The notes under the pieces: generated by a model
Told to the model about the DNA's origin: nothing
The model's input: the letters and a program-made list of their open reading frames with translations, nothing else
Database searches by the model: none
Part shown: positions 1 through 58,584 of the stretch, piece by piece
Layout of the letters: every line of letters starts with the position of its first letter
How positions within the stretch are numbered: position 1 is the first letter of the stretch
Translations under genes and position numbers: made by a program
Source: Spartinivicinus marinus
Lineage (GTDB): Bacteria; Pseudomonadota; Gammaproteobacteria; Pseudomonadales; Zooshikellaceae
Direction of reading: 5' to 3'
DNA: 58,584 bases
Assembly: GCF_026309355.1 (NCBI RefSeq)
Contig: NZ_JAPJZK010000002.1
Location: 117,485-176,068, forward strand

Positions 1-800
1 GAAGCCTGTTTTCTATTTTTTAACTTTAAATTTGGATCAACATTTTTCATATTATGCGAAATAGTAAAACCTATTTTACCTATAGGCTTTCCTACTCTAA
101 TAGCTTCATATTCAAACTGTATATCAGTTTGTTCAAGAAGCTCCTTTTGAGCTAAATCTAGTACTTTTGTTTTAAAATTTGAAAACCGTCCTTTGTATTT
201 TTTTTCTATCCCCAACATTTTTTTTAGTTCATCCAGCTCAATTTCAACATATTTATGATTTAGTTTATTATTATTAATTGTCCCAAACTGCTTCCTTAAG
301 ATTTCATATATACGGATTGAATGAGAAGATGTTAATGATTGAATTTGATTCCGCTGGTATTGAGTAAAATTTCCATATAAATTGATTATATACGGTTGAA
401 TATCATCATGGAAAATAAACTCTACCTGCTGCTTAGTCTTATTATATTTAGTAGAATGAAACATATTAATGTTTTCATAACTTGGCTCACCATCCTTAAT
501 ATCATCAATTTCCAATATAGTAAACGTAACTGACTGAATTTCCTTTGTGATTTTTTTCAATTCTTTATATAAATACTGCTTACTAACACCAACTAGTTTT
601 GCTAACTCTACAGTGGGTAATGTAAATGTAGGTAGTTTTTTTCCATCTTCCAGTTTCATCCTTGGGTCAACTTTACCTATTAATGCAGCAATTATCTTTT
701 GAGCAGCTGCAGTTAACTTATAATGGGCTTCAACTAGTTCATTCCTCTTTACAACCCAGTCAACAACATTGCTATCACTCTTAGCTATACTTTTTCCCAC
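1..800 (-). CDS. Plasmid replication initiator (Rep_3 family), C-terminus beyond window
   Basis: The minus strand is open from a GTG at 800 to the window edge (about 266 residues visible). The N-terminal part resembles initiators of the Rep_3 superfamily: 'VDWVVKRNELVEAHYKLTAA', then 'TQYQRNQIQSLTSSHSIRIY' and 'IELDELKKMLGI', the winged-helix pair that binds iterons. GTG is the only start available after the in-frame stop upstream, and AAAGGGG lies 6 nt before it. The gene points away from a tandem iteron array about 560 bp upstream, so binding there would both start replication and repress the gene (known for the family; inferred here). It indicates that the window is plasmid DNA. Confidence 0.88.
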   Translation of the reverse strand, partial: MGKSIAKSDSNVVDWVVKRNELVEAHYKLTAAAQKIIAALIGKVDPRMKLEDGKKLPTFTLPTVELAKLVGVSKQYLYKELKKITKEIQSVTFTILEIDDIKDGEPSYENINMFHSTKYNKTKQQVEFIFHDDIQPYIINLYGNFTQYQRNQIQSLTSSHSIRIYEILRKQFGTINNNKLNHKYVEIELDELKKMLGIEKKYKGRFSNFKTKVLDLAQKELLEQTDIQFEYEAIRVGKPIGKIGFTISHNMKNVDPNLKLKNRKQA

Positions 801-1460
801 CTCACACCCCTTTATAGCGCATTTTAACTACTTATTATAAATAAATTTATATACAATGTAGTTATATTAGCAGCCTACCCCAACTATAACAACTACTTTT
901 TATGATTTAAACCATGATTAGTAGCTTTTAATTCAATTTTGGTAGCTTATAAGCATTTATTTAACTACATTTAATTAGTTTTATCCTTCATTTGTAGTCG
1001 TAAATAAAGATAGAGCTACCTTTGATGAAACATAATGAATAATAATGCTGAACTCGAATGTAACATTTCCTTGTAACGACTACCTATCTTTATATTGAAC
1101 TACTTTTACCTTATTGATTACACTAAAAGTAGCTATTTAAATAAAAAAACAACGATTTCAAGTCAACTAAGGTAGGTCTCATATAAATGGAAAGCTCAAA
1201 TAATCAATATAAGTAGCTTTAATGCTTGCACTACAAACACAACTGTAAACATAAGTAGTTTTTCATCTATATGGAGTCAAGAAAAGTAGCTGTATAACGA
1301 AGCTCATTAAAGAATATTCAATATAGGTAGTTACTTAGTAAACTTAGGTAGTCATTGAATAAATATAAGTAGCTATGATTTCAATATAAGTAGTTATGAT
1401 TTCAATATAAGTAGCTATGATTTCAATATAAGTAGTTATTTAGTTACTTCTAATTTTCAT
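801..1460. other. Iteron-type replication origin (oriV) region
   Basis: This AT-rich region has no gene. It is studded with the motif ATAAGTAGYTA in both orientations. Clear forward copies start near 1204, 1250, 1318, 1360, 1381, 1402 and 1423; inverted forms (TAACTACTTAT-like) occur next to the initiator start at about 825-836 and around 868-896. Such arrays next to a Rep_3 gene are the normal oriV layout. I found no exact DnaA box by eye. Confidence 0.8.
1360..1443. repeat. Four tandem 21-bp iterons
   Basis: Units at 1360-1380, 1381-1401, 1402-1422 and 1423-1443 are near identical (start TCAATATAAGTAG, end ATGATT). They alternate between GTAGCTA and GTAGTTA in the core, and the last unit diverges at its 3' end. 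A period of 21 bp, about two helical turns, puts all binding sites on one DNA face, as expected for initiator iterons. Confidence 0.85.
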
Positions 1461-1785
1461 AAGAGCCGTATTACTCCTAGCTTAGAGAGAATCAGTATTT
1501 TTTTCTAAACAAGAATAAACAGTTAATAACAAAATAAACAAGTAATCACTCTAAACAAACTACATAAGTTGCATGTTTTAAAAAACTTCAAATTCGGTAT
1601 TTGAGCCATTAAAGCCATCAGAACTCCTATACAAGTATTTCTTTTTCAGTCTATGGACAACTATATGACTATCAATTAAAGCTCTTAAATAAGACGAGAG
1701 ATGGCTTATTACATTATCTTTATAATAGATCAACAATCTTATAGATATTGGTTAAAGACTATTTTATATAATCTAATCCGTTAGG
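1461..1785. other. Non-coding stretch between iterons and ParB-like gene
   Basis: AT-rich sequence without a convincing gene, repeat or terminator. It presumably carries the promoter of the downstream gene, but I cannot single out a -35/-10 pair with confidence. Confidence 0.4.
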
Positions 1786-2388
1786 ATGGTCTATTTATGT
1801 AATACCATGGACATCTATTGGAAGAGTAGCTACTATCCTGATCATATGCGTAGCGATGCTACGCGTGAAACATTGATGTTCCACGCTAAACATTTTAATA
1901 AAATGACTGACTTCTGGTTACAAGCTGAAAAATGCCAAATTCTTACATCTTCAGGACATACACAGCAGGAAATTGCCAATCAATTGGGTATTTCCCGTGC
2001 AGAAGTGTCTCACCTAATCCGGTTTAATAGGCTTACTCCAGAAGTTGTAAAGCTTCTGAAAAAACACGCCATAAGTAGAACACATATAAGGCTTCTAGTT
2101 ACTGTTAGTAGTTATCATCAACAAAAGTACCTGATTGGCCAAATTATCAATAAGGGTTTATCAACCAGAAGTTTGAAAGAAGTTATAAACCTTTTGAGCC
2201 AAAAATCAGAGCTTGAATTATTAGAATTACCTGCAGATGAATTAAACCGTGCTTTGGCCTTAAGGCTAGGGTTGCCCGTTATAATCAAACCTTCAGAACA
2301 AAAAGACAAGGAAAGTGGAATTATTGCGTTGTCCTACAAGAACAAGGATGACTATAAACTAATCATCAGGAAACTCTTGGCCGATTAG
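1786..2388 (+). CDS. ParB/KorB-like HTH protein
   Basis: A 200-residue protein whose centre looks like the ParB helix-turn-helix region: 'TQQEIANQLGISRAEVSHLI' (about residues 58-77), followed by the ParB-like stretch 'ISRTHIRLL...QKYLIGQIINKGLSTRSLKEVI'. No ParB N-terminal CTP-binding box is visible, and no ParA gene lies in the window. It is therefore either a short partition-type DNA-binding protein or a replication/transcription regulator. Its position beside the origin suggests plasmid maintenance. The first ATG (1786) has AGG only 1-2 nt upstream, so translation may start at the in-frame ATG at 1807. Confidence 0.65.
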   Translation: MVYLCNTMDIYWKSSYYPDHMRSDATRETLMFHAKHFNKMTDFWLQAEKCQILTSSGHTQQEIANQLGISRAEVSHLIRFNRLTPEVVKLLKKHAISRTHIRLLVTVSSYHQQKYLIGQIINKGLSTRSLKEVINLLSQKSELELLELPADELNRALALRLGLPVIIKPSEQKDKESGIIALSYKNKDDYKLIIRKLLAD

Positions 2389-2495
2389 GTGCGGCACCTT
2401 ACACTGCCACACACCTGCAAGCCTTAGCTTCTATAGGAGTCTACTCACTCCTATAGCATGCTTAGTGTTCATTTTGCTTAGGGGCATCAACTGGA

Positions 2496-2542
2496 TTGTC
2501 TTACACTGGTTATACGCTATAATACTGTTTTTATATACAGTA
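2496..2542 (+). promoter_or_regulatory. LexA-controlled promoter of umuDC
   Basis: TTGTCT (2496-2501), 16 bp, then TATAAT (2518-2523) form a good sigma-70 promoter. Overlapping its downstream side is a canonical LexA operator, CTGT-N8-ACAG, at 2525-2540 inside the palindrome TACTGT...ACAGTA (2523-2542). This predicts SOS induction of umuDC and perhaps of the SRAP gene behind it. Confidence 0.85.
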
Positions 2543-2555
2543 TTAAGGTGAAGTC

Positions 2556-2993
2556 ATGGACATTGAATCAATAAGCCCCGCTAAAGTCATTGATACAAAT
2601 GAACTTCAAACCAGTCCCTTATATGAATATCAAGTACCAGCAGGCTTTCCAAGCCCAGCCACCGACTTTGCAGCTTCAGAAGTGAATCTGCACGACTATC
2701 TGGTTAAGCACCAAGCGGCTACGTTTTTTGTGCGTGCTAAGGGTGATTCAATGATTGACGGCAGAATACAGAGTGATGACTTATTAGTTGTAGACCGCTC
2801 CTTAGAGGCTAAATCAGGGAATATTGTCATTGCTGCTCTGGATGGAGATTTAACCGTTAAGCAGTTAAAGATCAAAGGTGCTAGGAGCTGGCTTGTTCCC
2901 ATGAACCCTAAGTTTTCACCCATTGAGCTAAAAGAGCAAGACTGCATGATTTGGGGTGTTGTTGTTTATATCATTCACAAAAGCTACCCATGA
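2556..2993 (+). CDS. umuD: UmuD-like SOS mutagenesis protein
   Basis: A 145-residue S24-family protein aligned in my reading with UmuD over its full length. The self-cleavage site is in 'VPAGFPSPA' (Ala-Gly instead of the Cys-Gly of E. coli UmuD). The nucleophile serine is in GDSMIDG and the lysine of the Ser/Lys dyad is in LTVKQL. RecA-stimulated cleavage yields UmuD', a subunit of polymerase V. It follows the LexA promoter directly and overlaps umuC by 4 nt (ATGA). Plasmid-borne relatives include mucAB, impAB and rumAB. Confidence 0.9.
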   Translation: MDIESISPAKVIDTNELQTSPLYEYQVPAGFPSPATDFAASEVNLHDYLVKHQAATFFVRAKGDSMIDGRIQSDDLLVVDRSLEAKSGNIVIAALDGDLTVKQLKIKGARSWLVPMNPKFSPIELKEQDCMIWGVVVYIIHKSYP

Positions 2994-4258
2994 CAACATT
3001 TGCGCTTTGTGACTGTAATAGCTTCTATGTCAGTTGCGAAAGGCTATTTCGCCCTGATTTGCACGGAAAACCTGTAATAGTCGGATCAAATAACGACGGC
3101 TGCGCGGTTGCTCGTTCACCTGAAGCGAAAGCACTTGGCATTAAAATGGGTGAGCCTATCTTTAAAATCAAAGATATTATTAAGCGTTACGGCGTTACGG
3201 TTTTCTCATCAAACTACACTTTATATGCCGCGATATCCCATCGGGTAATGTCTACGCTAGAACAGTTTAGCCCTGCGGTTGAAGTGTATTCGATTGACGA
3301 AGCGTTTTTAGATTTATCACACCTGGCATTTATCGATTCATTAAAAAATTATGGTTTTGAGATAAAAAGTAAAGTAGCTAAAGAGTGTGGTATACCAATA
3401 TGCATTGGCATTGCTGAAACAAAAACCCTAGCAAAACTAGCTAACCACGCGGCAAAACAATACCCAAAAACTGGCGGCGTTGTAGAAATTAATTCAGAAA
3501 AAATAAGAGAACGATTATTAAAGTGTATGCCTATTGACGAAGTATGGGGAGTAGGTAGGAAACTAACAAAAAAATTACAGGCCCTGGGTATTACAACAGC
3601 TTATGAACTGGCCAACTTGCCCGAAAAATACATTAGACAACAGTTTAATGTCGTGTTGGAGCGCACTGTACGAGAGCTAAACGGCGAATCCTGTATAGAG
3701 CTAGAAGAGCACGCACCAGCTAAAAAACAAATTATTAGTAGTCGCTCTTTTTCTAAACGAATCACTGACCAAGCAGAGTTAGCTGAGTCGATCAGTAGTT
3801 ATATGTCACGAGCAGCGGAAAAGCTAAGACAGCAACACTCAAGGGCTCAGCAGGTGAATGTATTTATTCGTACCAGTCCATTCTCTGATACCCCTCAGTA
3901 TAATTGTGGTGGTTCTTTCTCTTTGCCCCACCCAACAAGCGACACTAGGGTATTAGTTCACGTGGCAAAGGGTATTCTCGACACTATCTACAAGCCAGGA
4001 TATTTATATGCCAAAGCAGGCGTCATGCTCGCTAACATTTCGGAATTGAGTTTTGATCAAGCAGACCTATTTACACCTGAAATCGATACATCAAAATCTC
4101 AACAACTTATGACAGTTGTAGACCAAATTAACCGGCGATTTCCTAAAGCTCTGTTTCTAGCCAGTACTGGAACAAATCAAGGATGGCAAATGGCTAGACA
4201 ACACCTTTCGCCTAACTACATGACAGACTGGGCAGAAATTCCGCTTGTGAGGCTTTAG
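2990..4258 (+). CDS. umuC: UmuC-like Y-family DNA polymerase V subunit
   Basis: Translation most likely starts at the ATG at 2990 (MTTFALCDCNSFY), overlapping the umuD stop, which gives 422 residues, the length of E. coli UmuC. Visible motifs are the N-terminal catalytic 'CDCNSFYVSCERLF', the steric-gate region, and 'YSIDEAFLDL' with the acidic pair that binds metal. HhH and little-finger domains follow ('VWGVGRKLTKKLQALGI'). With UmuD' it makes error-prone translesion polymerase V. A longer reading from 2951 is open but ignores the translational coupling. Confidence 0.92.
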   Translation: MTTFALCDCNSFYVSCERLFRPDLHGKPVIVGSNNDGCAVARSPEAKALGIKMGEPIFKIKDIIKRYGVTVFSSNYTLYAAISHRVMSTLEQFSPAVEVYSIDEAFLDLSHLAFIDSLKNYGFEIKSKVAKECGIPICIGIAETKTLAKLANHAAKQYPKTGGVVEINSEKIRERLLKCMPIDEVWGVGRKLTKKLQALGITTAYELANLPEKYIRQQFNVVLERTVRELNGESCIELEEHAPAKKQIISSRSFSKRITDQAELAESISSYMSRAAEKLRQQHSRAQQVNVFIRTSPFSDTPQYNCGGSFSLPHPTSDTRVLVHVAKGILDTIYKPGYLYAKAGVMLANISELSFDQADLFTPEIDTSKSQQLMTVVDQINRRFPKALFLASTGTNQGWQMARQHLSPNYMTDWAEIPLVRL

Positions 4259-4302
4259 CAACCGTTATACTGCAATAAGTCACTTAAGGATGAGGTCTAC
4301 AA

Positions 4303-4995
4303 ATGTGCGGGCAATTTGGGCTAGCTGAGGCGTTCAACTGGAGCAAATTTACAAAGCGGTTAGGGCTAAACGATATTGACGCCCCTGGTCTACGATTTAA
4401 AGACGCCTTCGCGCCCACCAACACCATTTCAATCATTACACAACAAGACGGCTATCAAGTCAGAGATGCTATATGGTGGCTGCTACTGGAGGAAACGAAA
4501 ACGGGCTTTAAAGCTAACGCCAAATACGCAACGTTTAATTCAAAATCTAGCCGTTTAACATCTAGCCCAGTTACTAAAAAAGCGTTCAAGCAGACTCGTT
4601 GTATTATTCCTGCAACTCACTTTGTGGAGGGCGATGGGCCTAAAGGCAAACGCTACTATCACCTGCTCAAACCTGACAGGGGTATGATTGCATTCGGCGG
4701 CATCTATCGAGCGTGGACACACTCTAAGACGGGTGAGCATTGCTTTTCAGCTTCAATCATCACCTTGCCAGGCCACCCCAAACTAAAAGGCATTCACAAA
4801 AACTCACTACCTTTAATGCTTCCGATCAATCAGCCAGAGATTGCGCACGACTGGTTAAGCCCATTAATCCAAGATACGCAGCGCTTTGAATCACGCTTAC
4901 AGCCAGTGCTTTATGAATCCCTATGGGCTCTTCCGATAGAAAGACCAGGATCACCTACACCAATAGGAGACACTTTTAGCATTGAAGCTGATTAA
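4303..4995 (+). CDS. SRAP (YedK/HMCES-like) abasic-site DNA-protein crosslink protein
   Basis: A 230-residue SOS-response-associated peptidase family protein. The mature N-terminus is Cys2 (MCGQFG), the residue that forms a thiazolidine with abasic sites in YedK/HMCES. The conserved core 'NAKYATFNSKSS' and 'CIIPATHFVEG' carries the Asn and Glu of the active site, and 'HPKLKGIHKNSLPLML' the His region. It sits 44 bp behind umuC with AAGGATGAGG as ribosome-binding region, so it is probably co-transcribed from the LexA promoter. I see no separate LexA box. Confidence 0.87.
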   Translation: MCGQFGLAEAFNWSKFTKRLGLNDIDAPGLRFKDAFAPTNTISIITQQDGYQVRDAIWWLLLEETKTGFKANAKYATFNSKSSRLTSSPVTKKAFKQTRCIIPATHFVEGDGPKGKRYYHLLKPDRGMIAFGGIYRAWTHSKTGEHCFSASIITLPGHPKLKGIHKNSLPLMLPINQPEIAHDWLSPLIQDTQRFESRLQPVLYESLWALPIERPGSPTPIGDTFSIEAD

Positions 4996-4996
4996 A

Positions 4997-5800
4997 TTAC
5001 CCCAAGCTTTTCCATTTCACCCAAAGAACCGCTGCAATCACCGCAAAAAAACTACTACTCCAAAGTAAATCCCGATGGCGACGATAGAGGGTTTTAACTG
5101 CAAACCATAGTGGTCTAGCTTCGGCTTGACGGTATCTCACTTTGTAACTTTTTAATAGGCGGTCAGTATAACCAAACTCCTCAGATAGATGTTGCTTTTC
5201 AGCGAGAATTTCCCTCATATAATCTGTAAGCGAACGTTCGGTAATATTGGCTTTCCAAGCTGTCACAGGGGTTAATTGGCCAACATGAATAGGCCGTGAA
5301 TGACCAGCTTGTTGCTTTGAACTTGTAAAATCAAACTCAATTCCAAACTGCTCATACAACCGGTTTCGTCGTAGTTTATTGGAACCATGACCTTGGCCCT
5401 CAACTAACTCGATTGTGTTCACCGATGCATCAGGCCATTGTTGTAGCCACTCAACAATAGTATTGAGAAGATAGGTTCCTATACGCTGGCCATGAAGCCC
5501 AGATAGATCCAGAAAAACGCCTCCACTTTCAAATGGCAAGCTGGCAGTTAATGAAGCACGGTTATAACGCTTTGAGTAGCATCCACAAAAATACCCCTTA
5601 CTTTCTAGACCTGGACGATGGGGACCAAGCCGTTGATAACGAAGCTTTATCACAGCGTCCATTATCTCATTATCTTGGGAATATCGATATTTCTCCTCGC
5701 GTTCTACCAGCAAATGAGCAATAGGAGACTGATCAGGCCGATCTCGGTGACGAATTTCGAGAATATAGGTATTTGAGTTAGGGTGGAGCATAATGAACAA
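4997..5800 (-). CDS. GNAT-like acetyltransferase with C-terminal membrane anchor
   Basis: A 267-residue protein converging on the SRAP gene with one base between the stops. The middle, 'LHGQRIGTYLLNTIVEWL' followed by 'NKLRRNRLYEQFGIEF', has the look of GNAT motif A and the acceptor-side N...YE..G motif. The C-terminus is a single hydrophobic segment (LLWSSSFFAVIAAVLWV) after a basic stretch, consistent with a tail anchor. The substrate is unknown. The ATG at 5791 (MLHPNSN) is an alternative start. Confidence 0.55.
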   Translation of the reverse strand: MFIMLHPNSNTYILEIRHRDRPDQSPIAHLLVEREEKYRYSQDNEIMDAVIKLRYQRLGPHRPGLESKGYFCGCYSKRYNRASLTASLPFESGGVFLDLSGLHGQRIGTYLLNTIVEWLQQWPDASVNTIELVEGQGHGSNKLRRNRLYEQFGIEFDFTSSKQQAGHSRPIHVGQLTPVTAWKANITERSLTDYMREILAEKQHLSEEFGYTDRLLKSYKVRYRQAEARPLWFAVKTLYRRHRDLLWSSSFFAVIAAVLWVKWKSLG

Positions 5801-6174
5801 ATTCCTTTATCAAAAGCGCTAAATATTTAATGAAATAAGCTCAGTACTGGATAGGGAAGCAGTCACAATAAGACAGTCTTTTTTTCTAACTGTTGGGGTT
5901 TATATTGATATGGCTAAACCCCAACTAGGGTGAAACAGTTGAGGTCAGAGTTGAAGACGGAACACATGCTTGCAAAGGGAGCCGCGAGTGGAATTAAGCC
6001 AGTTTTTTAGAGCTAATCTTAGTTATCTTACGACTCAACCATAAGCAACTTACCTCAAAAGGTTAAGTGGATACTCCCAAAGTATACTTTAATATCAGTC
6101 ATTTAATTGCTCACTCACCAACGATGATAAAATGGTAGAGAACGTTATTTTTATCACCATTTTCATTTAGTAAT
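5801..6174. other. Trailer side of left CRISPR array, with an 11-bp inverted repeat
   Basis: No gene. It contains a perfect 11-bp inverted repeat, GTTGGGGTTTA (5892-5902) and TAAACCCCAAC (5915-5925), with a 12-nt loop. No U-tract follows on either strand, so it is not a canonical intrinsic terminator, though it could still slow transcripts leaving the array. Confidence 0.5.
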
Positions 6175-7643
6175 TTTCTAAGCTGCCTATGCGGCAGATA
6201 ACCGGGAGGCTTTGCTCTATTACCAACACCAGCTTATCTAAGCTGCCTATGCGGCAGATAACTTACGCGAAGAATAGGCGAGTCTCTCAAGATTTTTCTA
6301 AGCTGCCTATGCGGCAGATAACCATTAGTGATAATCCTCATAATTCACCACATATTTCTAAGCTGCCTATGCTGCAGATAACGTGGCACCATCCCAAAGG
6401 AAACCGGCGTCAAATTTCTAAGCTGCCTATGCGGCAGATAACCTGACCACTTTGGCTGGTCAGGAATTTCGAGATTTCTAAGCTGCCTATGCGGCAGATA
6501 ACAACATGTGAAGAAGAAGACACATAGCTCTATATTTCTAAGCTGCCTATGCGGCAGATAACTGAGTGCTGAGGCGGTACTACTGTACTAGGAGTTTCTA
6601 AGCTGCCTATGCGGCAGATAACTATTTATTAATCGCTATAAAATGTATTTAAAATTTCTAAGCTGCCTATGCGGCAGATAACTTGTTGTGACATCTAGTG
6701 CGCGGACTCCAAAGTTTCTAAGCTGCCTATGCGGCAGATAACGCTATGTCCATATGAGTCCTCAAAGTTTGAAATTTCTAAGCTGCCTATGCGGCAGATA
6801 ACTACCAATAATTGTTGCAATCTTTGCATAAACATTTCTAAGCTGCCTATGCGGCAGATAACTAACACCTTTAGCTTGTGATTTTAAATGAATGTTTCTA
6901 AGCTGCCTATGCGGCAGATAACAGCAAGCGCAAATCTCACAAGAGCAACTGATTTTTCTAAGCTGCCTATGCGGCAGATAACTTAACGGTGTAAAGCTAC
7001 TCCCCAGCCAATAATTTCTAAGCTGCCTATGCGGCAGATAACGCAAAAGATATGCGTAAATTAATGATTAACAATTTCTAAGCTGCCTATGCGGCAGATA
7101 ACCCAACATTACAGCGTGGTAACTATATTATCATTTTCTAAGCTGCCTATGCGGCAGATAACCTATTCCAGCTAATGATTGGGATTTGGTGTTATTTCTA
7201 AGCTGCCTATGCGGCAGATAACAATACATAGTCAATACCAGCAACAAGACAATATTTCTAAGCTGCCTATGCGGCAGATAACCTTTAAGCGCGGCTTTCC
7301 TTTCTTCCTTTATTTTTCTAAGCTGCCTATGCGGCAGATAACAGCAAAGTCCATTTTTTCGCAAACCTGCTGTAATTTCTAAGCTGCCTATGCGGCAGAT
7401 AACGTTGGGTAATTGCTGCGGTAGCTGCGTTAGTATTTCTAAGCTGCCTATGCGGCAGATAACATCGTCATCGAACATTTCTGACCACTTTGGCTTTTCT
7501 AAGCTGCCTATGCGGCAGATAACAAAAACCCACACTATCTGATGATGATTAACAATTTCTAAGCTGCCTATGCGGCAGATAACAAAAGAATGTTGTTGCA
7601 GCACTTCTTAGTGCTTTTCTAAGCTGCCTATGCGGCAGATAAC
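6175..7643 (-). CRISPR. Type I-F CRISPR array, 25 repeats and 24 spacers, transcribed leftward
   Basis: 28-bp repeats recur every 60 bp from 6175 to 7616 (one interval is 61 bp). In crRNA sense the repeat begins GTTATCTGCC, has the stem CTGCC-GCATA-GGCAG and ends CTTAGAAA, a typical I-F (Csy4) repeat. Spacers are 32 nt except one of 33 nt (7343-7375). Repeats near the distal end carry single changes (repeat starting at 6235: T to A; repeat at 6355: G to T in the stem), normal trailer decay. The leader-proximal end is next to csy4. Two spacers overlap each other (7464-7495 and 6443-6474), and three match loci also hit by the right-hand array. Confidence 0.97.
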
Positions 7644-7779
7644 GGTTATCACTTGATGCTAAGTGACTCATCTTTAAACAAAAACATCAAATCCACTGGA
7701 AAAACCTTCCTTTTCCCAGAGAGAATAAAAATGCTTTAATATCAGTCTGTTAAAGAGCACCTATACAAACGAAGGTTTG
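7644..7779 (-). promoter_or_regulatory. Leader of the left CRISPR array
   Basis: Between csy4 and the first repeat. Read on the minus strand it contains GCTCTTTAACA, GGAAGGTTTTTCCAGTGG, ATTTGATGTTTTTG and a TCACTT-N6-AAGTGA inverted repeat directly before the first repeat. All recur in the same order in the leader of the right array (16258-16373), so the two leaders are homologous and probably served by the same Cas1-Cas2/3 adaptation complex. Confidence 0.82.
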
Positions 7780-8379
7780 CTAGAAGTAAGGTAGCGTTGT
7801 TCCACTCTTGCTTAGCCCATAGCTAGAGAAATAGCCTTCAGTGGGTTTGCTAGAAAGAGTTTGCTGTATACACAGCTGAAATTGCTGGCCTGTGCTTTTG
7901 CTGCCAATCGATAGAAATGCTCGCTCAGCTTGATACTCCTTATGCCACCGATGAGCACGTGCTTTTAAAATGGTTTGATCAGGCTCAATGCCTTTATTTT
8001 TTAGATATTGAATGAAGCGCTCTTGTCCTTTTTTTAGGCCTTTTGGGCTACCTCGATCCGCACGTTGGCTCCGTCTGTAGCTAACAAAGGTATTAACTTC
8101 AGGTGTATTCAAACACTGGATTAACTTGATACCACCAGATTCTTGTAAAAAGAGTAAATTTGAACCCTTAATTAGCCTTGCTAGAGCAGTTTGATCACCA
8201 AATATTCGCAGTTGATTACCTGGATGATTATTTTTTAATTCTGGAAATGCAACGCCAATGGTATTTATTTCATTGGCAGATAAGTAACCATGCAACTGTC
8301 GCATGACTTTACCCATCATCCAACCTGTTTCGTTTGCTGGAGTGATAATATCTACGTCAACATAATGGCTTAACTGCAT
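7780..8379 (-). CDS. csy4: Csy4/Cas6f CRISPR RNA endoribonuclease
   Basis: 199 residues, against about 187 for P. aeruginosa Csy4. Family marks are the catalytic His30 in 'MRQLHGYL', 'NTIGVAFPEL', the serine region 'SIGSKSTGQQFQLCI', and the ending 'GYFSSYGLSKSGTTLPYF', which closely mirrors the Csy4 C-terminus. It cleaves pre-crRNA at the 3' base of the repeat hairpin, leaving the 8-nt CUUAGAAA handle. An AAGGAGG ribosome-binding site precedes the ATG. It is the last gene of the leftward csy operon, 12 nt behind csy3. Confidence 0.95.
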   Translation of the reverse strand: MQLSHYVDVDIITPANETGWMMGKVMRQLHGYLSANEINTIGVAFPELKNNHPGNQLRIFGDQTALARLIKGSNLLFLQESGGIKLIQCLNTPEVNTFVSYRRSQRADRGSPKGLKKGQERFIQYLKNKGIEPDQTILKARAHRWHKEYQAERAFLSIGSKSTGQQFQLCIQQTLSSKPTEGYFSSYGLSKSGTTLPYF

Positions 8380-8391
8380 GGCCCCCCTCCT

Positions 8392-9435
8392 TTATTTCTT
8401 TTTATCTTTTTTGCTTTCTCCACTAAATACGCCACCACGTATCAGGCAAGCCATCACATAATGAGCTGAATCAGCTATCGCTTCTTCGCTTTGCAGTGAT
8501 TCAATCAGTGCAGTCAAGTAGGTTAAGTGATGGTAAAGGTCGTCTTTATTGGAAGGCAGTCGTACTGCTTCAGCTCTTTGTTGCACAACCCCATAAGGCT
8601 CTACGGCAATAGCTCCATAGCTATCTGCTTTTTTATGCCAGGTATCAATCGTGCGTATCGCATTACCGATCTTTTGGCTATGCATAGTGGCTTGCCGCTG
8701 ACCAGTATTGCCATAAAGTTGTGAGGCAAGTACCTTACCTTTCTTGTTTTCTTTACTATCGACAAACTCTTGGCTCGGGTATACCTCTTGACCAAAACCC
8801 AGATTTCCTGTGCCTGACACTTGTAGCCTGAGTGGAGGGGTTGTATCACTGAGCGATTGGCTAATTTGCTGGGTTAACTCACCAAACCCTTCATAGTCAC
8901 TGTAATCTGTATCTAGCGCACTATTCACATCAAATACAAATGTTGTCTCGTTCAGCTGAATGGCCACTTGCTTATTAGTGGCGTAACGGTTCCGCCACAT
9001 CCAGCGACCATTAATAATATTGGTTAAATACCGTTTAGCCAGTTCTGTATAGCCATTTTTTTCTTTATAAAGCGCAGCAAATGACTCTAACTGTTCAAAG
9101 TAATCAGGATTGTTACAAGCACCTGGCGCCGATGAATGGCCAGCAAACGTGAGACTAAATTTTAATTTAAAAACCGATGCATTTTCTGGCAAATAACAGA
9201 CATCAATTGCTTTAATATTGGCATTATTAATATCTAACAATTTAACTTGTTCGTTGTCGCTGGTTTTACCTGAACGACCAATACCTGCGTAATTGGATAT
9301 TGTGCCACGTACCGTTTGGCTGGTGACGAATACGGGTAACTCTTTTTCTTCATTGGTTAAACACGTAAATACACCGTTAGAAGGGATAATCGAACGGGTA
9401 TAATTGAGCATGGTGGGTAATTCAAACTTAGCCAT
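8392..9435 (-). CDS. csy3: Csy3/Cas7f backbone subunit of the Type I-F surveillance complex
   Basis: 347 residues, close to the usual 340. It starts 'MAKFELPTMLNYTRSIIPSNG', very like known Csy3 starts, and shows 'HSSAPGACNNPDYFEQLESF', 'GRWMWRNRYATNKQVAI' and 'LQVSGTGNLGFGQEVYPSQEF'. Six copies line the crRNA spacer and kink it every sixth base. It lies 27 nt behind csy2 with GGAAG upstream of the ATG. Confidence 0.95.
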   Translation of the reverse strand: MAKFELPTMLNYTRSIIPSNGVFTCLTNEEKELPVFVTSQTVRGTISNYAGIGRSGKTSDNEQVKLLDINNANIKAIDVCYLPENASVFKLKFSLTFAGHSSAPGACNNPDYFEQLESFAALYKEKNGYTELAKRYLTNIINGRWMWRNRYATNKQVAIQLNETTFVFDVNSALDTDYSDYEGFGELTQQISQSLSDTTPPLRLQVSGTGNLGFGQEVYPSQEFVDSKENKKGKVLASQLYGNTGQRQATMHSQKIGNAIRTIDTWHKKADSYGAIAVEPYGVVQQRAEAVRLPSNKDDLYHHLTYLTALIESLQSEEAIADSAHYVMACLIRGGVFSGESKKDKKK

Positions 9436-9462
9436 TATTCTGCTTCCTTTTTCAATATCGGG

Positions 9463-10353
9463 CTATTCAGTAGTATCAACAGTCAATAAACGGTTGTTGG
9501 CATCATAGGTATGCTGCCAAATCGCTTGCATATTTTTTAAATCTAAATTGTTTTTGCTATGGCTTGATAAATAGCGCCACTGTGCCACGGAGGTAACTGG
9601 CTCTGCATAGGCGTGAGGCAACGGCTGTCGTGTACCCGTCCGATTTTTAGGTGACTCAATTAAACGGTATCCAATCGCGGTAGGGATTATCCAGCCTGGT
9701 TGATTTCGCGTGTATTGCCCATCATCGTTTTTATTTAATGCCAGTACATCCAATAGCCGGTCTAAACTGTCCTGCTCATCACCGTCATCTTCTGGCATGA
9801 GCAGTTCTTTTCGATTACACAATAACCAACCGTTACCGATCTTTTTTAGCTGTTCTGTCAGCTTTTGAGAAGAATTGCACCACGCAATATGGCCATGTTT
9901 AATAACGCGACCACCCGCTAAAGGCGTCTTCACCAATAGTCCATTTAACTGTGCTAGTTGCTCTTTAATCGCAGAGTCCACTTCACAGGGCTCTTCATCT
10001 TCATCCATCCAAACGGACAGTACCAATGACAGACGTAAGTCTACTTTCAGCTCCTGAACAATCGGTGGGTTCATGGATTTTGGTTTAGTGGGTGCTTTGC
10101 CATGAAGTGCCGGCGGGCACTTGCTTTGTCCTGGAATAAGGGATAGCTGATGACCAATAATGGAAACACCACGAATCTGCAGGGTTTCCAACTCATGTTG
10201 ACTGGCTACGTCTTTCAACCAGTTTAATTCCAACCAATGACCAAATCCTGTAAATGCTGTTAGGGCAGGAAATCCGGCAATATACATATTGGCTTCGGCG
10301 TTGGCTTGTTCAATTGATAAAGACGGCAAAAATAAATAACCTGCAAATTCCAT
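9463..10353 (-). CDS. csy2: Csy2/Cas5f subunit of the Type I-F surveillance complex
   Basis: 296 residues when started at the ATG at 10353, which overlaps the csy1 stop as TAATG and has GGGAGG 7 nt upstream. An upstream in-frame ATG at 10371 is open but lacks such a site. The protein begins 'MEFAGYLFLPSLSIEQANA' and contains 'FPALTAFTGFGHWLE' and 'SIIGHQLSLI', regions typical of Csy2. It binds the 5' handle of crRNA together with Csy1. Confidence 0.92.
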   Translation of the reverse strand: MEFAGYLFLPSLSIEQANAEANMYIAGFPALTAFTGFGHWLELNWLKDVASQHELETLQIRGVSIIGHQLSLIPGQSKCPPALHGKAPTKPKSMNPPIVQELKVDLRLSLVLSVWMDEDEEPCEVDSAIKEQLAQLNGLLVKTPLAGGRVIKHGHIAWCNSSQKLTEQLKKIGNGWLLCNRKELLMPEDDGDEQDSLDRLLDVLALNKNDDGQYTRNQPGWIIPTAIGYRLIESPKNRTGTRQPLPHAYAEPVTSVAQWRYLSSHSKNNLDLKNMQAIWQHTYDANNRLLTVDTTE

Positions 10354-11762
10354 TAGTTTGCCTCCCACCATTCATTCAACGCATGATTCATTATTTTACG
10401 ATCGCTATCTCCCAATACAGCAGCCTCTTTGCCATTAATATAACGAGCTTCTTGCATCACTTGGTCAGCTTTTTCTTTGACAGATAGCAATTTATTTTTA
10501 GCTAAAGTTTCTAATAACCAAGCTTGCTCATCATCGGGTAAATGAGAGAGTTTTTGTATATGCTCGTCAACCGGCAACTGATGTAATGCTTCTTTTACCT
10601 TTAAAATACGATGAAATAATTGTGATACTAAATTAATGGCAGATTGTCGATGGTAAGCTCGACGGTGCCGATCAGGCATGTCCTTTGACCCTGGGTTCAT
10701 TAAAGCACTAGCATCTAATGGTTTTCGACGAGACAATTCAAATATACTGTCTTTGCAGCATGTTAATTGAAACCATAGTTTTGACTGCTGACCTGATGAT
10801 ACAGGCATTGGCATATTAGCAATAAAATGTTTGTATTTGCCGCCTATTTCAGAACTAAATGGGCCAGTATTAATCGGGTTTGAGCCACCAATCTTTACAT
10901 CCAATACAGTAAAATATTGATTTTTTTTCTGCTCTTTTTCTACTGCTTTACCATCTTCTTTTTTATTGCTAAAACGCCGCTCATTTAACCGATGATGTAA
11001 CTCTCGGGTAAAACCAAAAGGGACTACTGGTGTGATTAAAATATCTTGAAACCCATCTCCATCACGAATCGGCCAAAATACCTGCTTAGCAAAGCGGTCA
11101 ACAGGCCGAGAATCTTTCGATTGAGACCAATATTGTTGTGCTTTTAGCTGCAACTTTTCACACCAATGCTCTTCAAGCCCCAGTGTTTTTAGAATACTAA
11201 CTACTGGTTCTACGCCCTGGGCAAAACACTGCACTAAAGACAGTAACGCTCCATCCACACAAAACTCTTGGGCTAATAGCCGAATATAACCTGCATTAGA
11301 GGCATTACCCGCTCCGCTAACCAATCGCGCTGTATGGGTACTGATTGAGTGTACGTAAGGTATAGTAGCAACTGCTTTATGCTCTAAATCAAGGTCGACA
11401 GCAGCACCCTGACTGACACTTGCATTTGGACACTTTAGATTGTGTGTACCTACTAATTCAATTGTGCTTAATAATGTATCTAATGACTTCTCATTGCATA
11501 AAAACTCCTTAGCTAATTCACGATCGTGTAAGCGCTCATTATTTTTTTTACATTTATAAATCGTGGCATTGATTAATACAACAATAAATTGAGTTAACTC
11601 AATTTTAGTAATGTTAGGCGGTGGTGACTTATCAAAACGACTGACTAAGTCCGCTAACTCCTTAGCATTAAACAAAACACTGGATGCTTGTTTCATAGTA
11701 AAAATCATTTTATCTACTTGTCTTTGAAATACGTTATCAGTATTATCTTTTAAACTCAACAT
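10353..11762 (-). CDS. csy1: Csy1/Cas8f large subunit of the Type I-F surveillance complex
   Basis: 469 residues, somewhat longer than the usual ~430. The family core is visible: 'SRPVDRFAKQVFWPI', 'HHRLNERRFSN', and 'KIGGSNPINTGPFSSEIGGK', the counterpart of the Csy1 GG-P-N-S segment. Csy1 recognises the PAM and nontarget strand. The first ATG (11762) has no Shine-Dalgarno; the predicted promoter would give a leader of only about 8 nt. This start lies inside the sequence matched by the pseudo-spacer of the mini-CRISPR. An internal start at MIFTMKQASS is possible. Confidence 0.9.
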   Translation of the reverse strand: MLSLKDNTDNVFQRQVDKMIFTMKQASSVLFNAKELADLVSRFDKSPPPNITKIELTQFIVVLINATIYKCKKNNERLHDRELAKEFLCNEKSLDTLLSTIELVGTHNLKCPNASVSQGAAVDLDLEHKAVATIPYVHSISTHTARLVSGAGNASNAGYIRLLAQEFCVDGALLSLVQCFAQGVEPVVSILKTLGLEEHWCEKLQLKAQQYWSQSKDSRPVDRFAKQVFWPIRDGDGFQDILITPVVPFGFTRELHHRLNERRFSNKKEDGKAVEKEQKKNQYFTVLDVKIGGSNPINTGPFSSEIGGKYKHFIANMPMPVSSGQQSKLWFQLTCCKDSIFELSRRKPLDASALMNPGSKDMPDRHRRAYHRQSAINLVSQLFHRILKVKEALHQLPVDEHIQKLSHLPDDEQAWLLETLAKNKLLSVKEKADQVMQEARYINGKEAAVLGDSDRKIMNHALNEWWEAN

Positions 11763-11769
11763 ATAGAGG
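11743..11769 (-). promoter_or_regulatory. Predicted target of the mini-CRISPR guide at the csy1 start
   Basis: Read on the minus strand, CC (11769-11768) is followed by a 25-nt stretch (11767-11743) that includes the csy1 ATG. It matches pseudo-spacer 11820-11844 at 20 of 25 positions: 1-5, 7-11, 13-16, 18, 20-21 and 23-25. The mismatches at 6, 12, 17, 19 and 22 are all spacer T against target A. Positions 6 and 12 are the ones a Type I guide flips out and does not pair. Binding here would cover the predicted transcription start. Confidence 0.8.
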
Positions 11770-11776
11770 AATTATT

Positions 11777-11805
11777 ATTTTATTTGTAATTATTTACTAT
11801 CGCAA
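11777..11805 (-). promoter_or_regulatory. Predicted csy operon promoter
   Basis: On the minus strand, TTGCGA (11805-11800) and TAAAAT (11782-11777) are separated by 17 bp and would start transcription near 11770, a few bases before the csy1 ATG. The -35 lies inside the first pseudo-repeat of the mini-CRISPR, so promoter and guide RNA gene overlap on opposite strands. Confidence 0.6.
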
Positions 11806-11872
11806 AGATAGCTTAGAAGTCTATTTGTTGTGTTTTATAGTTAAATCAGCTGCCGCATAGGCAGGTACTACT
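11792..11872 (+). ncRNA. CreR-like mini-CRISPR (pseudo-repeat, pseudo-spacer, pseudo-repeat)
   Basis: The csy1-cas1 gap holds two degenerate copies of the CRISPR repeat. The first (11792-11819) agrees with the consensus at 19 of 28 positions; its stem is CTATC-GCAAA-GATAG instead of CTGCC-GCATA-GGCAG, so pairing is kept by compensatory changes, and the handle CTTAGAAG differs from CTTAGAAA by one base. The second (11845-11872) keeps the exact 15-nt stem-loop CTGCCGCATAGGCAG (11850-11864) but little else. Between them is a 25-nt pseudo-spacer (11820-11844). Csy4 cleavage at both hairpins would release a crRNA-like guide. It targets the csy1 start region next to a CC PAM. CreR-type Cas-regulating RNAs are known in other Type I loci; assignment here is inference from sequence. 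Confidence 0.85.
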
Positions 11873-11891
11873 TTTTATACAAGGATGTTCT

Positions 11892-12779
11892 ATGAGTTTA
11901 TTACCCTCACATCGCCAAGGCTTATACTTACTCGAACACTGCCGAGTGATGGTAAAAGATGAACAACTTACTTATGTACAACAAAAGGATGGCTTTCAAA
12001 AATATTTTGCTATTCCTTATGCTAATACCAATGTATTGCTATTAGGTACTGGCACCTCAATTACACAGCCGGCTACTCGGCTGTTAGCCGAAGCGGGTGT
12101 ATTATTAGGATTTACTGGTGGAGGTGGAACACCTTTATTTTTAGCTTCTCAAAATGAATATCGACCAACACAATATTTACAAGCTTGGGTTAAAATGTGG
12201 CAATCCACTGCCAACCGTTTAAAGGTCTATCAATATTTTCAACAACAACGCTGCAGCTTTTTAGAAGACAGTTGGCGTAAGTTAGATGCATTTGAAAAAG
12301 TTGATTTGAATGCAGTTATTCATCATTACCAAACTCAAATATTATGCGCCACCAATGGCCAAACCCTAATGGGCTATGAAGCTAATTTTGCTCGTCAGCT
12401 CTATCGTATTGCCGCTGAAATAACCGGTGGACATCATTTTGAGCGTAAGCCCGGTAGTGGTGAAACAGGTGACCGCTTTAACCGTTACTTGGACCACGGT
12501 AATTACCTGGCTTATGGGCTAGCAGCAACAGTTTTATGGGTATTGGGCATTCCGCATTCTTTACCAGTGGCTCATGGTATGACACGGCGTGGTGCATTAG
12601 TGTTTGATGTGGCCGATATGATCAAAGACGCCACCATTTTACCTAATGCATTTATCTCTGCCGCCAATCAAGAATCTGATCAACAGATGCGTAATCGCTG
12701 TATTGCATTTTTTGATCAAACCAAAACGCTCCGTTTTTTATTTGACCACATTAAAGCTGTAACGGAGATGGACTGGTGA
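11892..12779 (+). CDS. cas1: Cas1 integrase (Type I-F)
   Basis: 295 residues, slightly short for I-F Cas1. The start 'SHRQGLYLLEHCRVMVKDEQLTYV' and the metal-binding residues are visible: Glu in 'MGYEANFARQLY' (about residue 162), His in 'PVAHGMTRRGALVFDVADMIKDA' (about 227) and Asp in the same segment (about 240). It integrates new spacers together with the Cas2 part of Cas2-3. AAGGA lies 6 nt before the ATG. It diverges from csy1 across the mini-CRISPR and overlaps the next gene by 4 nt. Confidence 0.94.
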   Translation: MSLLPSHRQGLYLLEHCRVMVKDEQLTYVQQKDGFQKYFAIPYANTNVLLLGTGTSITQPATRLLAEAGVLLGFTGGGGTPLFLASQNEYRPTQYLQAWVKMWQSTANRLKVYQYFQQQRCSFLEDSWRKLDAFEKVDLNAVIHHYQTQILCATNGQTLMGYEANFARQLYRIAAEITGGHHFERKPGSGETGDRFNRYLDHGNYLAYGLAATVLWVLGIPHSLPVAHGMTRRGALVFDVADMIKDATILPNAFISAANQESDQQMRNRCIAFFDQTKTLRFLFDHIKAVTEMDW

Positions 12780-15700
12780 TTGTCATTTTTGTCAGTGAGT
12801 GTGAGCATAAGGCTCTCAAGCGAACACGAAAAATACTTAATCAATATGCCAATCAAATAGGTCAACGGACTTGGCTTACCCATATGAGTGAAGAGGGGCT
12901 ACAACATATTCACTCATTATTACGACAAGCCAGCTCTCGGCATATGGCTGTTGCCTGTCATCGTGTACTGGGACGCACACGGACAGCATTATTATGGGTG
13001 GTGGGTAGTCGAAAGCATTTTAATGCCGATGGTATTTTTGCATTTTCAACTACTCAGCAAGATGTACTTAATATTCCAAAACAAGCGTCTCCAATGCAAC
13101 GACTTTGTGCTTATTTATCCGAGCTAGCCGGTTTTTTTCATGATATCGGCAAGGATAATGCTTTTTTTCAAGAAAAACTGCAGGCCGCCATACAAGGCAA
13201 TCAGCAACGAATCACTGACCCTGTTCGCCATGAATTACTGTCAACAGTATTAGTTAAAGCGTTAGTAAAAAAAGTTTGCCAAGTGAAAACATGGCCAAAA
13301 AATGATGAATCCTGGGTTAATGCTTTAAGTAATAAGCAGCAATTATCGGCTTATTTTTCTCAGCTGGTAGAAGACGGCGGGTGGCTTGTAGACATAGATC
13401 AATCCCATGAGTCACCACTTCCCTTGCCTATAAAGACTCTCCAAGCGCCACTATTATGGGCATGGCTATGGCTCATTGTAAGCCACCATCGTGTCCCCTT
13501 CGGAAAATACAAAGATAGCCAGTCAAACAAAATCATTCTGACGTGTAAAAACCATGTTAATGGTAGCTCCTCTGAACAAGAGAATGATAAAGACGACTTA
13601 CATAATAATTTACGCCCGGCAGATACTGAGCAGCGTTTTTGGGAGCAAGACCAACAATGGCTTAAGGGCGTGGCGCACTGTATTCAGAAAATACAACACT
13701 GGCTGACTAACCATCAGGCTCTACTGCAAGATCCCCAGTGGCAGCAAACCTTTCTTACCACAATAATACATTACAGCCGAACCGGCATGATGTGCGCAGA
13801 CCATGCCGTATCAGCTAAAGATAATCGTGGCGATAACCTAGAGAGTAATAGCCCTCTATCATTACTCGCGAATACAGCAAAAGGAAAAGAAACGTCCCCC
13901 GGCGCCTTATTAGGTAATCACTTATTTAATGTTGGTAAGCAAGCATCCAGTATGACGCGATCACTTTGGCAGCCAAACCTGTCATTACCCGCCATTGAAA
14001 AGACTGACTTGCCTGCCCCTCTGCGTAGTCAGCCTTGTGAGCCAAAACATTCTGTTTATGCTTGGCAAGATAGTGCCTGTAATGCCGTTAAGTCGGTAAA
14101 CAAAGCAGGGGAAAATGCTGGATTTATTGGCCTAGTACAAGCCGGTACTGGTTATGGTAAAACCCGTGGCTGCGCACGTATTATGGCTACCATTTCACCT
14201 GAATTGCGCTACACGGTAATCATTGGGCTGCGGAGCCTTACCTTACAAACCGGCCAGGTGTATCGTAAAGAATTAGAATTAGCTTCAGCTCAATTAACTG
14301 TCTTAGTCGGCGAGTCTTTTATTAAACGACTTATGAAGTATGAAGAGAGCTGTGCTCAGGGCAGTGAAAGCCTTGCTGCAGAAAATGAAGAGGGATTAAT
14401 GGTTGATGGTGACCCTGACGTGCATTTACTGCCTCAAGCGTTATCAATCTTATTAGACAAAAAAATTAAACAGCAAAAACTATTAGCTAGCCCAGTTGTA
14501 GTTTGCACTGCTGACTACCTGGCCGCTGCAGCTGATGCCCGAAGGGGCAGCCATTTAATTGCAATGCTGCGGCTATTGTCTGCTGATTTAGTTATTGATG
14601 AGGTTGATAACTTCGATGAAACCGCCCTCGTCGTATTAGGTAAGTTAGTGTATTTATCTGGGTTAGCTGGCCGGCGGGTGTTGTTATCTTCTGCTACTTT
14701 ATCACCATCGATTGCCTCTGCCATGTTTAGTGCTTACCGAGCGGGCTATTTACACTACTGCCATCGTTTAGAGATCACAAAACCACAAGTAGCTGTCGGC
14801 TGGTTTAGTCATCTCAGTACGCTTTGTAAAACCCACTGGATTAATGATGACGATGACCATAAAGCTCTAAAGAAATTCAACACTATTCATGCTAAGCACA
14901 GTCAGAAGCTCATTACCCATATGGACCAGCAGCCAGCAAAACGAAAGGTAGAGTGGCTAAAGGTACCTGATAATTTTACATTACCCATGCTGCCAAATTT
15001 ACTATATCAGGCGGCACAAACTCTCCATCAACGCTTTGCTCAAACAGATCCGAAAACAGGAAAAAAATTATCGATTGGTTTAATTCGAGTAAGCCATGTA
15101 TCTTCTTGTTGGTATCTAAGTAGTCAGTTAACTGATGTGAATAGCGGCTCAGGCTGGGAGCATCAAGTGGTTTGTTATCATGCACGCCTACCTGGGCTTG
15201 CACGTATGCATACTGAAAAATGGTTAGATCAAGCACTTCACCGTAAAAAACCAGACGCGCTTTGGGATGAACCATTAATTCGTCAATTATTAGATAATAC
15301 CGAAGCGGAGCAAGTCTTGATTATGGTAGTAGCAACGGGTGTTGAAGAGGTAGGTCGTGATCATGACTTTGATTGGGGCATACTAGAACCGTCATCGACC
15401 CGATCTGTTGTGCAATGTGGAGGACGCATACTGCGCCATCGTGATTTACTGATAACTGAATCAAACATAATACTACTGCCAACCGTTATTCAATATTGGC
15501 TCAATCCAACTGGCAGCGTGGTTTACCAAAACCCAGGGGTAGAGACCAAAAAACATTATGAACTTTCAACCAAGCAAGCCGAAGCACTTTACCCAAAAAG
15601 TTGGCAGGAAAAACTAGATGCACGTTATAACTTAGCCATTCCCTCTTCATCTGAGGCGGAAATTACGGCGCTTGAGCATCAACGACAGTATGATTATTTA

Positions 15701-16177
15701 CACACCACATCAAACGCTCGCACCTGTGACCAAGACCTTAAAAAGGCTGAAGGATATAACTTAGTAGACTGGTGTAATGATCCACTATTGGCTGCCAATG
15801 ATCGGCACAGTAAGGGCAACCCTTTTCGGCAGCACCGGAATAAAATCTTGTATTGGTGTGACAATCAGGATGATTGGTGGCAAATAATAGTGAAAACATC
15901 AGGCAAGCAGCAGGGTAATCCAGTATCAGCAAATAGTGCAATAAACTTAAAAATGAATGTTAATGAGAACAGACTGCTGTTACAGCAACTATTTTCATCC
16001 GCTCAGATTGAAGATGAATATCAATCATTGAAGTCTCTTCTTTATCAGGATAATGACGATGATTATACCCGACAAATGTTGCTTGGATTTGAGTTTGAGA
16101 ATAATGGTCAAACACTATTACAGATTTCATACCACTTCTGGTTAGGTGCGACTAAGAAACATAATGGCTGGGAATAA
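12776..16177 (+). CDS. cas2-3: Cas2-Cas3 fusion nuclease-helicase (Type I-F)
   Basis: 1133 residues from a GTG overlapping the cas1 stop (GTGA). Domains in order: Cas2-like (1-95, 'MIVIFVSECEHKALKRTRKIL'), HD nuclease ('FFHDIGKDNAFFQEKL', about 120), then SF2 helicase with Walker A 'GTGYGKT' (about 455), DEVD box (about 605), 'SSATLS' (about 638), 'GVEEVGRDHDFDW' (about 855) and the arginine motif 'VQCGGRILRHR' (about 879). It degrades DNA after Csy recruitment and takes part in adaptation with Cas1. The fusion is diagnostic for Type I-F. All catalytic motifs look intact. Confidence 0.96.
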   Translation: MIVIFVSECEHKALKRTRKILNQYANQIGQRTWLTHMSEEGLQHIHSLLRQASSRHMAVACHRVLGRTRTALLWVVGSRKHFNADGIFAFSTTQQDVLNIPKQASPMQRLCAYLSELAGFFHDIGKDNAFFQEKLQAAIQGNQQRITDPVRHELLSTVLVKALVKKVCQVKTWPKNDESWVNALSNKQQLSAYFSQLVEDGGWLVDIDQSHESPLPLPIKTLQAPLLWAWLWLIVSHHRVPFGKYKDSQSNKIILTCKNHVNGSSSEQENDKDDLHNNLRPADTEQRFWEQDQQWLKGVAHCIQKIQHWLTNHQALLQDPQWQQTFLTTIIHYSRTGMMCADHAVSAKDNRGDNLESNSPLSLLANTAKGKETSPGALLGNHLFNVGKQASSMTRSLWQPNLSLPAIEKTDLPAPLRSQPCEPKHSVYAWQDSACNAVKSVNKAGENAGFIGLVQAGTGYGKTRGCARIMATISPELRYTVIIGLRSLTLQTGQVYRKELELASAQLTVLVGESFIKRLMKYEESCAQGSESLAAENEEGLMVDGDPDVHLLPQALSILLDKKIKQQKLLASPVVVCTADYLAAAADARRGSHLIAMLRLLSADLVIDEVDNFDETALVVLGKLVYLSGLAGRRVLLSSATLSPSIASAMFSAYRAGYLHYCHRLEITKPQVAVGWFSHLSTLCKTHWINDDDDHKALKKFNTIHAKHSQKLITHMDQQPAKRKVEWLKVPDNFTLPMLPNLLYQAAQTLHQRFAQTDPKTGKKLSIGLIRVSHVSSCWYLSSQLTDVNSGSGWEHQVVCYHARLPGLARMHTEKWLDQALHRKKPDALWDEPLIRQLLDNTEAEQVLIMVVATGVEEVGRDHDFDWGILEPSSTRSVVQCGGRILRHRDLLITESNIILLPTVIQYWLNPTGSVVYQNPGVETKKHYELSTKQAEALYPKSWQEKLDARYNLAIPSSSEAEITALEHQRQYDYLHTTSNARTCDQDLKKAEGYNLVDWCNDPLLAANDRHSKGNPFRQHRNKILYWCDNQDDWWQIIVKTSGKQQGNPVSANSAINLKMNVNENRLLLQQLFSSAQIEDEYQSLKSLLYQDNDDDYTRQMLLGFEFENNGQTLLQISYHFWLGATKKHNGWE

Positions 16178-16373
16178 TACAATTATCAACTCATATACCG
16201 TCGTCGCTTTTGCTATACAGCTTAAGTAAACTAACCTCAATACTTCGTTTTAGCTGCTGCTCTTTAACAACTTGATTTTAAGGCACTTTTATTTTTATTT
16301 AGAAATGGAAGGTTTTCCAGGTGGATTTGATGTTTTTGTTTGAAAGTTAGTCACTTAACATCAAGTGATGACT
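16178..16373 (+). promoter_or_regulatory. Leader of the right CRISPR array
   Basis: Homologous to the left leader over about 105 bp before the array: GCTCTTTAACA, TTTTATTTTTATT, GGAAGGTTTTCCAGGTGG, ATTTGATGTTTTTG and the TCACTT-N6-AAGTGA inverted repeat just before the first repeat. It follows cas2-3 directly, so array transcription could start here or read through from cas1-cas2-3. Confidence 0.8.
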
Positions 16374-17000
16374 GTTATCTGCCGTATAGGCAGCTTAGAA
16401 ATTTCCCAGCCTGGATGATGTTGATGTGTATGAGTTATCTGCCGTATAGGCAGCTTAGAAAATGGCTGCATGGCGTGCATCCATGGGGCTGTCGTTATCT
16501 GCCGTATAGGCAGCTTAGAAATGTTTCAGTGGACCCACTACCAGCTGACAAAGGTTATCTGCCGTATAGGCAGCTTAGAAAATTACAAAGCCAAAGACGA
16601 CTATGGTCGTGTGGTTATCTGCCGTATAGGCAGCTTAGAAAAGCCAATGACTGGGATTTGGTATTAGGTCAGTGTTATCTGCCGTATAGGCAGCTTAGAA
16701 ATATTGCCTTGTTACTGGTATTGACTATGTGTTGTTATCTGCCGTATAGGCAGCTTAGAAATCCCTTCCTTTATGCTTGACAAATAACTGAGGGCTATCT
16801 GCCGCATAGGCAGCTTAGAAATAGAACTGTAGGAGTTGTATTTACAGCTAATAGCTATCTGCCGCATAGGCAGCTTAGAAAATTTGCATGTAGGCTGGCT
16901 AACTGTTTGGTAGCTATCTGCCGCATAGGCAGCTTAGAAATCGTTAACGTTTCTACCAAAATTTTCTATTAAGTTATCTGTCGCATAGGCAGTTTATACT
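16374..17000 (+). CRISPR. Type I-F CRISPR array, 11 repeats and 10 spacers, transcribed rightward
   Basis: Repeats start at 16374, 16434, 16494, 16554, 16614, 16674, 16734, 16794, 16854, 16913 and 16973. The seven leader-proximal repeats carry the loop GTATA; the older ones carry GCATA, as in the left array. The repeats at 16794, 16854 and 16913 begin GCTATCT instead of GTTATCT. The last repeat is degenerate at both stem (CTGTC) and end (TTTATACT), as usual for a trailer. Spacers are 32 nt, one 31 nt (16882-16912). Spacers 5, 6 and 7 correspond to three spacers of the left array. Confidence 0.97.
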
Positions 17001-17304
17001 TAGTGAATAGAGGGCTAGAGGATCAGCTCTCCAAACACCCTATTACTGTTATGGACCAATAGTAGGGTCGCATAACCTAGCAAAAGAAGCGAGGAGGTCA
17101 ATTTTTAGTCTATTAATAATCTTTAATCACAAATATTAAGCCTGCTTATCCTAAAGAAACATTGCAATCGTGGGCTCTAAAACTAGTTGTGTAGCAAAGT
17201 CCTATGTGATTGATTTTTATAGCGTAAACTCACTATCTTTTATACAAAAGTTAACCAGTTTTTTGCTTTGGAAAGAGCTGGTTATATTTCTGAATATGAG
17301 CGTA
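17001..17304. other. Intergenic region after the right array
   Basis: No gene. Apart from the repeat copy at 17191-17264 (separate entry), I see no recognisable feature. It includes the short GC-rich stretch GCTAGAGGATCAGC near 17012. Confidence 0.4.
17191..17264 (+). repeat. Dispersed ~75-bp repeat, copy 1
   Basis: GTAGCAAAGTCCTATGTGAT through AAAAGTTAACCAGTTTT is shared with 22732-22803. Here the left half of the terminal stem (AAACTGGTTAA in copy 2) has decayed to AAACTCACTAT, so this copy cannot fold into the full hairpin. It lies downstream of the leftward gene at 17305-18216. Confidence 0.7.
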
Positions 17305-18216
17305 TCACATACAGACTTGGTTATTTTCACTAAACCATAATTCCTTTCTTTCAATTGGTGTTGTTTTAAATAAAAATGGACTTTTAAGCTTTATGATAGT
17401 TCGTTCTTTTAAATTAGTTTTTCTTATTGCATCACCATTCACTTCACAAAATATCCTATCAAAGGTGCCATCTTTTAATAAAATTGATAAACCTTCATAG
17501 AGTCTATTATTTAGTTTTATATTTTGTTTTGAAGTAAATAAATAGCTTGGTTTAGTGTAATGTAAAGCAAGTTTTTTCTCTACAATAAGTTCTGGAAGTA
17601 AATTTTTCCTTGCTTCTAACTCAGGAAAGGCTTCATTAATTCCTCTTGAATAGTAGTCGAATCGCTTACTATTAAGCATATGAAATAAACCTTCGTAAGT
17701 TGGACTTGAAATATAAGGAAGGTTATTTAGCTCCATGATGTTCCGATTTACCCAAGTATGGCCAAGCCCATTCGTATATTTTCTCAAGTCTTCGATAGAT
17801 TTTACTTTACTAAATTTATTTTCATCTTCTTTTCTAATTAAAAAAATTCGGTAACCAACAATACCTTTTTGAATTGGTATATACACAGGTAACAAGTCTT
17901 CTTCGAGAGTCTTCGTAGTATCCAGCCAAGCAACTGTCACTAGTTGGTTTTCACTTTTTTTTAGTAGATCAATAACTCTAAGTTCGTTTATATAATCTGA
18001 TGATGGTTTAAGTATATATTTTCCATATTTAGCTTCAGTTCTATTTAATGCTTCGAGTATCAAGGCGATAACTTCTTGTCTTCGAGTATCTGTTGCTGAA
18101 TGTGGTTTCGGGTAGATATACACCATTGGGTCTGAGTTTGGTGATCCAAAAGTAGTAACTGATGTTAAAGCAAGTAGCATAGTTGCCTTTAATAGAAAAA
18201 TTTTTATCTTATACAT
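17305..18216 (-). CDS. Secreted solute-binding-protein-like protein (SBP_bac_3 type)
   Basis: 303 residues with an N-terminal signal peptide (basic MYKIKIFLLK, hydrophobic LLALTSVTTFG). The body resembles family 3 periplasmic binding proteins ('VYIPIQKGIVGYRIFLIRKED', 'DLRKYTNGLGHTWVNRNIM', 'LFHMLNSKRFDYYSRGI'), a type with many orphan members in marine gammaproteobacteria. No permease or ATPase gene is adjacent, so it may act as a sensor or orphan binder. Ligand unknown. Confidence 0.6.
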   Translation of the reverse strand: MYKIKIFLLKATMLLALTSVTTFGSPNSDPMVYIYPKPHSATDTRRQEVIALILEALNRTEAKYGKYILKPSSDYINELRVIDLLKKSENQLVTVAWLDTTKTLEEDLLPVYIPIQKGIVGYRIFLIRKEDENKFSKVKSIEDLRKYTNGLGHTWVNRNIMELNNLPYISSPTYEGLFHMLNSKRFDYYSRGINEAFPELEARKNLLPELIVEKKLALHYTKPSYLFTSKQNIKLNNRLYEGLSILLKDGTFDRIFCEVNGDAIRKTNLKERTIIKLKSPFLFKTTPIERKELWFSENNQVCM

Positions 18217-18515
18217 GGAGTAATATGTAGTTTCTTAGTATCGACATAATGAGTATAGAGCTAATATGAATGTAGTTGATCTGCGTGTCGTTTTCACCAT
18301 AAGTTGGTAAAAGAACGCGAAAAGAACTCCATTTGTTGTCAGTTACACTAACAGTTAATAGTCATCATCGTTTAACAACTACCCTCTTGTCTCCTTTCCC
18401 TACGAATGCACTCTGCTCCCTTTCCAAAACCCGCCGATAACTCTTCTACTTAGCGGCAGTTACCGGGAAATATATGACAGTTTGGTTGTAGGTTGATCTA
18501 TTTTGATTATATGAA
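18217..18515. other. Intergenic region with a partial long repeat
   Basis: Positions about 18409-18500 hold a diverged copy of the long intergenic repeat: CTGCTCCC, AACCCGCCGATAACTC, GCGGCAGTTACCGGGAAATA, TATGACAGTTTGGTTGTAGG. The rest (18217-18400) shows no gene and presumably carries the promoter of the leftward gene ending at 18216. Confidence 0.6.
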
Positions 18516-18959
18516 TTATAAACTATCGTAGTAATCACCAGATCGATGCCTGAAAAATACATTACAATACTGAAGCTCCACTTTAAGTGGTTTTTTGTTA
18601 ACTAAGTTAATATAAGGGTTTAACTCCAAAACAACGTTTACTTCCTTTTGAGCAACTAACTTTTTATACAAAGCTTGCTTCTTAGTTTCATTATCAGACC
18701 AAGGCATTCTAATAATTATATTTTCCTTACAGTTTGGAGCAGGTACAGAAAAATATTGTTTAGGTACTAGTACTTCAAACTGACCACCTTCATTAAATCC
18801 ATAGTTCGAATTTATTTTATATTTCCCACTTTCTAGTTTGTACATCATATGGTAGTAATCAGAGTATTTTCCTTTATTGACTACTATTTCTTGTGCTTGG
18901 ATTTTGCTCATCACTATCACAGAGAAAACTGCTAATAAATATCTCATTTTACTACTCAC
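18516..18959 (-). CDS. Small secreted protein of unknown function
   Basis: 147 residues with a clear signal peptide (MRYLLAVFSVIVMSKIQAQ, cleavage likely after AQA-type QAQ). The mature part has two cysteines ('APNCKENI' and 'LQYCNVFF') that could pair in the periplasm. I do not recognise a family. Translation may begin at Met1 or at Met5 (MRYLL); both give the same secreted product. It is the last leftward gene before a long-repeat copy. Confidence 0.5.
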   Translation of the reverse strand: MSSKMRYLLAVFSVIVMSKIQAQEIVVNKGKYSDYYHMMYKLESGKYKINSNYGFNEGGQFEVLVPKQYFSVPAPNCKENIIIRMPWSDNETKKQALYKKLVAQKEVNVVLELNPYINLVNKKPLKVELQYCNVFFRHRSGDYYDSL

Positions 18960-19002
18960 ATACCTAACTTAATTAAAATTACATTGATCAATCTATGGAC
19001 AC

Positions 19003-19263
19003 TGTATTCTGACTGAAAAACGCAATATGGTCTAATTTTAATGTGCACAAAACTAAACCACCTGGCTCTCAATGCTGCTCAGTGCTCTGTTTTCCTGCTC
19101 CCTCCCTCAAGCTTTCCTAAAAACTTCCGATAATCACAATTAGTGGTAGTTATCTGGGAGTATATGACAGTTTGGTTGTAGTTTGATCAAATTAGATAGA
19201 GAGGAATCCCACACTCTGGCTAGTGCAGGGTGGGGTGGGCGAGCTGGCTAGATATCAGCATGC
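19003..19263 (-). repeat. Long intergenic repeat, full copy (~260 bp)
   Basis: Begins GTATTCTGACTGAAA (19003), continues with TGCTCAGTGCTCTGTTTTCC, CCGATAATCACAATTAG, GTTATCTGGGAGTATATGAC, AGTTTGGTTGTAGTTTGATC and ends with the hairpin module GAGCTGGCTAGATATCAGC (19241). The same blocks in the same order occur at 32366-32635 and, split by a transposon, at 25809-25935 plus 30905-31050. Partial copies lie near 18409, 20135 and 34245. Confidence 0.75.
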
Positions 19264-19276
19264 ATTCAGTTGGATC

Positions 19277-20020
19277 TCAATACTTTTCTATAATCTTTTG
19301 AATTGCTCCTGAGTCATAGCCCTTTTTTATCACTTTATTAAACTCAGATAAAAAATCTTTCATGTTTAGCTTTTTTGCAAAAGCTAAATAATTCGGATCT
19401 CTAGTAATAGGTTTATCAAGGATAGAGAATTGATCTCTTGTTAAGTCATTTGCTTTGTTAATTACAGAATTCAAAGCAGCCTCGCCAGGACTAAAAACTG
19501 CGACCTCGATCCGCCCTTTTAATAATTTTATTAACCGTTGGATATTATTTTCGTCTGGGCTAAGTTTAAAATATTTCTTTGCTTTCTCATATTCAGGACC
19601 AAAACTGCATCCTCTACAAGCACCAACTATCTTGCCTCTTAAGTCCTCGTTGTTCTCAAACTTAAATTCATTACCGCGCTTGACCACAAGAATTACTTCG
19701 TCATAATACAGGGGGACTGAGTAGTCAAAAATCTTCAACCGCTCCTGTGTTATGGACAATCCGACGATTCCAACCTTTCCATTAGAAGCATAATGATAAG
19801 CTCTTGCCCAAGGATAGAGTTCAACTTTGAACTCAAGGTCCATTTTTTTGCCAGCATATTTCATAATGTCTACCAAAATGCCTTTAGATTCTTTACCCTC
19901 CTTCCAAATCTTTGGTTTCTTAAAAGCATTCCCGGTAATTAAGAGTTCTTCTGAATAACTGCTTGTGCCTACAAGAACTAATGAAGCAAATATAAGATAT
20001 AATATTTTCCTAAGAGTCAT
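19277..20020 (-). CDS. Periplasmic amino-acid-binding-like protein (SBP_bac_3)
   Basis: 247 residues with a signal peptide (MTLRKILYLIFASLVLVGTS, cleavage near SYS-EE). Family 3 features: 'KGILVDIMKYAGKKMDLEFK', 'VELYPWARAYHYASNGKVGI', 'RLKIFDYSVPLYYDEVILVV', 'LRGKIVGACRGCSFGPEY', 'YLAFAKKLN'. Such proteins bind polar amino acids or related solutes. As with the other three in this window, no transporter genes are linked. The two cysteines in CRGC are unusual for the family and could form a short disulfide. Confidence 0.75.
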   Translation of the reverse strand: MTLRKILYLIFASLVLVGTSSYSEELLITGNAFKKPKIWKEGKESKGILVDIMKYAGKKMDLEFKVELYPWARAYHYASNGKVGIVGLSITQERLKIFDYSVPLYYDEVILVVKRGNEFKFENNEDLRGKIVGACRGCSFGPEYEKAKKYFKLSPDENNIQRLIKLLKGRIEVAVFSPGEAALNSVINKANDLTRDQFSILDKPITRDPNYLAFAKKLNMKDFLSEFNKVIKKGYDSGAIQKIIEKY

Positions 20021-20336
20021 AATTTCTTAATAAACCTTAAGCTATGTAGAATATACCCATTAGTGAATCGAATTATTAATGTACGTCACTCTGATGCTTA
20101 AGTTGATTCAATATTCATTATAGATTTTACTCCTTCTGCCGTGTACACAGTTTAACCACCAAACTCTCAGAACCCCTCAATGCTCCATCCTTAACCCAAT
20201 TCCCCTGTAGTCCATTCAAAACCAGCCGATAACATCAAGAATCGGCCAAATTCTGGAACCTCAACTGGCCACTAAGACATTTTTTGGCCGATAAGTGGCC
20301 GATATTAGTTTTTTATGCTTTAATAGTGGCCGATAA
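20021..20336. promoter_or_regulatory. Divergent promoter region with repeated CCGATAA operators
   Basis: Contains the TTATTAATGTACGTCACTCTGATGC form of the small intergenic element (about 20073-20097), a partial long repeat (20135-20245), and, just before the Fic gene, two direct repeats of GGCCGATAAGTGNCCGATAT (about 20286-20304 and 20328-20346) plus further GGCC half-sites near 20244, 20267 and 20285. The Fic protein has an N-terminal winged-helix-like domain and could bind these, making it autoregulatory (inference). Confidence 0.55.
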
Positions 20337-20357
20337 GTGCCGATATATAGACTGTCT

Positions 20358-21722
20358 ATGCGAAAAAGTGACATCATAGAGCATCTTAAACAGTTCACCG
20401 CTCCAGTGGCGTTTGGTGAGATCAAAGAAGGCTTAGATATTCCTGAGCGTACCCTACGGCGTTATCTTGCTCAATTAGTCAGTGAAGGTAAAGTTCATGC
20501 AAAAGGTGAGCATAAAGGACGGCGTTACTTCTATGCTCAGCCAACTGAGGCTCAAGAACAACCGATAACCAGTGCTTCGGGGGCTGGCTTCAACTATTCA
20601 ACCCACAGCCTACAACTTATAGCTGAAGTGCATAAACCTCTATTTCAGCGAACACCATGCACCTACAAACTTGCTTGGTTAGAGGCTTATTTACCTAACG
20701 AAACATTTTACCTTACAGAAATGGAACGCACACAACTCCATAACACAGGACAGAGGTTAAACAAAGAGCTACCTGCTGGGACTTATGCTCGAAAAATATT
20801 TAATCGGCTATTAATTGACTTGTCTTACCATTCCTCACGCCTAGAAGGAAATACCTACTCATTAGTTGATACTCAAAAGTTGCTACTAGAAGGTACAGCC
20901 GCTACAGGCAAAATTGATGCTGAAAAAGTCATGCTTTTAAACCACAAGGATGCAATACAGTTTCTGGTTGACGGCATTAATCGTCTACAAATTAATGTAG
21001 AGAATATTCAGACATTGCATTACTTGTTGGCAGATGGCTTAGTCGCTCCTGGTACAGCGGGCCATATACGACAAGATGCTGTACGAGTTTCATCTACCAC
21101 CTACATACCTATGGAAGGACAACAGCGTCTTTCAGATCAGATGGAAAAACTTATTGCCAAAGCTGCTGCAATAGAAGACCCGTTTGAGCAAAGTTTTTTC
21201 TTATTGGTGCATATTAGCTATCTCCAGGCATTTATTGATGTTAACAAACGGACAGCCCGACTAAGTGCGAATATCCCTCTAGTAAGGCATAACCTTGTAC
21301 CCTTATCATTTATTGATGTGGATAAAGATAACTATGCAACTGCAGTCATCGTCACCTATGAACTCAATGAGGTAAGGCCATTAGCTGAGCTTTATGTTTA
21401 CTCCTACTTGCGTAGTTGTGCCCAATATTCCGTTGTAACTGAAGCCATGGGCATTGATACATTGCGTGTACTTTACCGTGACGATAGACGGCGTCTGATA
21501 GGAGAGGTTGTCATATCTAAGCTTGTGGGTATACACCTTAAACAACGGTTGGAGCAGTATACACAACAAGAGATTCCTGCTGAGCATCAAGTAAAATTTA
21601 TGGCCGATATTGCTTTTGATTTAAACAATTTACAACCGTTTAGTATCAGTGGCATGGGAATATCCCAGAGAGAACTGCAAGAGTGGAAAGCTCTATATAA
21701 TGAAAAAGGGTTAGGTATATAA
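20358..21722 (+). CDS. Fic-domain protein with N-terminal HTH and degenerate Fic motif
   Basis: 454 residues from the ATG at 20358; a GTG at 20337 in the same frame is less likely. The N-terminus ('SDIIEHLKQFTAPVAFGEIK', 'PERTLRRYLAQLVSEGKVHA') is a winged-helix DNA-binding domain. An inhibitory-helix motif of the S/TxxxEGN type is present (SSRLEGN), placed before the Fic core. The core reads 'QAFIDVNKRTAR': the glycine/asparagine anion-binding part is kept as DVNKRTAR, but the catalytic His of HPFxxGNxR is Gln. Canonical AMP transfer therefore seems unlikely. It may work as a regulator or use different chemistry. Confidence 0.85.
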   Translation: MRKSDIIEHLKQFTAPVAFGEIKEGLDIPERTLRRYLAQLVSEGKVHAKGEHKGRRYFYAQPTEAQEQPITSASGAGFNYSTHSLQLIAEVHKPLFQRTPCTYKLAWLEAYLPNETFYLTEMERTQLHNTGQRLNKELPAGTYARKIFNRLLIDLSYHSSRLEGNTYSLVDTQKLLLEGTAATGKIDAEKVMLLNHKDAIQFLVDGINRLQINVENIQTLHYLLADGLVAPGTAGHIRQDAVRVSSTTYIPMEGQQRLSDQMEKLIAKAAAIEDPFEQSFFLLVHISYLQAFIDVNKRTARLSANIPLVRHNLVPLSFIDVDKDNYATAVIVTYELNEVRPLAELYVYSYLRSCAQYSVVTEAMGIDTLRVLYRDDRRRLIGEVVISKLVGIHLKQRLEQYTQQEIPAEHQVKFMADIAFDLNNLQPFSISGMGISQRELQEWKALYNEKGLGI

Positions 21723-22315
21723 GCTTACTAACTACTGGTTGCGGGTTTCGTACCTGTTGAAGAAGCCTTGCAGCCTCAATGTCTGCCCTAACTAAAATAA
21801 TAGACAAAATTAAAGGGCTCTACGCGTCTTTGCGTGGAATGATCAAAAAGCCAGCACACCTGGAGAAAGCCTATCCAGCGCCATTGGATCGATAATTAAT
21901 CGCTTAATACACTTGATTTAAAGGGGTTACTAAACATAAGTCGTTAATTGAAATCTTCAATTCTAGCAACCAATTGAGGTGTATATTATTTATATGATCC
22001 ACGCAAGGGCTCGGAGAGCCTAAAATCGGAACCCCGCCAGCGGGGCCCCCACGATTTATGGCCTTGACAGCTCTCCGTTCCTAAAAAATGACACCAGATA
22101 TACTGACAAATCATAACTGATATGAACCGACTGGTTGGTTTTTATCCACAAAAATAGTGGATAACCCTGTTAACAGTTCGTTAGCAAGTGACCTTAGTGT
22201 ATAAAAGTGATAGTTATCAAAGGTGAAAGCAAGTAAGTGTGGTTTTCCTAGCGTACTTCCCAGGTTTCTTCTACTATCTGTGTCGTTTAATACTATAGAT
22301 AAAGAGACATAAAGT
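21723..22315. other. Intergenic region upstream of the HU-like gene
   Basis: No gene of recognisable type. It contains the structured element 22012-22077 (separate entry). The HU-like gene presumably starts from a promoter in the last 100 bp; GTCGTTTAATACTATAGATAAAGAG precedes it in pieces (TTTAATACTATAG, then AAAGAGACATAAAGT as ribosome-binding region). Confidence 0.4.
22012..22077. other. Nested inverted repeats, possible structured RNA
   Basis: The outer arms CGGAGAGC (22012-22019) and GCTCTCCG (22070-22077) enclose a second pair, AAATCG (22023-22028) and CGATTT (22052-22057), with a CCCCGC-CAGC-GGGG core (22032-22045). The GC-rich folding contrasts with the AT-rich surroundings. No U-tract follows, so it is not a simple terminator. 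Function unknown. Confidence 0.45.
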
Positions 22316-22651
22316 ATGACAACTAAAAAACCAACTGCAATTAAAGAGCGCTACACCAAGACACAAATTTTGGCCGAACTAGCAGAAAACACAGGACTAA
22401 CGAAAAAAGAAGTATCAATGGTATTGGATGAGTTGTCTGATCTGATTGAAAGGCATATTAAAAAGCGTGGTTGTGGTGAGTTCACTTTGCCTGGTTTACT
22501 GAAGGTGACGACTAAGAAAAAACCTGCAGTTAAGGCTCGTAAAGGGGTCAATCCATTTACGGGTGAAGAAATGATGTTTAAGGCCAAACCTGCCACCATG
22601 CAGGTAAAAGCTACCCCCCTAAAAAAATTAAAAGATTATGCTTTAAGCTAA
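22316..22651 (+). CDS. HU/IHF-family DNA-binding protein
   Basis: 111 residues, slightly longer than HU (90). Visible features are the helical dimerisation part 'TKTQILAELAENTGLTKKEVSMVLDELSDLIERHI', the core 'GEFTLPGLLKVTTKKKPAVKARKG' and the 'NPFTGEEM' DNA-intercalating arm region (the classical RNPxTG is here GVNPFTG). The basic N- and C-terminal extensions fit a plasmid- or phage-encoded HU-like protein that bends DNA. Single gene, rightward. Confidence 0.88.
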   Translation: MTTKKPTAIKERYTKTQILAELAENTGLTKKEVSMVLDELSDLIERHIKKRGCGEFTLPGLLKVTTKKKPAVKARKGVNPFTGEEMMFKAKPATMQVKATPLKKLKDYALS

Positions 22652-22731
22652 AAAGTTTCACTAACGATGCAGCCCTTTAAATTCAAAAGGGTTGCATGTC
22701 GTGACAGCGTAACAAATTGAGAACTTAGTAT

Positions 22732-22803
22732 GTAGCAAAACCCTAAGTGATTGATTTACATAGTGCAAACTGGTTAATTTTTATACAAAAGTTAACCAGT
22801 TTT
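22732..22803 (+). terminator. Dispersed ~75-bp repeat, copy 2, ending in a hairpin
   Basis: Shares most of its length with 17191-17264. Its end folds into a perfect 11-bp stem, AAACTGGTTAA (22767-22777) with TTAACCAGTTT (22792-22802). It lies between the convergent HU-like gene and the gene at 22889, where a bidirectional terminator would be expected, but the downstream T-run is short. Terminator function is inferred. Confidence 0.55.
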
Positions 22804-22888
22804 CTGGATAGTTATAAGGCGAGAATCATGCTTATCAGCAACAATTGTGGAGATGAAGCTTGAATCTATACTTTATCTTTTACAAAGT

Positions 22889-23596
22889 TTACCATTGGTA
22901 GCTATTACTTATGTCTGCAGGGTTAAGAACTATTATCTTATTCCAATATTTTTTTTCCACACTTATTTCGTTTATTCTGTCGTATTGTAAAGCGTGAATA
23001 AAGTCAATTAGTACTAGCCAGTAGTTTTTATTAGTATGATCTATTTTTTTATCATTAATAAATTTTTCTAGCTTTTCTGTTTTATCATTAATGCTATATT
23101 GAAGACTATTTGAACAAACTTCTCCAGACCAGCCAGTATCTCCTTCAATGTTATCCATTCCTCCAACAATAAATGTTTTATCAAATACTTCGCTAGAAAG
23201 ATATAGCTCAATTTGTAGGTCTTTGCTGACATCAATTAAGTAATATTCTGAGTTATCTTTTTTAGAGGCAAAGTCATCTAGCTCTTTGCGGATTTTTTTG
23301 CCAAGTTTTCCAATACTCCTTGTGCAGGAGTTTGAAAAAGTAAGAAATATAAACCATGAATAACCTAGTTGTTTGTTTCCAATCTCTGCTGTAATTTTTT
23401 CAAGCTTATCTTGTACTGGAATATTATTTACTTTTTTTCCATTTTCTAGAACACGAGTAAGCCTAGTGGCTTCTACAATAGTGTCATTATTCACAATAAA
23501 ATCGGGGAATTTTTTATTACCACAAGGCTCATATATGTATTCCTTTATACCAATCTTATTTAAATAATTTAAACAACATTGCTCATCTATATTCAT
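22889..23596 (-). CDS. Hypothetical protein, possible PD-(D/E)xK-like fold
   Basis: 235 residues, no signal peptide. The stretch 'PDFIVNNDTIVEATRLTR' near residues 31-48 resembles the D-X(n)-E-x-[TK] core of restriction-endonuclease-like folds, but the final lysine is replaced by Thr, so activity is uncertain. The rest is unrecognised and rich in Lys, Asn and Ile. It is a single leftward gene in the modular region, preceded by about 150 bp with a partial copy of the hairpin module at 23716-23746. Confidence 0.4.
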   Translation of the reverse strand: MNIDEQCCLNYLNKIGIKEYIYEPCGNKKFPDFIVNNDTIVEATRLTRVLENGKKVNNIPVQDKLEKITAEIGNKQLGYSWFIFLTFSNSCTRSIGKLGKKIRKELDDFASKKDNSEYYLIDVSKDLQIELYLSSEVFDKTFIVGGMDNIEGDTGWSGEVCSNSLQYSINDKTEKLEKFINDKKIDHTNKNYWLVLIDFIHALQYDRINEISVEKKYWNKIIVLNPADISNSYQW

Positions 23597-23715
23597 CGTC
23601 CTTTTCCTATACTGATATTTTCCATAACTCTATGGTGGTAGCCCAAGAGCAAAAGCATGCTTCATCGATAATAAATATGCTCAAAACTTTTCATCACTAG
23701 TTTGGCTCATTCACT

Positions 23716-23749
23716 ACCAGCTGACTAGATACCAGCTCTTAACTGGCTA
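23716..23749 (-). repeat. Hairpin module of the intergenic repeat
   Basis: Minus strand: CAGTTAAGAGCTGGTATCTA then GTCAGCTGG, following the TAG stop of the gene at 23747. AGCTGG and CAGCT can pair. It is one of nine copies of the module (see 31021). Confidence 0.6.
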
Positions 23750-24085
23750 AATAATGTTGAAGTCATACGCTTGGTCCTTGAACTTGATAACGAACTCTTT
23801 AGCTTGTTCTAAATTTTGTGGGTACCGCTCTCGGTGCCAAATTGGCCCCTCTTTGTGGTATACCTTTTGAAAGTTAAAACCATGATCCACTAAATATTTT
23901 ACTTTTTTCCATTGTTTGTCATCTAACTTTTTCGGTGGACGAAACCTTATGTCCATGCATAGTGCCGCTCCCCCACAAGTAGGACACTTACGATAAAACA
24001 CACCTTTTTCAAATGGACGTTTGTATGTGCTGCGACAGCCGAAGCAAGTATAAGGAACTAAGTTAGAAAGTGGTTGATTACTCAT
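23747..24085 (-). CDS. Small zinc-ribbon protein
   Basis: 112 residues. CFGC (residues 14-17) and CPTCGG (34-39) form a four-cysteine zinc ribbon, followed by 'RFRPPKKLDDKQWKKVKYLVDHGFNFQKV'. The neighbour at 24158-24511 has the same four-cysteine layout, so the two are probably diverged relatives. Function unknown; proteins of this sort often bind nucleic acid or a protein partner. Confidence 0.55.
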   Translation of the reverse strand: MSNQPLSNLVPYTCFGCRSTYKRPFEKGVFYRKCPTCGGAALCMDIRFRPPKKLDDKQWKKVKYLVDHGFNFQKVYHKEGPIWHRERYPQNLEQAKEFVIKFKDQAYDFNII

Positions 24086-24160
24086 AGTATTTAACTATTA
24101 ATTAACGTCACTATGACGTTGGTGGTTTAAAATAGCTAGATTCCAGCTCTTACCCGATTA
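24086..24160 (-). repeat. Short two-hairpin intergenic element
   Basis: Minus strand: the TAA stop of the upstream gene starts TAATCGGGTAAGAGCTGG, then AATCTAGC, a variable middle, and AACGTCA-TAG-TGACGTT (perfect 7-bp stem) followed by AATTAATAGTTA just before the next ATG. It is the clearest short copy of the element that separates the leftward genes here. Confidence 0.75.
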
Positions 24161-24511
24161 GGTTTTTTTACGCATATCGTGTCTTTGTCTAAGGCATTTA
24201 TCTATCTTTTTCAGAGTAGCCTTTCGATTTTTCGATTTTCTCAAAACCTCTAATCTTGCCTCACCTTGTTCGATATCATGCTTTAAGCGAACAGTTTCAA
24301 TTTCCGAAGGTAGTCCGCTTCGAACTAAATCAGAATACGATTTTCGTAATTGTTGCCATTTCTTAGTCTCACGTCTTTTCGGGACAGGAGTAGCATCCCC
24401 TATATTGTAACAATTTTCTTTACATATAGAGCAGATAACGGAGCCATTATGCTTTTTAGGTCGCCTATAAGAAACTCTGCAATCAAAACAAACCCAAGTA
24501 AAATTGTTCAT
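24158..24511 (-). CDS. Small zinc-ribbon protein with basic helical tail
   Basis: 117 residues. CFDC (8-11) and CSIC (28-31) make a zinc ribbon at the N-terminus. The C-terminal half (from 'KKWQQLRKSYSDLVRSGLPS') is charged and predicted helical. Its stop codon is the first TAA of the downstream intergenic element. Possibly related to the protein at 23747-24085. Function not known. Confidence 0.5.
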   Translation of the reverse strand: MNNFTWVCFDCRVSYRRPKKHNGSVICSICKENCYNIGDATPVPKRRETKKWQQLRKSYSDLVRSGLPSEIETVRLKHDIEQGEARLEVLRKSKNRKATLKKIDKCLRQRHDMRKKT

Positions 24512-24562
24512 TACTTTAAAACCTAACTACTAATGAGCGTCATGGAGAGCAGGCTAAACGAT

Positions 24563-24994
24563 TTAGTTTGTGACACTTAATATTACCTGGTTTTGCATAC
24601 CTTCATGCGTGAGTTTAACTTGCTTACCAAGTAAAGCTGCCAACCACTTTAAAAAACTAACTAGAGAGCTATACGAAGCCGAATCTTGTATATCGTAAGG
24701 TGAAACATCTAACTCAATTTCAGACTCTATGAAAAAATGACAATTCAATTGAGTTTTGTCTGTTACCCAAATATGTAATGTTGTGGGCTCTTCTAATTGC
24801 AGCTTCTTAATGCTACCAAAATCCTCTGGCAAAGATATCTCTCTGTCTCCATGGATAAATTTTATTCGATATTTTGAACGAAGAATTGCGCTAATAAAGG
24901 AGTTCCATTCAGATATATTTACCTCTTCTACGTAGATATCTCGCAGAGAACCATCCGCTTCAAATTCTTCTTTAACCTCATCCCATTCTTTCAT
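24563..24994 (-). CDS. Hypothetical protein, immunity-protein-like
   Basis: 143 residues, acidic, no signal peptide. The composition and the single-gene setting recall small immunity-type proteins ('IYVEEVNISEWNSFISAILR', 'HFFIESEIELDVSPYDI', 'LKWLAALLGKQVKLTHEG'), but I do not recognise a specific family and no matching toxin is adjacent. Confidence 0.4.
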   Translation of the reverse strand: MKEWDEVKEEFEADGSLRDIYVEEVNISEWNSFISAILRSKYRIKFIHGDREISLPEDFGSIKKLQLEEPTTLHIWVTDKTQLNCHFFIESEIELDVSPYDIQDSASYSSLVSFLKWLAALLGKQVKLTHEGMQNQVILSVTN

Positions 24995-25022
24995 ATAAGT
25001 TTCGTATAGCTATTAATTAACG

Positions 25023-25340
25023 TTACTCTGATGTTGGTGGTGTGGAGGAAAGGCTAGATAATAGCCAAGCATTTTTCTTAGCTATCTTTAAGGTGGCCTT
25101 TAAAATTCTTAGTTCTTTTGTTGTACGCCAATTATCAATAGCCCAAGCAACAGAGAAAACACCCATCATTGTATATATAGTATTAGGGTCTTCAACTCTT
25201 AGCCAATCTAAATACGGAAAGCTATCTGGCAATACTGGTAATAAGAAAAGCCATATACCCATCACCAAAGAGAACCACTTGAAAATATGGTGCTTCTTAT
25301 CCATTTTACGGATAGCTTTCTCTATTTCTTCAATATTCAT
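25023..25340 (-). CDS. Small membrane protein
   Basis: 105 residues with two hydrophobic segments (WFSLVMGIWLFLLPVLP and YTMMGVFSVAWAIDNW) and charged ends. Its last codons run into the intergenic element (ACATCAGAGTAA), so the element supplies the stop. Function unknown. Confidence 0.45.
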   Translation of the reverse strand: MNIEEIEKAIRKMDKKHHIFKWFSLVMGIWLFLLPVLPDSFPYLDWLRVEDPNTIYTMMGVFSVAWAIDNWRTTKELRILKATLKIAKKNAWLLSSLSSTPPTSE

Positions 25341-25416
25341 GAGTTTTAGTGCATAACTTGCAATAAATATTTATTTAAGATGGTGTACTAAGGTGCTATT
25401 TTTTACCTAGTTACGT

Positions 25417-25755
25417 TTATTCATACTCACCAATAATTTCAATTTTTCCTACAATATTATTGTTTAGCTCTTCCAAATCTTCAGCAGGAATCCACCACTC
25501 AGTATGATGTTTTGCTCCAACAGTTTTAACAGGGTACTTGTCCATAAACTCTTTATTAACTAAGAATCTGGAAACATAACCTTTACCAAAGTCAGTAATA
25601 TTCCACTGAGTAAGCTCAATTGCATATTCTTCACTAGTAACTGGATAAAATATTGGTTGCTCAGGTAAGCGCGGTGGCCATTTTTTATAGTCACTCTCAA
25701 TTACCAAATCCAACTCTTTCTGACCAAGCGGCCTGTAACAAACAATAGTTTCCAT
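25417..25755 (-). CDS. Hypothetical protein of the type often labelled ADP-ribosylation/crystallin J1-like
   Basis: 112 residues starting METIVCYRPLGQKELDLVIE, with 'FPPRLPEQPIFYPV'-like 'WPPRLPEQPIFYPVTSEEYA' and 'HHTEWWIPAEDLEELNNNIV'. This is a widespread small protein in bacteria whose common database label I recall; the enzymatic implication of that label is doubtful. It is preceded by the AATTAACGTATTTACTCATG form of the intergenic element. Confidence 0.5.
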   Translation of the reverse strand: METIVCYRPLGQKELDLVIESDYKKWPPRLPEQPIFYPVTSEEYAIELTQWNITDFGKGYVSRFLVNKEFMDKYPVKTVGAKHHTEWWIPAEDLEELNNNIVGKIEIIGEYE

Positions 25756-25808
25756 TTTCCTCTCAAAACTAATAACTATTCATCTCAATTAACGTATTTA
25801 CTCATGTA

Positions 25809-25935
25809 GTATTTTGACTGAAACCATCTGCTAGGTCTAACTCTTCTGCCGTGCATAAAACGCAACCACCCAGATCTCAGGGTGCGCAGTGCTCTGTTTT
25901 CCTGCTCCCTCCCCTCAAGCCTTTGCAAAAACAGC
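25809..25935 (-). repeat. Left half of a long intergenic repeat, interrupted by a transposon
   Basis: Starts GTATTTTGACTGAAACCATC and runs through CAGTGCTCTGTTTTCCTGCT and CCTCAAGCCTTTGC to AAAACAGC, where the IS66-bounded unit begins. Its other half resumes at 30905. The two halves, less the 8-bp duplication, add up to about 265 bp, the length of intact copies (19003-19263, 32366-32635). Confidence 0.85.
25928..25935. repeat. Target-site duplication, left copy
   Basis: AAAACAGC, repeated exactly at 30905-30912. An 8-bp duplication is standard for IS66-family transposition. Confidence 0.85.
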
Positions 25936-26020
25936 GTGTCCCCTCGGTAGGCGTGCGTGCAAGCCGGAATAACCTTTGATAGCCTAACCTCAACAGTTAT
26001 CACCCTTGTTGAGGATACTC

Positions 26021-26458
26021 ATGTCAGAAGAAGCAACTGCTACTAAACCACCATTAACATTAGAGTCAGTAAAAGCTAAGTTTGATGCTTGGCGGCAACG
26101 ACCAGGTACACGGAGACCATTTCCTAAAGCGTTTTGGTTGGATGTCATTGCCCTGCAAGAGCATTATAAATTATCCAAGATTTTAACAACACTAAAAATC
26201 TCTCGTGCTCAGCTAGAGAGCAAAGAACGACAATTAACGGGTAAGGTGAAGCCCATTAAAAAAACTGTATCGCCTGCTAAGGAATTTGTGACTGTCGATT
26301 GTGATGGTATTAAAGAAGAAATAAATCCTGAGTTAACCGACCTTTGTTGGCCTAATGTGCTGACTGTCGAGTTTACACGACCCGATGGTACTGTCCTTAA
26401 GGTCAATGATTTATCGTCCGAAGCCGTCGATGCCTTAATTTCTCGATTTATTGCCTAA
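26021..26458 (+). CDS. tnpA: IS66 accessory protein TnpA
   Basis: 145 residues from the ATG at 26021, which has GAGG 6 nt upstream. It resembles IS66 OrfA: 'TLESVKAKFDAWRQRPGTRR' at the N-terminus, an HTH-like middle ('LSKILTTLKISRAQLESKER') and a C-terminal small domain. Required together with TnpB for transposition of classical IS66 elements. It overlaps the tnpB frame by a few bases. Confidence 0.85.
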   Translation: MSEEATATKPPLTLESVKAKFDAWRQRPGTRRPFPKAFWLDVIALQEHYKLSKILTTLKISRAQLESKERQLTGKVKPIKKTVSPAKEFVTVDCDGIKEEINPELTDLCWPNVLTVEFTRPDGTVLKVNDLSSEAVDALISRFIA

Positions 26459-26465
26459 TATTATT

Positions 26466-26819
26466 ATGCTGCAATTGACGCCTCAACACCGTTTATTATT
26501 AGCGGTTAATCCCATCGACTTCCGAAAAGGCATGAATAGTTTAGTTGCACTGTGTCAATTGCAATTAAATGAGCAGGCCGATTCAGGGACTATTTTTGTG
26601 TTTACGAACCGGCGTAAAGATGCGGTTAAATTATTAGTCTATGACGGACAAGGGTTTTGGCTCTGCATGAAGCGATTTTCTCAAGGCAAGTTAAAGTGGT
26701 GGCCGAAAGCCGGAGAAACCACCTATAAAATCAGTGCCAAAGAGCTGCAAATTCTATTATACCAAGGCAACCCCAAACGGGCCTCTATCACGGAAGACTG
26801 GAAATCAGTGGCGGCTTAA
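26466..26819 (+). CDS. tnpB: IS66 accessory protein TnpB
   Basis: 117 residues from the ATG at 26466; a TTG at 26451 would overlap tnpA. Typical IS66 Orf2 sequence: 'NPIDFRKGMNSLVALCQ', 'GTIFVFTNRRKDAVKLLVYD', 'GFWLCMKRFSQGKLKWWP'. Its stop is 32 nt from the stop of the convergent tnpC. Confidence 0.88.
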   Translation: MLQLTPQHRLLLAVNPIDFRKGMNSLVALCQLQLNEQADSGTIFVFTNRRKDAVKLLVYDGQGFWLCMKRFSQGKLKWWPKAGETTYKISAKELQILLYQGNPKRASITEDWKSVAA

Positions 26820-26850
26820 TTATTTGTTAAGTGAGCGTATTTATTATTTT

Positions 26851-28512
26851 TTATGCAGCTAATGATGCTTCTTGTGTTGTAATTGATAACAGGGTTTGTT
26901 GGTAATTCCAGGGTAACCACGCAAAGGGGTCTTGTTTCACTTGTTCCTGGTGTTGCTGTAATACCGTTAAATAATCAATGGGGTTAATGCCATTTTGTAA
27001 AGCGGTATGGATGACACTCATTAATTCACTACCCACTTTGGCACCATTGAGGGTTTTGTGGAATAAGCTGCTTTTCCTGATGCGAATCGCCAGCTTCAAA
27101 GCACGCTCAACTGTATTGGTATCCAATGGTGCACCAGCACGGGTTAAAAACCGAGTCAAGGTGTCCCAACGTTTAAGCCAGTAGCGGTAGCTTTTTGCTA
27201 AGGGTGTTTTAGGTTCTTCTACCGCCAGCTGCAGCTCCATCCACTGCTTCATTTCTTCCATCAATGGCTTGCTATGTTCCTGGTGATAAGCCAGTCGGTC
27301 TTTAGGGGGTAGCTTATGTTTTTTACAATGGGCTTCGTTAGCATAAACTTGCCCAATAGTATCCAAGACGATTTTAGCCTCATCAGGGTAATCGGCTTCA
27401 AGCTCAACAAATTTTCGTCGTCCATGCACAATACAGTGGCAAACAATGGTTTCTAAGGCTTTATCTACTTTATTTTGGGATAAGGCATCGCAAGCTTGAA
27501 ACGGGATAGGTAAATCCTCCTCTCGCTCATTTAATACATCGGTTAGATTTTCACCGGCATGTTTTACCCCGGAGAAAAATAAATAGATAGGATGACCTTG
27601 ATGATCAGCCACTAGACCGGTAGTAAATGTGCCTTTTTTATCTGGCTTATCAGGATTCACCTCCTTACCCGTCATCACTGATTGCACTTTGACTGTCGTA
27701 TCATCCTGAAAGAATAAAGGGCTTTGTGCAGCCAATGTCACCAGAGCATTGAAGATATAAGCAGCAACTTGATAAACATTCAGGATCAATCCCCATTGGG
27801 TAGTATCAGGAATGGGCACACCGGTTTGTTGTTGCCATTGAGCTAGTCGATACAGAGGTAAGCCTAGCTGATACTTTAGAACGGCAACCATCGCTTTTGC
27901 TCTTTCGTCGTATTTCTCTGTGATGTTAGAAGACCGTGGCGCTTTAAGTAGCTCACCACACAAAGCACAACGTAACCGCTGTTGTTCATAGCGGTAAGCA
28001 TTGAATAACTGGCCGCCTTCAATGCGGATAAAGACACCTGGTGTCTTGATTTCATAGAGCCTGCCTCCACACTGTGTGGGACAAGGATCACCAGCTTTAT
28101 AATCAGGGTGATTGAGCGCAATGACTTCGGCCGCAGTATAAGCACTGGCGTGTAATTGACCATGACCAGGCCGCTTGGGCTTGTCTGCTACGGGTTTTGG
28201 TTTAGGCTGGATGTTATCAGTATTTCCTGTCGTGTCACCCTGGCTAGGCTCATCTTCAATCGGTGCGTCTGCATCAACAGTCTCTGGTGGCTTTGTACCG
28301 CGAGAACGCTTCTCTGATTGGATGCCAAACGCCTTTTTAAGGTTATTAATGCTAATTTGCGAGAAGGTCAGTTTTTGCTGGAGCCATAAACACAGCTCCA
28401 ATACACCAATGACTAAGGCTTTGTGTGCCTCTGTTAAATTCGACTGCTCAATGGCTAGGCGTAATTGGTCGAAGCCTTCGACAGTTAATGTCTCGATTTT
28501 GGGTGATTTCAT
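26851..28512 (-). CDS. tnpC: IS66 transposase TnpC
   Basis: 553 residues with the IS66 layout: leucine-rich N-terminus, linker rich in Pro/Lys, zinc-finger-like CxxxC...CALC (about residues 150-190), then the DDE core ('PLFFQDDTTVKV', 'FQACDALSQNK', 'CIVHGRRKF', 'TNTVERALKLAIRIRKSSLF') and the usual ending 'PFAWLPWNYQ'. It appears intact. Orientation opposite to tnpAB is unusual and means it needs its own promoter near the right end of the element. Confidence 0.9.
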   Translation of the reverse strand: MKSPKIETLTVEGFDQLRLAIEQSNLTEAHKALVIGVLELCLWLQQKLTFSQISINNLKKAFGIQSEKRSRGTKPPETVDADAPIEDEPSQGDTTGNTDNIQPKPKPVADKPKRPGHGQLHASAYTAAEVIALNHPDYKAGDPCPTQCGGRLYEIKTPGVFIRIEGGQLFNAYRYEQQRLRCALCGELLKAPRSSNITEKYDERAKAMVAVLKYQLGLPLYRLAQWQQQTGVPIPDTTQWGLILNVYQVAAYIFNALVTLAAQSPLFFQDDTTVKVQSVMTGKEVNPDKPDKKGTFTTGLVADHQGHPIYLFFSGVKHAGENLTDVLNEREEDLPIPFQACDALSQNKVDKALETIVCHCIVHGRRKFVELEADYPDEAKIVLDTIGQVYANEAHCKKHKLPPKDRLAYHQEHSKPLMEEMKQWMELQLAVEEPKTPLAKSYRYWLKRWDTLTRFLTRAGAPLDTNTVERALKLAIRIRKSSLFHKTLNGAKVGSELMSVIHTALQNGINPIDYLTVLQQHQEQVKQDPFAWLPWNYQQTLLSITTQEASLAA

Positions 28513-28639
28513 TACAACGATAAACGGCTGCTAATTTGATGTAGGCAGCGTACTAGAGGGGGTAGGTGATTGGATAGACGATATTAGCTGTATAATGTGT
28601 AAGTTATTTACTGTAACCCCATGATTGCCGAGGGGACAC

Positions 28640-28700
28640 GATTTTCTCGCCAGGCTTGAAAGGCTGCTGCGACTGATTCAAGGGATATTGAGTCTACCAT
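28640..28700 (-). pseudogene. N-terminal remnant of a second IS66 tnpA
   Basis: From ATG at 28700 leftward the frame reads MVDSISLESVAAAFQAWREN before running into the end of the IS66 at 28639. It matches the start of the IS66 TnpA at 39535 (SPTLESVAAAFKTWRNN). AAGGAAG lies upstream of the ATG. It shows that another IS66 was here before or during assembly of the unit. Confidence 0.75.
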
Positions 28701-29129
28701 AATACTTCCTTACAAATTATTCGGAAGCTAGTAAACCACTAAAAATTAATAAAGTTGAGCTAGGGTGTCGTAAGGACACAATAAAACTATTATCTAAGTT
28801 ATTAAATGGCCTCCCTGGTAGTATGCGAACACTATTTTGTAAATATTGTAAATAGCTTTGCTACTTGTTAATACTTTAGATGTACATTAGTCATATATCG
28901 CACTTGTCTTGTTCTGAGTTAGATCTACAGAAACAGAAGATGTAGGTTAATAAGTCTTTTTCAAGGTGTTATGAATCACGTGATAGTGGCCAGTGTTGTC
29001 TGACAGGCAGTGTTGCGATGGTGTGAGAGTTAGTAGGTTTCGTGTTTCATTATCAAAGTATATATTTCTGATGATGCTTCAGTAAATTCGCGGAAATATA
29101 GAATGGGCCAATAAATAAATTAAAGGAAT
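28701..29129. other. Non-coding stretch upstream of the phospholipase-like gene
   Basis: No gene. It includes what may be the outer end of the truncated IS66 (AGCTTCCGAATAA on the minus strand at about 28720-28732, similar to the GAGCTTCCGAGAG end of the IS66 at 39456) and presumably the promoter of the downstream gene. Confidence 0.4.
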
Positions 29130-29135
29130 GTGGCT

Positions 29136-30794
29136 GTGATAGGTTTTAATAAAATCTTTAAAAAATATATTTTATATACGTTAACAATAGCACTGGGACT
29201 AAATATTATTACCGTTTATGCAAAGGTTTCTTTTAGTGACTCAACATCCGATGTGTATGACAATTCAAACTGGATGTCTAAGTTACCTGACACGTCCTTA
29301 ATTAGTGAGCTTTCTATTCCTGGAACACATGACAGCACAACATTCACAACTACTATGATAGCAGGAGCAGGTTATGTAAAAACTCAATCAATGGACTTTC
29401 ACGCCCAGTTTAAAGCAGGTATTCGCTTTTTGGACATTAGAGCCAGACACTCTAATGATAGTTTTCCTATTCATCATGGCAATTACTATCTACATAAAAA
29501 CTTCGCAGATGTACTAAGAAATACTAATTCGTTTCTGTCAAATAATCCTAGTGAAGTAATTTTTATCCGCCTAAAAGAAGAAAGTACCCCTGATAATAAC
29601 TCTAGATCTTTTGTTGAGACATTTGAGTCCTACATGAAAAATGTGGACTTAGGGAGGCACGTCTGGCGAGGGAGTAATAAAAACCCATCACTAGGTGAGT
29701 TAAGAGGAAAAATTGTTATTTTAGATGATTTTGATGGTTCGTCTAGCTACGCTTATATTGAACATAGTAAAAATGATTTTTCCATTCAAGATAATTACAA
29801 TCCAGACAACGGAGTAGATAAAATAAAGTCGATTAAAAAGCATTTTGCTGACGCAGCTACTGATTCATCAAATAATAAATATATTAATTATTTAAGCGGT
29901 TATATAACTGCAATATATACCCCTAAAGGCTTAGCTAAGCAAATGAATTCAAAGTCCCATGACTACATAGCTAACCACTTAGACAAGCGCCTAGGGTTTG
30001 TTATTGCGGACTTTCCCGGAAAAGACCTTATTCAAGACCTTATTAACGCAAATAATAGCCGTTTATTTAATGTAGTCTCTGGTTTTAATAACAAATGTTT
30101 AGATATTGATGTGGCTTCATCTAACGTTCAAGTTTGGGATTGTAGTGGTAATACCAATCAACAGTGGCACTACGATTTACAGACAGCTCAGATTAGGTCA
30201 CCTGCCAGTAATTATTGTTTAGACGCTGCTGCCCCCGGCGGTAATTTATACATGAGCCCTTGTCATGGAGGGGCTAATCAGAAGTGGGACCTACTGCTTT
30301 CTGGTGAAATCAAAGACCGAGCTCATGGGCAATGCATTGATCTTTACCAATTTAACGACAGTAATGGTGCAAATGTTAAAATGCATGAATGTAACAATCT
30401 AAAAAACCAGAAATGGTACGCAGGGAAAGGGTATAAGAAAATTACAGGTTATAATAATAAATGTTTGGATGTGGATGAGAATTCTTCAAACGTTCAAATG
30501 TGGGACTGTTCTGGATGGCCCAACCAGCGCTGGACTTACAATATGTTAACAGGTGAAATAAAATCAGGCGCTAATGATAAATGCCTTGATGCCTCTTCTA
30601 ATGGCAATGTATATATGTACAAATGCCATGGTGGGGATAATCAGAGGTGGGATATTTTACCTACAACGGAGATCAGAAGTAGGGCTAATCGTCAATGTCT
30701 AGATCTTTTTGAATTTAATGATAGTGATGGCGCAAATGTTCAAATGTATAACTGCAACAATCGAAAAAATCAGAGATGGGCTTGGAAACAGTAG
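29136..30794 (+). CDS. Secreted phosphatidylinositol-PLC-like protein with ricin-type lectin domains
   Basis: About 552 residues from GTG 29136 (AAGGA 8 nt upstream; GTG 29130 also open). A signal sequence (YILYTLTIALGLNIITVYA) is followed by a PI-PLC X-type domain with both catalytic histidines in view: 'IPGTHDSTTF' (about 67) and 'FPIHHGNYYLHKNF' (about 115), plus 'GIRFLDIRAR' and 'DFPGKDLI'. From about residue 305 come two ricin B-type beta-trefoil repeats with QxW motifs (NQQWHY, NQKWDL, NQKWYA, NQRWTY, NQRWDI, NQRWAW). It probably cleaves inositol phospholipids or GPI anchors after glycan binding, acting outside the cell. It is cargo of the IS66-bounded unit. Confidence 0.85.
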   Translation: MIGFNKIFKKYILYTLTIALGLNIITVYAKVSFSDSTSDVYDNSNWMSKLPDTSLISELSIPGTHDSTTFTTTMIAGAGYVKTQSMDFHAQFKAGIRFLDIRARHSNDSFPIHHGNYYLHKNFADVLRNTNSFLSNNPSEVIFIRLKEESTPDNNSRSFVETFESYMKNVDLGRHVWRGSNKNPSLGELRGKIVILDDFDGSSSYAYIEHSKNDFSIQDNYNPDNGVDKIKSIKKHFADAATDSSNNKYINYLSGYITAIYTPKGLAKQMNSKSHDYIANHLDKRLGFVIADFPGKDLIQDLINANNSRLFNVVSGFNNKCLDIDVASSNVQVWDCSGNTNQQWHYDLQTAQIRSPASNYCLDAAAPGGNLYMSPCHGGANQKWDLLLSGEIKDRAHGQCIDLYQFNDSNGANVKMHECNNLKNQKWYAGKGYKKITGYNNKCLDVDENSSNVQMWDCSGWPNQRWTYNMLTGEIKSGANDKCLDASSNGNVYMYKCHGGDNQRWDILPTTEIRSRANRQCLDLFEFNDSDGANVQMYNCNNRKNQRWAWKQ

Positions 30795-30836
30795 CTAACT
30801 AGTGCCCATCCATAAATAAGTTTTACTTTATACATA

Positions 30837-30904
30837 GTGTCCCCTCGGTAAGTCTGCTGAGCCATAAAAAATTTTCATTCTACGCATGCTAGCCAAGGGG
30901 ACAC
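30837..30904. mobile_element. 68-bp IS66-type mini-element (MITE)
   Basis: Only 68 bp: GTGTCCCCTCGG at the left and CCAAGGGGACAC at the right, the same ends as the 2.7-kb IS66. The subterminal bases after the left end (TAAGTCTG) also resemble that IS (TAGGCGTG). It is followed by the right copy of the 8-bp target duplication, so its right end served as the outer end of the composite unit. Confidence 0.8.
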
Positions 30905-31050
30905 AAAACAGCCGATAAACCCTTTTGTCGGCAGTTACCTGGAAATATATGACAGTTTGGTTGTAGTGTGATCAGGCTTGATATGGAGAAACCCTTAGGG
31001 GTACAGGGTGGTGTGGGGAGAGCTGGCTAGATACCAGCTCTTACCCGATT
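30905..31050 (-). repeat. Right half of the interrupted long intergenic repeat
   Basis: Starts with the duplicated AAAACAGC (30905-30912), then CGATAAACCC, GTCGGCAGTTACCTGGAAAT, ATATGACAGTTTGGTTGTAG and the hairpin module AGCTGGCTAGATACCAGCTC followed by TTACCCGATTA (31021-31051). On the minus strand the module TAATCGGGTAAGAGCTGG, TATCTAG, CCAGCTC has stops in all three frames and an AGAGCTGG/CCAGCTCT-type stem. Confidence 0.85.
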
Positions 31051-31063
31051 AGGTTTTCCTTGC

Positions 31064-31471
31064 TCAGCCATAAGGATCGATGCTCAACAAGTCTTTCATT
31101 GTTTGTTCTATTAGTTCTTTTACCGATGAATCACTTTCGCATGCAATAGCCATCGACTTTTCAATACCGTAGTAGTAGGTAAGTGTAAAAAGGTTGCCTT
31201 TTACGACACCATACCAACGTTCCACAGGTCCTGGAAAATCTTCTTCAAATGGCGAAAATACAGGAGCAGTTTTTACTCTTGATCTAATATCTTCAAAAGT
31301 TGTATTTATGTAAATTAATTGCACATTATCGAAAAAGCGTTTAGCTGGCCTATATTCTGACTCAAACTGATCCCAAAACAGTTTTTTGTCGATAAAATTA
31401 ATTGGGATGTTAGAAAATTTTTCATCCCATTGTTTTTCGTATTCTTGTTCACGTTGAGTCCAATGATCCAT
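31064..31471 (-). CDS. Hypothetical protein
   Basis: 135 residues, no signal or membrane segment. Charged N-terminus ('WTQREQEYEKQWDEKF'), then 'RPAKRFFDNVQLIYINTTFEDIRSRVKTAP' and 'WYGVVKGNLFTLTYYYG'. I do not recognise the family. It ends 14 nt before the hairpin module and starts after the TAACTATTAATGAACGTCAC element. Confidence 0.4.
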   Translation of the reverse strand: MDHWTQREQEYEKQWDEKFSNIPINFIDKKLFWDQFESEYRPAKRFFDNVQLIYINTTFEDIRSRVKTAPVFSPFEEDFPGPVERWYGVVKGNLFTLTYYYGIEKSMAIACESDSSVKELIEQTMKDLLSIDPYG

Positions 31472-31545
31472 TTACAAACCTAACTATTAATGAACGTCAC
31501 TATGACGCTGGATTGCAAGGGGAGATTACTAGATACCAGTTCTTA
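31472..31545 (-). repeat. Short two-hairpin intergenic element
   Basis: Minus strand: TAAGAACTGGTATCTAGTAA, variable middle, CAGCGTCATAGTGACGTTCA, TTAATAGTTAGGTTTG, then ATG of the next gene. The first TAA is the stop of the gene at 31543. Confidence 0.7.
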
Positions 31546-31932
31546 CTTTGTCCACCTTCTTACTATTTTCCGAAGCTCGCCTTCATCAATGTTTGCCGAC
31601 TGATTGTGTAGTATATGGACTAAAAAATCCAAGACGACTACCTTTTGCCGACTGTTGAGCATAAACCAAAGCCCTAAATTAGAGTCGCCAGCATTCTTAC
31701 ACTTACTATATTCATTCAGGGTGAAAAGAAGTTGCATATAAACCATTGACTGTTGATCACTACGAAATGTCCTTAATACATAAATCATGAATGAAGGAAG
31801 ATATTTGATTGCTTCCTTCAAAGAAACACCCTCAAAGGTATAAGCATTCGACTCTATCCAATCATCAGTAACGCTATTATCTACGGTAAACTCGGATAAT
31901 ATTTTTTTGGTGATTATTTCTTCAGCCTTCAT
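31543..31932 (-). CDS. Hypothetical protein
   Basis: 129 residues, soluble, helical by composition ('LKEAIKYLPSFMIYVLRTFR', 'SRQKVVVLDFLVHILHNQ', ending 'LRKIVRRWTK'). It resembles small immunity-type helical proteins, but no family is recognised. Its stop is part of the downstream element. Confidence 0.4.
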   Translation of the reverse strand: MKAEEIITKKILSEFTVDNSVTDDWIESNAYTFEGVSLKEAIKYLPSFMIYVLRTFRSDQQSMVYMQLLFTLNEYSKCKNAGDSNLGLWFMLNSRQKVVVLDFLVHILHNQSANIDEGELRKIVRRWTK

Positions 31933-32006
31933 ATGTATGCATAACTATAAATAAACGTCACTTTGATTTAGTAGAGCTGGCTAGGTACCTAGCTCTTTTC
32001 CGATTA
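31933..32006 (-). repeat. Short two-hairpin intergenic element
   Basis: Minus strand: TAATCGGAAAAGAGCTAGGT, ACCTAGCCAGCTC, then AAAGTGACGTTTATTTATAG and TTATGC before the next ATG. The stop of the gene at 32004 is the first TAA. Confidence 0.7.
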
Positions 32007-32270
32007 GTTTTGCCAAGACTTCCAAGCTCTTAACCATAGTTTCTGGGTTCTTGTTACACCTAGCGGCAAGATTGAGTCAATCGTTACTCTAGCCTTCTTT
32101 TTACTTTTAGTGCAAACTGCAACCACTGTTGTGCCTACAATGTCGAAACCTGTAAGTTGCACAACTTCACCAAGAACTTCAATTTCTTCAACATCTTTGA
32201 AAACATCTTCAAAACATACCAACCAACCGGATATTTGCTCATCCTCACCATAGGCATCGCAAGTAGCCAT
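32004..32270 (-). CDS. Small hypothetical protein
   Basis: 88 residues ('ISGWLVCFEDVFKDVEEIEV', 'LTGFDIVGTTVVAVCTKSKK', ending 'LWLRAWKSWQN'). Beta-rich by appearance; no recognised domain. Single gene of the modular region. Confidence 0.4.
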   Translation of the reverse strand: MATCDAYGEDEQISGWLVCFEDVFKDVEEIEVLGEVVQLTGFDIVGTTVVAVCTKSKKKARVTIDSILPLGVTRTQKLWLRAWKSWQN

Positions 32271-32365
32271 TTCTATGCACTGTTTTATACTTCGTGCGTC
32301 TTCACAATTAGTAATAATATGATCTCCTAATAATGTACGCGAAATTTGTAGTCTAAGATGGGAAA

Positions 32366-32635
32366 GTATTTTGACGGAAACTAGCTGATAGGTCTAACCC
32401 TTCTGCCGTGTATCAAATTCAACCACCCGGCTCTTAGGGCTGCTCAGTGCTCTATTTCTAAACTACTTTATCTCAAGTCAACCCAAAACCCGCCGATAAC
32501 AGCAATTAGTGGCAGTTATCAGGATATATATAATAGTTTGATTATATATCAAGCAGGTTAGTAGAGAGGACCCTGCACCAAGAACCATGTGGGAGAGTTA
32601 GCTAGGAGCAGCTTTTACCCGATTAAACTCATTGC
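32366..32635 (-). repeat. Long intergenic repeat, full copy (~270 bp)
   Basis: From GTATTTTGACGGAAACTAGC through AACCCTTCTGCCGTG, GGGCTGCTCAGTGCTCTATT, AACCCGCCGATAACAGC, GTGGCAGTTATCAGGATATA to the module GAGAGTTAGCTAGGAGCAGC and TTTTACCCGATTA. It has the same block order as 19003-19263. The inner GATAAC/GTTATC arms can pair (GTTATC at about 32515 and GATAAC at 32494). Confidence 0.75.
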
Positions 32636-33032
32636 TTATAGGAGGCAGAAACATGGCTAACATAATTGCCCCATTTACCATGTTGACTATATCCCATAAC
32701 GCAACTTCCCAACCATAATAGATTGTTGGGCCTGTAACTATTGTTACTGGAAATATTAGTAGGGTGCTAATTAAATAAAGCCAACGTCCCCAACTTTTGA
32801 ACATTAGCATACCAACCAAAGAGGCTAGCAAGACAATAATTAGTGAAAGACCTGCAATGATTGAAATAGTCAAGTTTGATTCTAAATAACTTTGCCAATC
32901 AATTGCTTGTGGTAATATCTCCCAGGCAGGATCTAAGGCCCCATCATCAAAGAAGTACAACGCTACGCTGATAGCTAATTCAAAAACTAAAAGCCCAATT
33001 ACTGCTAACCTAAATATTGCTCTATTGCTCAT
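32598..33032 (-). CDS. Small integral membrane protein with four predicted helices
   Basis: 144 residues with hydrophobic segments 'IFRLAVIGLLVFELAISVALYFF', 'ISIIAGLSLIIVLLASLVGMLMF', 'LYLISTLLIFPVTIVTG' and 'IVNMVNGAIMLAMFLPPI'. The C-terminal codons (NRVKAAPS) are read out of the intergenic hairpin module, whose TAA in another register gives the stop. Function unknown. Confidence 0.5.
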   Translation of the reverse strand: MSNRAIFRLAVIGLLVFELAISVALYFFDDGALDPAWEILPQAIDWQSYLESNLTISIIAGLSLIIVLLASLVGMLMFKSWGRWLYLISTLLIFPVTIVTGPTIYYGWEVALWDIVNMVNGAIMLAMFLPPISNEFNRVKAAPS

Positions 33033-33193
33033 TATCTCTTTGTAAATTTAACTATTAATGAACATCACTCTAACAATGATTTGGAGAGCTGGCTAGATAC
33101 TAGCTCTTACCCGATTAAATGCCATCACTGATCGGGCACGCAGTGCGGAGGTCCCGCGCCGAAGGAGCAATTGTGCCTGGCCTTGTTAACACT
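33033..33193 (-). repeat. Intergenic element plus a GC-rich insert
   Basis: 33049-33117 is a short element (AACTATTAATGAACATCACT, then AGAGCTGGCTAGATACTAGC and TCTTACCCGATTA). Between it and the next gene lies a GC-rich segment (about 33133-33180) with GGCAC/GTGCC and GCGG-AGGTC-CCGC arms, unlike its surroundings and possibly from another source. Confidence 0.5.
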
Positions 33194-33625
33194 TTACTGA
33201 CCAATGCTTTCGAATAGAACACTTGGCAACCCTCGTTTTTTCCATATATGTAGATCTACTTTAGAAAAGTACTTATCTACCCCAATGAATCTATTACCTC
33301 CCAGCTTGTAATCGCCGTCCAATATTTTTTCTAGCAGTTTCCTAGAAAATTCGTACCACTTCCTTTCGGAATCCTCAGGCTCATCAAACTCTAACCAATT
33401 GAAGGACTCGGACAACCAAAACATTTCAAGCGCCAACGCCAAATCGCAGCTAGGGTGATGAACTATCGCTTGAGGCAATTCAAAGCCATCATCCCAGTTG
33501 TAGTTCTCAATAAATTCGAAAAGAGCTGTCTCCCCTAGAGAATTAATATCATTAAGTGCATCGGATAACTCTCGAAATTCATAGAGTAATGTATCGATTA
33601 TCTTGTCTTCAGCTTCTGATTTCAT
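33194..33625 (-). CDS. DUF4274-like protein
   Basis: 143 residues. 'FIENYNWDDGFELPQAIVHHPSCDLALALEMFWLSE' matches my recollection of DUF4274, a family of small proteins often found near polymorphic-toxin and immunity genes. No toxin gene is adjacent. It starts behind the TAGCTATTAATTAACGTCAC element. Confidence 0.55.
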   Translation of the reverse strand: MKSEAEDKIIDTLLYEFRELSDALNDINSLGETALFEFIENYNWDDGFELPQAIVHHPSCDLALALEMFWLSESFNWLEFDEPEDSERKWYEFSRKLLEKILDGDYKLGGNRFIGVDKYFSKVDLHIWKKRGLPSVLFESIGQ

Positions 33626-33692
33626 TTTGAGTGTTAGCTATTAATTAACGTCACTCTGACGCAAAATATTACGAAAGGTTTGCCTGATAAGT

Positions 33693-34169
33693 TTAGCGCT
33701 GATTAGTTACTGTTTCACAGGCAAGTCGGCCATTATTGTAACCTCCATCGTAAAGTAAACCACATAAGAAACCTTTGACCTTATTGCCCTCAACTTTCGC
33801 ACCTTCTATAACTTCCCCTCCAACAATCTTTAAACGACAGTATTGCTTGTTAGCAGGAAATATTATTGGAAGTGGTAAAATAGTTACTTGTCCCACAACT
33901 CCAGTCCAAATTAATTCTTCGTTATAGTAAAGATACTCCACATCATTATCCGTTTTTCTGTCATCAGGTTTTCCTACAATGCTAACTAAAGATGACTCAG
34001 ATATAGGCGTATCTCCAGGAGTAAATATGCAGTTAAAGGGGTTTTGATGAAACGAAAATGCCTGTGGATAAACTGTAACTTTTGTATTTGTTGTTGCAGG
34101 ATAAAAATATCCACCTGCACAGCCAGTTAGAAAAAATGAGATAATAGTTGTGTAAAATACAGTTTGCAT
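33693..34169 (-). CDS. Small lipoprotein
   Basis: 158 residues with a lipoprotein signal: hydrophobic 'VFYTTIISFFLTGC' with the lipobox LTGC (Cys17). The mature part has 'SLVSIVGKPDDRKTDNDVEYLYY', a pattern resembling the SmpA/BamE-type outer-membrane lipoprotein fold, but similarity is weak. Likely anchored to the outer membrane. It has the TACTAGTTAGTTA form of the element upstream. Confidence 0.55.
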   Translation of the reverse strand: MQTVFYTTIISFFLTGCAGGYFYPATTNTKVTVYPQAFSFHQNPFNCIFTPGDTPISESSLVSIVGKPDDRKTDNDVEYLYYNEELIWTGVVGQVTILPLPIIFPANKQYCRLKIVGGEVIEGAKVEGNKVKGFLCGLLYDGGYNNGRLACETVTNQR

Positions 34170-34605
34170 CTTTATCCATTATATACAGCTGATTTAAAAT
34201 AACTAACTAGTAGCGAGTATCGCACTGACGTATTTATAGGCGGGGTATTCTGACTGAAACTCCCTAATAGGTCTAACTCTTCTGACGTGCACCAAATTCA
34301 ACCACTCAGCTTTCAGGGCTGCCCAGTGCTCTATTTTCCTGCTCCCTCCCCTCAAGCCATTTCAAAAATAGCCGATAAGTCCAAGATTCGGATGTTTTTA
34401 TATACAACAGTATCATAATACGGATTTTGGTATTTTTTATTATCAAAATTTGATTTTTATTACATTTTTATCTAAATATGACCGATAAGCTTAGTTATCG
34501 GCCACTATTATCTATCTTATGATAGTCATCCACCCCACCCCTCGTTTTTTGTCCGTTTTTTCAACGATTCAGCGTTTTCGCGCTTAAATTGGCTTGTCAT
34601 TTTAA
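34170..34605. other. Intergenic region with a partial long repeat
   Basis: 34198-34234 holds the ACTAACTAGTAGCGAGTATC and GCACTGACG element. 34245-34400 holds the left part of the long repeat (GTATTCTGACTGAAACTCCC, AGTGCTCTATTTTCCTGCTC, AAAATAGCCGATAAG). Further right are CCGATAAGCTTAGTTATCGG (34482-34501), a palindrome built on the same CCGATAA word, and AT-rich sequence. Confidence 0.55.
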
Positions 34606-34652
34606 TTCGATACGATATGATACGATTAATATGATATGAATCGATATGATTA
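34606..34652 (+). promoter_or_regulatory. Repeated operator upstream of kfrA-like gene
   Basis: Iterated TCGATACGATATGATACGAT, then TAATATGATATGAATCGATA and TGATT, immediately before the ribosome-binding site AAGGGGC. The repeated RTACGAT/RATATGA words are what KfrA-type autorepressors bind at their own promoter (known for KfrA; inferred here). Confidence 0.65.
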
Positions 34653-34662
34653 AGGGGCAATC

Positions 34663-35646
34663 ATGGCAAGAGAAGGGGTGAGCTACGATGAAGTGGCCCA
34701 AGTGTGCGAGAAGCTTTATCGGGAAGGTCTAAAGCCGAACCAGCGTAATGTACGAGAGATACTGGGCACCGGCAGCACCTCAACGCTACTCCGCCATATC
34801 AATACTTGGAAAGAGCGCCAACAAGCCGCCGCCAATACCGAGCTTGACCTGCCTCAGTCGGTCATCGGCACAATTAAAAAAGCCATGCTGGAAGCCGTGG
34901 ATAATGCGACCCAAAAACAGGAGGCTGCCCTGGTTGATGCCAAAGAACAGCTCCAAGAAGCCTTTCGGGGGTTGAATGCCTATGAAGATAAGATCAAGGT
35001 GTTAAAACACGAAAAAAATACCCTGTTAGCACAGTCCGAAGCCAAAACCCTGGAACTGGAAAAGCAATTAGCCGCCACTCAGCGCCGGGCCGATGACCTA
35101 GAAACCCAAAATAAAGCCCTAAACAGTAAGCTGGATGAGGCCTTACGGGCCCAGGAAATCGCTCGTACCGAATCGGCTAAAGCCCAAATGCAGGTAGAGC
35201 GGGCTGACATCGCCGTCGAGAAAGCCGAACAGCGTGGCGATGAACTGCGCCAGGAGTTAGAACAGCTCAAATCTGCTTTAACCACCGCAGAAAAAGCCGC
35301 CGCCACCGCCGAAGCCGTCGCAAAAGAACAGAGCAAAGCGATTGACCGACTCGATACGGAATTGGCTGAGGACAAACAGGCTTTAACTGCCTTGCAATCC
35401 CGTTATGACAATTTGCTCGGCCGCTATGAAGAAGCCGCCAAAATGGAAACTAAAGTGCAAGAGCAAGATAAACAAATTAGCCGGCTAGAATCAGACATTC
35501 TCAACCATCAACGCCGTTATGAAGACCTGCTAGCAAAATATGAAGCCTGTACTCGGTTGGAATCTGCGACAACCGCTCGGCTGGCGGTATTGGAAGCCCA
35601 AAGCAGTCAACCTGCTAAGCCCACTGACAAATCAACCAAAAAATAA
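34663..35646 (+). CDS. kfrA: KfrA-like plasmid DNA-binding coiled-coil protein
   Basis: 327 residues. The N-terminal 'SYDEVAQVCEKLYREGLKPN' and 'NVREILGTGSTSTLLRHINT' is the KfrA DNA-binding domain (winged-helix/HTH). Nearly all of the rest, from about residue 80, is an uninterrupted Ala/Glu/Lys/Gln coiled coil with heptad pattern, as in KfrA of IncP plasmids, where it supports plasmid stability and autoregulates. GC content and codon use are higher than in the neighbouring modular genes, fitting a plasmid-backbone origin. Confidence 0.85.
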   Translation: MAREGVSYDEVAQVCEKLYREGLKPNQRNVREILGTGSTSTLLRHINTWKERQQAAANTELDLPQSVIGTIKKAMLEAVDNATQKQEAALVDAKEQLQEAFRGLNAYEDKIKVLKHEKNTLLAQSEAKTLELEKQLAATQRRADDLETQNKALNSKLDEALRAQEIARTESAKAQMQVERADIAVEKAEQRGDELRQELEQLKSALTTAEKAAATAEAVAKEQSKAIDRLDTELAEDKQALTALQSRYDNLLGRYEEAAKMETKVQEQDKQISRLESDILNHQRRYEDLLAKYEACTRLESATTARLAVLEAQSSQPAKPTDKSTKK

Positions 35647-35666
35647 CGCTACCCATAAGGAAACCA

Positions 35667-35873
35667 ATGATGTCAGACCAATATGAAGAAAAACCCCTGT
35701 GGTTTCGGCTGGTAGTCGAAATGGATAATGGTCAATTGCATGCCGTTAGCCTGACCGACCAGCAACAAGAGGAACTACAACAGGCTCTCACCGACATTAT
35801 GGGGGATCAACCTTTACGTATTCATCCAGTGCCCTTTAGCACAGCCAAAGATATGGCCCCTACCCTTAATTGA
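35667..35873 (+). CDS. Small hypothetical protein downstream of kfrA
   Basis: 68 residues, acidic ('EKPLWFRLVVEMDNGQLHAV', then 'DQQQEELQQALTDIMG'). AAGGAAACC lies before the ATG at 35667, and it follows kfrA by 20 bp, so the two are probably co-transcribed. No family recognised. Confidence 0.45.
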   Translation: MMSDQYEEKPLWFRLVVEMDNGQLHAVSLTDQQQEELQQALTDIMGDQPLRIHPVPFSTAKDMAPTLN

Positions 35874-36005
35874 TCATAACCCTGCTTATTCGATCACTGT
35901 TCTTGAAAAAAAAATATATAACCAATTACCGCCTTGATGCATTTGGATATACTGAGCGATTTTTGATCTACCCTTCAGTTCTTCATCTAGTCGTAAGGAG
36001 GTAAA

Positions 36006-36824
36006 ATGGAGTCTGCATTAAATTGGGTGAATGAAAACTCAGATATGCTAATTGAGTATGCAATACAGATCGCACTAGCTTTTGTCGTCCTACTTGTTGG
36101 AATTCGAGTTGCTAAGTTGTGTGGTAAGTTGACTGAAAAGGCTTTTAATAGTCGCAGGGTTGATAAGGCTGTAGGCTCTTTTGTATCCAGTATTGTCTAT
36201 GCCATTGTTCTTGCTGCAACAGTCTTGATGGCGCTTTCGCAAGTAGGGATTGAAACCACCTCTTTTATTGCCATTTTAGGTGCTGCAGGTCTTGCCGTTG
36301 GTTTGGCTTTGCAAGGTTCATTATCGAATTTTGCTTCAGGTGTTTTGATTATACTTTTACGCCCATTTAAATCTGGAGACTATATTGAGGCTGGCGGCCA
36401 GTCGGGTACTGTTACTAAAATAGAAATATTTTCAACGGAGCTGCGTACCCCTGATAATAAAGTCATAATAATGCCTAACTCTTCTGTTATGTCTGATGCT
36501 ATTGTCAATTATTCTCGAGAAAAAACCCGTCGTATTGATTTGGTAATCGGTGTAGGGTACGAAGCTAACCTTAAGGAAGCCAAACAAGTGCTTTCTTCAA
36601 TACTTGATGCGGATGTACGGGTACTTAAAGATCCAGGCTATACAGTAGCTGTCTTGGAACTGGCGGACTCTAGCGTTAATTTTGCTGTTCGCCCATGGGT
36701 TAATACAGTAGATTACTGGCCAACTTATTTTGAGTTAGTAGAAAAGATTAAACTCGCCTTGGATGAGGCAAATATTTCCATTCCTTTTCCACAAATGGAC
36801 ATACATCTTCATAAAGATAAATAG
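36006..36824 (+). CDS. mscS: Small-conductance mechanosensitive channel (MscS family)
   Basis: 272 residues, close to E. coli MscS (286). Three N-terminal membrane helices are followed by the pore-lining TM3 with its Gly/Ala pattern ('AGLAVGLALQGSLSNFASGVL'), 'LRPFKSGDYIEAGGQSGTV' and the cytoplasmic beta and C-terminal domains ('PNSSVMSDAIVNYSREKTRR'). It opens under membrane tension to release solutes on osmotic downshift. AAGGAGG lies 5 nt before the ATG. Single gene. Confidence 0.93.
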   Translation: MESALNWVNENSDMLIEYAIQIALAFVVLLVGIRVAKLCGKLTEKAFNSRRVDKAVGSFVSSIVYAIVLAATVLMALSQVGIETTSFIAILGAAGLAVGLALQGSLSNFASGVLIILLRPFKSGDYIEAGGQSGTVTKIEIFSTELRTPDNKVIIMPNSSVMSDAIVNYSREKTRRIDLVIGVGYEANLKEAKQVLSSILDADVRVLKDPGYTVAVLELADSSVNFAVRPWVNTVDYWPTYFELVEKIKLALDEANISIPFPQMDIHLHKDK

Positions 36825-37138
36825 CCAATCGATATTATTGAACTGTCTACCCACGGTAAGGGTGTGTATGTATAGGTACTAAAAATATTTATTACTGCAT
36901 GCTTGCCGGGGGAACATGTACAAACGACAAAACTGAATGCAGCTTTACCAGCAGAGTCTGCATAACAAGCCTAAATAAAGTTGCTCAAAATTCTATCTTG
37001 CAGCAAGGACATCAGTGCTATTCATTGAAAGGGAGTGGCGCTATGTAACAGATGACTCGGTGCTTTTACGCTAAGCAAATAACTAATAATCCTACTGATA
37101 TAGCTATTTGCTCCCTTTGATGCCGATCAACTAATAGT
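36825..37138. other. Intergenic region after mscS
   Basis: No gene, repeat or terminator that I can support. CTACCCACGGTAAGGGTG (about 36848) is a weak hairpin candidate. Confidence 0.3.
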
Positions 37139-37927
37139 TTATGGACTAAATGCCCAACCCGGCTGCTGAATACCTGGACAGAGTTTAGCAAATTGTAAAA
37201 GGCGCCCTTTCTTATCCATGAGTTTCTTTGCCGAATTGATTAATACCTGGTTGATACGAAGATAAAGTCGTAGTGCACCCGGTTGCTGTTTAGGTACCAT
37301 AATATGCAAATAACTTTTATCCGTATTTTTTTCATGATAAGTAATTTTTCGACGATCTGCTTCTGAGAAATATTTATTAAGAATTAATAGGCCATTATCA
37401 AGCGGCATGGGTACTAGCGCCACTCGCTCTTTCAATAATAAGTTAAATGTGAGTCGTTCTATTCGTACCTGGCGTAACTGTAACTGATGGGTTTTGGCAG
37501 CCTCTTCAAATTGCCGGCCAAAATAGTAGGATGCTGTAATAGCTATCGGCCCTATATCTTTTAAATCAGCCAGGGTTTCCCACTGAACTGGCGTTGTCTT
37601 TAGGTGAAAAAAAACGGTTTTAATCGCATAAATAGGATAAGAAAAATAAAACTGTTTGGCTCGCGTTTGGTTACATATCCAGCCCGGCGATGCTTTCACA
37701 TTTGCAGCCTGTGCATGGTTATAAGCAGCTTTCCAGCTATCATACCAATGATAATGTACGTCAATGCCCGCCTCACGGAATTGCAAGGTTAACTGCATGG
37801 CGAGCGTACCTTGGTCAGGCCTTTCATCATCGAAATACGGTGGCCATTTAGCTACCGCAAATGTCAGCATGTTAGCTGAAGAAGCCATGTTCATAGCTAG
37901 CAAACAAGCCCACAAGATAAGCTTCAT
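37139..37927 (-). CDS. Periplasmic solute-binding-protein-like protein
   Basis: 262 residues with a signal peptide (MKLILWACLLAMNMASSA). The body is family 3-like ('MLTFAVAKWPPYFDDERPDQ', 'WKAAYNHAQAANVKASPGWI', 'YFSYPIYAIKTVFFHLK', 'LADLKDIGPIAITASYYFG'). It starts by 4-nt overlap (ATGA) with the stop of the small gene upstream, so the two form an operon. No transporter partner is linked. Ligand unknown. Confidence 0.65.
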   Translation of the reverse strand: MKLILWACLLAMNMASSANMLTFAVAKWPPYFDDERPDQGTLAMQLTLQFREAGIDVHYHWYDSWKAAYNHAQAANVKASPGWICNQTRAKQFYFSYPIYAIKTVFFHLKTTPVQWETLADLKDIGPIAITASYYFGRQFEEAAKTHQLQLRQVRIERLTFNLLLKERVALVPMPLDNGLLILNKYFSEADRRKITYHEKNTDKSYLHIMVPKQQPGALRLYLRINQVLINSAKKLMDKKGRLLQFAKLCPGIQQPGWAFSP

Positions 37928-38169
37928 TGCTGAGATTTAGTGTTGTTTATCGATGAGCATGCTGGCGTTTGATTCCAGTCCGTTATTGACTTCGTTAGCG
38001 TGACACCCTCTTTACCTTGCTTTTTCAGTTCAGCGATACTGGGTCTACCACTCTGGCCGTAAGGGACTTGGATTATTTGACCTCCCGATTTAAGAAAAGC
38101 GCTGATTTGCTGCTCAATGGTTTTACTAGCGTTATTGTTCACCCTACGCGATGGTTTGATGTTTGGCAT
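37924..38169 (-). CDS. Small protein, loosely SutA-like
   Basis: 81 residues. 'IEQQISAFLKSGGQIIQVPYGQSG' resembles the segment 'FL..GG.I..V' of small RNA-polymerase-binding regulators such as SutA, but the match is short and unproven. The C-terminus is Ser/Asn-rich. It is translationally coupled to the binding-protein gene behind it. A regulatory role is only a guess. Confidence 0.35.
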   Translation of the reverse strand: MPNIKPSRRVNNNASKTIEQQISAFLKSGGQIIQVPYGQSGRPSIAELKKQGKEGVTLTKSITDWNQTPACSSINNTKSQQ

Positions 38170-38268
38170 GGATGCCCCCTTGCTTGCGACACTTAATAAA
38201 CAAGAATAGAGGGTATCTTTAGTGATTGTGTATATCCTTTTTTAACGTTGACGTGACCCTAAGTAACA

Positions 38269-38358
38269 TGAATTCGGTGCAAAAGCCATCCATTGGTAAA
38301 ACAAACAATCAAAACGATCTTGTTTTGATCAATTAGGACAGTTTTTTCACCGAATTCA
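38269..38358. repeat. 90-bp inverted-repeat element (MITE-like or attenuator)
   Basis: The outer arms TGAATTCGGTG (38269-38279) and CACCGAATTCA (38348-38358) are perfect inverted repeats. Inside is a second hairpin, ATCAAAAC (38308-38315) with GTTTTGAT (38322-38329). It lies between two leftward genes, so it could end transcription of 38378-39124 or be a miniature transposable element. Confidence 0.55.
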
Positions 38359-38377
38359 CATTATTAATTGACTCCCA

Positions 38378-39124
38378 TTACTTATATAGTTGATCAATGA
38401 ACTCTTTCCTTATTTTTTTAATTTCTCCATTTTCTTGCATAATTCCTAATGCATTAGTTAGCTTTACTATTAAGTTTTTATTTTTTTTATGTATGTAATG
38501 ATATAAATATTCCACAGATAAAGGTGTCTTAAATATATGTAGTTGATTAAATCGTTTATCTTTAATAAAGGAGAGATAGGTAGGGTAAGACCATACGCCA
38601 AAGTCAACCCTATTAAAATAAACAACATTCAATAATTGGTCATAGGTTTGAACTTTTTCAATCATTTTTAAATTATTTTTTTTCGATTCATCCTCAATAT
38701 ATAAAATACCATTCAATATCCCAATACTATGATTACTTAGGCTATTCCAGCTATCTATTTTGAGTGATTTTAATTTCTCTTTGTTGGTAAAAGCCAATGC
38801 AGATACATTGCCTACAGGGATCGGGATGATAACTAAATTTGGAAACTTCTTACTAATACCCTTGATACGGTAAAGTTCTCCGTCTACACGGCCAGCATTA
38901 GCTTCGATTAAAGATCTTTTCCATGAAGGGGAAGAGGTAATCCTAACTTTTTCCTTCGAAAGTTCATATGCTTGCTTAACGACTATCGAAATCACTTGTG
39001 AGTCAATATCTGTCTCAAAATCTGGGCCTGTAGATATATGCCAAATATTTTCACAAACCCCATGAGCACTTAAAGATAAGAGTATCACTATCGATATGAA
39101 TAAATGGAGGTACTGAGCCATCAA
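38378..39124 (-). CDS. Periplasmic solute-binding-protein-like protein (SBP_bac_3 type)
   Basis: 248 residues with a signal peptide ('LHLFISIVILLSLSAHGVC'). Family 3-like segments: 'VISIVVKQAYELSKEKVRI', 'WKRSLIEANAGRVDGELYRI', 'LVIIPIPVGNVSALAFTNKE', 'YDQLLNVVYFNRVDFGVWS'. The pattern 'GRVDGELYR' is typical of the orphan binding-protein-like group found in marine gammaproteobacteria. No permease genes nearby. Confidence 0.65.
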   Translation of the reverse strand: MMAQYLHLFISIVILLSLSAHGVCENIWHISTGPDFETDIDSQVISIVVKQAYELSKEKVRITSSPSWKRSLIEANAGRVDGELYRIKGISKKFPNLVIIPIPVGNVSALAFTNKEKLKSLKIDSWNSLSNHSIGILNGILYIEDESKKNNLKMIEKVQTYDQLLNVVYFNRVDFGVWSYPTYLSFIKDKRFNQLHIFKTPLSVEYLYHYIHKKNKNLIVKLTNALGIMQENGEIKKIRKEFIDQLYK

Positions 39125-39268
39125 GCAGATCCTTGTTAGAAATCAAAGAGGATCAGCTACTAAGTATATGTAACCTATTGGTCTCACACCAACATAATAT
39201 TAATCTGCCTATAGTTTTCCGGACACACAAACACGGGTAATATTAGTCCCAACTAGAGGTGTGTCCAT

Positions 39269-39325
39269 ATGTCTAAAAAGAAGTCTAAAAACTATACTGC
39301 TGAATTTAAAGAGTCAGCCGTCGGT
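39269..39325 (+). pseudogene. IS3-family orfA N-terminal remnant
   Basis: ATG at 39269 followed by SKKKSKNYTAEFKESAV, the standard start of IS3/IS911-type OrfA, then an abrupt change of sequence and a stop. CCGGACACACAAAC upstream (about 39219) looks like the matching terminal repeat. Only the first 18 codons survive. Confidence 0.7.
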
Positions 39326-39455
39326 CCACATCAAAGGTGAAAGGTATTTACATTTCAAACACTTCCACACCCATTTATATCTAAACCCCATCAGTGAAAG
39401 ATACAAGTGGTCAAGTAAAACCCGCCAAAATCTCCTGCTTTAAAGTTATAGTTAT
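39326..39455. other. Sequence between IS3 remnant and IS66 copy
   Basis: 130 bp with no recognisable feature; probably the junction left by several insertions. Confidence 0.3.
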
Positions 39456-39534
39456 GTGAGCTTCCGAGAGCGTAGCTCAACTTAACTTTTTAAATCTGAT
39501 TAACTGACTACCTCACTTATTAAGAGGTAAGCCT

Positions 39535-39918
39535 ATGTCAGTTTCCCCCACATTAGAAAGCGTTGCAGCGGCGTTTAAAACTTGGCGAAATAACCCTCAA
39601 CTGGGTCGCAAGCAAGTTCCACTGACCCTTCGCCAACAAGCCATTGCATTGCTGGCGAATTACCCCATATCCCAGGTGATTAATACCTTGGGGTTAAGTC
39701 ACTCAGCATTAAAGCGCTGGCAACAGTCAACACCCGAAGTCGATGAGGCTCCTGAGGCTAATCAGTTTATACCTTTACCCGAGTCACCAGAAACACCCTC
39801 CTTGTTGTGTGTGACCGTGTGTATTGGCGACGATACTCAACTGGTGGTTGAAGGTGAATTAACCAGCCATCAGCTCAGTGCTGTCGTGCGAGAATTACAG
39901 GCGGTGCGAAGGAGGTAA
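39535..39918 (+). CDS. tnpA: IS66 accessory protein TnpA (copy 1)
   Basis: 127 residues; 'SPTLESVAAAFKTWRNNPQL' and the HTH-like 'PISQVINTLGLSHSALKRWQ'. AGAGGTAAG precedes the ATG. Three nt separate its stop from tnpB. Confidence 0.88.
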   Translation: MSVSPTLESVAAAFKTWRNNPQLGRKQVPLTLRQQAIALLANYPISQVINTLGLSHSALKRWQQSTPEVDEAPEANQFIPLPESPETPSLLCVTVCIGDDTQLVVEGELTSHQLSAVVRELQAVRRR

Positions 39919-39920
39919 GC

Positions 39921-40253
39921 ATGATTGCATTAACAGCCACCTCACGTATTTTATTGTCTACCCAACCGGCGGATTTTCGCAAAGGCATTGATGGGTTTGT
40001 TGCCTTATGCCAGCAGGTTTTAAATCAAGATCCTCGTTCAGGCGTGGTATTTGTTTTCATTAATCGGAGTAAGACCATGGTTCGAGCGCTCCACTATGAT
40101 GGCACCGGTTTTTGGCTAATGACAAAACGGTTATCAAAAGGGCGTTTTTTAGGCTGGCCTTCAGGAACAGCCCCTATCAACCCGTTGGCGGCTAAACAAC
40201 TCAGTCTTTTATTACGAGGGCAAGCGTTAACACGAATAGTGCCTTTGAGCTAA
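39921..40253 (+). CDS. tnpB: IS66 accessory protein TnpB (copy 1)
   Basis: 110 residues with 'QPADFRKGIDGFVALCQQVL', 'GVVFVFINRSKTMVRALHYD' and 'GFWLMTKRLSKGRFLGWP', typical IS66 Orf2. GGAGG lies just before the ATG. Confidence 0.9.
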   Translation: MIALTATSRILLSTQPADFRKGIDGFVALCQQVLNQDPRSGVVFVFINRSKTMVRALHYDGTGFWLMTKRLSKGRFLGWPSGTAPINPLAAKQLSLLLRGQALTRIVPLS

Positions 40254-40338
40254 ATAGTGCAGCATGATTTTCATTATACGACTTGCGTGTTATGTATAAA
40301 GGCGTATGCTACTGGGTGAATAATAAAAAGGGATTGCA

Positions 40339-41937
40339 GTGACTCAAACCACTACAATTAATCGCACAGAACTTCAAGCACTGAAGCAGCGGATTAGTGA
40401 AGCCCAAGCTTATGGTTTATCGCTGAGCCAAGAGGATAATCAGTATATTTTAGATGCGCTGATGACCCTTGAGCATTTACAGCAACAACTGCATACCCAC
40501 TCAATTACCCTCCATAAGCTGCGTAAATCACTGGGTATTGAAATGAGCTCTGAAAAGCTACGTGATTTATGTGGGGAAAATACCACAGCAGGTGAGAGCA
40601 AGGACAAGCTGGCTAAGCCACCCCGTCAGCGTCCCCCTAAACCGAAAAGCACCACACCACCGGTGACCATCAATCATGCGCTAACTCAATACCAAAGTGG
40701 TGAGGTGTGCCCTGCCTGTGAAATAGGAAAACTGTATTCTACTAAACCCGCCCGTTTGTTGCGTATTACCGGTCAGAGCCCCTATGCCCGAGAACTACAC
40801 TTAGCAGAACAACGCCGCTGTAATGCGTGCGGAGCCTATTTCACTGCCCCTTTACCTGAAGCGGTCACCGTGGATGGTGAACCACAGCAGCAATATGGTT
40901 ACTCAGCGCGCTCATTAATGGTGTTAAGCAAATATTTTGCAGGCTCACCTTTTTATCGGCAAGAATGTTTACAAGGGTTGTTAGGAGTCGCCATCAGTAG
41001 CTCTACCTTTTATGATCAAAGCAGCTATGTGGCAAATGATGTGACGCCACTGTTTGATCGGCTAAAAGAGTTAGCGGCTAATGCCGTCGATTATTTATTA
41101 GATGATACGGGGCACCGCATATTAAAACAGGGCCCGGTGATGAAAAAGCGGCTTAAACAGAAAAAAGCCAAACGACGAACAGGCATTTATGCCTCAGGTG
41201 TGATTGCGAATTTAAGCAATCAGCACCAAATCGTGTTGTTCCAAACCAATGTGGGTCATGCCGGTGAGCTCATTGACGAACTGCTGGAAAAGCGTTCACC
41301 TGATCAACCCCCGCCCATTTTAATGAGCGATGCCTTAGCCAATAATAACCCGCAAAGCGGTTGCGAAACCATTCGCTCGCTCTGTAATACCCATGGGCGC
41401 CGCCAATTTGCGGATGTGTTTAATCATTTCCCCACACAGGTGGAGTATGTGCTTAAGCAATACCAAACGATCTGGCTTAATGAGGCAACAGTTGTCCAGG
41501 AACAGTTGTCACCTGAACAACGGCTAGCCTATCACCAGACTCACTCTTTGCCTGTGATGGCTGCGCTACGAGAATGGGGTAATCAATTAATCCAAAGTGG
41601 CAAAATTGAAGACAATAGTGGGCTAGGAAAAGCTATCTGTTACTTTGATCGACACTATGAGGGACTTACCCGGTTTTGTACCCATGTAGGCGCGCGACTG
41701 GATAATAACTTAATGGAAGCGATGTTAAAACTCATCGTTCGAGGTCGAAAAAATAGTTTATTTTATAAAACACAAACCGGTGCCAATGTAGCGGATGTAT
41801 TGACTTCAGTGATTGCTACCGCTGCCAGTGCAGGAATTAACGTGTTTGATTATTTAAATGCCATTCAACGTAATAAAGCGGCTGTTAAAGCCAATCCTGA
41901 TCAATGGTTGCCATGGGATTTTAAGGCAGAAAAATAA
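40339..41937 (+). CDS. tnpC: IS66 transposase TnpC (copy 1)
   Basis: 532 residues from a GTG start with AAAAAGGGATTGCA upstream. Zinc-binding CPACEIGKLY and RRCNACGAYF, then the DDE core with 'DYLLDDTGHRIL', 'ILMSDALANNN', 'NTHGRRQFAD' and 'DNNLMEAMLKLIVRGRKNSL'; it ends 'PDQWLPWDFKAEK'. Appears intact. Confidence 0.92.
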   Translation: MTQTTTINRTELQALKQRISEAQAYGLSLSQEDNQYILDALMTLEHLQQQLHTHSITLHKLRKSLGIEMSSEKLRDLCGENTTAGESKDKLAKPPRQRPPKPKSTTPPVTINHALTQYQSGEVCPACEIGKLYSTKPARLLRITGQSPYARELHLAEQRRCNACGAYFTAPLPEAVTVDGEPQQQYGYSARSLMVLSKYFAGSPFYRQECLQGLLGVAISSSTFYDQSSYVANDVTPLFDRLKELAANAVDYLLDDTGHRILKQGPVMKKRLKQKKAKRRTGIYASGVIANLSNQHQIVLFQTNVGHAGELIDELLEKRSPDQPPPILMSDALANNNPQSGCETIRSLCNTHGRRQFADVFNHFPTQVEYVLKQYQTIWLNEATVVQEQLSPEQRLAYHQTHSLPVMAALREWGNQLIQSGKIEDNSGLGKAICYFDRHYEGLTRFCTHVGARLDNNLMEAMLKLIVRGRKNSLFYKTQTGANVADVLTSVIATAASAGINVFDYLNAIQRNKAAVKANPDQWLPWDFKAEK

Positions 41938-42224
41938 ATTAATTTACACTAAGTCAGCCATTTTAATTGTTTACACTATCCGCTCGGAAGCTCACAATCT
42001 ATCAATATTTCCATCTTTCAATACCCTTTCTTATGCCAACCAACCATTTTTGCCTACTGACCGTAAACAACCCAATATCAATACCAAAGCAGGTATCGTG
42101 ATTAGAATTCCAGCTAACGCAGCTATTAATGAATGAATATAATTTGTGAGCTTCCGAGAGCGTAGCTCAACTTAACTTTTTAAATCTGATTAACTGACTA
42201 CCTCACTTATTAAGAGGTAAGCCT

Positions 42225-42608
42225 ATGTCAGTTTCCCCCACATTAGAAAGCGTTGCAGCGGCGTTTAAAACTTGGCGAAATAACCCTCAACTGGGTCGCA
42301 AGCAAGTTCCACTGACCCTTCGCCAACAAGCCATTGCATTGCTGGCGAATTACCCCATATCCCAGGTGATTAATACCTTGGGGTTAAGTCACTCAGCATT
42401 AAAGCGCTGGCAACAGTCAACACCCGAAGTCGATGAGGCTCCTGAGGCTAATCAGTTTATACCTTTACCCGAGTCACCAGAAACACCCTCCTTGTTGTGT
42501 GTGACCGTGTGTATTGGCGACGATACTCAACTGGTGGTTGAAGGTGAATTAACCAGCCATCAGCTCAGTGCTGTCGTGCGAGAATTACAGGCGGTGCGAA
42601 GGAGGTAA
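42225..42608 (+). CDS. tnpA: IS66 accessory protein TnpA (copy 2)
   Basis: 127 residues, identical in sequence to the TnpA of copy 1 at 39535-39918. Confidence 0.88.
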   Translation: MSVSPTLESVAAAFKTWRNNPQLGRKQVPLTLRQQAIALLANYPISQVINTLGLSHSALKRWQQSTPEVDEAPEANQFIPLPESPETPSLLCVTVCIGDDTQLVVEGELTSHQLSAVVRELQAVRRR

Positions 42609-42610
42609 GC

Positions 42611-42943
42611 ATGATTGCATTAACAGCCACCTCACGTATTTTATTGTCTACCCAACCGGCGGATTTTCGCAAAGGCATTGATGGGTTTGTTGCCTTATGC
42701 CAGCAGGTTTTAAATCAAGATCCTCGTTCAGGCGTGGTATTTGTTTTCATTAATCGGAGTAAGACCATGGTTCGAGCGCTCCACTATGATGGCACCGGTT
42801 TTTGGCTAATGACAAAACGGTTATCAAAAGGGCGTTTTTTAGGCTGGCCTTCAGGAACAGCCCCTATCAACCCGTTGGCGGCTAAACAACTCAGTCTTTT
42901 ATTACGAGGGCAAGCGTTAACACGAATAGTGCCTTTGAGCTAA
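42611..42943 (+). CDS. tnpB: IS66 accessory protein TnpB (copy 2)
   Basis: 110 residues, identical to the TnpB of copy 1 at 39921-40253. Confidence 0.9.
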   Translation: MIALTATSRILLSTQPADFRKGIDGFVALCQQVLNQDPRSGVVFVFINRSKTMVRALHYDGTGFWLMTKRLSKGRFLGWPSGTAPINPLAAKQLSLLLRGQALTRIVPLS

Positions 42944-43028
42944 ATAGTGCAGCATGATTTTCATTATACGACTTGCGTGTTATGTATAAAGGCGTATGCT
43001 ACTGGGTGAATAATAAAAAGGGATTGCA

Positions 43029-44627
43029 GTGACTCAAACCACTACAATTAATCGCACAGAACTTCAAGCACTGAAGCAGCGGATTAGTGAAGCCCAAGCT
43101 TATGGTTTATCGCTGAGCCAAGAGGATAATCAGTATATTTTAGATGCGCTGATGACCCTTGAGCATTTACAGCAACAACTGCATACCCACTCAATTACCC
43201 TCCATAAGCTGCGTAAATCACTGGGTATTGAAATGAGCTCTGAAAAGCTACGTGATTTATGTGGGGAAAATACCACAGCAGGTGAGAGCAAGGACAAGCT
43301 GGCTAAGCCACCCCGTCAGCGTCCCCCTAAACCGAAAAGCACCACACCACCGGTGACCATCAATCATGCGCTAACTCAATACCAAAGTGGTGAGGTGTGC
43401 CCTGCCTGTGAAATAGGAAAACTGTATTCTACTAAACCCGCCCGTTTGTTGCGTATTACCGGTCAGAGCCCCTATGCCCGAGAACTACACTTAGCAGAAC
43501 AACGCCGCTGTAATGCGTGCGGAGCCTATTTCACTGCCCCTTTACCTGAAGCGGTCACCGTGGATGGTGAACCACAGCAGCAATATGGTTACTCAGCGCG
43601 CTCATTAATGGTGTTAAGCAAATATTTTGCAGGCTCACCTTTTTATCGGCAAGAATGTTTACAAGGGTTGTTAGGAGTCGCCATCAGTAGCTCTACCTTT
43701 TATGATCAAAGCAGCTATGTGGCAAATGATGTGACGCCACTGTTTGATCGGCTAAAAGAGTTAGCGGCTAATGCCGTCGATTATTTATTAGATGATACGG
43801 GGCACCGCATATTAAAACAGGGCCCGGTGATGAAAAAGCGGCTTAAACAGAAAAAAGCCAAACGACGAACAGGCATTTATGCCTCAGGTGTGATTGCGAA
43901 TTTAAGCAATCAGCACCAAATCGTGTTGTTCCAAACCAATGTGGGTCATGCCGGTGAGCTCATTGACGAACTGCTGGAAAAGCGTTCACCTGATCAACCC
44001 CCGCCCATTTTAATGAGCGATGCCTTAGCCAATAATAACCCGCAAAGCGGTTGCGAAACCATTCGCTCGCTCTGTAATACCCATGGGCGCCGCCAATTTG
44101 CGGATGTGTTTAATCATTTCCCCACACAGGTGGAGTATGTGCTTAAGCAATACCAAACGATCTGGCTTAATGAGGCAACAGTTGTCCAGGAACAGTTGTC
44201 ACCTGAACAACGGCTAGCCTATCACCAGACTCACTCTTTGCCTGTGATGGCTGCGCTACGAGAATGGGGTAATCAATTAATCCAAAGTGGCAAAATTGAA
44301 GACAATAGTGGGCTAGGAAAAGCTATCTGTTACTTTGATCGACACTATGAGGGACTTACCCGGTTTTGTACCCATGTAGGCGCGCGACTGGATAATAACT
44401 TAATGGAAGCGATGTTAAAACTCATCGTTCGAGGTCGAAAAAATAGTTTATTTTATAAAACACAAACCGGTGCCAATGTAGCGGATGTATTGACTTCAGT
44501 GATTGCTACCGCTGCCAGTGCAGGAATTAACGTGTTTGATTATTTAAATGCCATTCAACGTAATAAAGCGGCTGTTAAAGCCAATCCTGATCAATGGTTG
44601 CCATGGGATTTTAAGGCAGAAAAATAA
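43029..44627 (+). CDS. tnpC: IS66 transposase TnpC (copy 2)
   Basis: 532 residues, identical to the TnpC of copy 1 at 40339-41937, GTG start. The identity of the two copies points to recent duplication. Confidence 0.92.
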   Translation: MTQTTTINRTELQALKQRISEAQAYGLSLSQEDNQYILDALMTLEHLQQQLHTHSITLHKLRKSLGIEMSSEKLRDLCGENTTAGESKDKLAKPPRQRPPKPKSTTPPVTINHALTQYQSGEVCPACEIGKLYSTKPARLLRITGQSPYARELHLAEQRRCNACGAYFTAPLPEAVTVDGEPQQQYGYSARSLMVLSKYFAGSPFYRQECLQGLLGVAISSSTFYDQSSYVANDVTPLFDRLKELAANAVDYLLDDTGHRILKQGPVMKKRLKQKKAKRRTGIYASGVIANLSNQHQIVLFQTNVGHAGELIDELLEKRSPDQPPPILMSDALANNNPQSGCETIRSLCNTHGRRQFADVFNHFPTQVEYVLKQYQTIWLNEATVVQEQLSPEQRLAYHQTHSLPVMAALREWGNQLIQSGKIEDNSGLGKAICYFDRHYEGLTRFCTHVGARLDNNLMEAMLKLIVRGRKNSLFYKTQTGANVADVLTSVIATAASAGINVFDYLNAIQRNKAAVKANPDQWLPWDFKAEK

Positions 44628-44958
44628 ATTAATTTACACTAAGTCAGCCATTTTAATTGTTTACACTATCCGCTCGGAAGCTCACTATAATTTTGGCTCA
44701 AAGGTTCAAAAACAAACAACTGTGTAGTAGCAAAGGAGCCAAGCCCAAGTGAAAACAGTAGTATAGTGCTGTAGCCAATCAAACATGTTGCATCATGATT
44801 TAGCATATTATTAATCTCCCTATTTTCTACAGCCCTTTGAATTCAGGCTATACAGAGCTATTGGCGTATAACAGGCTTATTCCAATATCTCTACTAACCT
44901 ATGATTTACTTAACCAACGGCCAATTTTCCAAAAAACATAACTCACATAGATCCTTAA

Positions 44959-45425
44959 TGAGGTGTGGCCACGATCCTGGTCAAAAACAGCCACTTCTCT
45001 TATAACCAGCTGATTTTCTTAGCAATATTTATACAACAGATAACCCCTAAACCTTACATTTTACAGCTTCAATCTATAACTCACTGATTTGTAATGGCAT
45101 TACAGTAAGCATTTAGCATCTGCTGTTTTCTAACCCATGATAATGTTTTTTAACGTGGGTTATCCTGGTTAAATTTTATCTAGCAGAAGAAGTGTACTAT
45201 TGCGTAATATTACGTGGTACATAATACATTACGAAATACCTGGAAGCCTTATAATACGCTAGCTTCAGAAGAAACAGACAAATTGTGTAGTGTACTTCGG
45301 GCTGATCAATTGTAACGCTATTGGCACAATCATATTGTTCAGGACGCTATTTCGCACTTTTCACTTAAAATTCAGGCTTTTGCGTGAGAAATGGCTGAAT
45401 TTGTCTAGGATCGTGGCCATACCTC
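44959..45425. repeat. Inverted-repeat-bounded segment (467 bp), no gene
   Basis: GAGGTGTGGCCACGATCCT (from 44959) and AGGATCGTGGCCATACCTC (to 45425) are inverted copies with one mismatch. The interior has no gene. The right end abuts the IS1595-type transposase frame, which lacks a start codon. The same terminal sequence appears as a perfect palindrome at 48222-48287 and as a single end near 55467. Probably a non-autonomous element of an IS family I cannot name. Confidence 0.6.
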
Positions 45426-46344
45426 AATATCAAACAACTGGTAAATGATGAGCAATGCTACCAGTTTATTCGTCAGAGACGTTGGCCTGATGGAGTCAGC
45501 TGCCCTCACTGCCAGTCTCAACAAGTAGAAGGCAATGGCAATCATCAAAAGCAAATTGCCCGAAAACGTTATCGCTGCCTAGAGTGTCATCGGGGATTTG
45601 ATGACCTAACACTCACCATTTTTTCTGGACATCACCAGCCACTGAAAGTCTGGATACTTTGCCTTTATTTCATGGGGTTAAACCTATCCAATCAACAGAT
45701 AGCCCAAGAGCTAGACATCAACAAGGATGATGTTCAAAAAATGACAAGTCAATTGCGAGAAAGTATTTTTGCTCGTTTGCCAATTCCACAATTAAGCGGA
45801 GAAGTAGAAGCCGATGAAGTCTATGTAGTAGCTGGGCATAAAGGTAATCCTGATGCAGTAAAAAAAAGGCCGTAAAGGTCGCAGGAACCGATTAAAAGGA
45901 GCTCGTGGTCGAGGAACATTAGAAAAAGAAAAGCCACCTATATTTGGACTGGTTGAGAGAGGTGGGCAAGTGATTATCCGGATGCTGGAAAACGTAAAAC
46001 AAAAGACCATTAGTCCTATAATTAAGCAGATAGTTAATACAGATACACTGATATATACCGATGAATATAATATTTACTCACGACTAAAGAGTTGGGGGTA
46101 TCAGCATAAAACAGTTTGTCACGGGAAAGGGGAGTATGCTCGTGATGAAGATGGGGATGACTTTTACGAAGTGCATGTTAATACCATTGAAGGATGTTGG
46201 TCATTACTACGTTCATGGTTAAGACCGCATCGAGGTATTTCTCAAGAAAAACTACCTTTTTATTTAGCATTATTTGAGTTTGTGTACAATATAAAGCGCC
46301 GAGGAAAAAACTTACTTAATGATCTAATAGAGCTATTGATATAA
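45426..46344 (+). pseudogene. IS1595-family (ISXO2-type) transposase, 5'-truncated and frameshifted
   Basis: The frame reads NIKQLVNDEQCYQFIRQRRW, zinc-ribbon 'CPHCQS...RCLECHRGFDDL', 'LNLSNQQIAQELDINKDDVQ' and 'SGEVEADEVYVVAGHKG', then stops after an A8 run (45860-45867). Reading with one A fewer restores 'KGRKGRRNRLKGARGRGTLE' and continues through 'TDEYNIYSRLKSWGYQHKTV' and 'VNTIEGCWSLLRSWLRPHRG' to 46344. The start codon is missing because the 467-bp element ends there. The A8 run could allow slippage, but a simple mutation is more likely. Confidence 0.8.
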
Positions 46345-46399
46345 CCCCCTAGGAATCCATATAGAGCCTAAAAAAAATATTATTTAATTTTTTGCCTCC

Positions 46400-46834
46400 T
46401 TATTTATCCCAAACTCCGGGCACACCATAGGTGATATCGCCCACCCATTTTTCATTGGGTCTACTGGCACTAAAATCTTGTTGCAAGCTATTTTCCGCGA
46501 CCGGTAAATAATGCTTGCTATCGGTAGTAGCCTTGAACTTCCTCGCTTGTTTAGCTCGAAGCCCTAGTGCAACCATTCGCTTTGCAACCCGCTTGTGATT
46601 TATACGCTCTCCGTTGTCTTTTAGGGCTTGAGTAATGCGAGGAGCCCCATAACGACCTTTATGGTGTTCAAATAACTCGATAATATCAGTATCCAGCTTC
46701 TCATTAAGCTTTATCCTTTGTGACGCAACTGAATGGCTCCATTTATAATAGCCTGACCGAGAAACACGAAAAACTCTACACTGTAAGGCTATAGACCAGC
46801 TCTGTTTATTGGCTTTGATGAAGGCATACTTCAC
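46400..46834 (-). pseudogene. IS3-family OrfB, truncated
   Basis: 144 residues, HTH_21-like N-terminus ('HKGRYGAPRITQALKDNGER', 'KRVAKRMVALGLRAKQ') and 'PNEKWVGDITYG', ending just after the first catalytic Asp of the DDE domain. The rest of the integrase core is missing, so it is inactive. Overlaps OrfA by 4 nt, the usual site of -1 frameshifting in IS3 elements. Confidence 0.85.
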
Positions 46835-47121
46835 ATCTGGTTTTTCGCGAAGTATGCTGCCGCCTTTTTTAGTAAGGCATTTTCAGATTTTAGCTTTTTA
46901 TTCTCAGCCTCTAGATCCTTGATCTTCTGGGCCTCTGTTTGCTTTTGATCTTTGCTCATTGTTTCCCTGGCGGCCTGTTGGTTGATCCACGCGTAAAGCA
47001 AGCTCACACCAACTCCTAACTCTTTTGCAATCACTGTTTTCGGCTTCCCTGACTCTAGTGCCAGTCTAACGGCCTCTTTTTTAAACTCAATTGGATAAGT
47101 CTTATTTTTCTTTTGACTCAT
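46831..47121 (-). CDS. IS3-family OrfA
   Basis: 96 residues: 'KTYPIEFKKEAVRLALESGK', HTH 'KTVIAKELGVGVSLLYAWIN', then a leucine-zipper-like coiled coil ('DLEAENKKLKSENALLKKAA'). The IS end with GTCCGCTAAATGGGGG lies about 47166-47181, just beyond its start. Without OrfB it cannot transpose. Confidence 0.85.
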   Translation of the reverse strand: MSQKKNKTYPIEFKKEAVRLALESGKPKTVIAKELGVGVSLLYAWINQQAARETMSKDQKQTEAQKIKDLEAENKKLKSENALLKKAAAYFAKNQM

Positions 47122-47188
47122 GGGATACCCCTCAATTTAGGCTAGTGTAATCCTAAAGTTGGGTGTCCGCTAAATGGGGGGAAGATCA

Positions 47189-47203
47189 GTTTGCGACAGA
47201 GCC
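47189..47203. mobile_element. Solitary IS6-type terminal repeat
   Basis: TTTGCGACAGAGCCC resembles the right end TTTGCGACAGAACC of the IS6 element at 55605-56158 with one change. It directly abuts the 3' end of the hydrolase gene, so the peptide-synthetase block is framed by IS6-type ends. Confidence 0.55.
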
Positions 47204-47205
47204 CT

Positions 47206-48144
47206 TTATGCTACAACTTCGCCCGCCAGCTCGGCCTCTCTGTTTATGTAACCCAAAATCAAACCAGCAATTACATCCGGCTCATAAAACAGCTGTAAAT
47301 GGCCGCCACCAGGCATCAACTCCAATTCAACATTCGGATACTTCTTCTCAAGTTGTACTGCCTCAGAAAAGTGACTATATGTATCATCTTTACAGTGAAT
47401 TACATAAACATGATGTTTTTCGAATACCTGTCCCAGTAGCTCTATCACCTTCGACTTATTATCTTCATAAAGTTTCATGTATCTGGAAAACCTATGCGTT
47501 GCATCAGGATCCGATAAATGAAGAACAGTATACTTCTCCGCTGCTATCTCTTCGCGTATTGGTTGATCACGATACTTATCCAATATCATTGCGAGTTTTT
47601 CCGCATAAGCACTACCCAGCTTCTCAATTTCCAGATAGATTGGTAATGCACACCGCTCAAATTCCGACTTCACAAGCGAGGTGCCTAACCCGGCAGGAGC
47701 TATCCAGGAAATAGTTTTTGGTTGTAAATCTGAAACGGAAAGCGTATGAACAAGCAACTGCGCCGCTTGACACCAACCAACATAGTGAAACGAATCAAAT
47801 CCTTCCTGCTTTAGAATATTGACAAAATCTTCTGACTGCGAGACCAGATCAAATCTATCATCAGACACAGATGCTTCATAATCAGGACACCCACGCGATT
47901 CCCAAGATAACACATAATATTTTCCCGACAGTACTTTCACCAATCGGGACAAAAGTAGATACGACATTCCATACGGAGGCAAGATCACTAACTTTTCTGC
48001 TGATGGATTGCCTACTTTATAGAGATTAAATTCGTATCCATCCGGAGCACGATATATTGATGCATCTATATCTCCAAGCTCTTCAGCCAAAATCGATGTA
48101 TCGACCTTATTCAAATATGATGGCATTGATAACACCTGCGACAT
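47206..48144 (-). CDS. Alpha/beta hydrolase with cysteine nucleophile, linked to NRPS
   Basis: 312 residues, complete alpha/beta-hydrolase fold. The oxyanion region 'LVILPPYGMSYLLLSRLVKV', the nucleophile elbow 'YVGWCQAAQLL' with Cys in place of the usual Ser, Asp in 'VIHCKDDTYSHF' and His in 'MPGGGHLQLF' form a Cys-Asp-His triad. Thioesterase-like enzymes with Cys are known to release strained or unusual products, for example beta-lactones. It reads in the same direction behind the NRPS gene, 268 bp apart, with a large palindrome between. It probably acts on the NRPS product or as an editing or tailoring enzyme. Confidence 0.75.
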   Translation of the reverse strand: MSQVLSMPSYLNKVDTSILAEELGDIDASIYRAPDGYEFNLYKVGNPSAEKLVILPPYGMSYLLLSRLVKVLSGKYYVLSWESRGCPDYEASVSDDRFDLVSQSEDFVNILKQEGFDSFHYVGWCQAAQLLVHTLSVSDLQPKTISWIAPAGLGTSLVKSEFERCALPIYLEIEKLGSAYAEKLAMILDKYRDQPIREEIAAEKYTVLHLSDPDATHRFSRYMKLYEDNKSKVIELLGQVFEKHHVYVIHCKDDTYSHFSEAVQLEKKYPNVELELMPGGGHLQLFYEPDVIAGLILGYINREAELAGEVVA

Positions 48145-48221
48145 ACTATTTCCTTACTTTTCAATAATGCAATCGAGCTAATCTTGCTCTCTTCTCAATA
48201 ACTTTTAATAACTTCTCAAAA

Positions 48222-48287
48222 TGAGGGGTGGCCACGATTCTGGATTATGTTTAGCTGCACATAATCCAGAATCGTGGCCACCCCTCA
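48222..48287. repeat. Perfect 29-bp inverted repeat with 8-nt loop
   Basis: The arms 48222-48250 and 48259-48287 are perfectly complementary (left arm begins TGAGGGGTGGCCACGATTC). The arm matches the ends of the 467-bp element at 44959-45425. It looks like two IS ends joined head-to-head, the scar of an element that lost its interior. On the transcript it lies 126 nt after the NRPS stop and would form a very stable hairpin before the hydrolase gene. Confidence 0.8.
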
Positions 48288-48412
48288 AAATCTAACAACA
48301 AGACATCACGTATACAGCGAATGTAAAAGGTTCAAATTTAGCGAAACAACCACGAAAGCCCTCTCCCCTTTCACGATGCGATATTGCATACAACCACACT
48401 ACAGCACCGGCA

Positions 48413-51400
48413 TTAAACAATATCCTCCAGAATCCTTCTCCCCAGCTCCACTGCATTCTCGCCCTCAAGAATGCTATAGTGCCCACCACCTATCACTCGC
48501 TTATTTTCGCTTTCTAATGACAGAGCATTCAGCAATTCTGCTTCCTCTTGCTCCTCGGAAGCTTTGTAGTAGTAGACCTGTCCGCCTTTCTTTTTCGGCG
48601 TATATCCGACTAAGAGAGAAAGATACTCCCTGGTAACCTCAAGCTGCTCGAGTATATATCCAAAAGAATCTAACTCTATTTTGATATTGAGATGCTCTGT
48701 TAATGCTTTTAAGGCGGTCTCTTTTTCTGATGCAGCAAAGACACCCTCATCCCACCCTTTAGCTTTAATAAATTCAACTATCTTATTAACTTCCGACGGA
48801 GCAAATCCTTGACGACGGAGAGTCGCCAAAATATTGAGTACAGCGAGAAATGCATTGTGATCCTCCTGCGTGGAGTAGTGAGGGATAAGACTAGAATCTA
48901 GAAGCCCAAGATAGGCAACATTCTTACCTCGCTCTTCTAGTACGCTAGCAATCTCTAAAGCAAATAACCCGCCAGATGACCAACCCACTAAATTAAAGGC
49001 GTCATCCGATTGATACTTTACTAACTCATCGGCATAGAATTCAGCCAACTCCCTGATAGATGAATAAGTCATATTCTCCAGAGAAGTAATTCCACAGATA
49101 TTAAAGGCTTCACCCAACACATCCGACAAATCCTTGTAATAGAAGACTTTCCCACCAATGGGGTGAATGCAAAAAACATTGGGCTTACCTGAATTCACCT
49201 TCAAAGGAACTAAGACAGTTGGCTTATATTCAATCCCATCCGAAGCATTCAGATACAACGCAATATCCGCCAGCGTCTTGGAGTTAAAGACCACACTTGA
49301 AGGGATATCAATTTGAAACATTTCATATATCGCTCGGGCCAAGCGAATAGTTAGCAGGGAATCACCGCCCAAAGCAAAAAAGTTGTCGTTGACACCAACT
49401 TTTTCTACATTTAACAGCATAATAAATATTTCAACCAGACGCAGCTCTGTCTCATTTCGAGGCGAGACATATTGATCACTATCACCGGACATCTTCGGTT
49501 CAGGGAGACTCAAACGATCAAGTTTACCATTCGGCAATTTAGGCAATGCATCCACAAAAGTGAAAAGCGTCGGAACCATATATGCAGGTAGACTTTCGTT
49601 CAGCAGATCACGAACATTCTGAACCGTCAGCCCCCCTCCATTCTTGACAACAATATAAGCCGCCAGCTGAGGAGCGTTTGCCCCTAATGGCCAACCAACC
49701 ACACAGATCTGCTGTACAGAAGAGTGTTCCATTGCCGCTGCTTCGACTTGACGAACGTCAATTCGATAACCACGCACTTTTACTTCAAAATCATCTCTTC
49801 CAATATACTCGAGCGAGCCGTCCTCTAGCTGACGCACAAGGTCTCCAGTTTTATACATTCGAGACCCTGGCGTTGCGCTATACGGATTAGGGATAAAACG
49901 CTCGGCCGTAATCTTTTGCTGTTGCCAATACCCCTGCGCCATACCAATACTATCTACATATAGCTTGCCAACAGCACCTCTCGGCACCTGCCTCAAATGT
50001 TTATCCAGAACGTATATTTTTGTATTCGCAATAGGCGTTCCTATAGATAAAGGCTGCTGTTGCTGGTCGCTAGAAACCAAACTATAGGTCGTATCATTCA
50101 ATTCTGTACAACCATAGTTATTCCAAATCGTAACGGACGGCAAACAGTCTCTTACACTCTCAACAAGCCCAGCACTTAAGGGTTCACCAGCTGTAGTTAT
50201 CTGCTTAACCGATCCCCACGAACTTTCTTTATCTTGTGACAATACATCGACTAACGCCTGAAGATGTGATGGAACCAGATAGATATGACTAACCCTCCAA
50301 TGCTCAATCGCCAGCATAAGTGCTTTCGCATCCTTTACAACGGCATCTGGCAAAATTACCTGTCGATTACCAGCCATTAACCCTGTCAGCATTTCCTTTA
50401 CAGATACAGCAAATGCCGAAGAGGTTTTCTGCAATATCACATCCCCTTCTGCAAGTGGAGCTCGCTTCCACGAAGCCTCCAACCAGTTGAGAATTTGACT
50501 ATACGGCACCATAACACCTTTTGGTTTTCCTGTTGAACCAGAGGTGTACATAATGCATGCCGTTTGATTTGGCGCCACTTTTATTGAACTATTGGCTTCC
50601 GACATAGAAGCCAAGTCAGTGTTTTCCCAACCAAGAGTCGGATTCAACGCAACAGATAATGTCTCCCATCTTTCGAGTTTGCCACTCTTACCAGAAGTTA
50701 AAACAAAATCCGGCTCGACATCACCTAACATATCGCTGATAACAGCTTCTGAATAAGCCGGGTCAATGGGTATGTAACAACCACCCACCTTAAACACAGC
50801 TAACATAGAAGCCAAAAACTCTAAGGAACGCTCACAATGAATAGCAACCCTTCCAGCCACCCCACATCCTTTTTGCTTCAATAAAGCCGCCAGTTGATTC
50901 GCCCGCTCATTTAACAAGCTATAGGTAAGAGTGCGCTCGCTCGCATAATTGAGGCGCGGATCAAACTCATCAACACTAATACACGCAACAGCATAGGGAG
51001 TTTCTTTTACCTGACACTCAAAAATATCTGCAATACTTTGGTGCAAGTTGATATCAACGTCAGTCTGATTAACACCTTTCAATTTCTCTGCATCACCAGA
51101 AACTAAAGTGGGAATATCCCTCAGTCGGCACCCCTGATTTTCCACAAGGAATTCCAATACGTTTTGATGTTGCGCTATCAAAGCCTGTACAGTACTTTCA
51201 CTGAAAAGCTCTTTCGCATACTCAACCGTAACCTGTAAATACTCACCATCACCATAAAACTGCAAATCAAGTTCACTTGGTGTCGTACGCTCGCCAACAC
51301 TCGCTGGCTGCATTGATACGTCCCCTCGCAAATTATCTATTTCTGCTGTCGGGAAATTCTGGTGGCGCAACATTACTGGCACCAATGGAATTAAGCTACT

Positions 51401-54301
51401 GTCGCGCTCTTTATTCAGAGCACTTAACAGATGCTCAAACGGAAGCGATGCATGCTCATATGCCTCCAACACCAACTGCCGAGTGTCCCGCAATAAATGG
51501 TCAACAGTAGGATTACCGGAAAGATCCAGCCTCATTGCCAATATATTGACAAAAAATCCAATTAAATTCTCAAACTCCAGCTGTTCCCGACCTGCTATTG
51601 TCGTTCCCAGACAGAGATCTTCGCGCCCACTATACTGATTGATAACGATGGCAAAGCTTGCTAGCAACGTCATATATAAGGTCGTATTCCTTTCCTGACT
51701 TTGACGTGCAACTTTAACAGCCAATTCTTTTGGATATTCATAATGAAAACTTCCAGCACTCCAAGCCTTGTCAGCTGGGCGAGGATAATCGTACGGCAAC
51801 GCCAAACCATCATCGTAATCAGCCAACTGCTCTTTCCAGTAAATCAGATGTTCACTTAAGTCCTGCTCGCGCTGCCACTGTGAGAAATCAGCATACTGCA
51901 ATGGCAAAGCTGGAAGAACAGCGTCAATTTCGCTTAGCGCAGCGGTATACAAGGCATGCAAATCGCGTACAATAAGATTGAGAGACCAGCCATCACTAAT
52001 AATGTGATGCATATTGATAAGCAAAGCATGATGACCATCTGCCGCCTTTAAAATAGAAACCTGAAATAACGGCCCTTTACTCAAATCAAAAACAAAAGCG
52101 GCTTGTTTTTCTATAATGCCAGGAACATCCTCTTCCTTCACTTCTAGAACAGGAACATCAAGCGTCAGTAAATCTGCAACAACCTGTTGCGGCTCGCCAT
52201 CAAAGGGAGATAAAGAAAACGTTGTTCGTAGAATTTCATGGCGATCAACAAGCATATTAACAGCTTTACGCATCGCCTCTATCGACAAGTCACCATGCAA
52301 ATGGAATGCGAAAACCAAATTATAACTGGTTCGCTGCTCTTCCATATTTTCATGAATAAACCAAAGACGCTCCTGCTCATAGGACAGCGGAATCTGCTTA
52401 TTTCGAGCAATATTCCCAACACCTTTATCCGCTACAATACCACTCTCAAGCAAAGCTTTATCTACCGCCACAGAAAATGTTTCCAGCTCGGGCATTTCAA
52501 ACAAAGTAGAAATAGGCAGGTCTACATTAAGCTCCTGGCGAATACGTGAAAAAAGCTGCGTCGCTAACAATGAGTGGCCACCGAGAGCAAAAAAGTTATC
52601 TGTTTTACCAACCTTTGGCGTCTTCCCCTCTTGTACAAGCACCTGCGCCCAAATATCAGCAAGAATTGTCTCCGTTTTCGTCGAAGGCGCTACAAAATCC
52701 GCATCTTCATTGTGTACAGTTGGTGCGGGTAAGCTTTGCCTATCTATTTTACTATTTGGTAATCGTGGAAGCTCCTGTAAAAACTCATAGAGAGTTGGAA
52801 CCATATAAGTTGGTAACTTCGCACCCAGATACTCACGCAGACACTCTTGATCAACACCATCTACAGCAATATCCAGTACTATATACACCACTAACTGTGG
52901 TGTTTTTGAATCTTGCGGCCATCCAATCACAGCAACTTCCTTTATGCCATCCATAGCCGCTATAACTTTTTCTACTTGCCTTACATCAACTCGATAACCA
53001 CGTATTTTGATCTCGTAGTCGCGACGTCCTATAAACTCCAGAGCCCCCCCCTCCAGATAACGGGCCATGTCACCGGTTTTATACATACATGTTCCAGGTT
53101 GACCATAGATATTGGGGATAAACCTCTCGGCTGTAAGACCCGGCCGCTGAAAGTAACCACGTGCAATACCCACACTACTTACATAAACCTCACCAAGAAT
53201 ACCCACCGGAGATACACGCAACCCTTCATCTAAAACATAAACATCACTATTTGCTATTGGATAGCCAACTGGCACAAAACCACTACTACCCTTAGCATCC
53301 AAAGGATCGCAATATGTCATGTCATTCATTTCAGTACAGCCGTAAATATACCAGACCTTCGCCTTGGGCATTACTTGCTGAATTCGCTCAAACAATTCAT
53401 CAGAAAGCGGCTCAATAGAAACAAACAAATACTTTATTGAAGACAGCTGAGAAGGAGAGCTTTCCAGATAATCAAGAATTGCTTCTAGCTGCGAAGGGAA
53501 CGTATATAGCCGAGATACGCCATGGCTTTCCATCATTTTTACAAAAACAGGGATATCTTTGACAACACTATCCTCAACAAATAACTGAGGAACCCCCTTC
53601 AAGAGTCCAGCAAATATTTCCTTCGTTGAAATAGCAAAAGATATCGATGTTTTTTGTGCCACCAACTCCTCACCAACAAATGGCTCTCTTTCCCACAATG
53701 CATGAAGACAGTTAAGCAACTGACGATGAGGAACCATAACCCCTTTTGGTAAACCTGTTGAGCCCGAAGTATACATAACACAAGCTAGCTGTTCCGGATG
53801 TATTACCACCTTCCGAGAAAGCACTGACGCACAAGAAAGCTCTTCATTTCCAATTAACACAACCGGAGTATTAAGGTTTCCAACATTACCAAGCAAATCA
53901 CTATCTGTTACTAGTAATACAGGGTTCGCATCAATCAGGATTTGCTTTACATAATTTGCCGGGTACTCGGGATCTAACGGAACATAACAACCACCGGCCT
54001 TGAGCACAGCCAAATAGGAAACGAGCAAATGCTCGGATCGAGTCAAATACAAGCCAACTCTTTTGTCAGCAGCAACCCCTTTTTCAATCAATAGATTAGC
54101 TAGCTGGCAAACTCTTTTATTTAGCTCACAATAACTTAGCTCGCCATCGCCACTTTTACATGCTATTGCCTCTGGCGTATCTTCAACTTGCTTATCAAAA
54201 AGGGCTACAATACTCTTTGAAAAATCAAAATCTTTAACCAGTTGCAATGAACGAACATCAACACTTTCTAATCCGTCCAAAGAAAAATCGGATAACTTCA
54301 T
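48413..54301 (-). CDS. Nonribosomal peptide synthetase, A-PCP-C-A-PCP-TE
   Basis: 1962 residues. A1 (about 30-520: YTSGSTGLPKG, YGCTEMND, YKTGD, LPNSKIDR), PCP1 (DNFFALGGHSLL), C (about 640-1070: MHHIISDGWS), A2 (about 1090-1600: YTSGSTGKPKG, NNYGCTELND, LPNGKLDR), PCP2 (DNFFALGGDSLL), type I TE (about 1700-1962: nucleophile Ser in LVGWSSGGLFA, His in GGGHYSIL). In both A domains the A4 region reads FAIS/FAVS, so the Asp235 that normally binds the alpha-amino group is Ala, and both have Lys at 239 and Asp at 330 by my alignment. A standard alpha-amino acid is therefore unlikely as substrate. No C domain precedes A1, so A1 is a loading module. An AAAGG site precedes the ATG. Confidence 0.93.
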   Translation of the reverse strand: MKLSDFSLDGLESVDVRSLQLVKDFDFSKSIVALFDKQVEDTPEAIACKSGDGELSYCELNKRVCQLANLLIEKGVAADKRVGLYLTRSEHLLVSYLAVLKAGGCYVPLDPEYPANYVKQILIDANPVLLVTDSDLLGNVGNLNTPVVLIGNEELSCASVLSRKVVIHPEQLACVMYTSGSTGLPKGVMVPHRQLLNCLHALWEREPFVGEELVAQKTSISFAISTKEIFAGLLKGVPQLFVEDSVVKDIPVFVKMMESHGVSRLYTFPSQLEAILDYLESSPSQLSSIKYLFVSIEPLSDELFERIQQVMPKAKVWYIYGCTEMNDMTYCDPLDAKGSSGFVPVGYPIANSDVYVLDEGLRVSPVGILGEVYVSSVGIARGYFQRPGLTAERFIPNIYGQPGTCMYKTGDMARYLEGGALEFIGRRDYEIKIRGYRVDVRQVEKVIAAMDGIKEVAVIGWPQDSKTPQLVVYIVLDIAVDGVDQECLREYLGAKLPTYMVPTLYEFLQELPRLPNSKIDRQSLPAPTVHNEDADFVAPSTKTETILADIWAQVLVQEGKTPKVGKTDNFFALGGHSLLATQLFSRIRQELNVDLPISTLFEMPELETFSVAVDKALLESGIVADKGVGNIARNKQIPLSYEQERLWFIHENMEEQRTSYNLVFAFHLHGDLSIEAMRKAVNMLVDRHEILRTTFSLSPFDGEPQQVVADLLTLDVPVLEVKEEDVPGIIEKQAAFVFDLSKGPLFQVSILKAADGHHALLINMHHIISDGWSLNLIVRDLHALYTAALSEIDAVLPALPLQYADFSQWQREQDLSEHLIYWKEQLADYDDGLALPYDYPRPADKAWSAGSFHYEYPKELAVKVARQSQERNTTLYMTLLASFAIVINQYSGREDLCLGTTIAGREQLEFENLIGFFVNILAMRLDLSGNPTVDHLLRDTRQLVLEAYEHASLPFEHLLSALNKERDSSLIPLVPVMLRHQNFPTAEIDNLRGDVSMQPASVGERTTPSELDLQFYGDGEYLQVTVEYAKELFSESTVQALIAQHQNVLEFLVENQGCRLRDIPTLVSGDAEKLKGVNQTDVDINLHQSIADIFECQVKETPYAVACISVDEFDPRLNYASERTLTYSLLNERANQLAALLKQKGCGVAGRVAIHCERSLEFLASMLAVFKVGGCYIPIDPAYSEAVISDMLGDVEPDFVLTSGKSGKLERWETLSVALNPTLGWENTDLASMSEANSSIKVAPNQTACIMYTSGSTGKPKGVMVPYSQILNWLEASWKRAPLAEGDVILQKTSSAFAVSVKEMLTGLMAGNRQVILPDAVVKDAKALMLAIEHWRVSHIYLVPSHLQALVDVLSQDKESSWGSVKQITTAGEPLSAGLVESVRDCLPSVTIWNNYGCTELNDTTYSLVSSDQQQQPLSIGTPIANTKIYVLDKHLRQVPRGAVGKLYVDSIGMAQGYWQQQKITAERFIPNPYSATPGSRMYKTGDLVRQLEDGSLEYIGRDDFEVKVRGYRIDVRQVEAAAMEHSSVQQICVVGWPLGANAPQLAAYIVVKNGGGLTVQNVRDLLNESLPAYMVPTLFTFVDALPKLPNGKLDRLSLPEPKMSGDSDQYVSPRNETELRLVEIFIMLLNVEKVGVNDNFFALGGDSLLTIRLARAIYEMFQIDIPSSVVFNSKTLADIALYLNASDGIEYKPTVLVPLKVNSGKPNVFCIHPIGGKVFYYKDLSDVLGEAFNICGITSLENMTYSSIRELAEFYADELVKYQSDDAFNLVGWSSGGLFALEIASVLEERGKNVAYLGLLDSSLIPHYSTQEDHNAFLAVLNILATLRRQGFAPSEVNKIVEFIKAKGWDEGVFAASEKETALKALTEHLNIKIELDSFGYILEQLEVTREYLSLLVGYTPKKKGGQVYYYKASEEQEEAELLNALSLESENKRVIGGGHYSILEGENAVELGRRILEDIV

Positions 54302-54559
54302 TTACTTATACCTTTTTCAGTGGTCATTAGCACAACCATCACTTATACTCGATTCCGAAGTTTTTTTAGGTTGACTAGCAGGGAGAGAGACTCAGAAGAC
54401 TGGACTACAGGTATGGTTCCATTTCTTCGCCTAGCAAAGAACGATCAACACGACACCTGCAGACCAGTAATGGTGTAGTATATCGTGCTTCTACTTTAAT
54501 AGCGACTAGATGACGACTTGTGTTGATTACCCGGCATGGTTCAGAAATAGGTGTTTTTA
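54302..54559. other. Region upstream of the NRPS gene
   Basis: No gene. It should hold the NRPS promoter; I see no clear -35/-10 pair on the minus strand. Its right part grades into IS5-type remnant sequence. Confidence 0.35.
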
Positions 54560-54754
54560 GTGAACATTGGGCGATCGAGAACCTACCACAGCAGTAGTAT
54601 AAAAATTAGGCCGTTGTTGAGATATAAAACCATCATTGGTCCCAAGCTCAAAGCACGTCAATTACCGCAACAAAAAACCGAGGCTGAGGTATCCGTGCGC
54701 GTGTTAAATAGAATGACGAGTCTTGGCATGCCTATTTCTGTAAAAATTGGATAA
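54560..54754 (+). pseudogene. IS5-family transposase C-terminal remnant
   Basis: The frame around 'LRYKTIIGPKLKARQLPQQK' and 'TEAEVSVRVLNRMTSLGMPI' matches the typical end of IS5-family DDE transposases. No catalytic residues are present. Confidence 0.7.
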
Positions 54755-54836
54755 ATAGTGGACTGAATGCCTCAGCACGCCTGATTTTTCGATTTATTCA
54801 ACAACGCCGCTCACCATTAGGTAATAGCACTTCTTT

Positions 54837-55019
54837 TCAACTAAACCCATTACATGAAAATGAAGTCGGCTCACCCCAGCGATTCGCTTTAGCAGGCATC
54901 ATTGCAATAAGTGAATCAATACCTATACACAAGTAGTAGTCATAAAGCAGGTCTTGTAATTCTTTGGCGAGGCTAGACTTCCCAGAACTACTTGCACCAT
55001 TTAAATAGATTACATCCAT
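54837..55019 (-). pseudogene. Chloramphenicol-phosphotransferase-like kinase, truncated
   Basis: 60 residues: MDVIYLNGASSSGKSSLAKE carries the P-loop GASSSGKSS of CPT-like AAA kinases, then 'YYLCIGIDSLIAMMPAKANR' and an early stop. The complete enzyme is about 180 residues, so two thirds are missing. Probably cut off by the rearrangements that left the IS5 remnant. Confidence 0.7.
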
Positions 55020-55067
55020 TACCCCATACCCACCTTATTCCAATGTATTTAATACTGCTAGCTTGTG

Positions 55068-55271
55068 TTATTTTTGCTCAATACAGCTTGGGCTATTTTT
55101 TTCGATCAAGTTCGTAGTGGGCTTATTTTTATCTGATAGATTCAGTTTATTTAGATTTTTTGACTCATCACAATATTGAATACTGATAATATCATTGGTA
55201 TTTTCATAAAACTTGGCTGAATGAATCTTTGTATAACGAATACCTTGTTTATCCAATATTTCGGGGCCCAT
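55068..55271 (-). CDS. Small hypothetical open frame
   Basis: 67 residues ('MGPEILDKQGIRYTKIHSAK', 'NDIISIQYCDESKNLNKLNL'). It has the composition of a real protein but no recognisable domain or good ribosome-binding site. It could be a remnant. Low confidence. Confidence 0.25.
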   Translation of the reverse strand: MGPEILDKQGIRYTKIHSAKFYENTNDIISIQYCDESKNLNKLNLSDKNKPTTNLIEKNSPSCIEQK

Positions 55272-55604
55272 CTAATTTAGACTAGTACATCATTTCAAAG
55301 CAACTGTAGGGTAACGCTGTCGAGAGGTTTACCAGAGCCAATGGTTCTGGCTTTGCGACAGGACAATTAAATTGATTTCATGTACTAGATGAATATATAA
55401 ATCATCATACCCCATGATACACGCAAAGATGGTCAAAAAATAATTATTCATACGATGTTATGGATGGATGGCCACGATCCAAATTATGCATCAGAATAGT
55501 CAATAACTGTGGTATTATATTGATTTAAATTACAACACTAATTCATTTATAAATCCTGAGTAGTGTAGTGGCCAATACTTATCCAAAATATCAACAAATT
55601 AAAG
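55272..55604. other. Non-coding region with a single IS end
   Basis: No gene. At about 55466-55490 lies GATGGCCACGATCCAAATTA, related to the ends at 44959, 45425 and 48222. Around 55349 a GGCTTTGCGACAGGAC segment resembles an IS6-type end. Confidence 0.4.
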
Positions 55605-56158
55605 GGTTCTGTCGCAAAGTTTAGCCTGAAATGATAACCTTCGTAACCCTTCCCAGAATCATGGTTGTTTTGTAGTCACGATGAGTGCTGATGAACGCTT
55701 TAAAGGTTGTCACTTTCCCAAGTGCGTTGTACTGCAAGTGGTGTATTATTACCTTCGGTTTGCACTGAGCTACCGCGATATTGAAGAGCTTATGCAAGAT
55801 CGGAATGTTCCCGTTGACCACGCCACTATTCAACGCTGGGTGGTGACCTACTCATCTAAGTTAGAAAAACAGTTTCGAAAGAAGAAATCACCTGTCGGCA
55901 ACAGCTGGCGTATGGATGAGACGTATATCCGGGTAAAAAAAGACTGGTACTATTTGTACAGGGCCGTGGACAAAGCGGGACAAACCATTGACTTCTTATT
56001 TACCAAGCACCGGGACACTAAGGCTGCCAAGCGATTTTTCAAAAAGGCCAGTCTGCTAATCCAATGGCTAAACATAAGACAATTTTGAACAGTTTTGTGC
56101 TTTAGTAGGCTACCAAAATAAGTTTGTTTTTAACCTAAATAATTTTTGCGACAGAACC
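55605..56158 (+). mobile_element. Internally deleted IS6-family element (554 bp)
   Basis: Perfect terminal repeats GGTTCTGTCGCAAA (55605-55618) and TTTGCGACAGAACC (56145-56158). Intact IS6 elements are about 800 bp, so roughly 250 bp of the transposase are gone. I find no 8-bp target duplication (CAAATTAAAG against ATATATATAA). Confidence 0.85.
55681..56088 (+). pseudogene. IS6-family transposase with 3' deletion
   Basis: 135 residues: 'GCHFPKCVVLQVVYYYLRFALSYRDIEE' (split here across the N-terminal HTH), 'VDHATIQRWVVTYSSKLEKQ', 'SWRMDETYIRVKKDWYYLYR' with the first Asp and 'VDKAGQTIDFLFTKHRDTKA' with the region of the second. The catalytic Glu part is missing and the end (ASLLIQWLNIRQF) is off-pattern. 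Inactive on its own. Confidence 0.85.
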
Positions 56159-56218
56159 ATATATATAACGTTTAAATAACTGTCAGATAGGTTTGACAGT
56201 TTAATCATAGGAAAAATT

Positions 56219-57250
56219 ATGGGCCTAGAAAATCAGATATCCGAATTTACATTCGATACTTTTTTTAATAATGTCAATGGATATTATCGTACTGCAGCGG
56301 TGAAAGCAGCGATAGAACTCGGCATATTTGACATCGTGGGTGAAAACCGCAAGTCAATAGATGAAGTTGCCAATGAATGTCAGTCTTCTCGGCGAGGAAT
56401 TCGGATTTTGTGTTATTTCCTTGCTTCTATTGGCTTTTTGAAAGTGGATGGTGATGTTTTTTACATGACTAGGGAAATGGTGATGTTCCTTTCGAGAAAA
56501 GCACCAGGGTATTTGGGAGATAGTATAGACTTTCTGTTGTCTCCGTACATTATGAGTGCTTTCGATGATTTAGCGTCGGTTATACGAACAGGTGAAATTC
56601 GATTGTCTTCTGATGGTGTTGTCGCCCCGGATCATCCTCAGTGGGTCATGTTCGCGCGAGCAATGAGCTCGATGATGTCTTTGCCTTCTGTACTTTTAGC
56701 GGAATTGGTTGATACGCAACCTAATAAGCCTATTAAAGTATTGGATGTTGCCGCTGGTCATGGATTGTTTGGCACAGCGGTAGCCCGTAAAAACCCAAAT
56801 GCGCAAGTAACCTTTCTCGATTGGGAGAATGTATTGCAAGTAGCAAAGGAAAATGTCGCAAAGGCAGGTGTAGAAGATAGAGCGCAGTTTATGCCCGGCA
56901 GTGCTTTTGATGTTGATTGGGGGGAAGGGTACGACGCCGTTTTGTTGACCAACTTCTTGCATCACTTTGATAAGGAGGGGTGTCAGGTAATTTTGGAAAA
57001 GGCCAAGGCTGCCTTAAATGAAAATGGTAGAGCGTATGTCTTTGAGTTTATCGCAAATGAAGACAGAATATCGCCATCGCTGGCGGCGGCGACAAGTATG
57101 ATGATGTTGGGAACGACACCTGCGGGTGAGGTATACACCTATTCAGATATAAAAGAGATGTTCGAAAACGTAAATTACTCAAATGTCGAACTACGGCCAA
57201 TTCCACCAGCTATGGAAAATGTTGTTGTAGGATATAAAAATAGTCTCTAA
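56219..57250 (+). CDS. SAM-dependent O-methyltransferase (Methyltransf_2 type)
   Basis: 343 residues, the usual length. The N-terminal dimerisation helix-turn-helix ('AVKAAIELGIFDIVGENRKS', 'ANECQSSRRGIRILCYFLAS') is followed by the SAM-binding motif 'VLDVAAGHGLFGTAVARKNP', then 'VTFLDWENVL' and 'DAVLLTNFLHHFDKEGC', the latter with the His-His region. This family methylates hydroxyl or phenolic groups in secondary metabolism. AGGAAAAATT precedes the ATG. It lies 54 bp upstream of a second NRPS gene and probably tailors its product. Confidence 0.88.
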   Translation: MGLENQISEFTFDTFFNNVNGYYRTAAVKAAIELGIFDIVGENRKSIDEVANECQSSRRGIRILCYFLASIGFLKVDGDVFYMTREMVMFLSRKAPGYLGDSIDFLLSPYIMSAFDDLASVIRTGEIRLSSDGVVAPDHPQWVMFARAMSSMMSLPSVLLAELVDTQPNKPIKVLDVAAGHGLFGTAVARKNPNAQVTFLDWENVLQVAKENVAKAGVEDRAQFMPGSAFDVDWGEGYDAVLLTNFLHHFDKEGCQVILEKAKAALNENGRAYVFEFIANEDRISPSLAAATSMMMLGTTPAGEVYTYSDIKEMFENVNYSNVELRPIPPAMENVVVGYKNSL

Positions 57251-57304
57251 AAATTGTGATGAAACGATTTTTGAGCGTAGGAATTTAATAAGCGGTTACG
57301 AAAT

Positions 57305-58584
57305 ATGGTTGCTGTAACAGATAATGAAAAGCTGGCGAATATGTTGTTCATGCCGACGCAGGTAGAACTTCCAGAGGGTAAGAGTATATATAGGCTATTT
57401 GAAGAGCAGGTGGAAAAGACTCCAAACGAAATAGCCGCTGTTTTTGGTGAGCAGCAAATCACTTATGCTAATTTGAATGTGAAGGCTAATCAGCTGGCCA
57501 GGCATTTACTGAAAAAAAGTATCGGTGACAATACCATGGTTGCGGTATTGATGAGTCGGAGTATTTATTGCCTGGTCGCTTTACTTGCATCGATGAAGGC
57601 TGGCGCAATATACACTCCAATTGACATGAAATTACCACAAAAACGTGTTGATTATATTCTCGATGATTGTGGTGCAAAGCACGTTCTTGTAGATGTCGAT
57701 TCTCCCTTTGACAAAATTGACCCAGAGAAAGCTGAGCTAATACGTGTCGATGCTGAGGATATCTATACAGGAGACGACGCAAATCTGGATATGGATGTCA
57801 GCAAAGATCAGGCTGTTTATTGTATTTATACATCAGGCTCTACTGGGCAACCTAAGGGTGTGCTGGTGCAGAGCAAGGGGTTAATGAACTACATTCTGTG
57901 GGCCAAAAAACAATATACCAGTGAAAGTACAAAGTATTTTGCATTCTATTCGCCACTGAATTTCGATCTGACGGTAACATCTATCTTTGTTCCTCTTATT
58001 TCCGGGATGACAATTTGTATATATTCAGATACAAATGATGATGTACCGGTTATCAATAGAGTTATTGAAGATAATAGAGTCGATATTCTTAAGCTTACGC
58101 CAGCGCACTTGGCTTTACTGGAGGGTGAAGATTTAAGCGAATCTAATTTAAAAGTCTTAATCCTGGGTGGCGAGGATTTAAAGGTTGAGGTTGCGCGTAA
58201 GGTAGACAAGAAGCTTGGTGGTCGAGCACTTATCTACAATGAGTATGGTCCTACTGAGACCGTCGTGGGTTGTATGATATATATGTATGATCCTTTAGTG
58301 GATGTGTCAGGCTCTGTTCCTATCGGTCGTCCAATTGATAACATGCAGATATATTTGTTGGATGATGAGCTGAATCCTGTTACTGACTTAGGGATAGGTG
58401 AAATCTATATTGCAGGACTTGGTGTATCACTCGGGTATAAGAATAAACCTGATATGACGGAAAAAAGTTTTATCAAAGACCCGTTCGAAGGTGGTTTTAT
58501 GTATAAAAGTGGTGACCTGGGTAAAGTTAATGATGATGGGCACCTTGTTTATCTTGGAAGAAAAGATTCTCAAGTTAAGCTAAA
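57305..58584 (+). CDS. Nonribosomal peptide synthetase, adenylation domain (continues beyond window)
   Basis: At least 426 residues, open to the window edge. It begins directly with an A domain: 'QVEKTPNEIAAVFGEQQITY', A3 'YTSGSTGQPKGVLV', A4 'SPLNFDLTVTSIFVPL' (here the Asp235 of amino-acid-activating domains is present), A5 'NEYGPTETVVGC' and A7 'YKSGDLGKVNDDG'. Unlike the two A domains of the leftward NRPS, it should take an alpha-amino acid. No C domain precedes it, so it is another loading module. The start ATG at 57305 has only a weak ribosome-binding site. Confidence 0.88.
   Translation, partial: MVAVTDNEKLANMLFMPTQVELPEGKSIYRLFEEQVEKTPNEIAAVFGEQQITYANLNVKANQLARHLLKKSIGDNTMVAVLMSRSIYCLVALLASMKAGAIYTPIDMKLPQKRVDYILDDCGAKHVLVDVDSPFDKIDPEKAELIRVDAEDIYTGDDANLDMDVSKDQAVYCIYTSGSTGQPKGVLVQSKGLMNYILWAKKQYTSESTKYFAFYSPLNFDLTVTSIFVPLISGMTICIYSDTNDDVPVINRVIEDNRVDILKLTPAHLALLEGEDLSESNLKVLILGGEDLKVEVARKVDKKLGGRALIYNEYGPTETVVGCMIYMYDPLVDVSGSVPIGRPIDNMQIYLLDDELNPVTDLGIGEIYIAGLGVSLGYKNKPDMTEKSFIKDPFEGGFMYKSGDLGKVNDDGHLVYLGRKDSQVKL

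Follow-up and report, generated by a model that had tools for sequence, protein, structure and literature searches.

The type I-F CRISPR-Cas locus of Spartinivicinus marinus holds, in the gap between csy1 and cas1, a pair of repeat-like elements enclosing one short guide, which raises the question of what this guide is directed against. In the window (the whole stretch of DNA analysed, 58,584 nucleotides) the two operons are divergent, with csy1-4 on the minus strand and cas1 and cas2-3 on the plus strand, each followed by an array, one beyond csy4 and the other beyond cas2-3. Cas1f, Cas3f and Csy1-4 place the system in type I-F, of which it is, by profile scores, a divergent branch, Csy1 and Csy2 falling below the curated cut-offs:

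6170..7643, minus strand: left CRISPR array, 24 repeats found
7780..8379, minus strand: csy4 (Cas6f), TIGR02563, 93.3 bits
8392..9435, minus strand: csy3, TIGR02566, 282.3 bits
9463..10371, minus strand: csy2, TIGR02565, 85.2 bits, below the cut-off of 154.1
10353..11762, minus strand: csy1, TIGR02564, 56.4 bits, below the cut-off of 169.4; start likelier at 11708 or 11696
11892..12779, plus strand: cas1 (Cas1f), TIGR03637, 376.9 bits
12776..16177, plus strand: cas2-3 (Cas3f), TIGR02562, 656.9 bits
16374..17000, plus strand: right CRISPR array, 10 repeats found

Spacers left6 and right5 agree at 29/32 positions, and left7 and right4 overlap at 22/25; judging from these near-identical and overlapping spacers, both arrays have sampled the same or related invaders. 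Self-priming was not apparent, as 0 of the 34 array spacers exceeded 22/32 against the rest of the window in a scan seeded on a 4-base match. The features of the csy1-cas1 gap and its borders are as follows:

11743..11767, minus strand: target (protospacer), on the csy1-sense strand, within the leader or the first codons of csy1
11749..11778, plus strand: candidate promoter of the guide gene and cas1, TTTAAA-18-TATTAT, by consensus match only, its -35 element in the target
11768..11769, minus strand: CC PAM of the target
11777..11805, minus strand: candidate csy1 promoter, TTGCGA-17-TAAAAT, by consensus match only, its -35 element in pseudo-repeat 1
11792..11819, plus strand: pseudo-repeat 1, handle at 11812-11819
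11820..11844, plus strand: guide (pseudo-spacer), 25 nt
11845..11872, plus strand: pseudo-repeat 2, exact Csy4 hairpin at 11850-11864
11865..11891, plus strand: cas1 leader from the guide hairpin to the cas1 start, 27 nt

An earlier note on this DNA had described two degenerate repeats enclosing a pseudo-spacer, and its letters and counts were confirmed to the base. On recount, pseudo-repeat 1 is identical to the array repeat at 19/28 positions, keeps its stem through paired changes (CTATC/GATAG), and has a nearly intact handle, CTTAGAAG, differing from CTTAGAAA at one base; pseudo-repeat 2, also at 19/28, carries CTGCCGCATAGGCAG unchanged, as had been claimed. The guide gene is oriented towards cas1, with 30 nt from its handle to the next hairpin. 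The exact hairpin CTGCCGYATAGGCAG has 35 copies genome-wide: the left array holds 24, the right array 10, and the guide gene one, its only location in the whole genome outside both arrays. Rfam CRISPR-DR4 gave a full-length match to pseudo-repeat 1, its 23.7 bits (E 0.01) falling short of the gathering score of 35, and folding prediction for the leader RNA formed both hairpins, the whole leader not rising above shuffled sequences (z -0.51). With repeats at 19/28 and a spacing of 53 nt, versus 60 nt in most array units, the element was rejected as an ordinary CRISPR array.

A repeat-like pair with its guide inside the cas locus is the build of CreR (cas-regulating RNA), reportedly described by Liu et al. 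in Cell Host Microbe in 2023. We interpret the guide gene as a type I-F CreR, i.e. a two-repeat mini-CRISPR whose guide would repress its own effector operon, with a probability of roughly 0.82. In the accessible text of three papers, CreR are mini-CRISPRs beside cas genes that are partially complementary to a cas promoter and autorepress the effector (PMC13131331, PMC12737573, PMC12948488), and one review among these names subtypes I-B, I-E and V-A. Repeat mimics outside arrays are also found among the Racr (RNA anti-CRISPRs), described in the accessible part of their source as virus-encoded solitary repeat units blocking host immunity (PMC10651486), whereas the pair in the window stands in the host cas locus with its guide aimed at csy1.

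The pairing claimed for the pseudo-spacer held in full: against the minus strand from 11767 to 11743 the guide is identical at 20/25 positions, with mismatches at 6, 12, 17, 19 and 22 and CC directly in front. The independent support claimed for a CC PAM was also recovered, two out-of-phase pairs of overlapping array spacers (left2/left19 and left7/right4) giving CC three times. By plain identity nothing in the window matches the guide better than the target, the guide itself aside; since the runner-up (23067-23091, without CC) reaches 19/25, plain identity is weak evidence by itself. Under a PAM- and position-weighted score over the region 11684-11960, the observed 8.97 was reached by 0 of 20,000 shuffled guides (maximum 6.18) and by 0 of 8,309 real 25-mers (maximum 4.06). 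Across the 6.88-Mb genome, CC with positions 1-16, leaving 6 and 12 free, occurs once, at csy1; when CC and positions 1-16 were allowed up to 2 mismatches, 9 genome sites were found versus 10 for a reversed control, hence no excess. The window thus resembles the published CreR in a mini-CRISPR beside cas genes with a PAM-flanked partial match to the front (promoter or leader) of its own cas operon, and differs from them, as far as their accessible text extends, in being type I-F, with Csy4-type hairpins, a CC PAM and a guide in the cas1 leader.

These observations bear on two other accounts of the element. It might be the decayed end of a CRISPR array, its spacer resembling adjacent DNA by chance, as the degeneracy of both repeats (19/28) would allow; the paired stem changes, the kept handle, the PAM, the pairing beyond shuffles and the co-variation repeated in other loci (below) leave this barely credible. 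Guide and target are inverted relative to each other in the window, an orientation that would also suit an inverted-repeat operator for a dimeric regulator or an RNA antisense to csy1 mRNA. The guide RNA would have the polarity of the csy1 mRNA, making pairing impossible and excluding antisense action, and an operator has no need for repeats, a handle, CC or free positions 6, 12 and 18; moreover, guide and target share a strand in most of the loci listed in the survey below, so that this account too is left with almost no weight. The decayed-array, antisense and operator readings were accordingly rejected on pairing, PAM and handle, on RNA polarity, and on the free positions, respectively.

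The earlier note had placed the site in the csy1 start region. Its position at the front of csy1 stands, but it probably lies in the leader rather than on the start codon: homology of the window Csy1 to two relatives (L108 and L109, below) begins only at about codon 24-30, so that codon 19 (11708) or codon 23 (11696), 54-66 nt further in than 11762, is probably the truer start. With this later start the target falls in the csy1 leader, the 25-nt site lying about 34-46 nt from the likely start, and the csy1-cas1 gap, previously given as 129 bp, becomes 183-195 bp. A csy -35 box in the gap had also been proposed, and a consensus match does occur within pseudo-repeat 1, but promoter-like matches numbered 3 versus 1.7 expected, i.e. 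chance level. If that chance-level promoter match is real, the target would begin at about the transcription start.

If the guide regulates csy1, guide and target should be expected to change together in relatives. Close Csy1 relatives were absent from 56 genomes (the window's own included) and from viral contigs, and Csy1 matches were absent from plasmids and phages; among 390 genomes of the order 28 matched, including the window's own, the others at no more than 37% identity. Two other species of the genus, like two from elsewhere in the family, lacked a Csy1 relative as well, confining the conservation comparison to distant hosts. Genome contigs were scanned for the lineage by Cas1 alignment, and among the best 80 of 553 relatives two loci stood out, L108 of Thiothrix caldifontis (Cas1 65%) and L109 of Endozoicomonas sp. 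ONNA2 (72%, its cas1 cut off by the contig end), the other 78 reaching at most 49%. Both carry a guide gene on the cas1-sense strand and a CC-flanked site on the csy1-sense strand, with different letters in each, so that the co-variation of pseudo-spacer and csy1 upstream region that the earlier note proposed to look for was indeed found.

L109, the closest relative of the same divergent layout among the best 80 of 553, pairs guide AATTTGATTTGATTAATC with target AATTTTATTTGTTTAATA, mismatched within positions 1-18 only at 6, 12 and 18, and its target edge lies 64 nt before the csy1 ATG (5009). Its second hairpin stands 29 nt from the cas1 start, compared with 27 nt in the window. Such short distances would fit hairpins that mainly let Csy4 trim the cas1-cas2/3 mRNA, with the guide as a by-product; this leaves both the guide-target pairing and a first hairpin with its handle unexplained, and we consider it very improbable.

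In L108, guide TGTATTGCTGAATACAGC faces target TGTATAGCTTAATACTGA with mismatches at 6, 10, 16 and 18, and in the region 6189-6945 the guide gene lies between an RHH-like ORF (Pfam RHH_3, E 6e-5) and a ParE-like ORF (ParE_toxin, E 2e-15). Between the end of the target and the ParE-like ORF lie 15 nt, and from that ORF to csy1 there are a further 94 nt, so that in this genome a type II toxin repressed by CRISPR may precede csy1. On these sequences two members of this branch would aim the device at csy1, and the third would aim it at a toxin or perhaps at toxin and csy operon together.

The Thiothrix arrangement favours a further reading, in which the guide is a CreA that keeps a hidden toxin gene silent (CreTA or CrePA) rather than acting on csy1 itself. 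Guides of the window's build are already published in type I-F as CreTA toxin guards: in the accessible text of Wang et al. 2023, the Acinetobacter guide represses creT, a toxin RNA gene between cas3 and csy1, the module has a degenerate repeat pair next to csy1 and a CC PAM, its 20-nt guide is unpaired at 6, 11 and 18, csy4-dependent repression by Csy, bound downstream of the start site, is about 7-fold, and 19 further modules were found by hand between Cas3 and Csy1 homologues (PMC10097628). The two-repeat build, the position next to csy1 and the CC are shared by the window, which differs in having its site directly before csy1 and its operons divergent. CrePA, in which a crRNA-like guide represses a neighbouring gene and the toxin is typically a KilA-N domain protein in the part of the source available (PMC12737573), resembles L108, whereas no toxin was seen in the window's gap. 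There, the target is followed by csy1 alone; a toxin gene beneath it was sought in the csy1-cas1 gap and not seen, in a search not exhaustive for very small toxin RNAs.

The distribution of such guides was surveyed across type I-F csy1 loci. Each csy1 was located with a profile built for this analysis. In the region beginning 900 nt upstream of it, Csy4-like hairpins with a handle were sought, and the 20 nt downstream of each were compared with CC-flanked sites, leaving positions 6, 12 and 18 unscored; a strict threshold of 6.5 or more was applied. In a first set of 52 loci (51 others and the window; L092 and L093, with Csy1-like ORFs of 690 and 718 aa, and L001, a copy of the window locus, were omitted), 20 reached at least 6.5 and 27 had no candidate, while the maximum over 1,040 shuffled regions was 4.0. 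A second set comprised 82 loci among the matches listed, with csy1 found in 55; scored over 18 positions, 15 of the 55 reached at least 6.5, among them L108, L109 and, at 8.21, L188, a published I-F CreTA locus serving as control, against a maximum of 4.63 in 1,100 shuffled regions. With duplicates removed (L156 = L075, L161 = L107), a guide/target pair is present in 34 of 105 distinct loci among the matches listed, window and CreTA control counted, suggesting that csy1 commonly has a guide of this kind beside it. The remaining 71, likewise among the matches listed, have no such guide at the strict threshold, so type I-F does not need one.

Since shuffling a region also breaks its hairpins, guide-specific controls weigh more. 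With 500 shuffled guides per locus in 19 loci, p was 0.000 in 18 and 0.002 in L042, and 1,224 mismatched pairings of guides with the regions of other loci gave a maximum of 4.93. A relaxed search (4/8 handle bases and one stem mismatch, null up to 6.78) added L064; L102, L079 and similar rows are noise, and all counts use the strict search. Type I complexes flip out every sixth base. The 38 listed pairs (in which one genome appears twice) have mismatches at the unscored positions 6, 12 and 18 in 28, 30 and 22 cases, together 80/114 and near the 75% expected of free letters at equal base use; the paired positions, which were selected by score, hold 1 mismatch in 190 at 1-5, 12 at 7-11 and 32 at 13-17.

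By distance to csy1 two groups were distinguished. A near group comprises 17 listed loci with the target edge 9-86 nt before csy1 (18-nt site, estimated csy1 starts; for L109 the ATG at 5009 was used, the automatic TTG-based estimate being 127), one member, L137, scoring only 5.64. A far group of 20 distinct loci has its target 140-535 nt before csy1, with the CreTA control at 203. In the window the target is on the csy1-sense strand, immediately beyond the candidate csy1 promoter, but in 14/17 near-group loci it is on the opposite strand, a difference that speaks against the CreR reading; the PAM stands directly or at most 4 nt before TTGA in 11 of these 14 and in 9/15 of the far group, compared with 47/938 in the background. 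The near group is best read, from its sequences, as guides on the csy1 promoter (CreR), and the far group may comprise CreTA or csy1 promoters with long leaders; because TTGA adjoins the PAM there too, some of its guides may act on such long-leader promoters and not on toxins. The far group would leave room for a toxin and to that extent favours the CreA reading, but the window's distance to its likely csy1 start lies within the near-group range, as does that of L109, and we regard a hidden toxin target in the window as unlikely. A like guide gene also occurs outside Pseudomonadota, in Veillonellaceae bacterium Marseille-P2974 (L151), where the target covers GAGGA before csy1.

Taken together, the guide gene, its CC PAM, the partial pairing with the front of csy1 and the same design with other letters in relatives support, at the level of sequence, the self-silencing that the earlier note had proposed; the processing, the repression and the tuning by crRNA supply are what we infer. 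In this type I-F CreR the gap would be transcribed towards cas1 and cut by Csy4 behind both hairpins, giving a guide RNA with its 5' end CUUAGAAG at 11812. This RNA, consisting of the 8-nt handle, a 25-30-nt guide and a 3' hairpin, would load onto Csy1-4 and bring the complex to the target, where it would halt RNA polymerase on, or immediately beyond, the start site of csy1. The likeliest action is repression by a Csy complex sitting close to the start site, as the 7-fold effect of the I-F CreA suggests by analogy; the pairing would be too short and too broken for Cas3 cutting. Repression would lift, and more Csy be made, once the complex is filled with array crRNAs or put out of action by an anti-CRISPR.

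A full promoter would hardly fit into the 27 nt between guide hairpin and cas1, so the promoter serving cas1 probably lies inside the guide gene or ahead of it, in which case the guide would be part of the cas1 leader. It is conceivable, at slightly less than even odds, that in this divergent branch the guide is cleaved off as the 5' leader of the cas1-cas2/3 mRNA, with one guide released per transcript to shut the effector operon. As the -35 element of the candidate guide promoter lies inside the target, the complex would then throttle both operons and the guide itself. If true, the leader arrangement would tie the guide to transcription of the adaptation genes, an interlock of memory-making and interference. 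More generally, if the CreR reading is true, type I-F joins the CRISPR types that dim their own expression via a built-in guide, and anti-CRISPRs would lift this brake; the near group would offer a ready set for the study of short, broken Csy pairing that represses without cutting or priming. The design is genuine and recurs in relatives, and is ordinary in principle given the known CreR and CreTA. A study of type I-F CreR was not found in the literature searched, whose reach left out most subscription papers; as far as seen, csy1 itself as the target, the guide as cas1 leader, and the subtype look new.

Two further features were noted in this genome. A second type I-F remnant (L035 4811-10633; G000:C2, about 49800-55600) contains a Cas3f half, a Cas1f without its end and three 228-aa ORFs, which we take to be transposase-like; tblastn of the window Csy proteins against the 19-kb L035 stretch found none. 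Within the window, a 58-nt repeat occurs in two copies (18450-18507 and 19140-19197) that are 83% alike and 690 nt apart.
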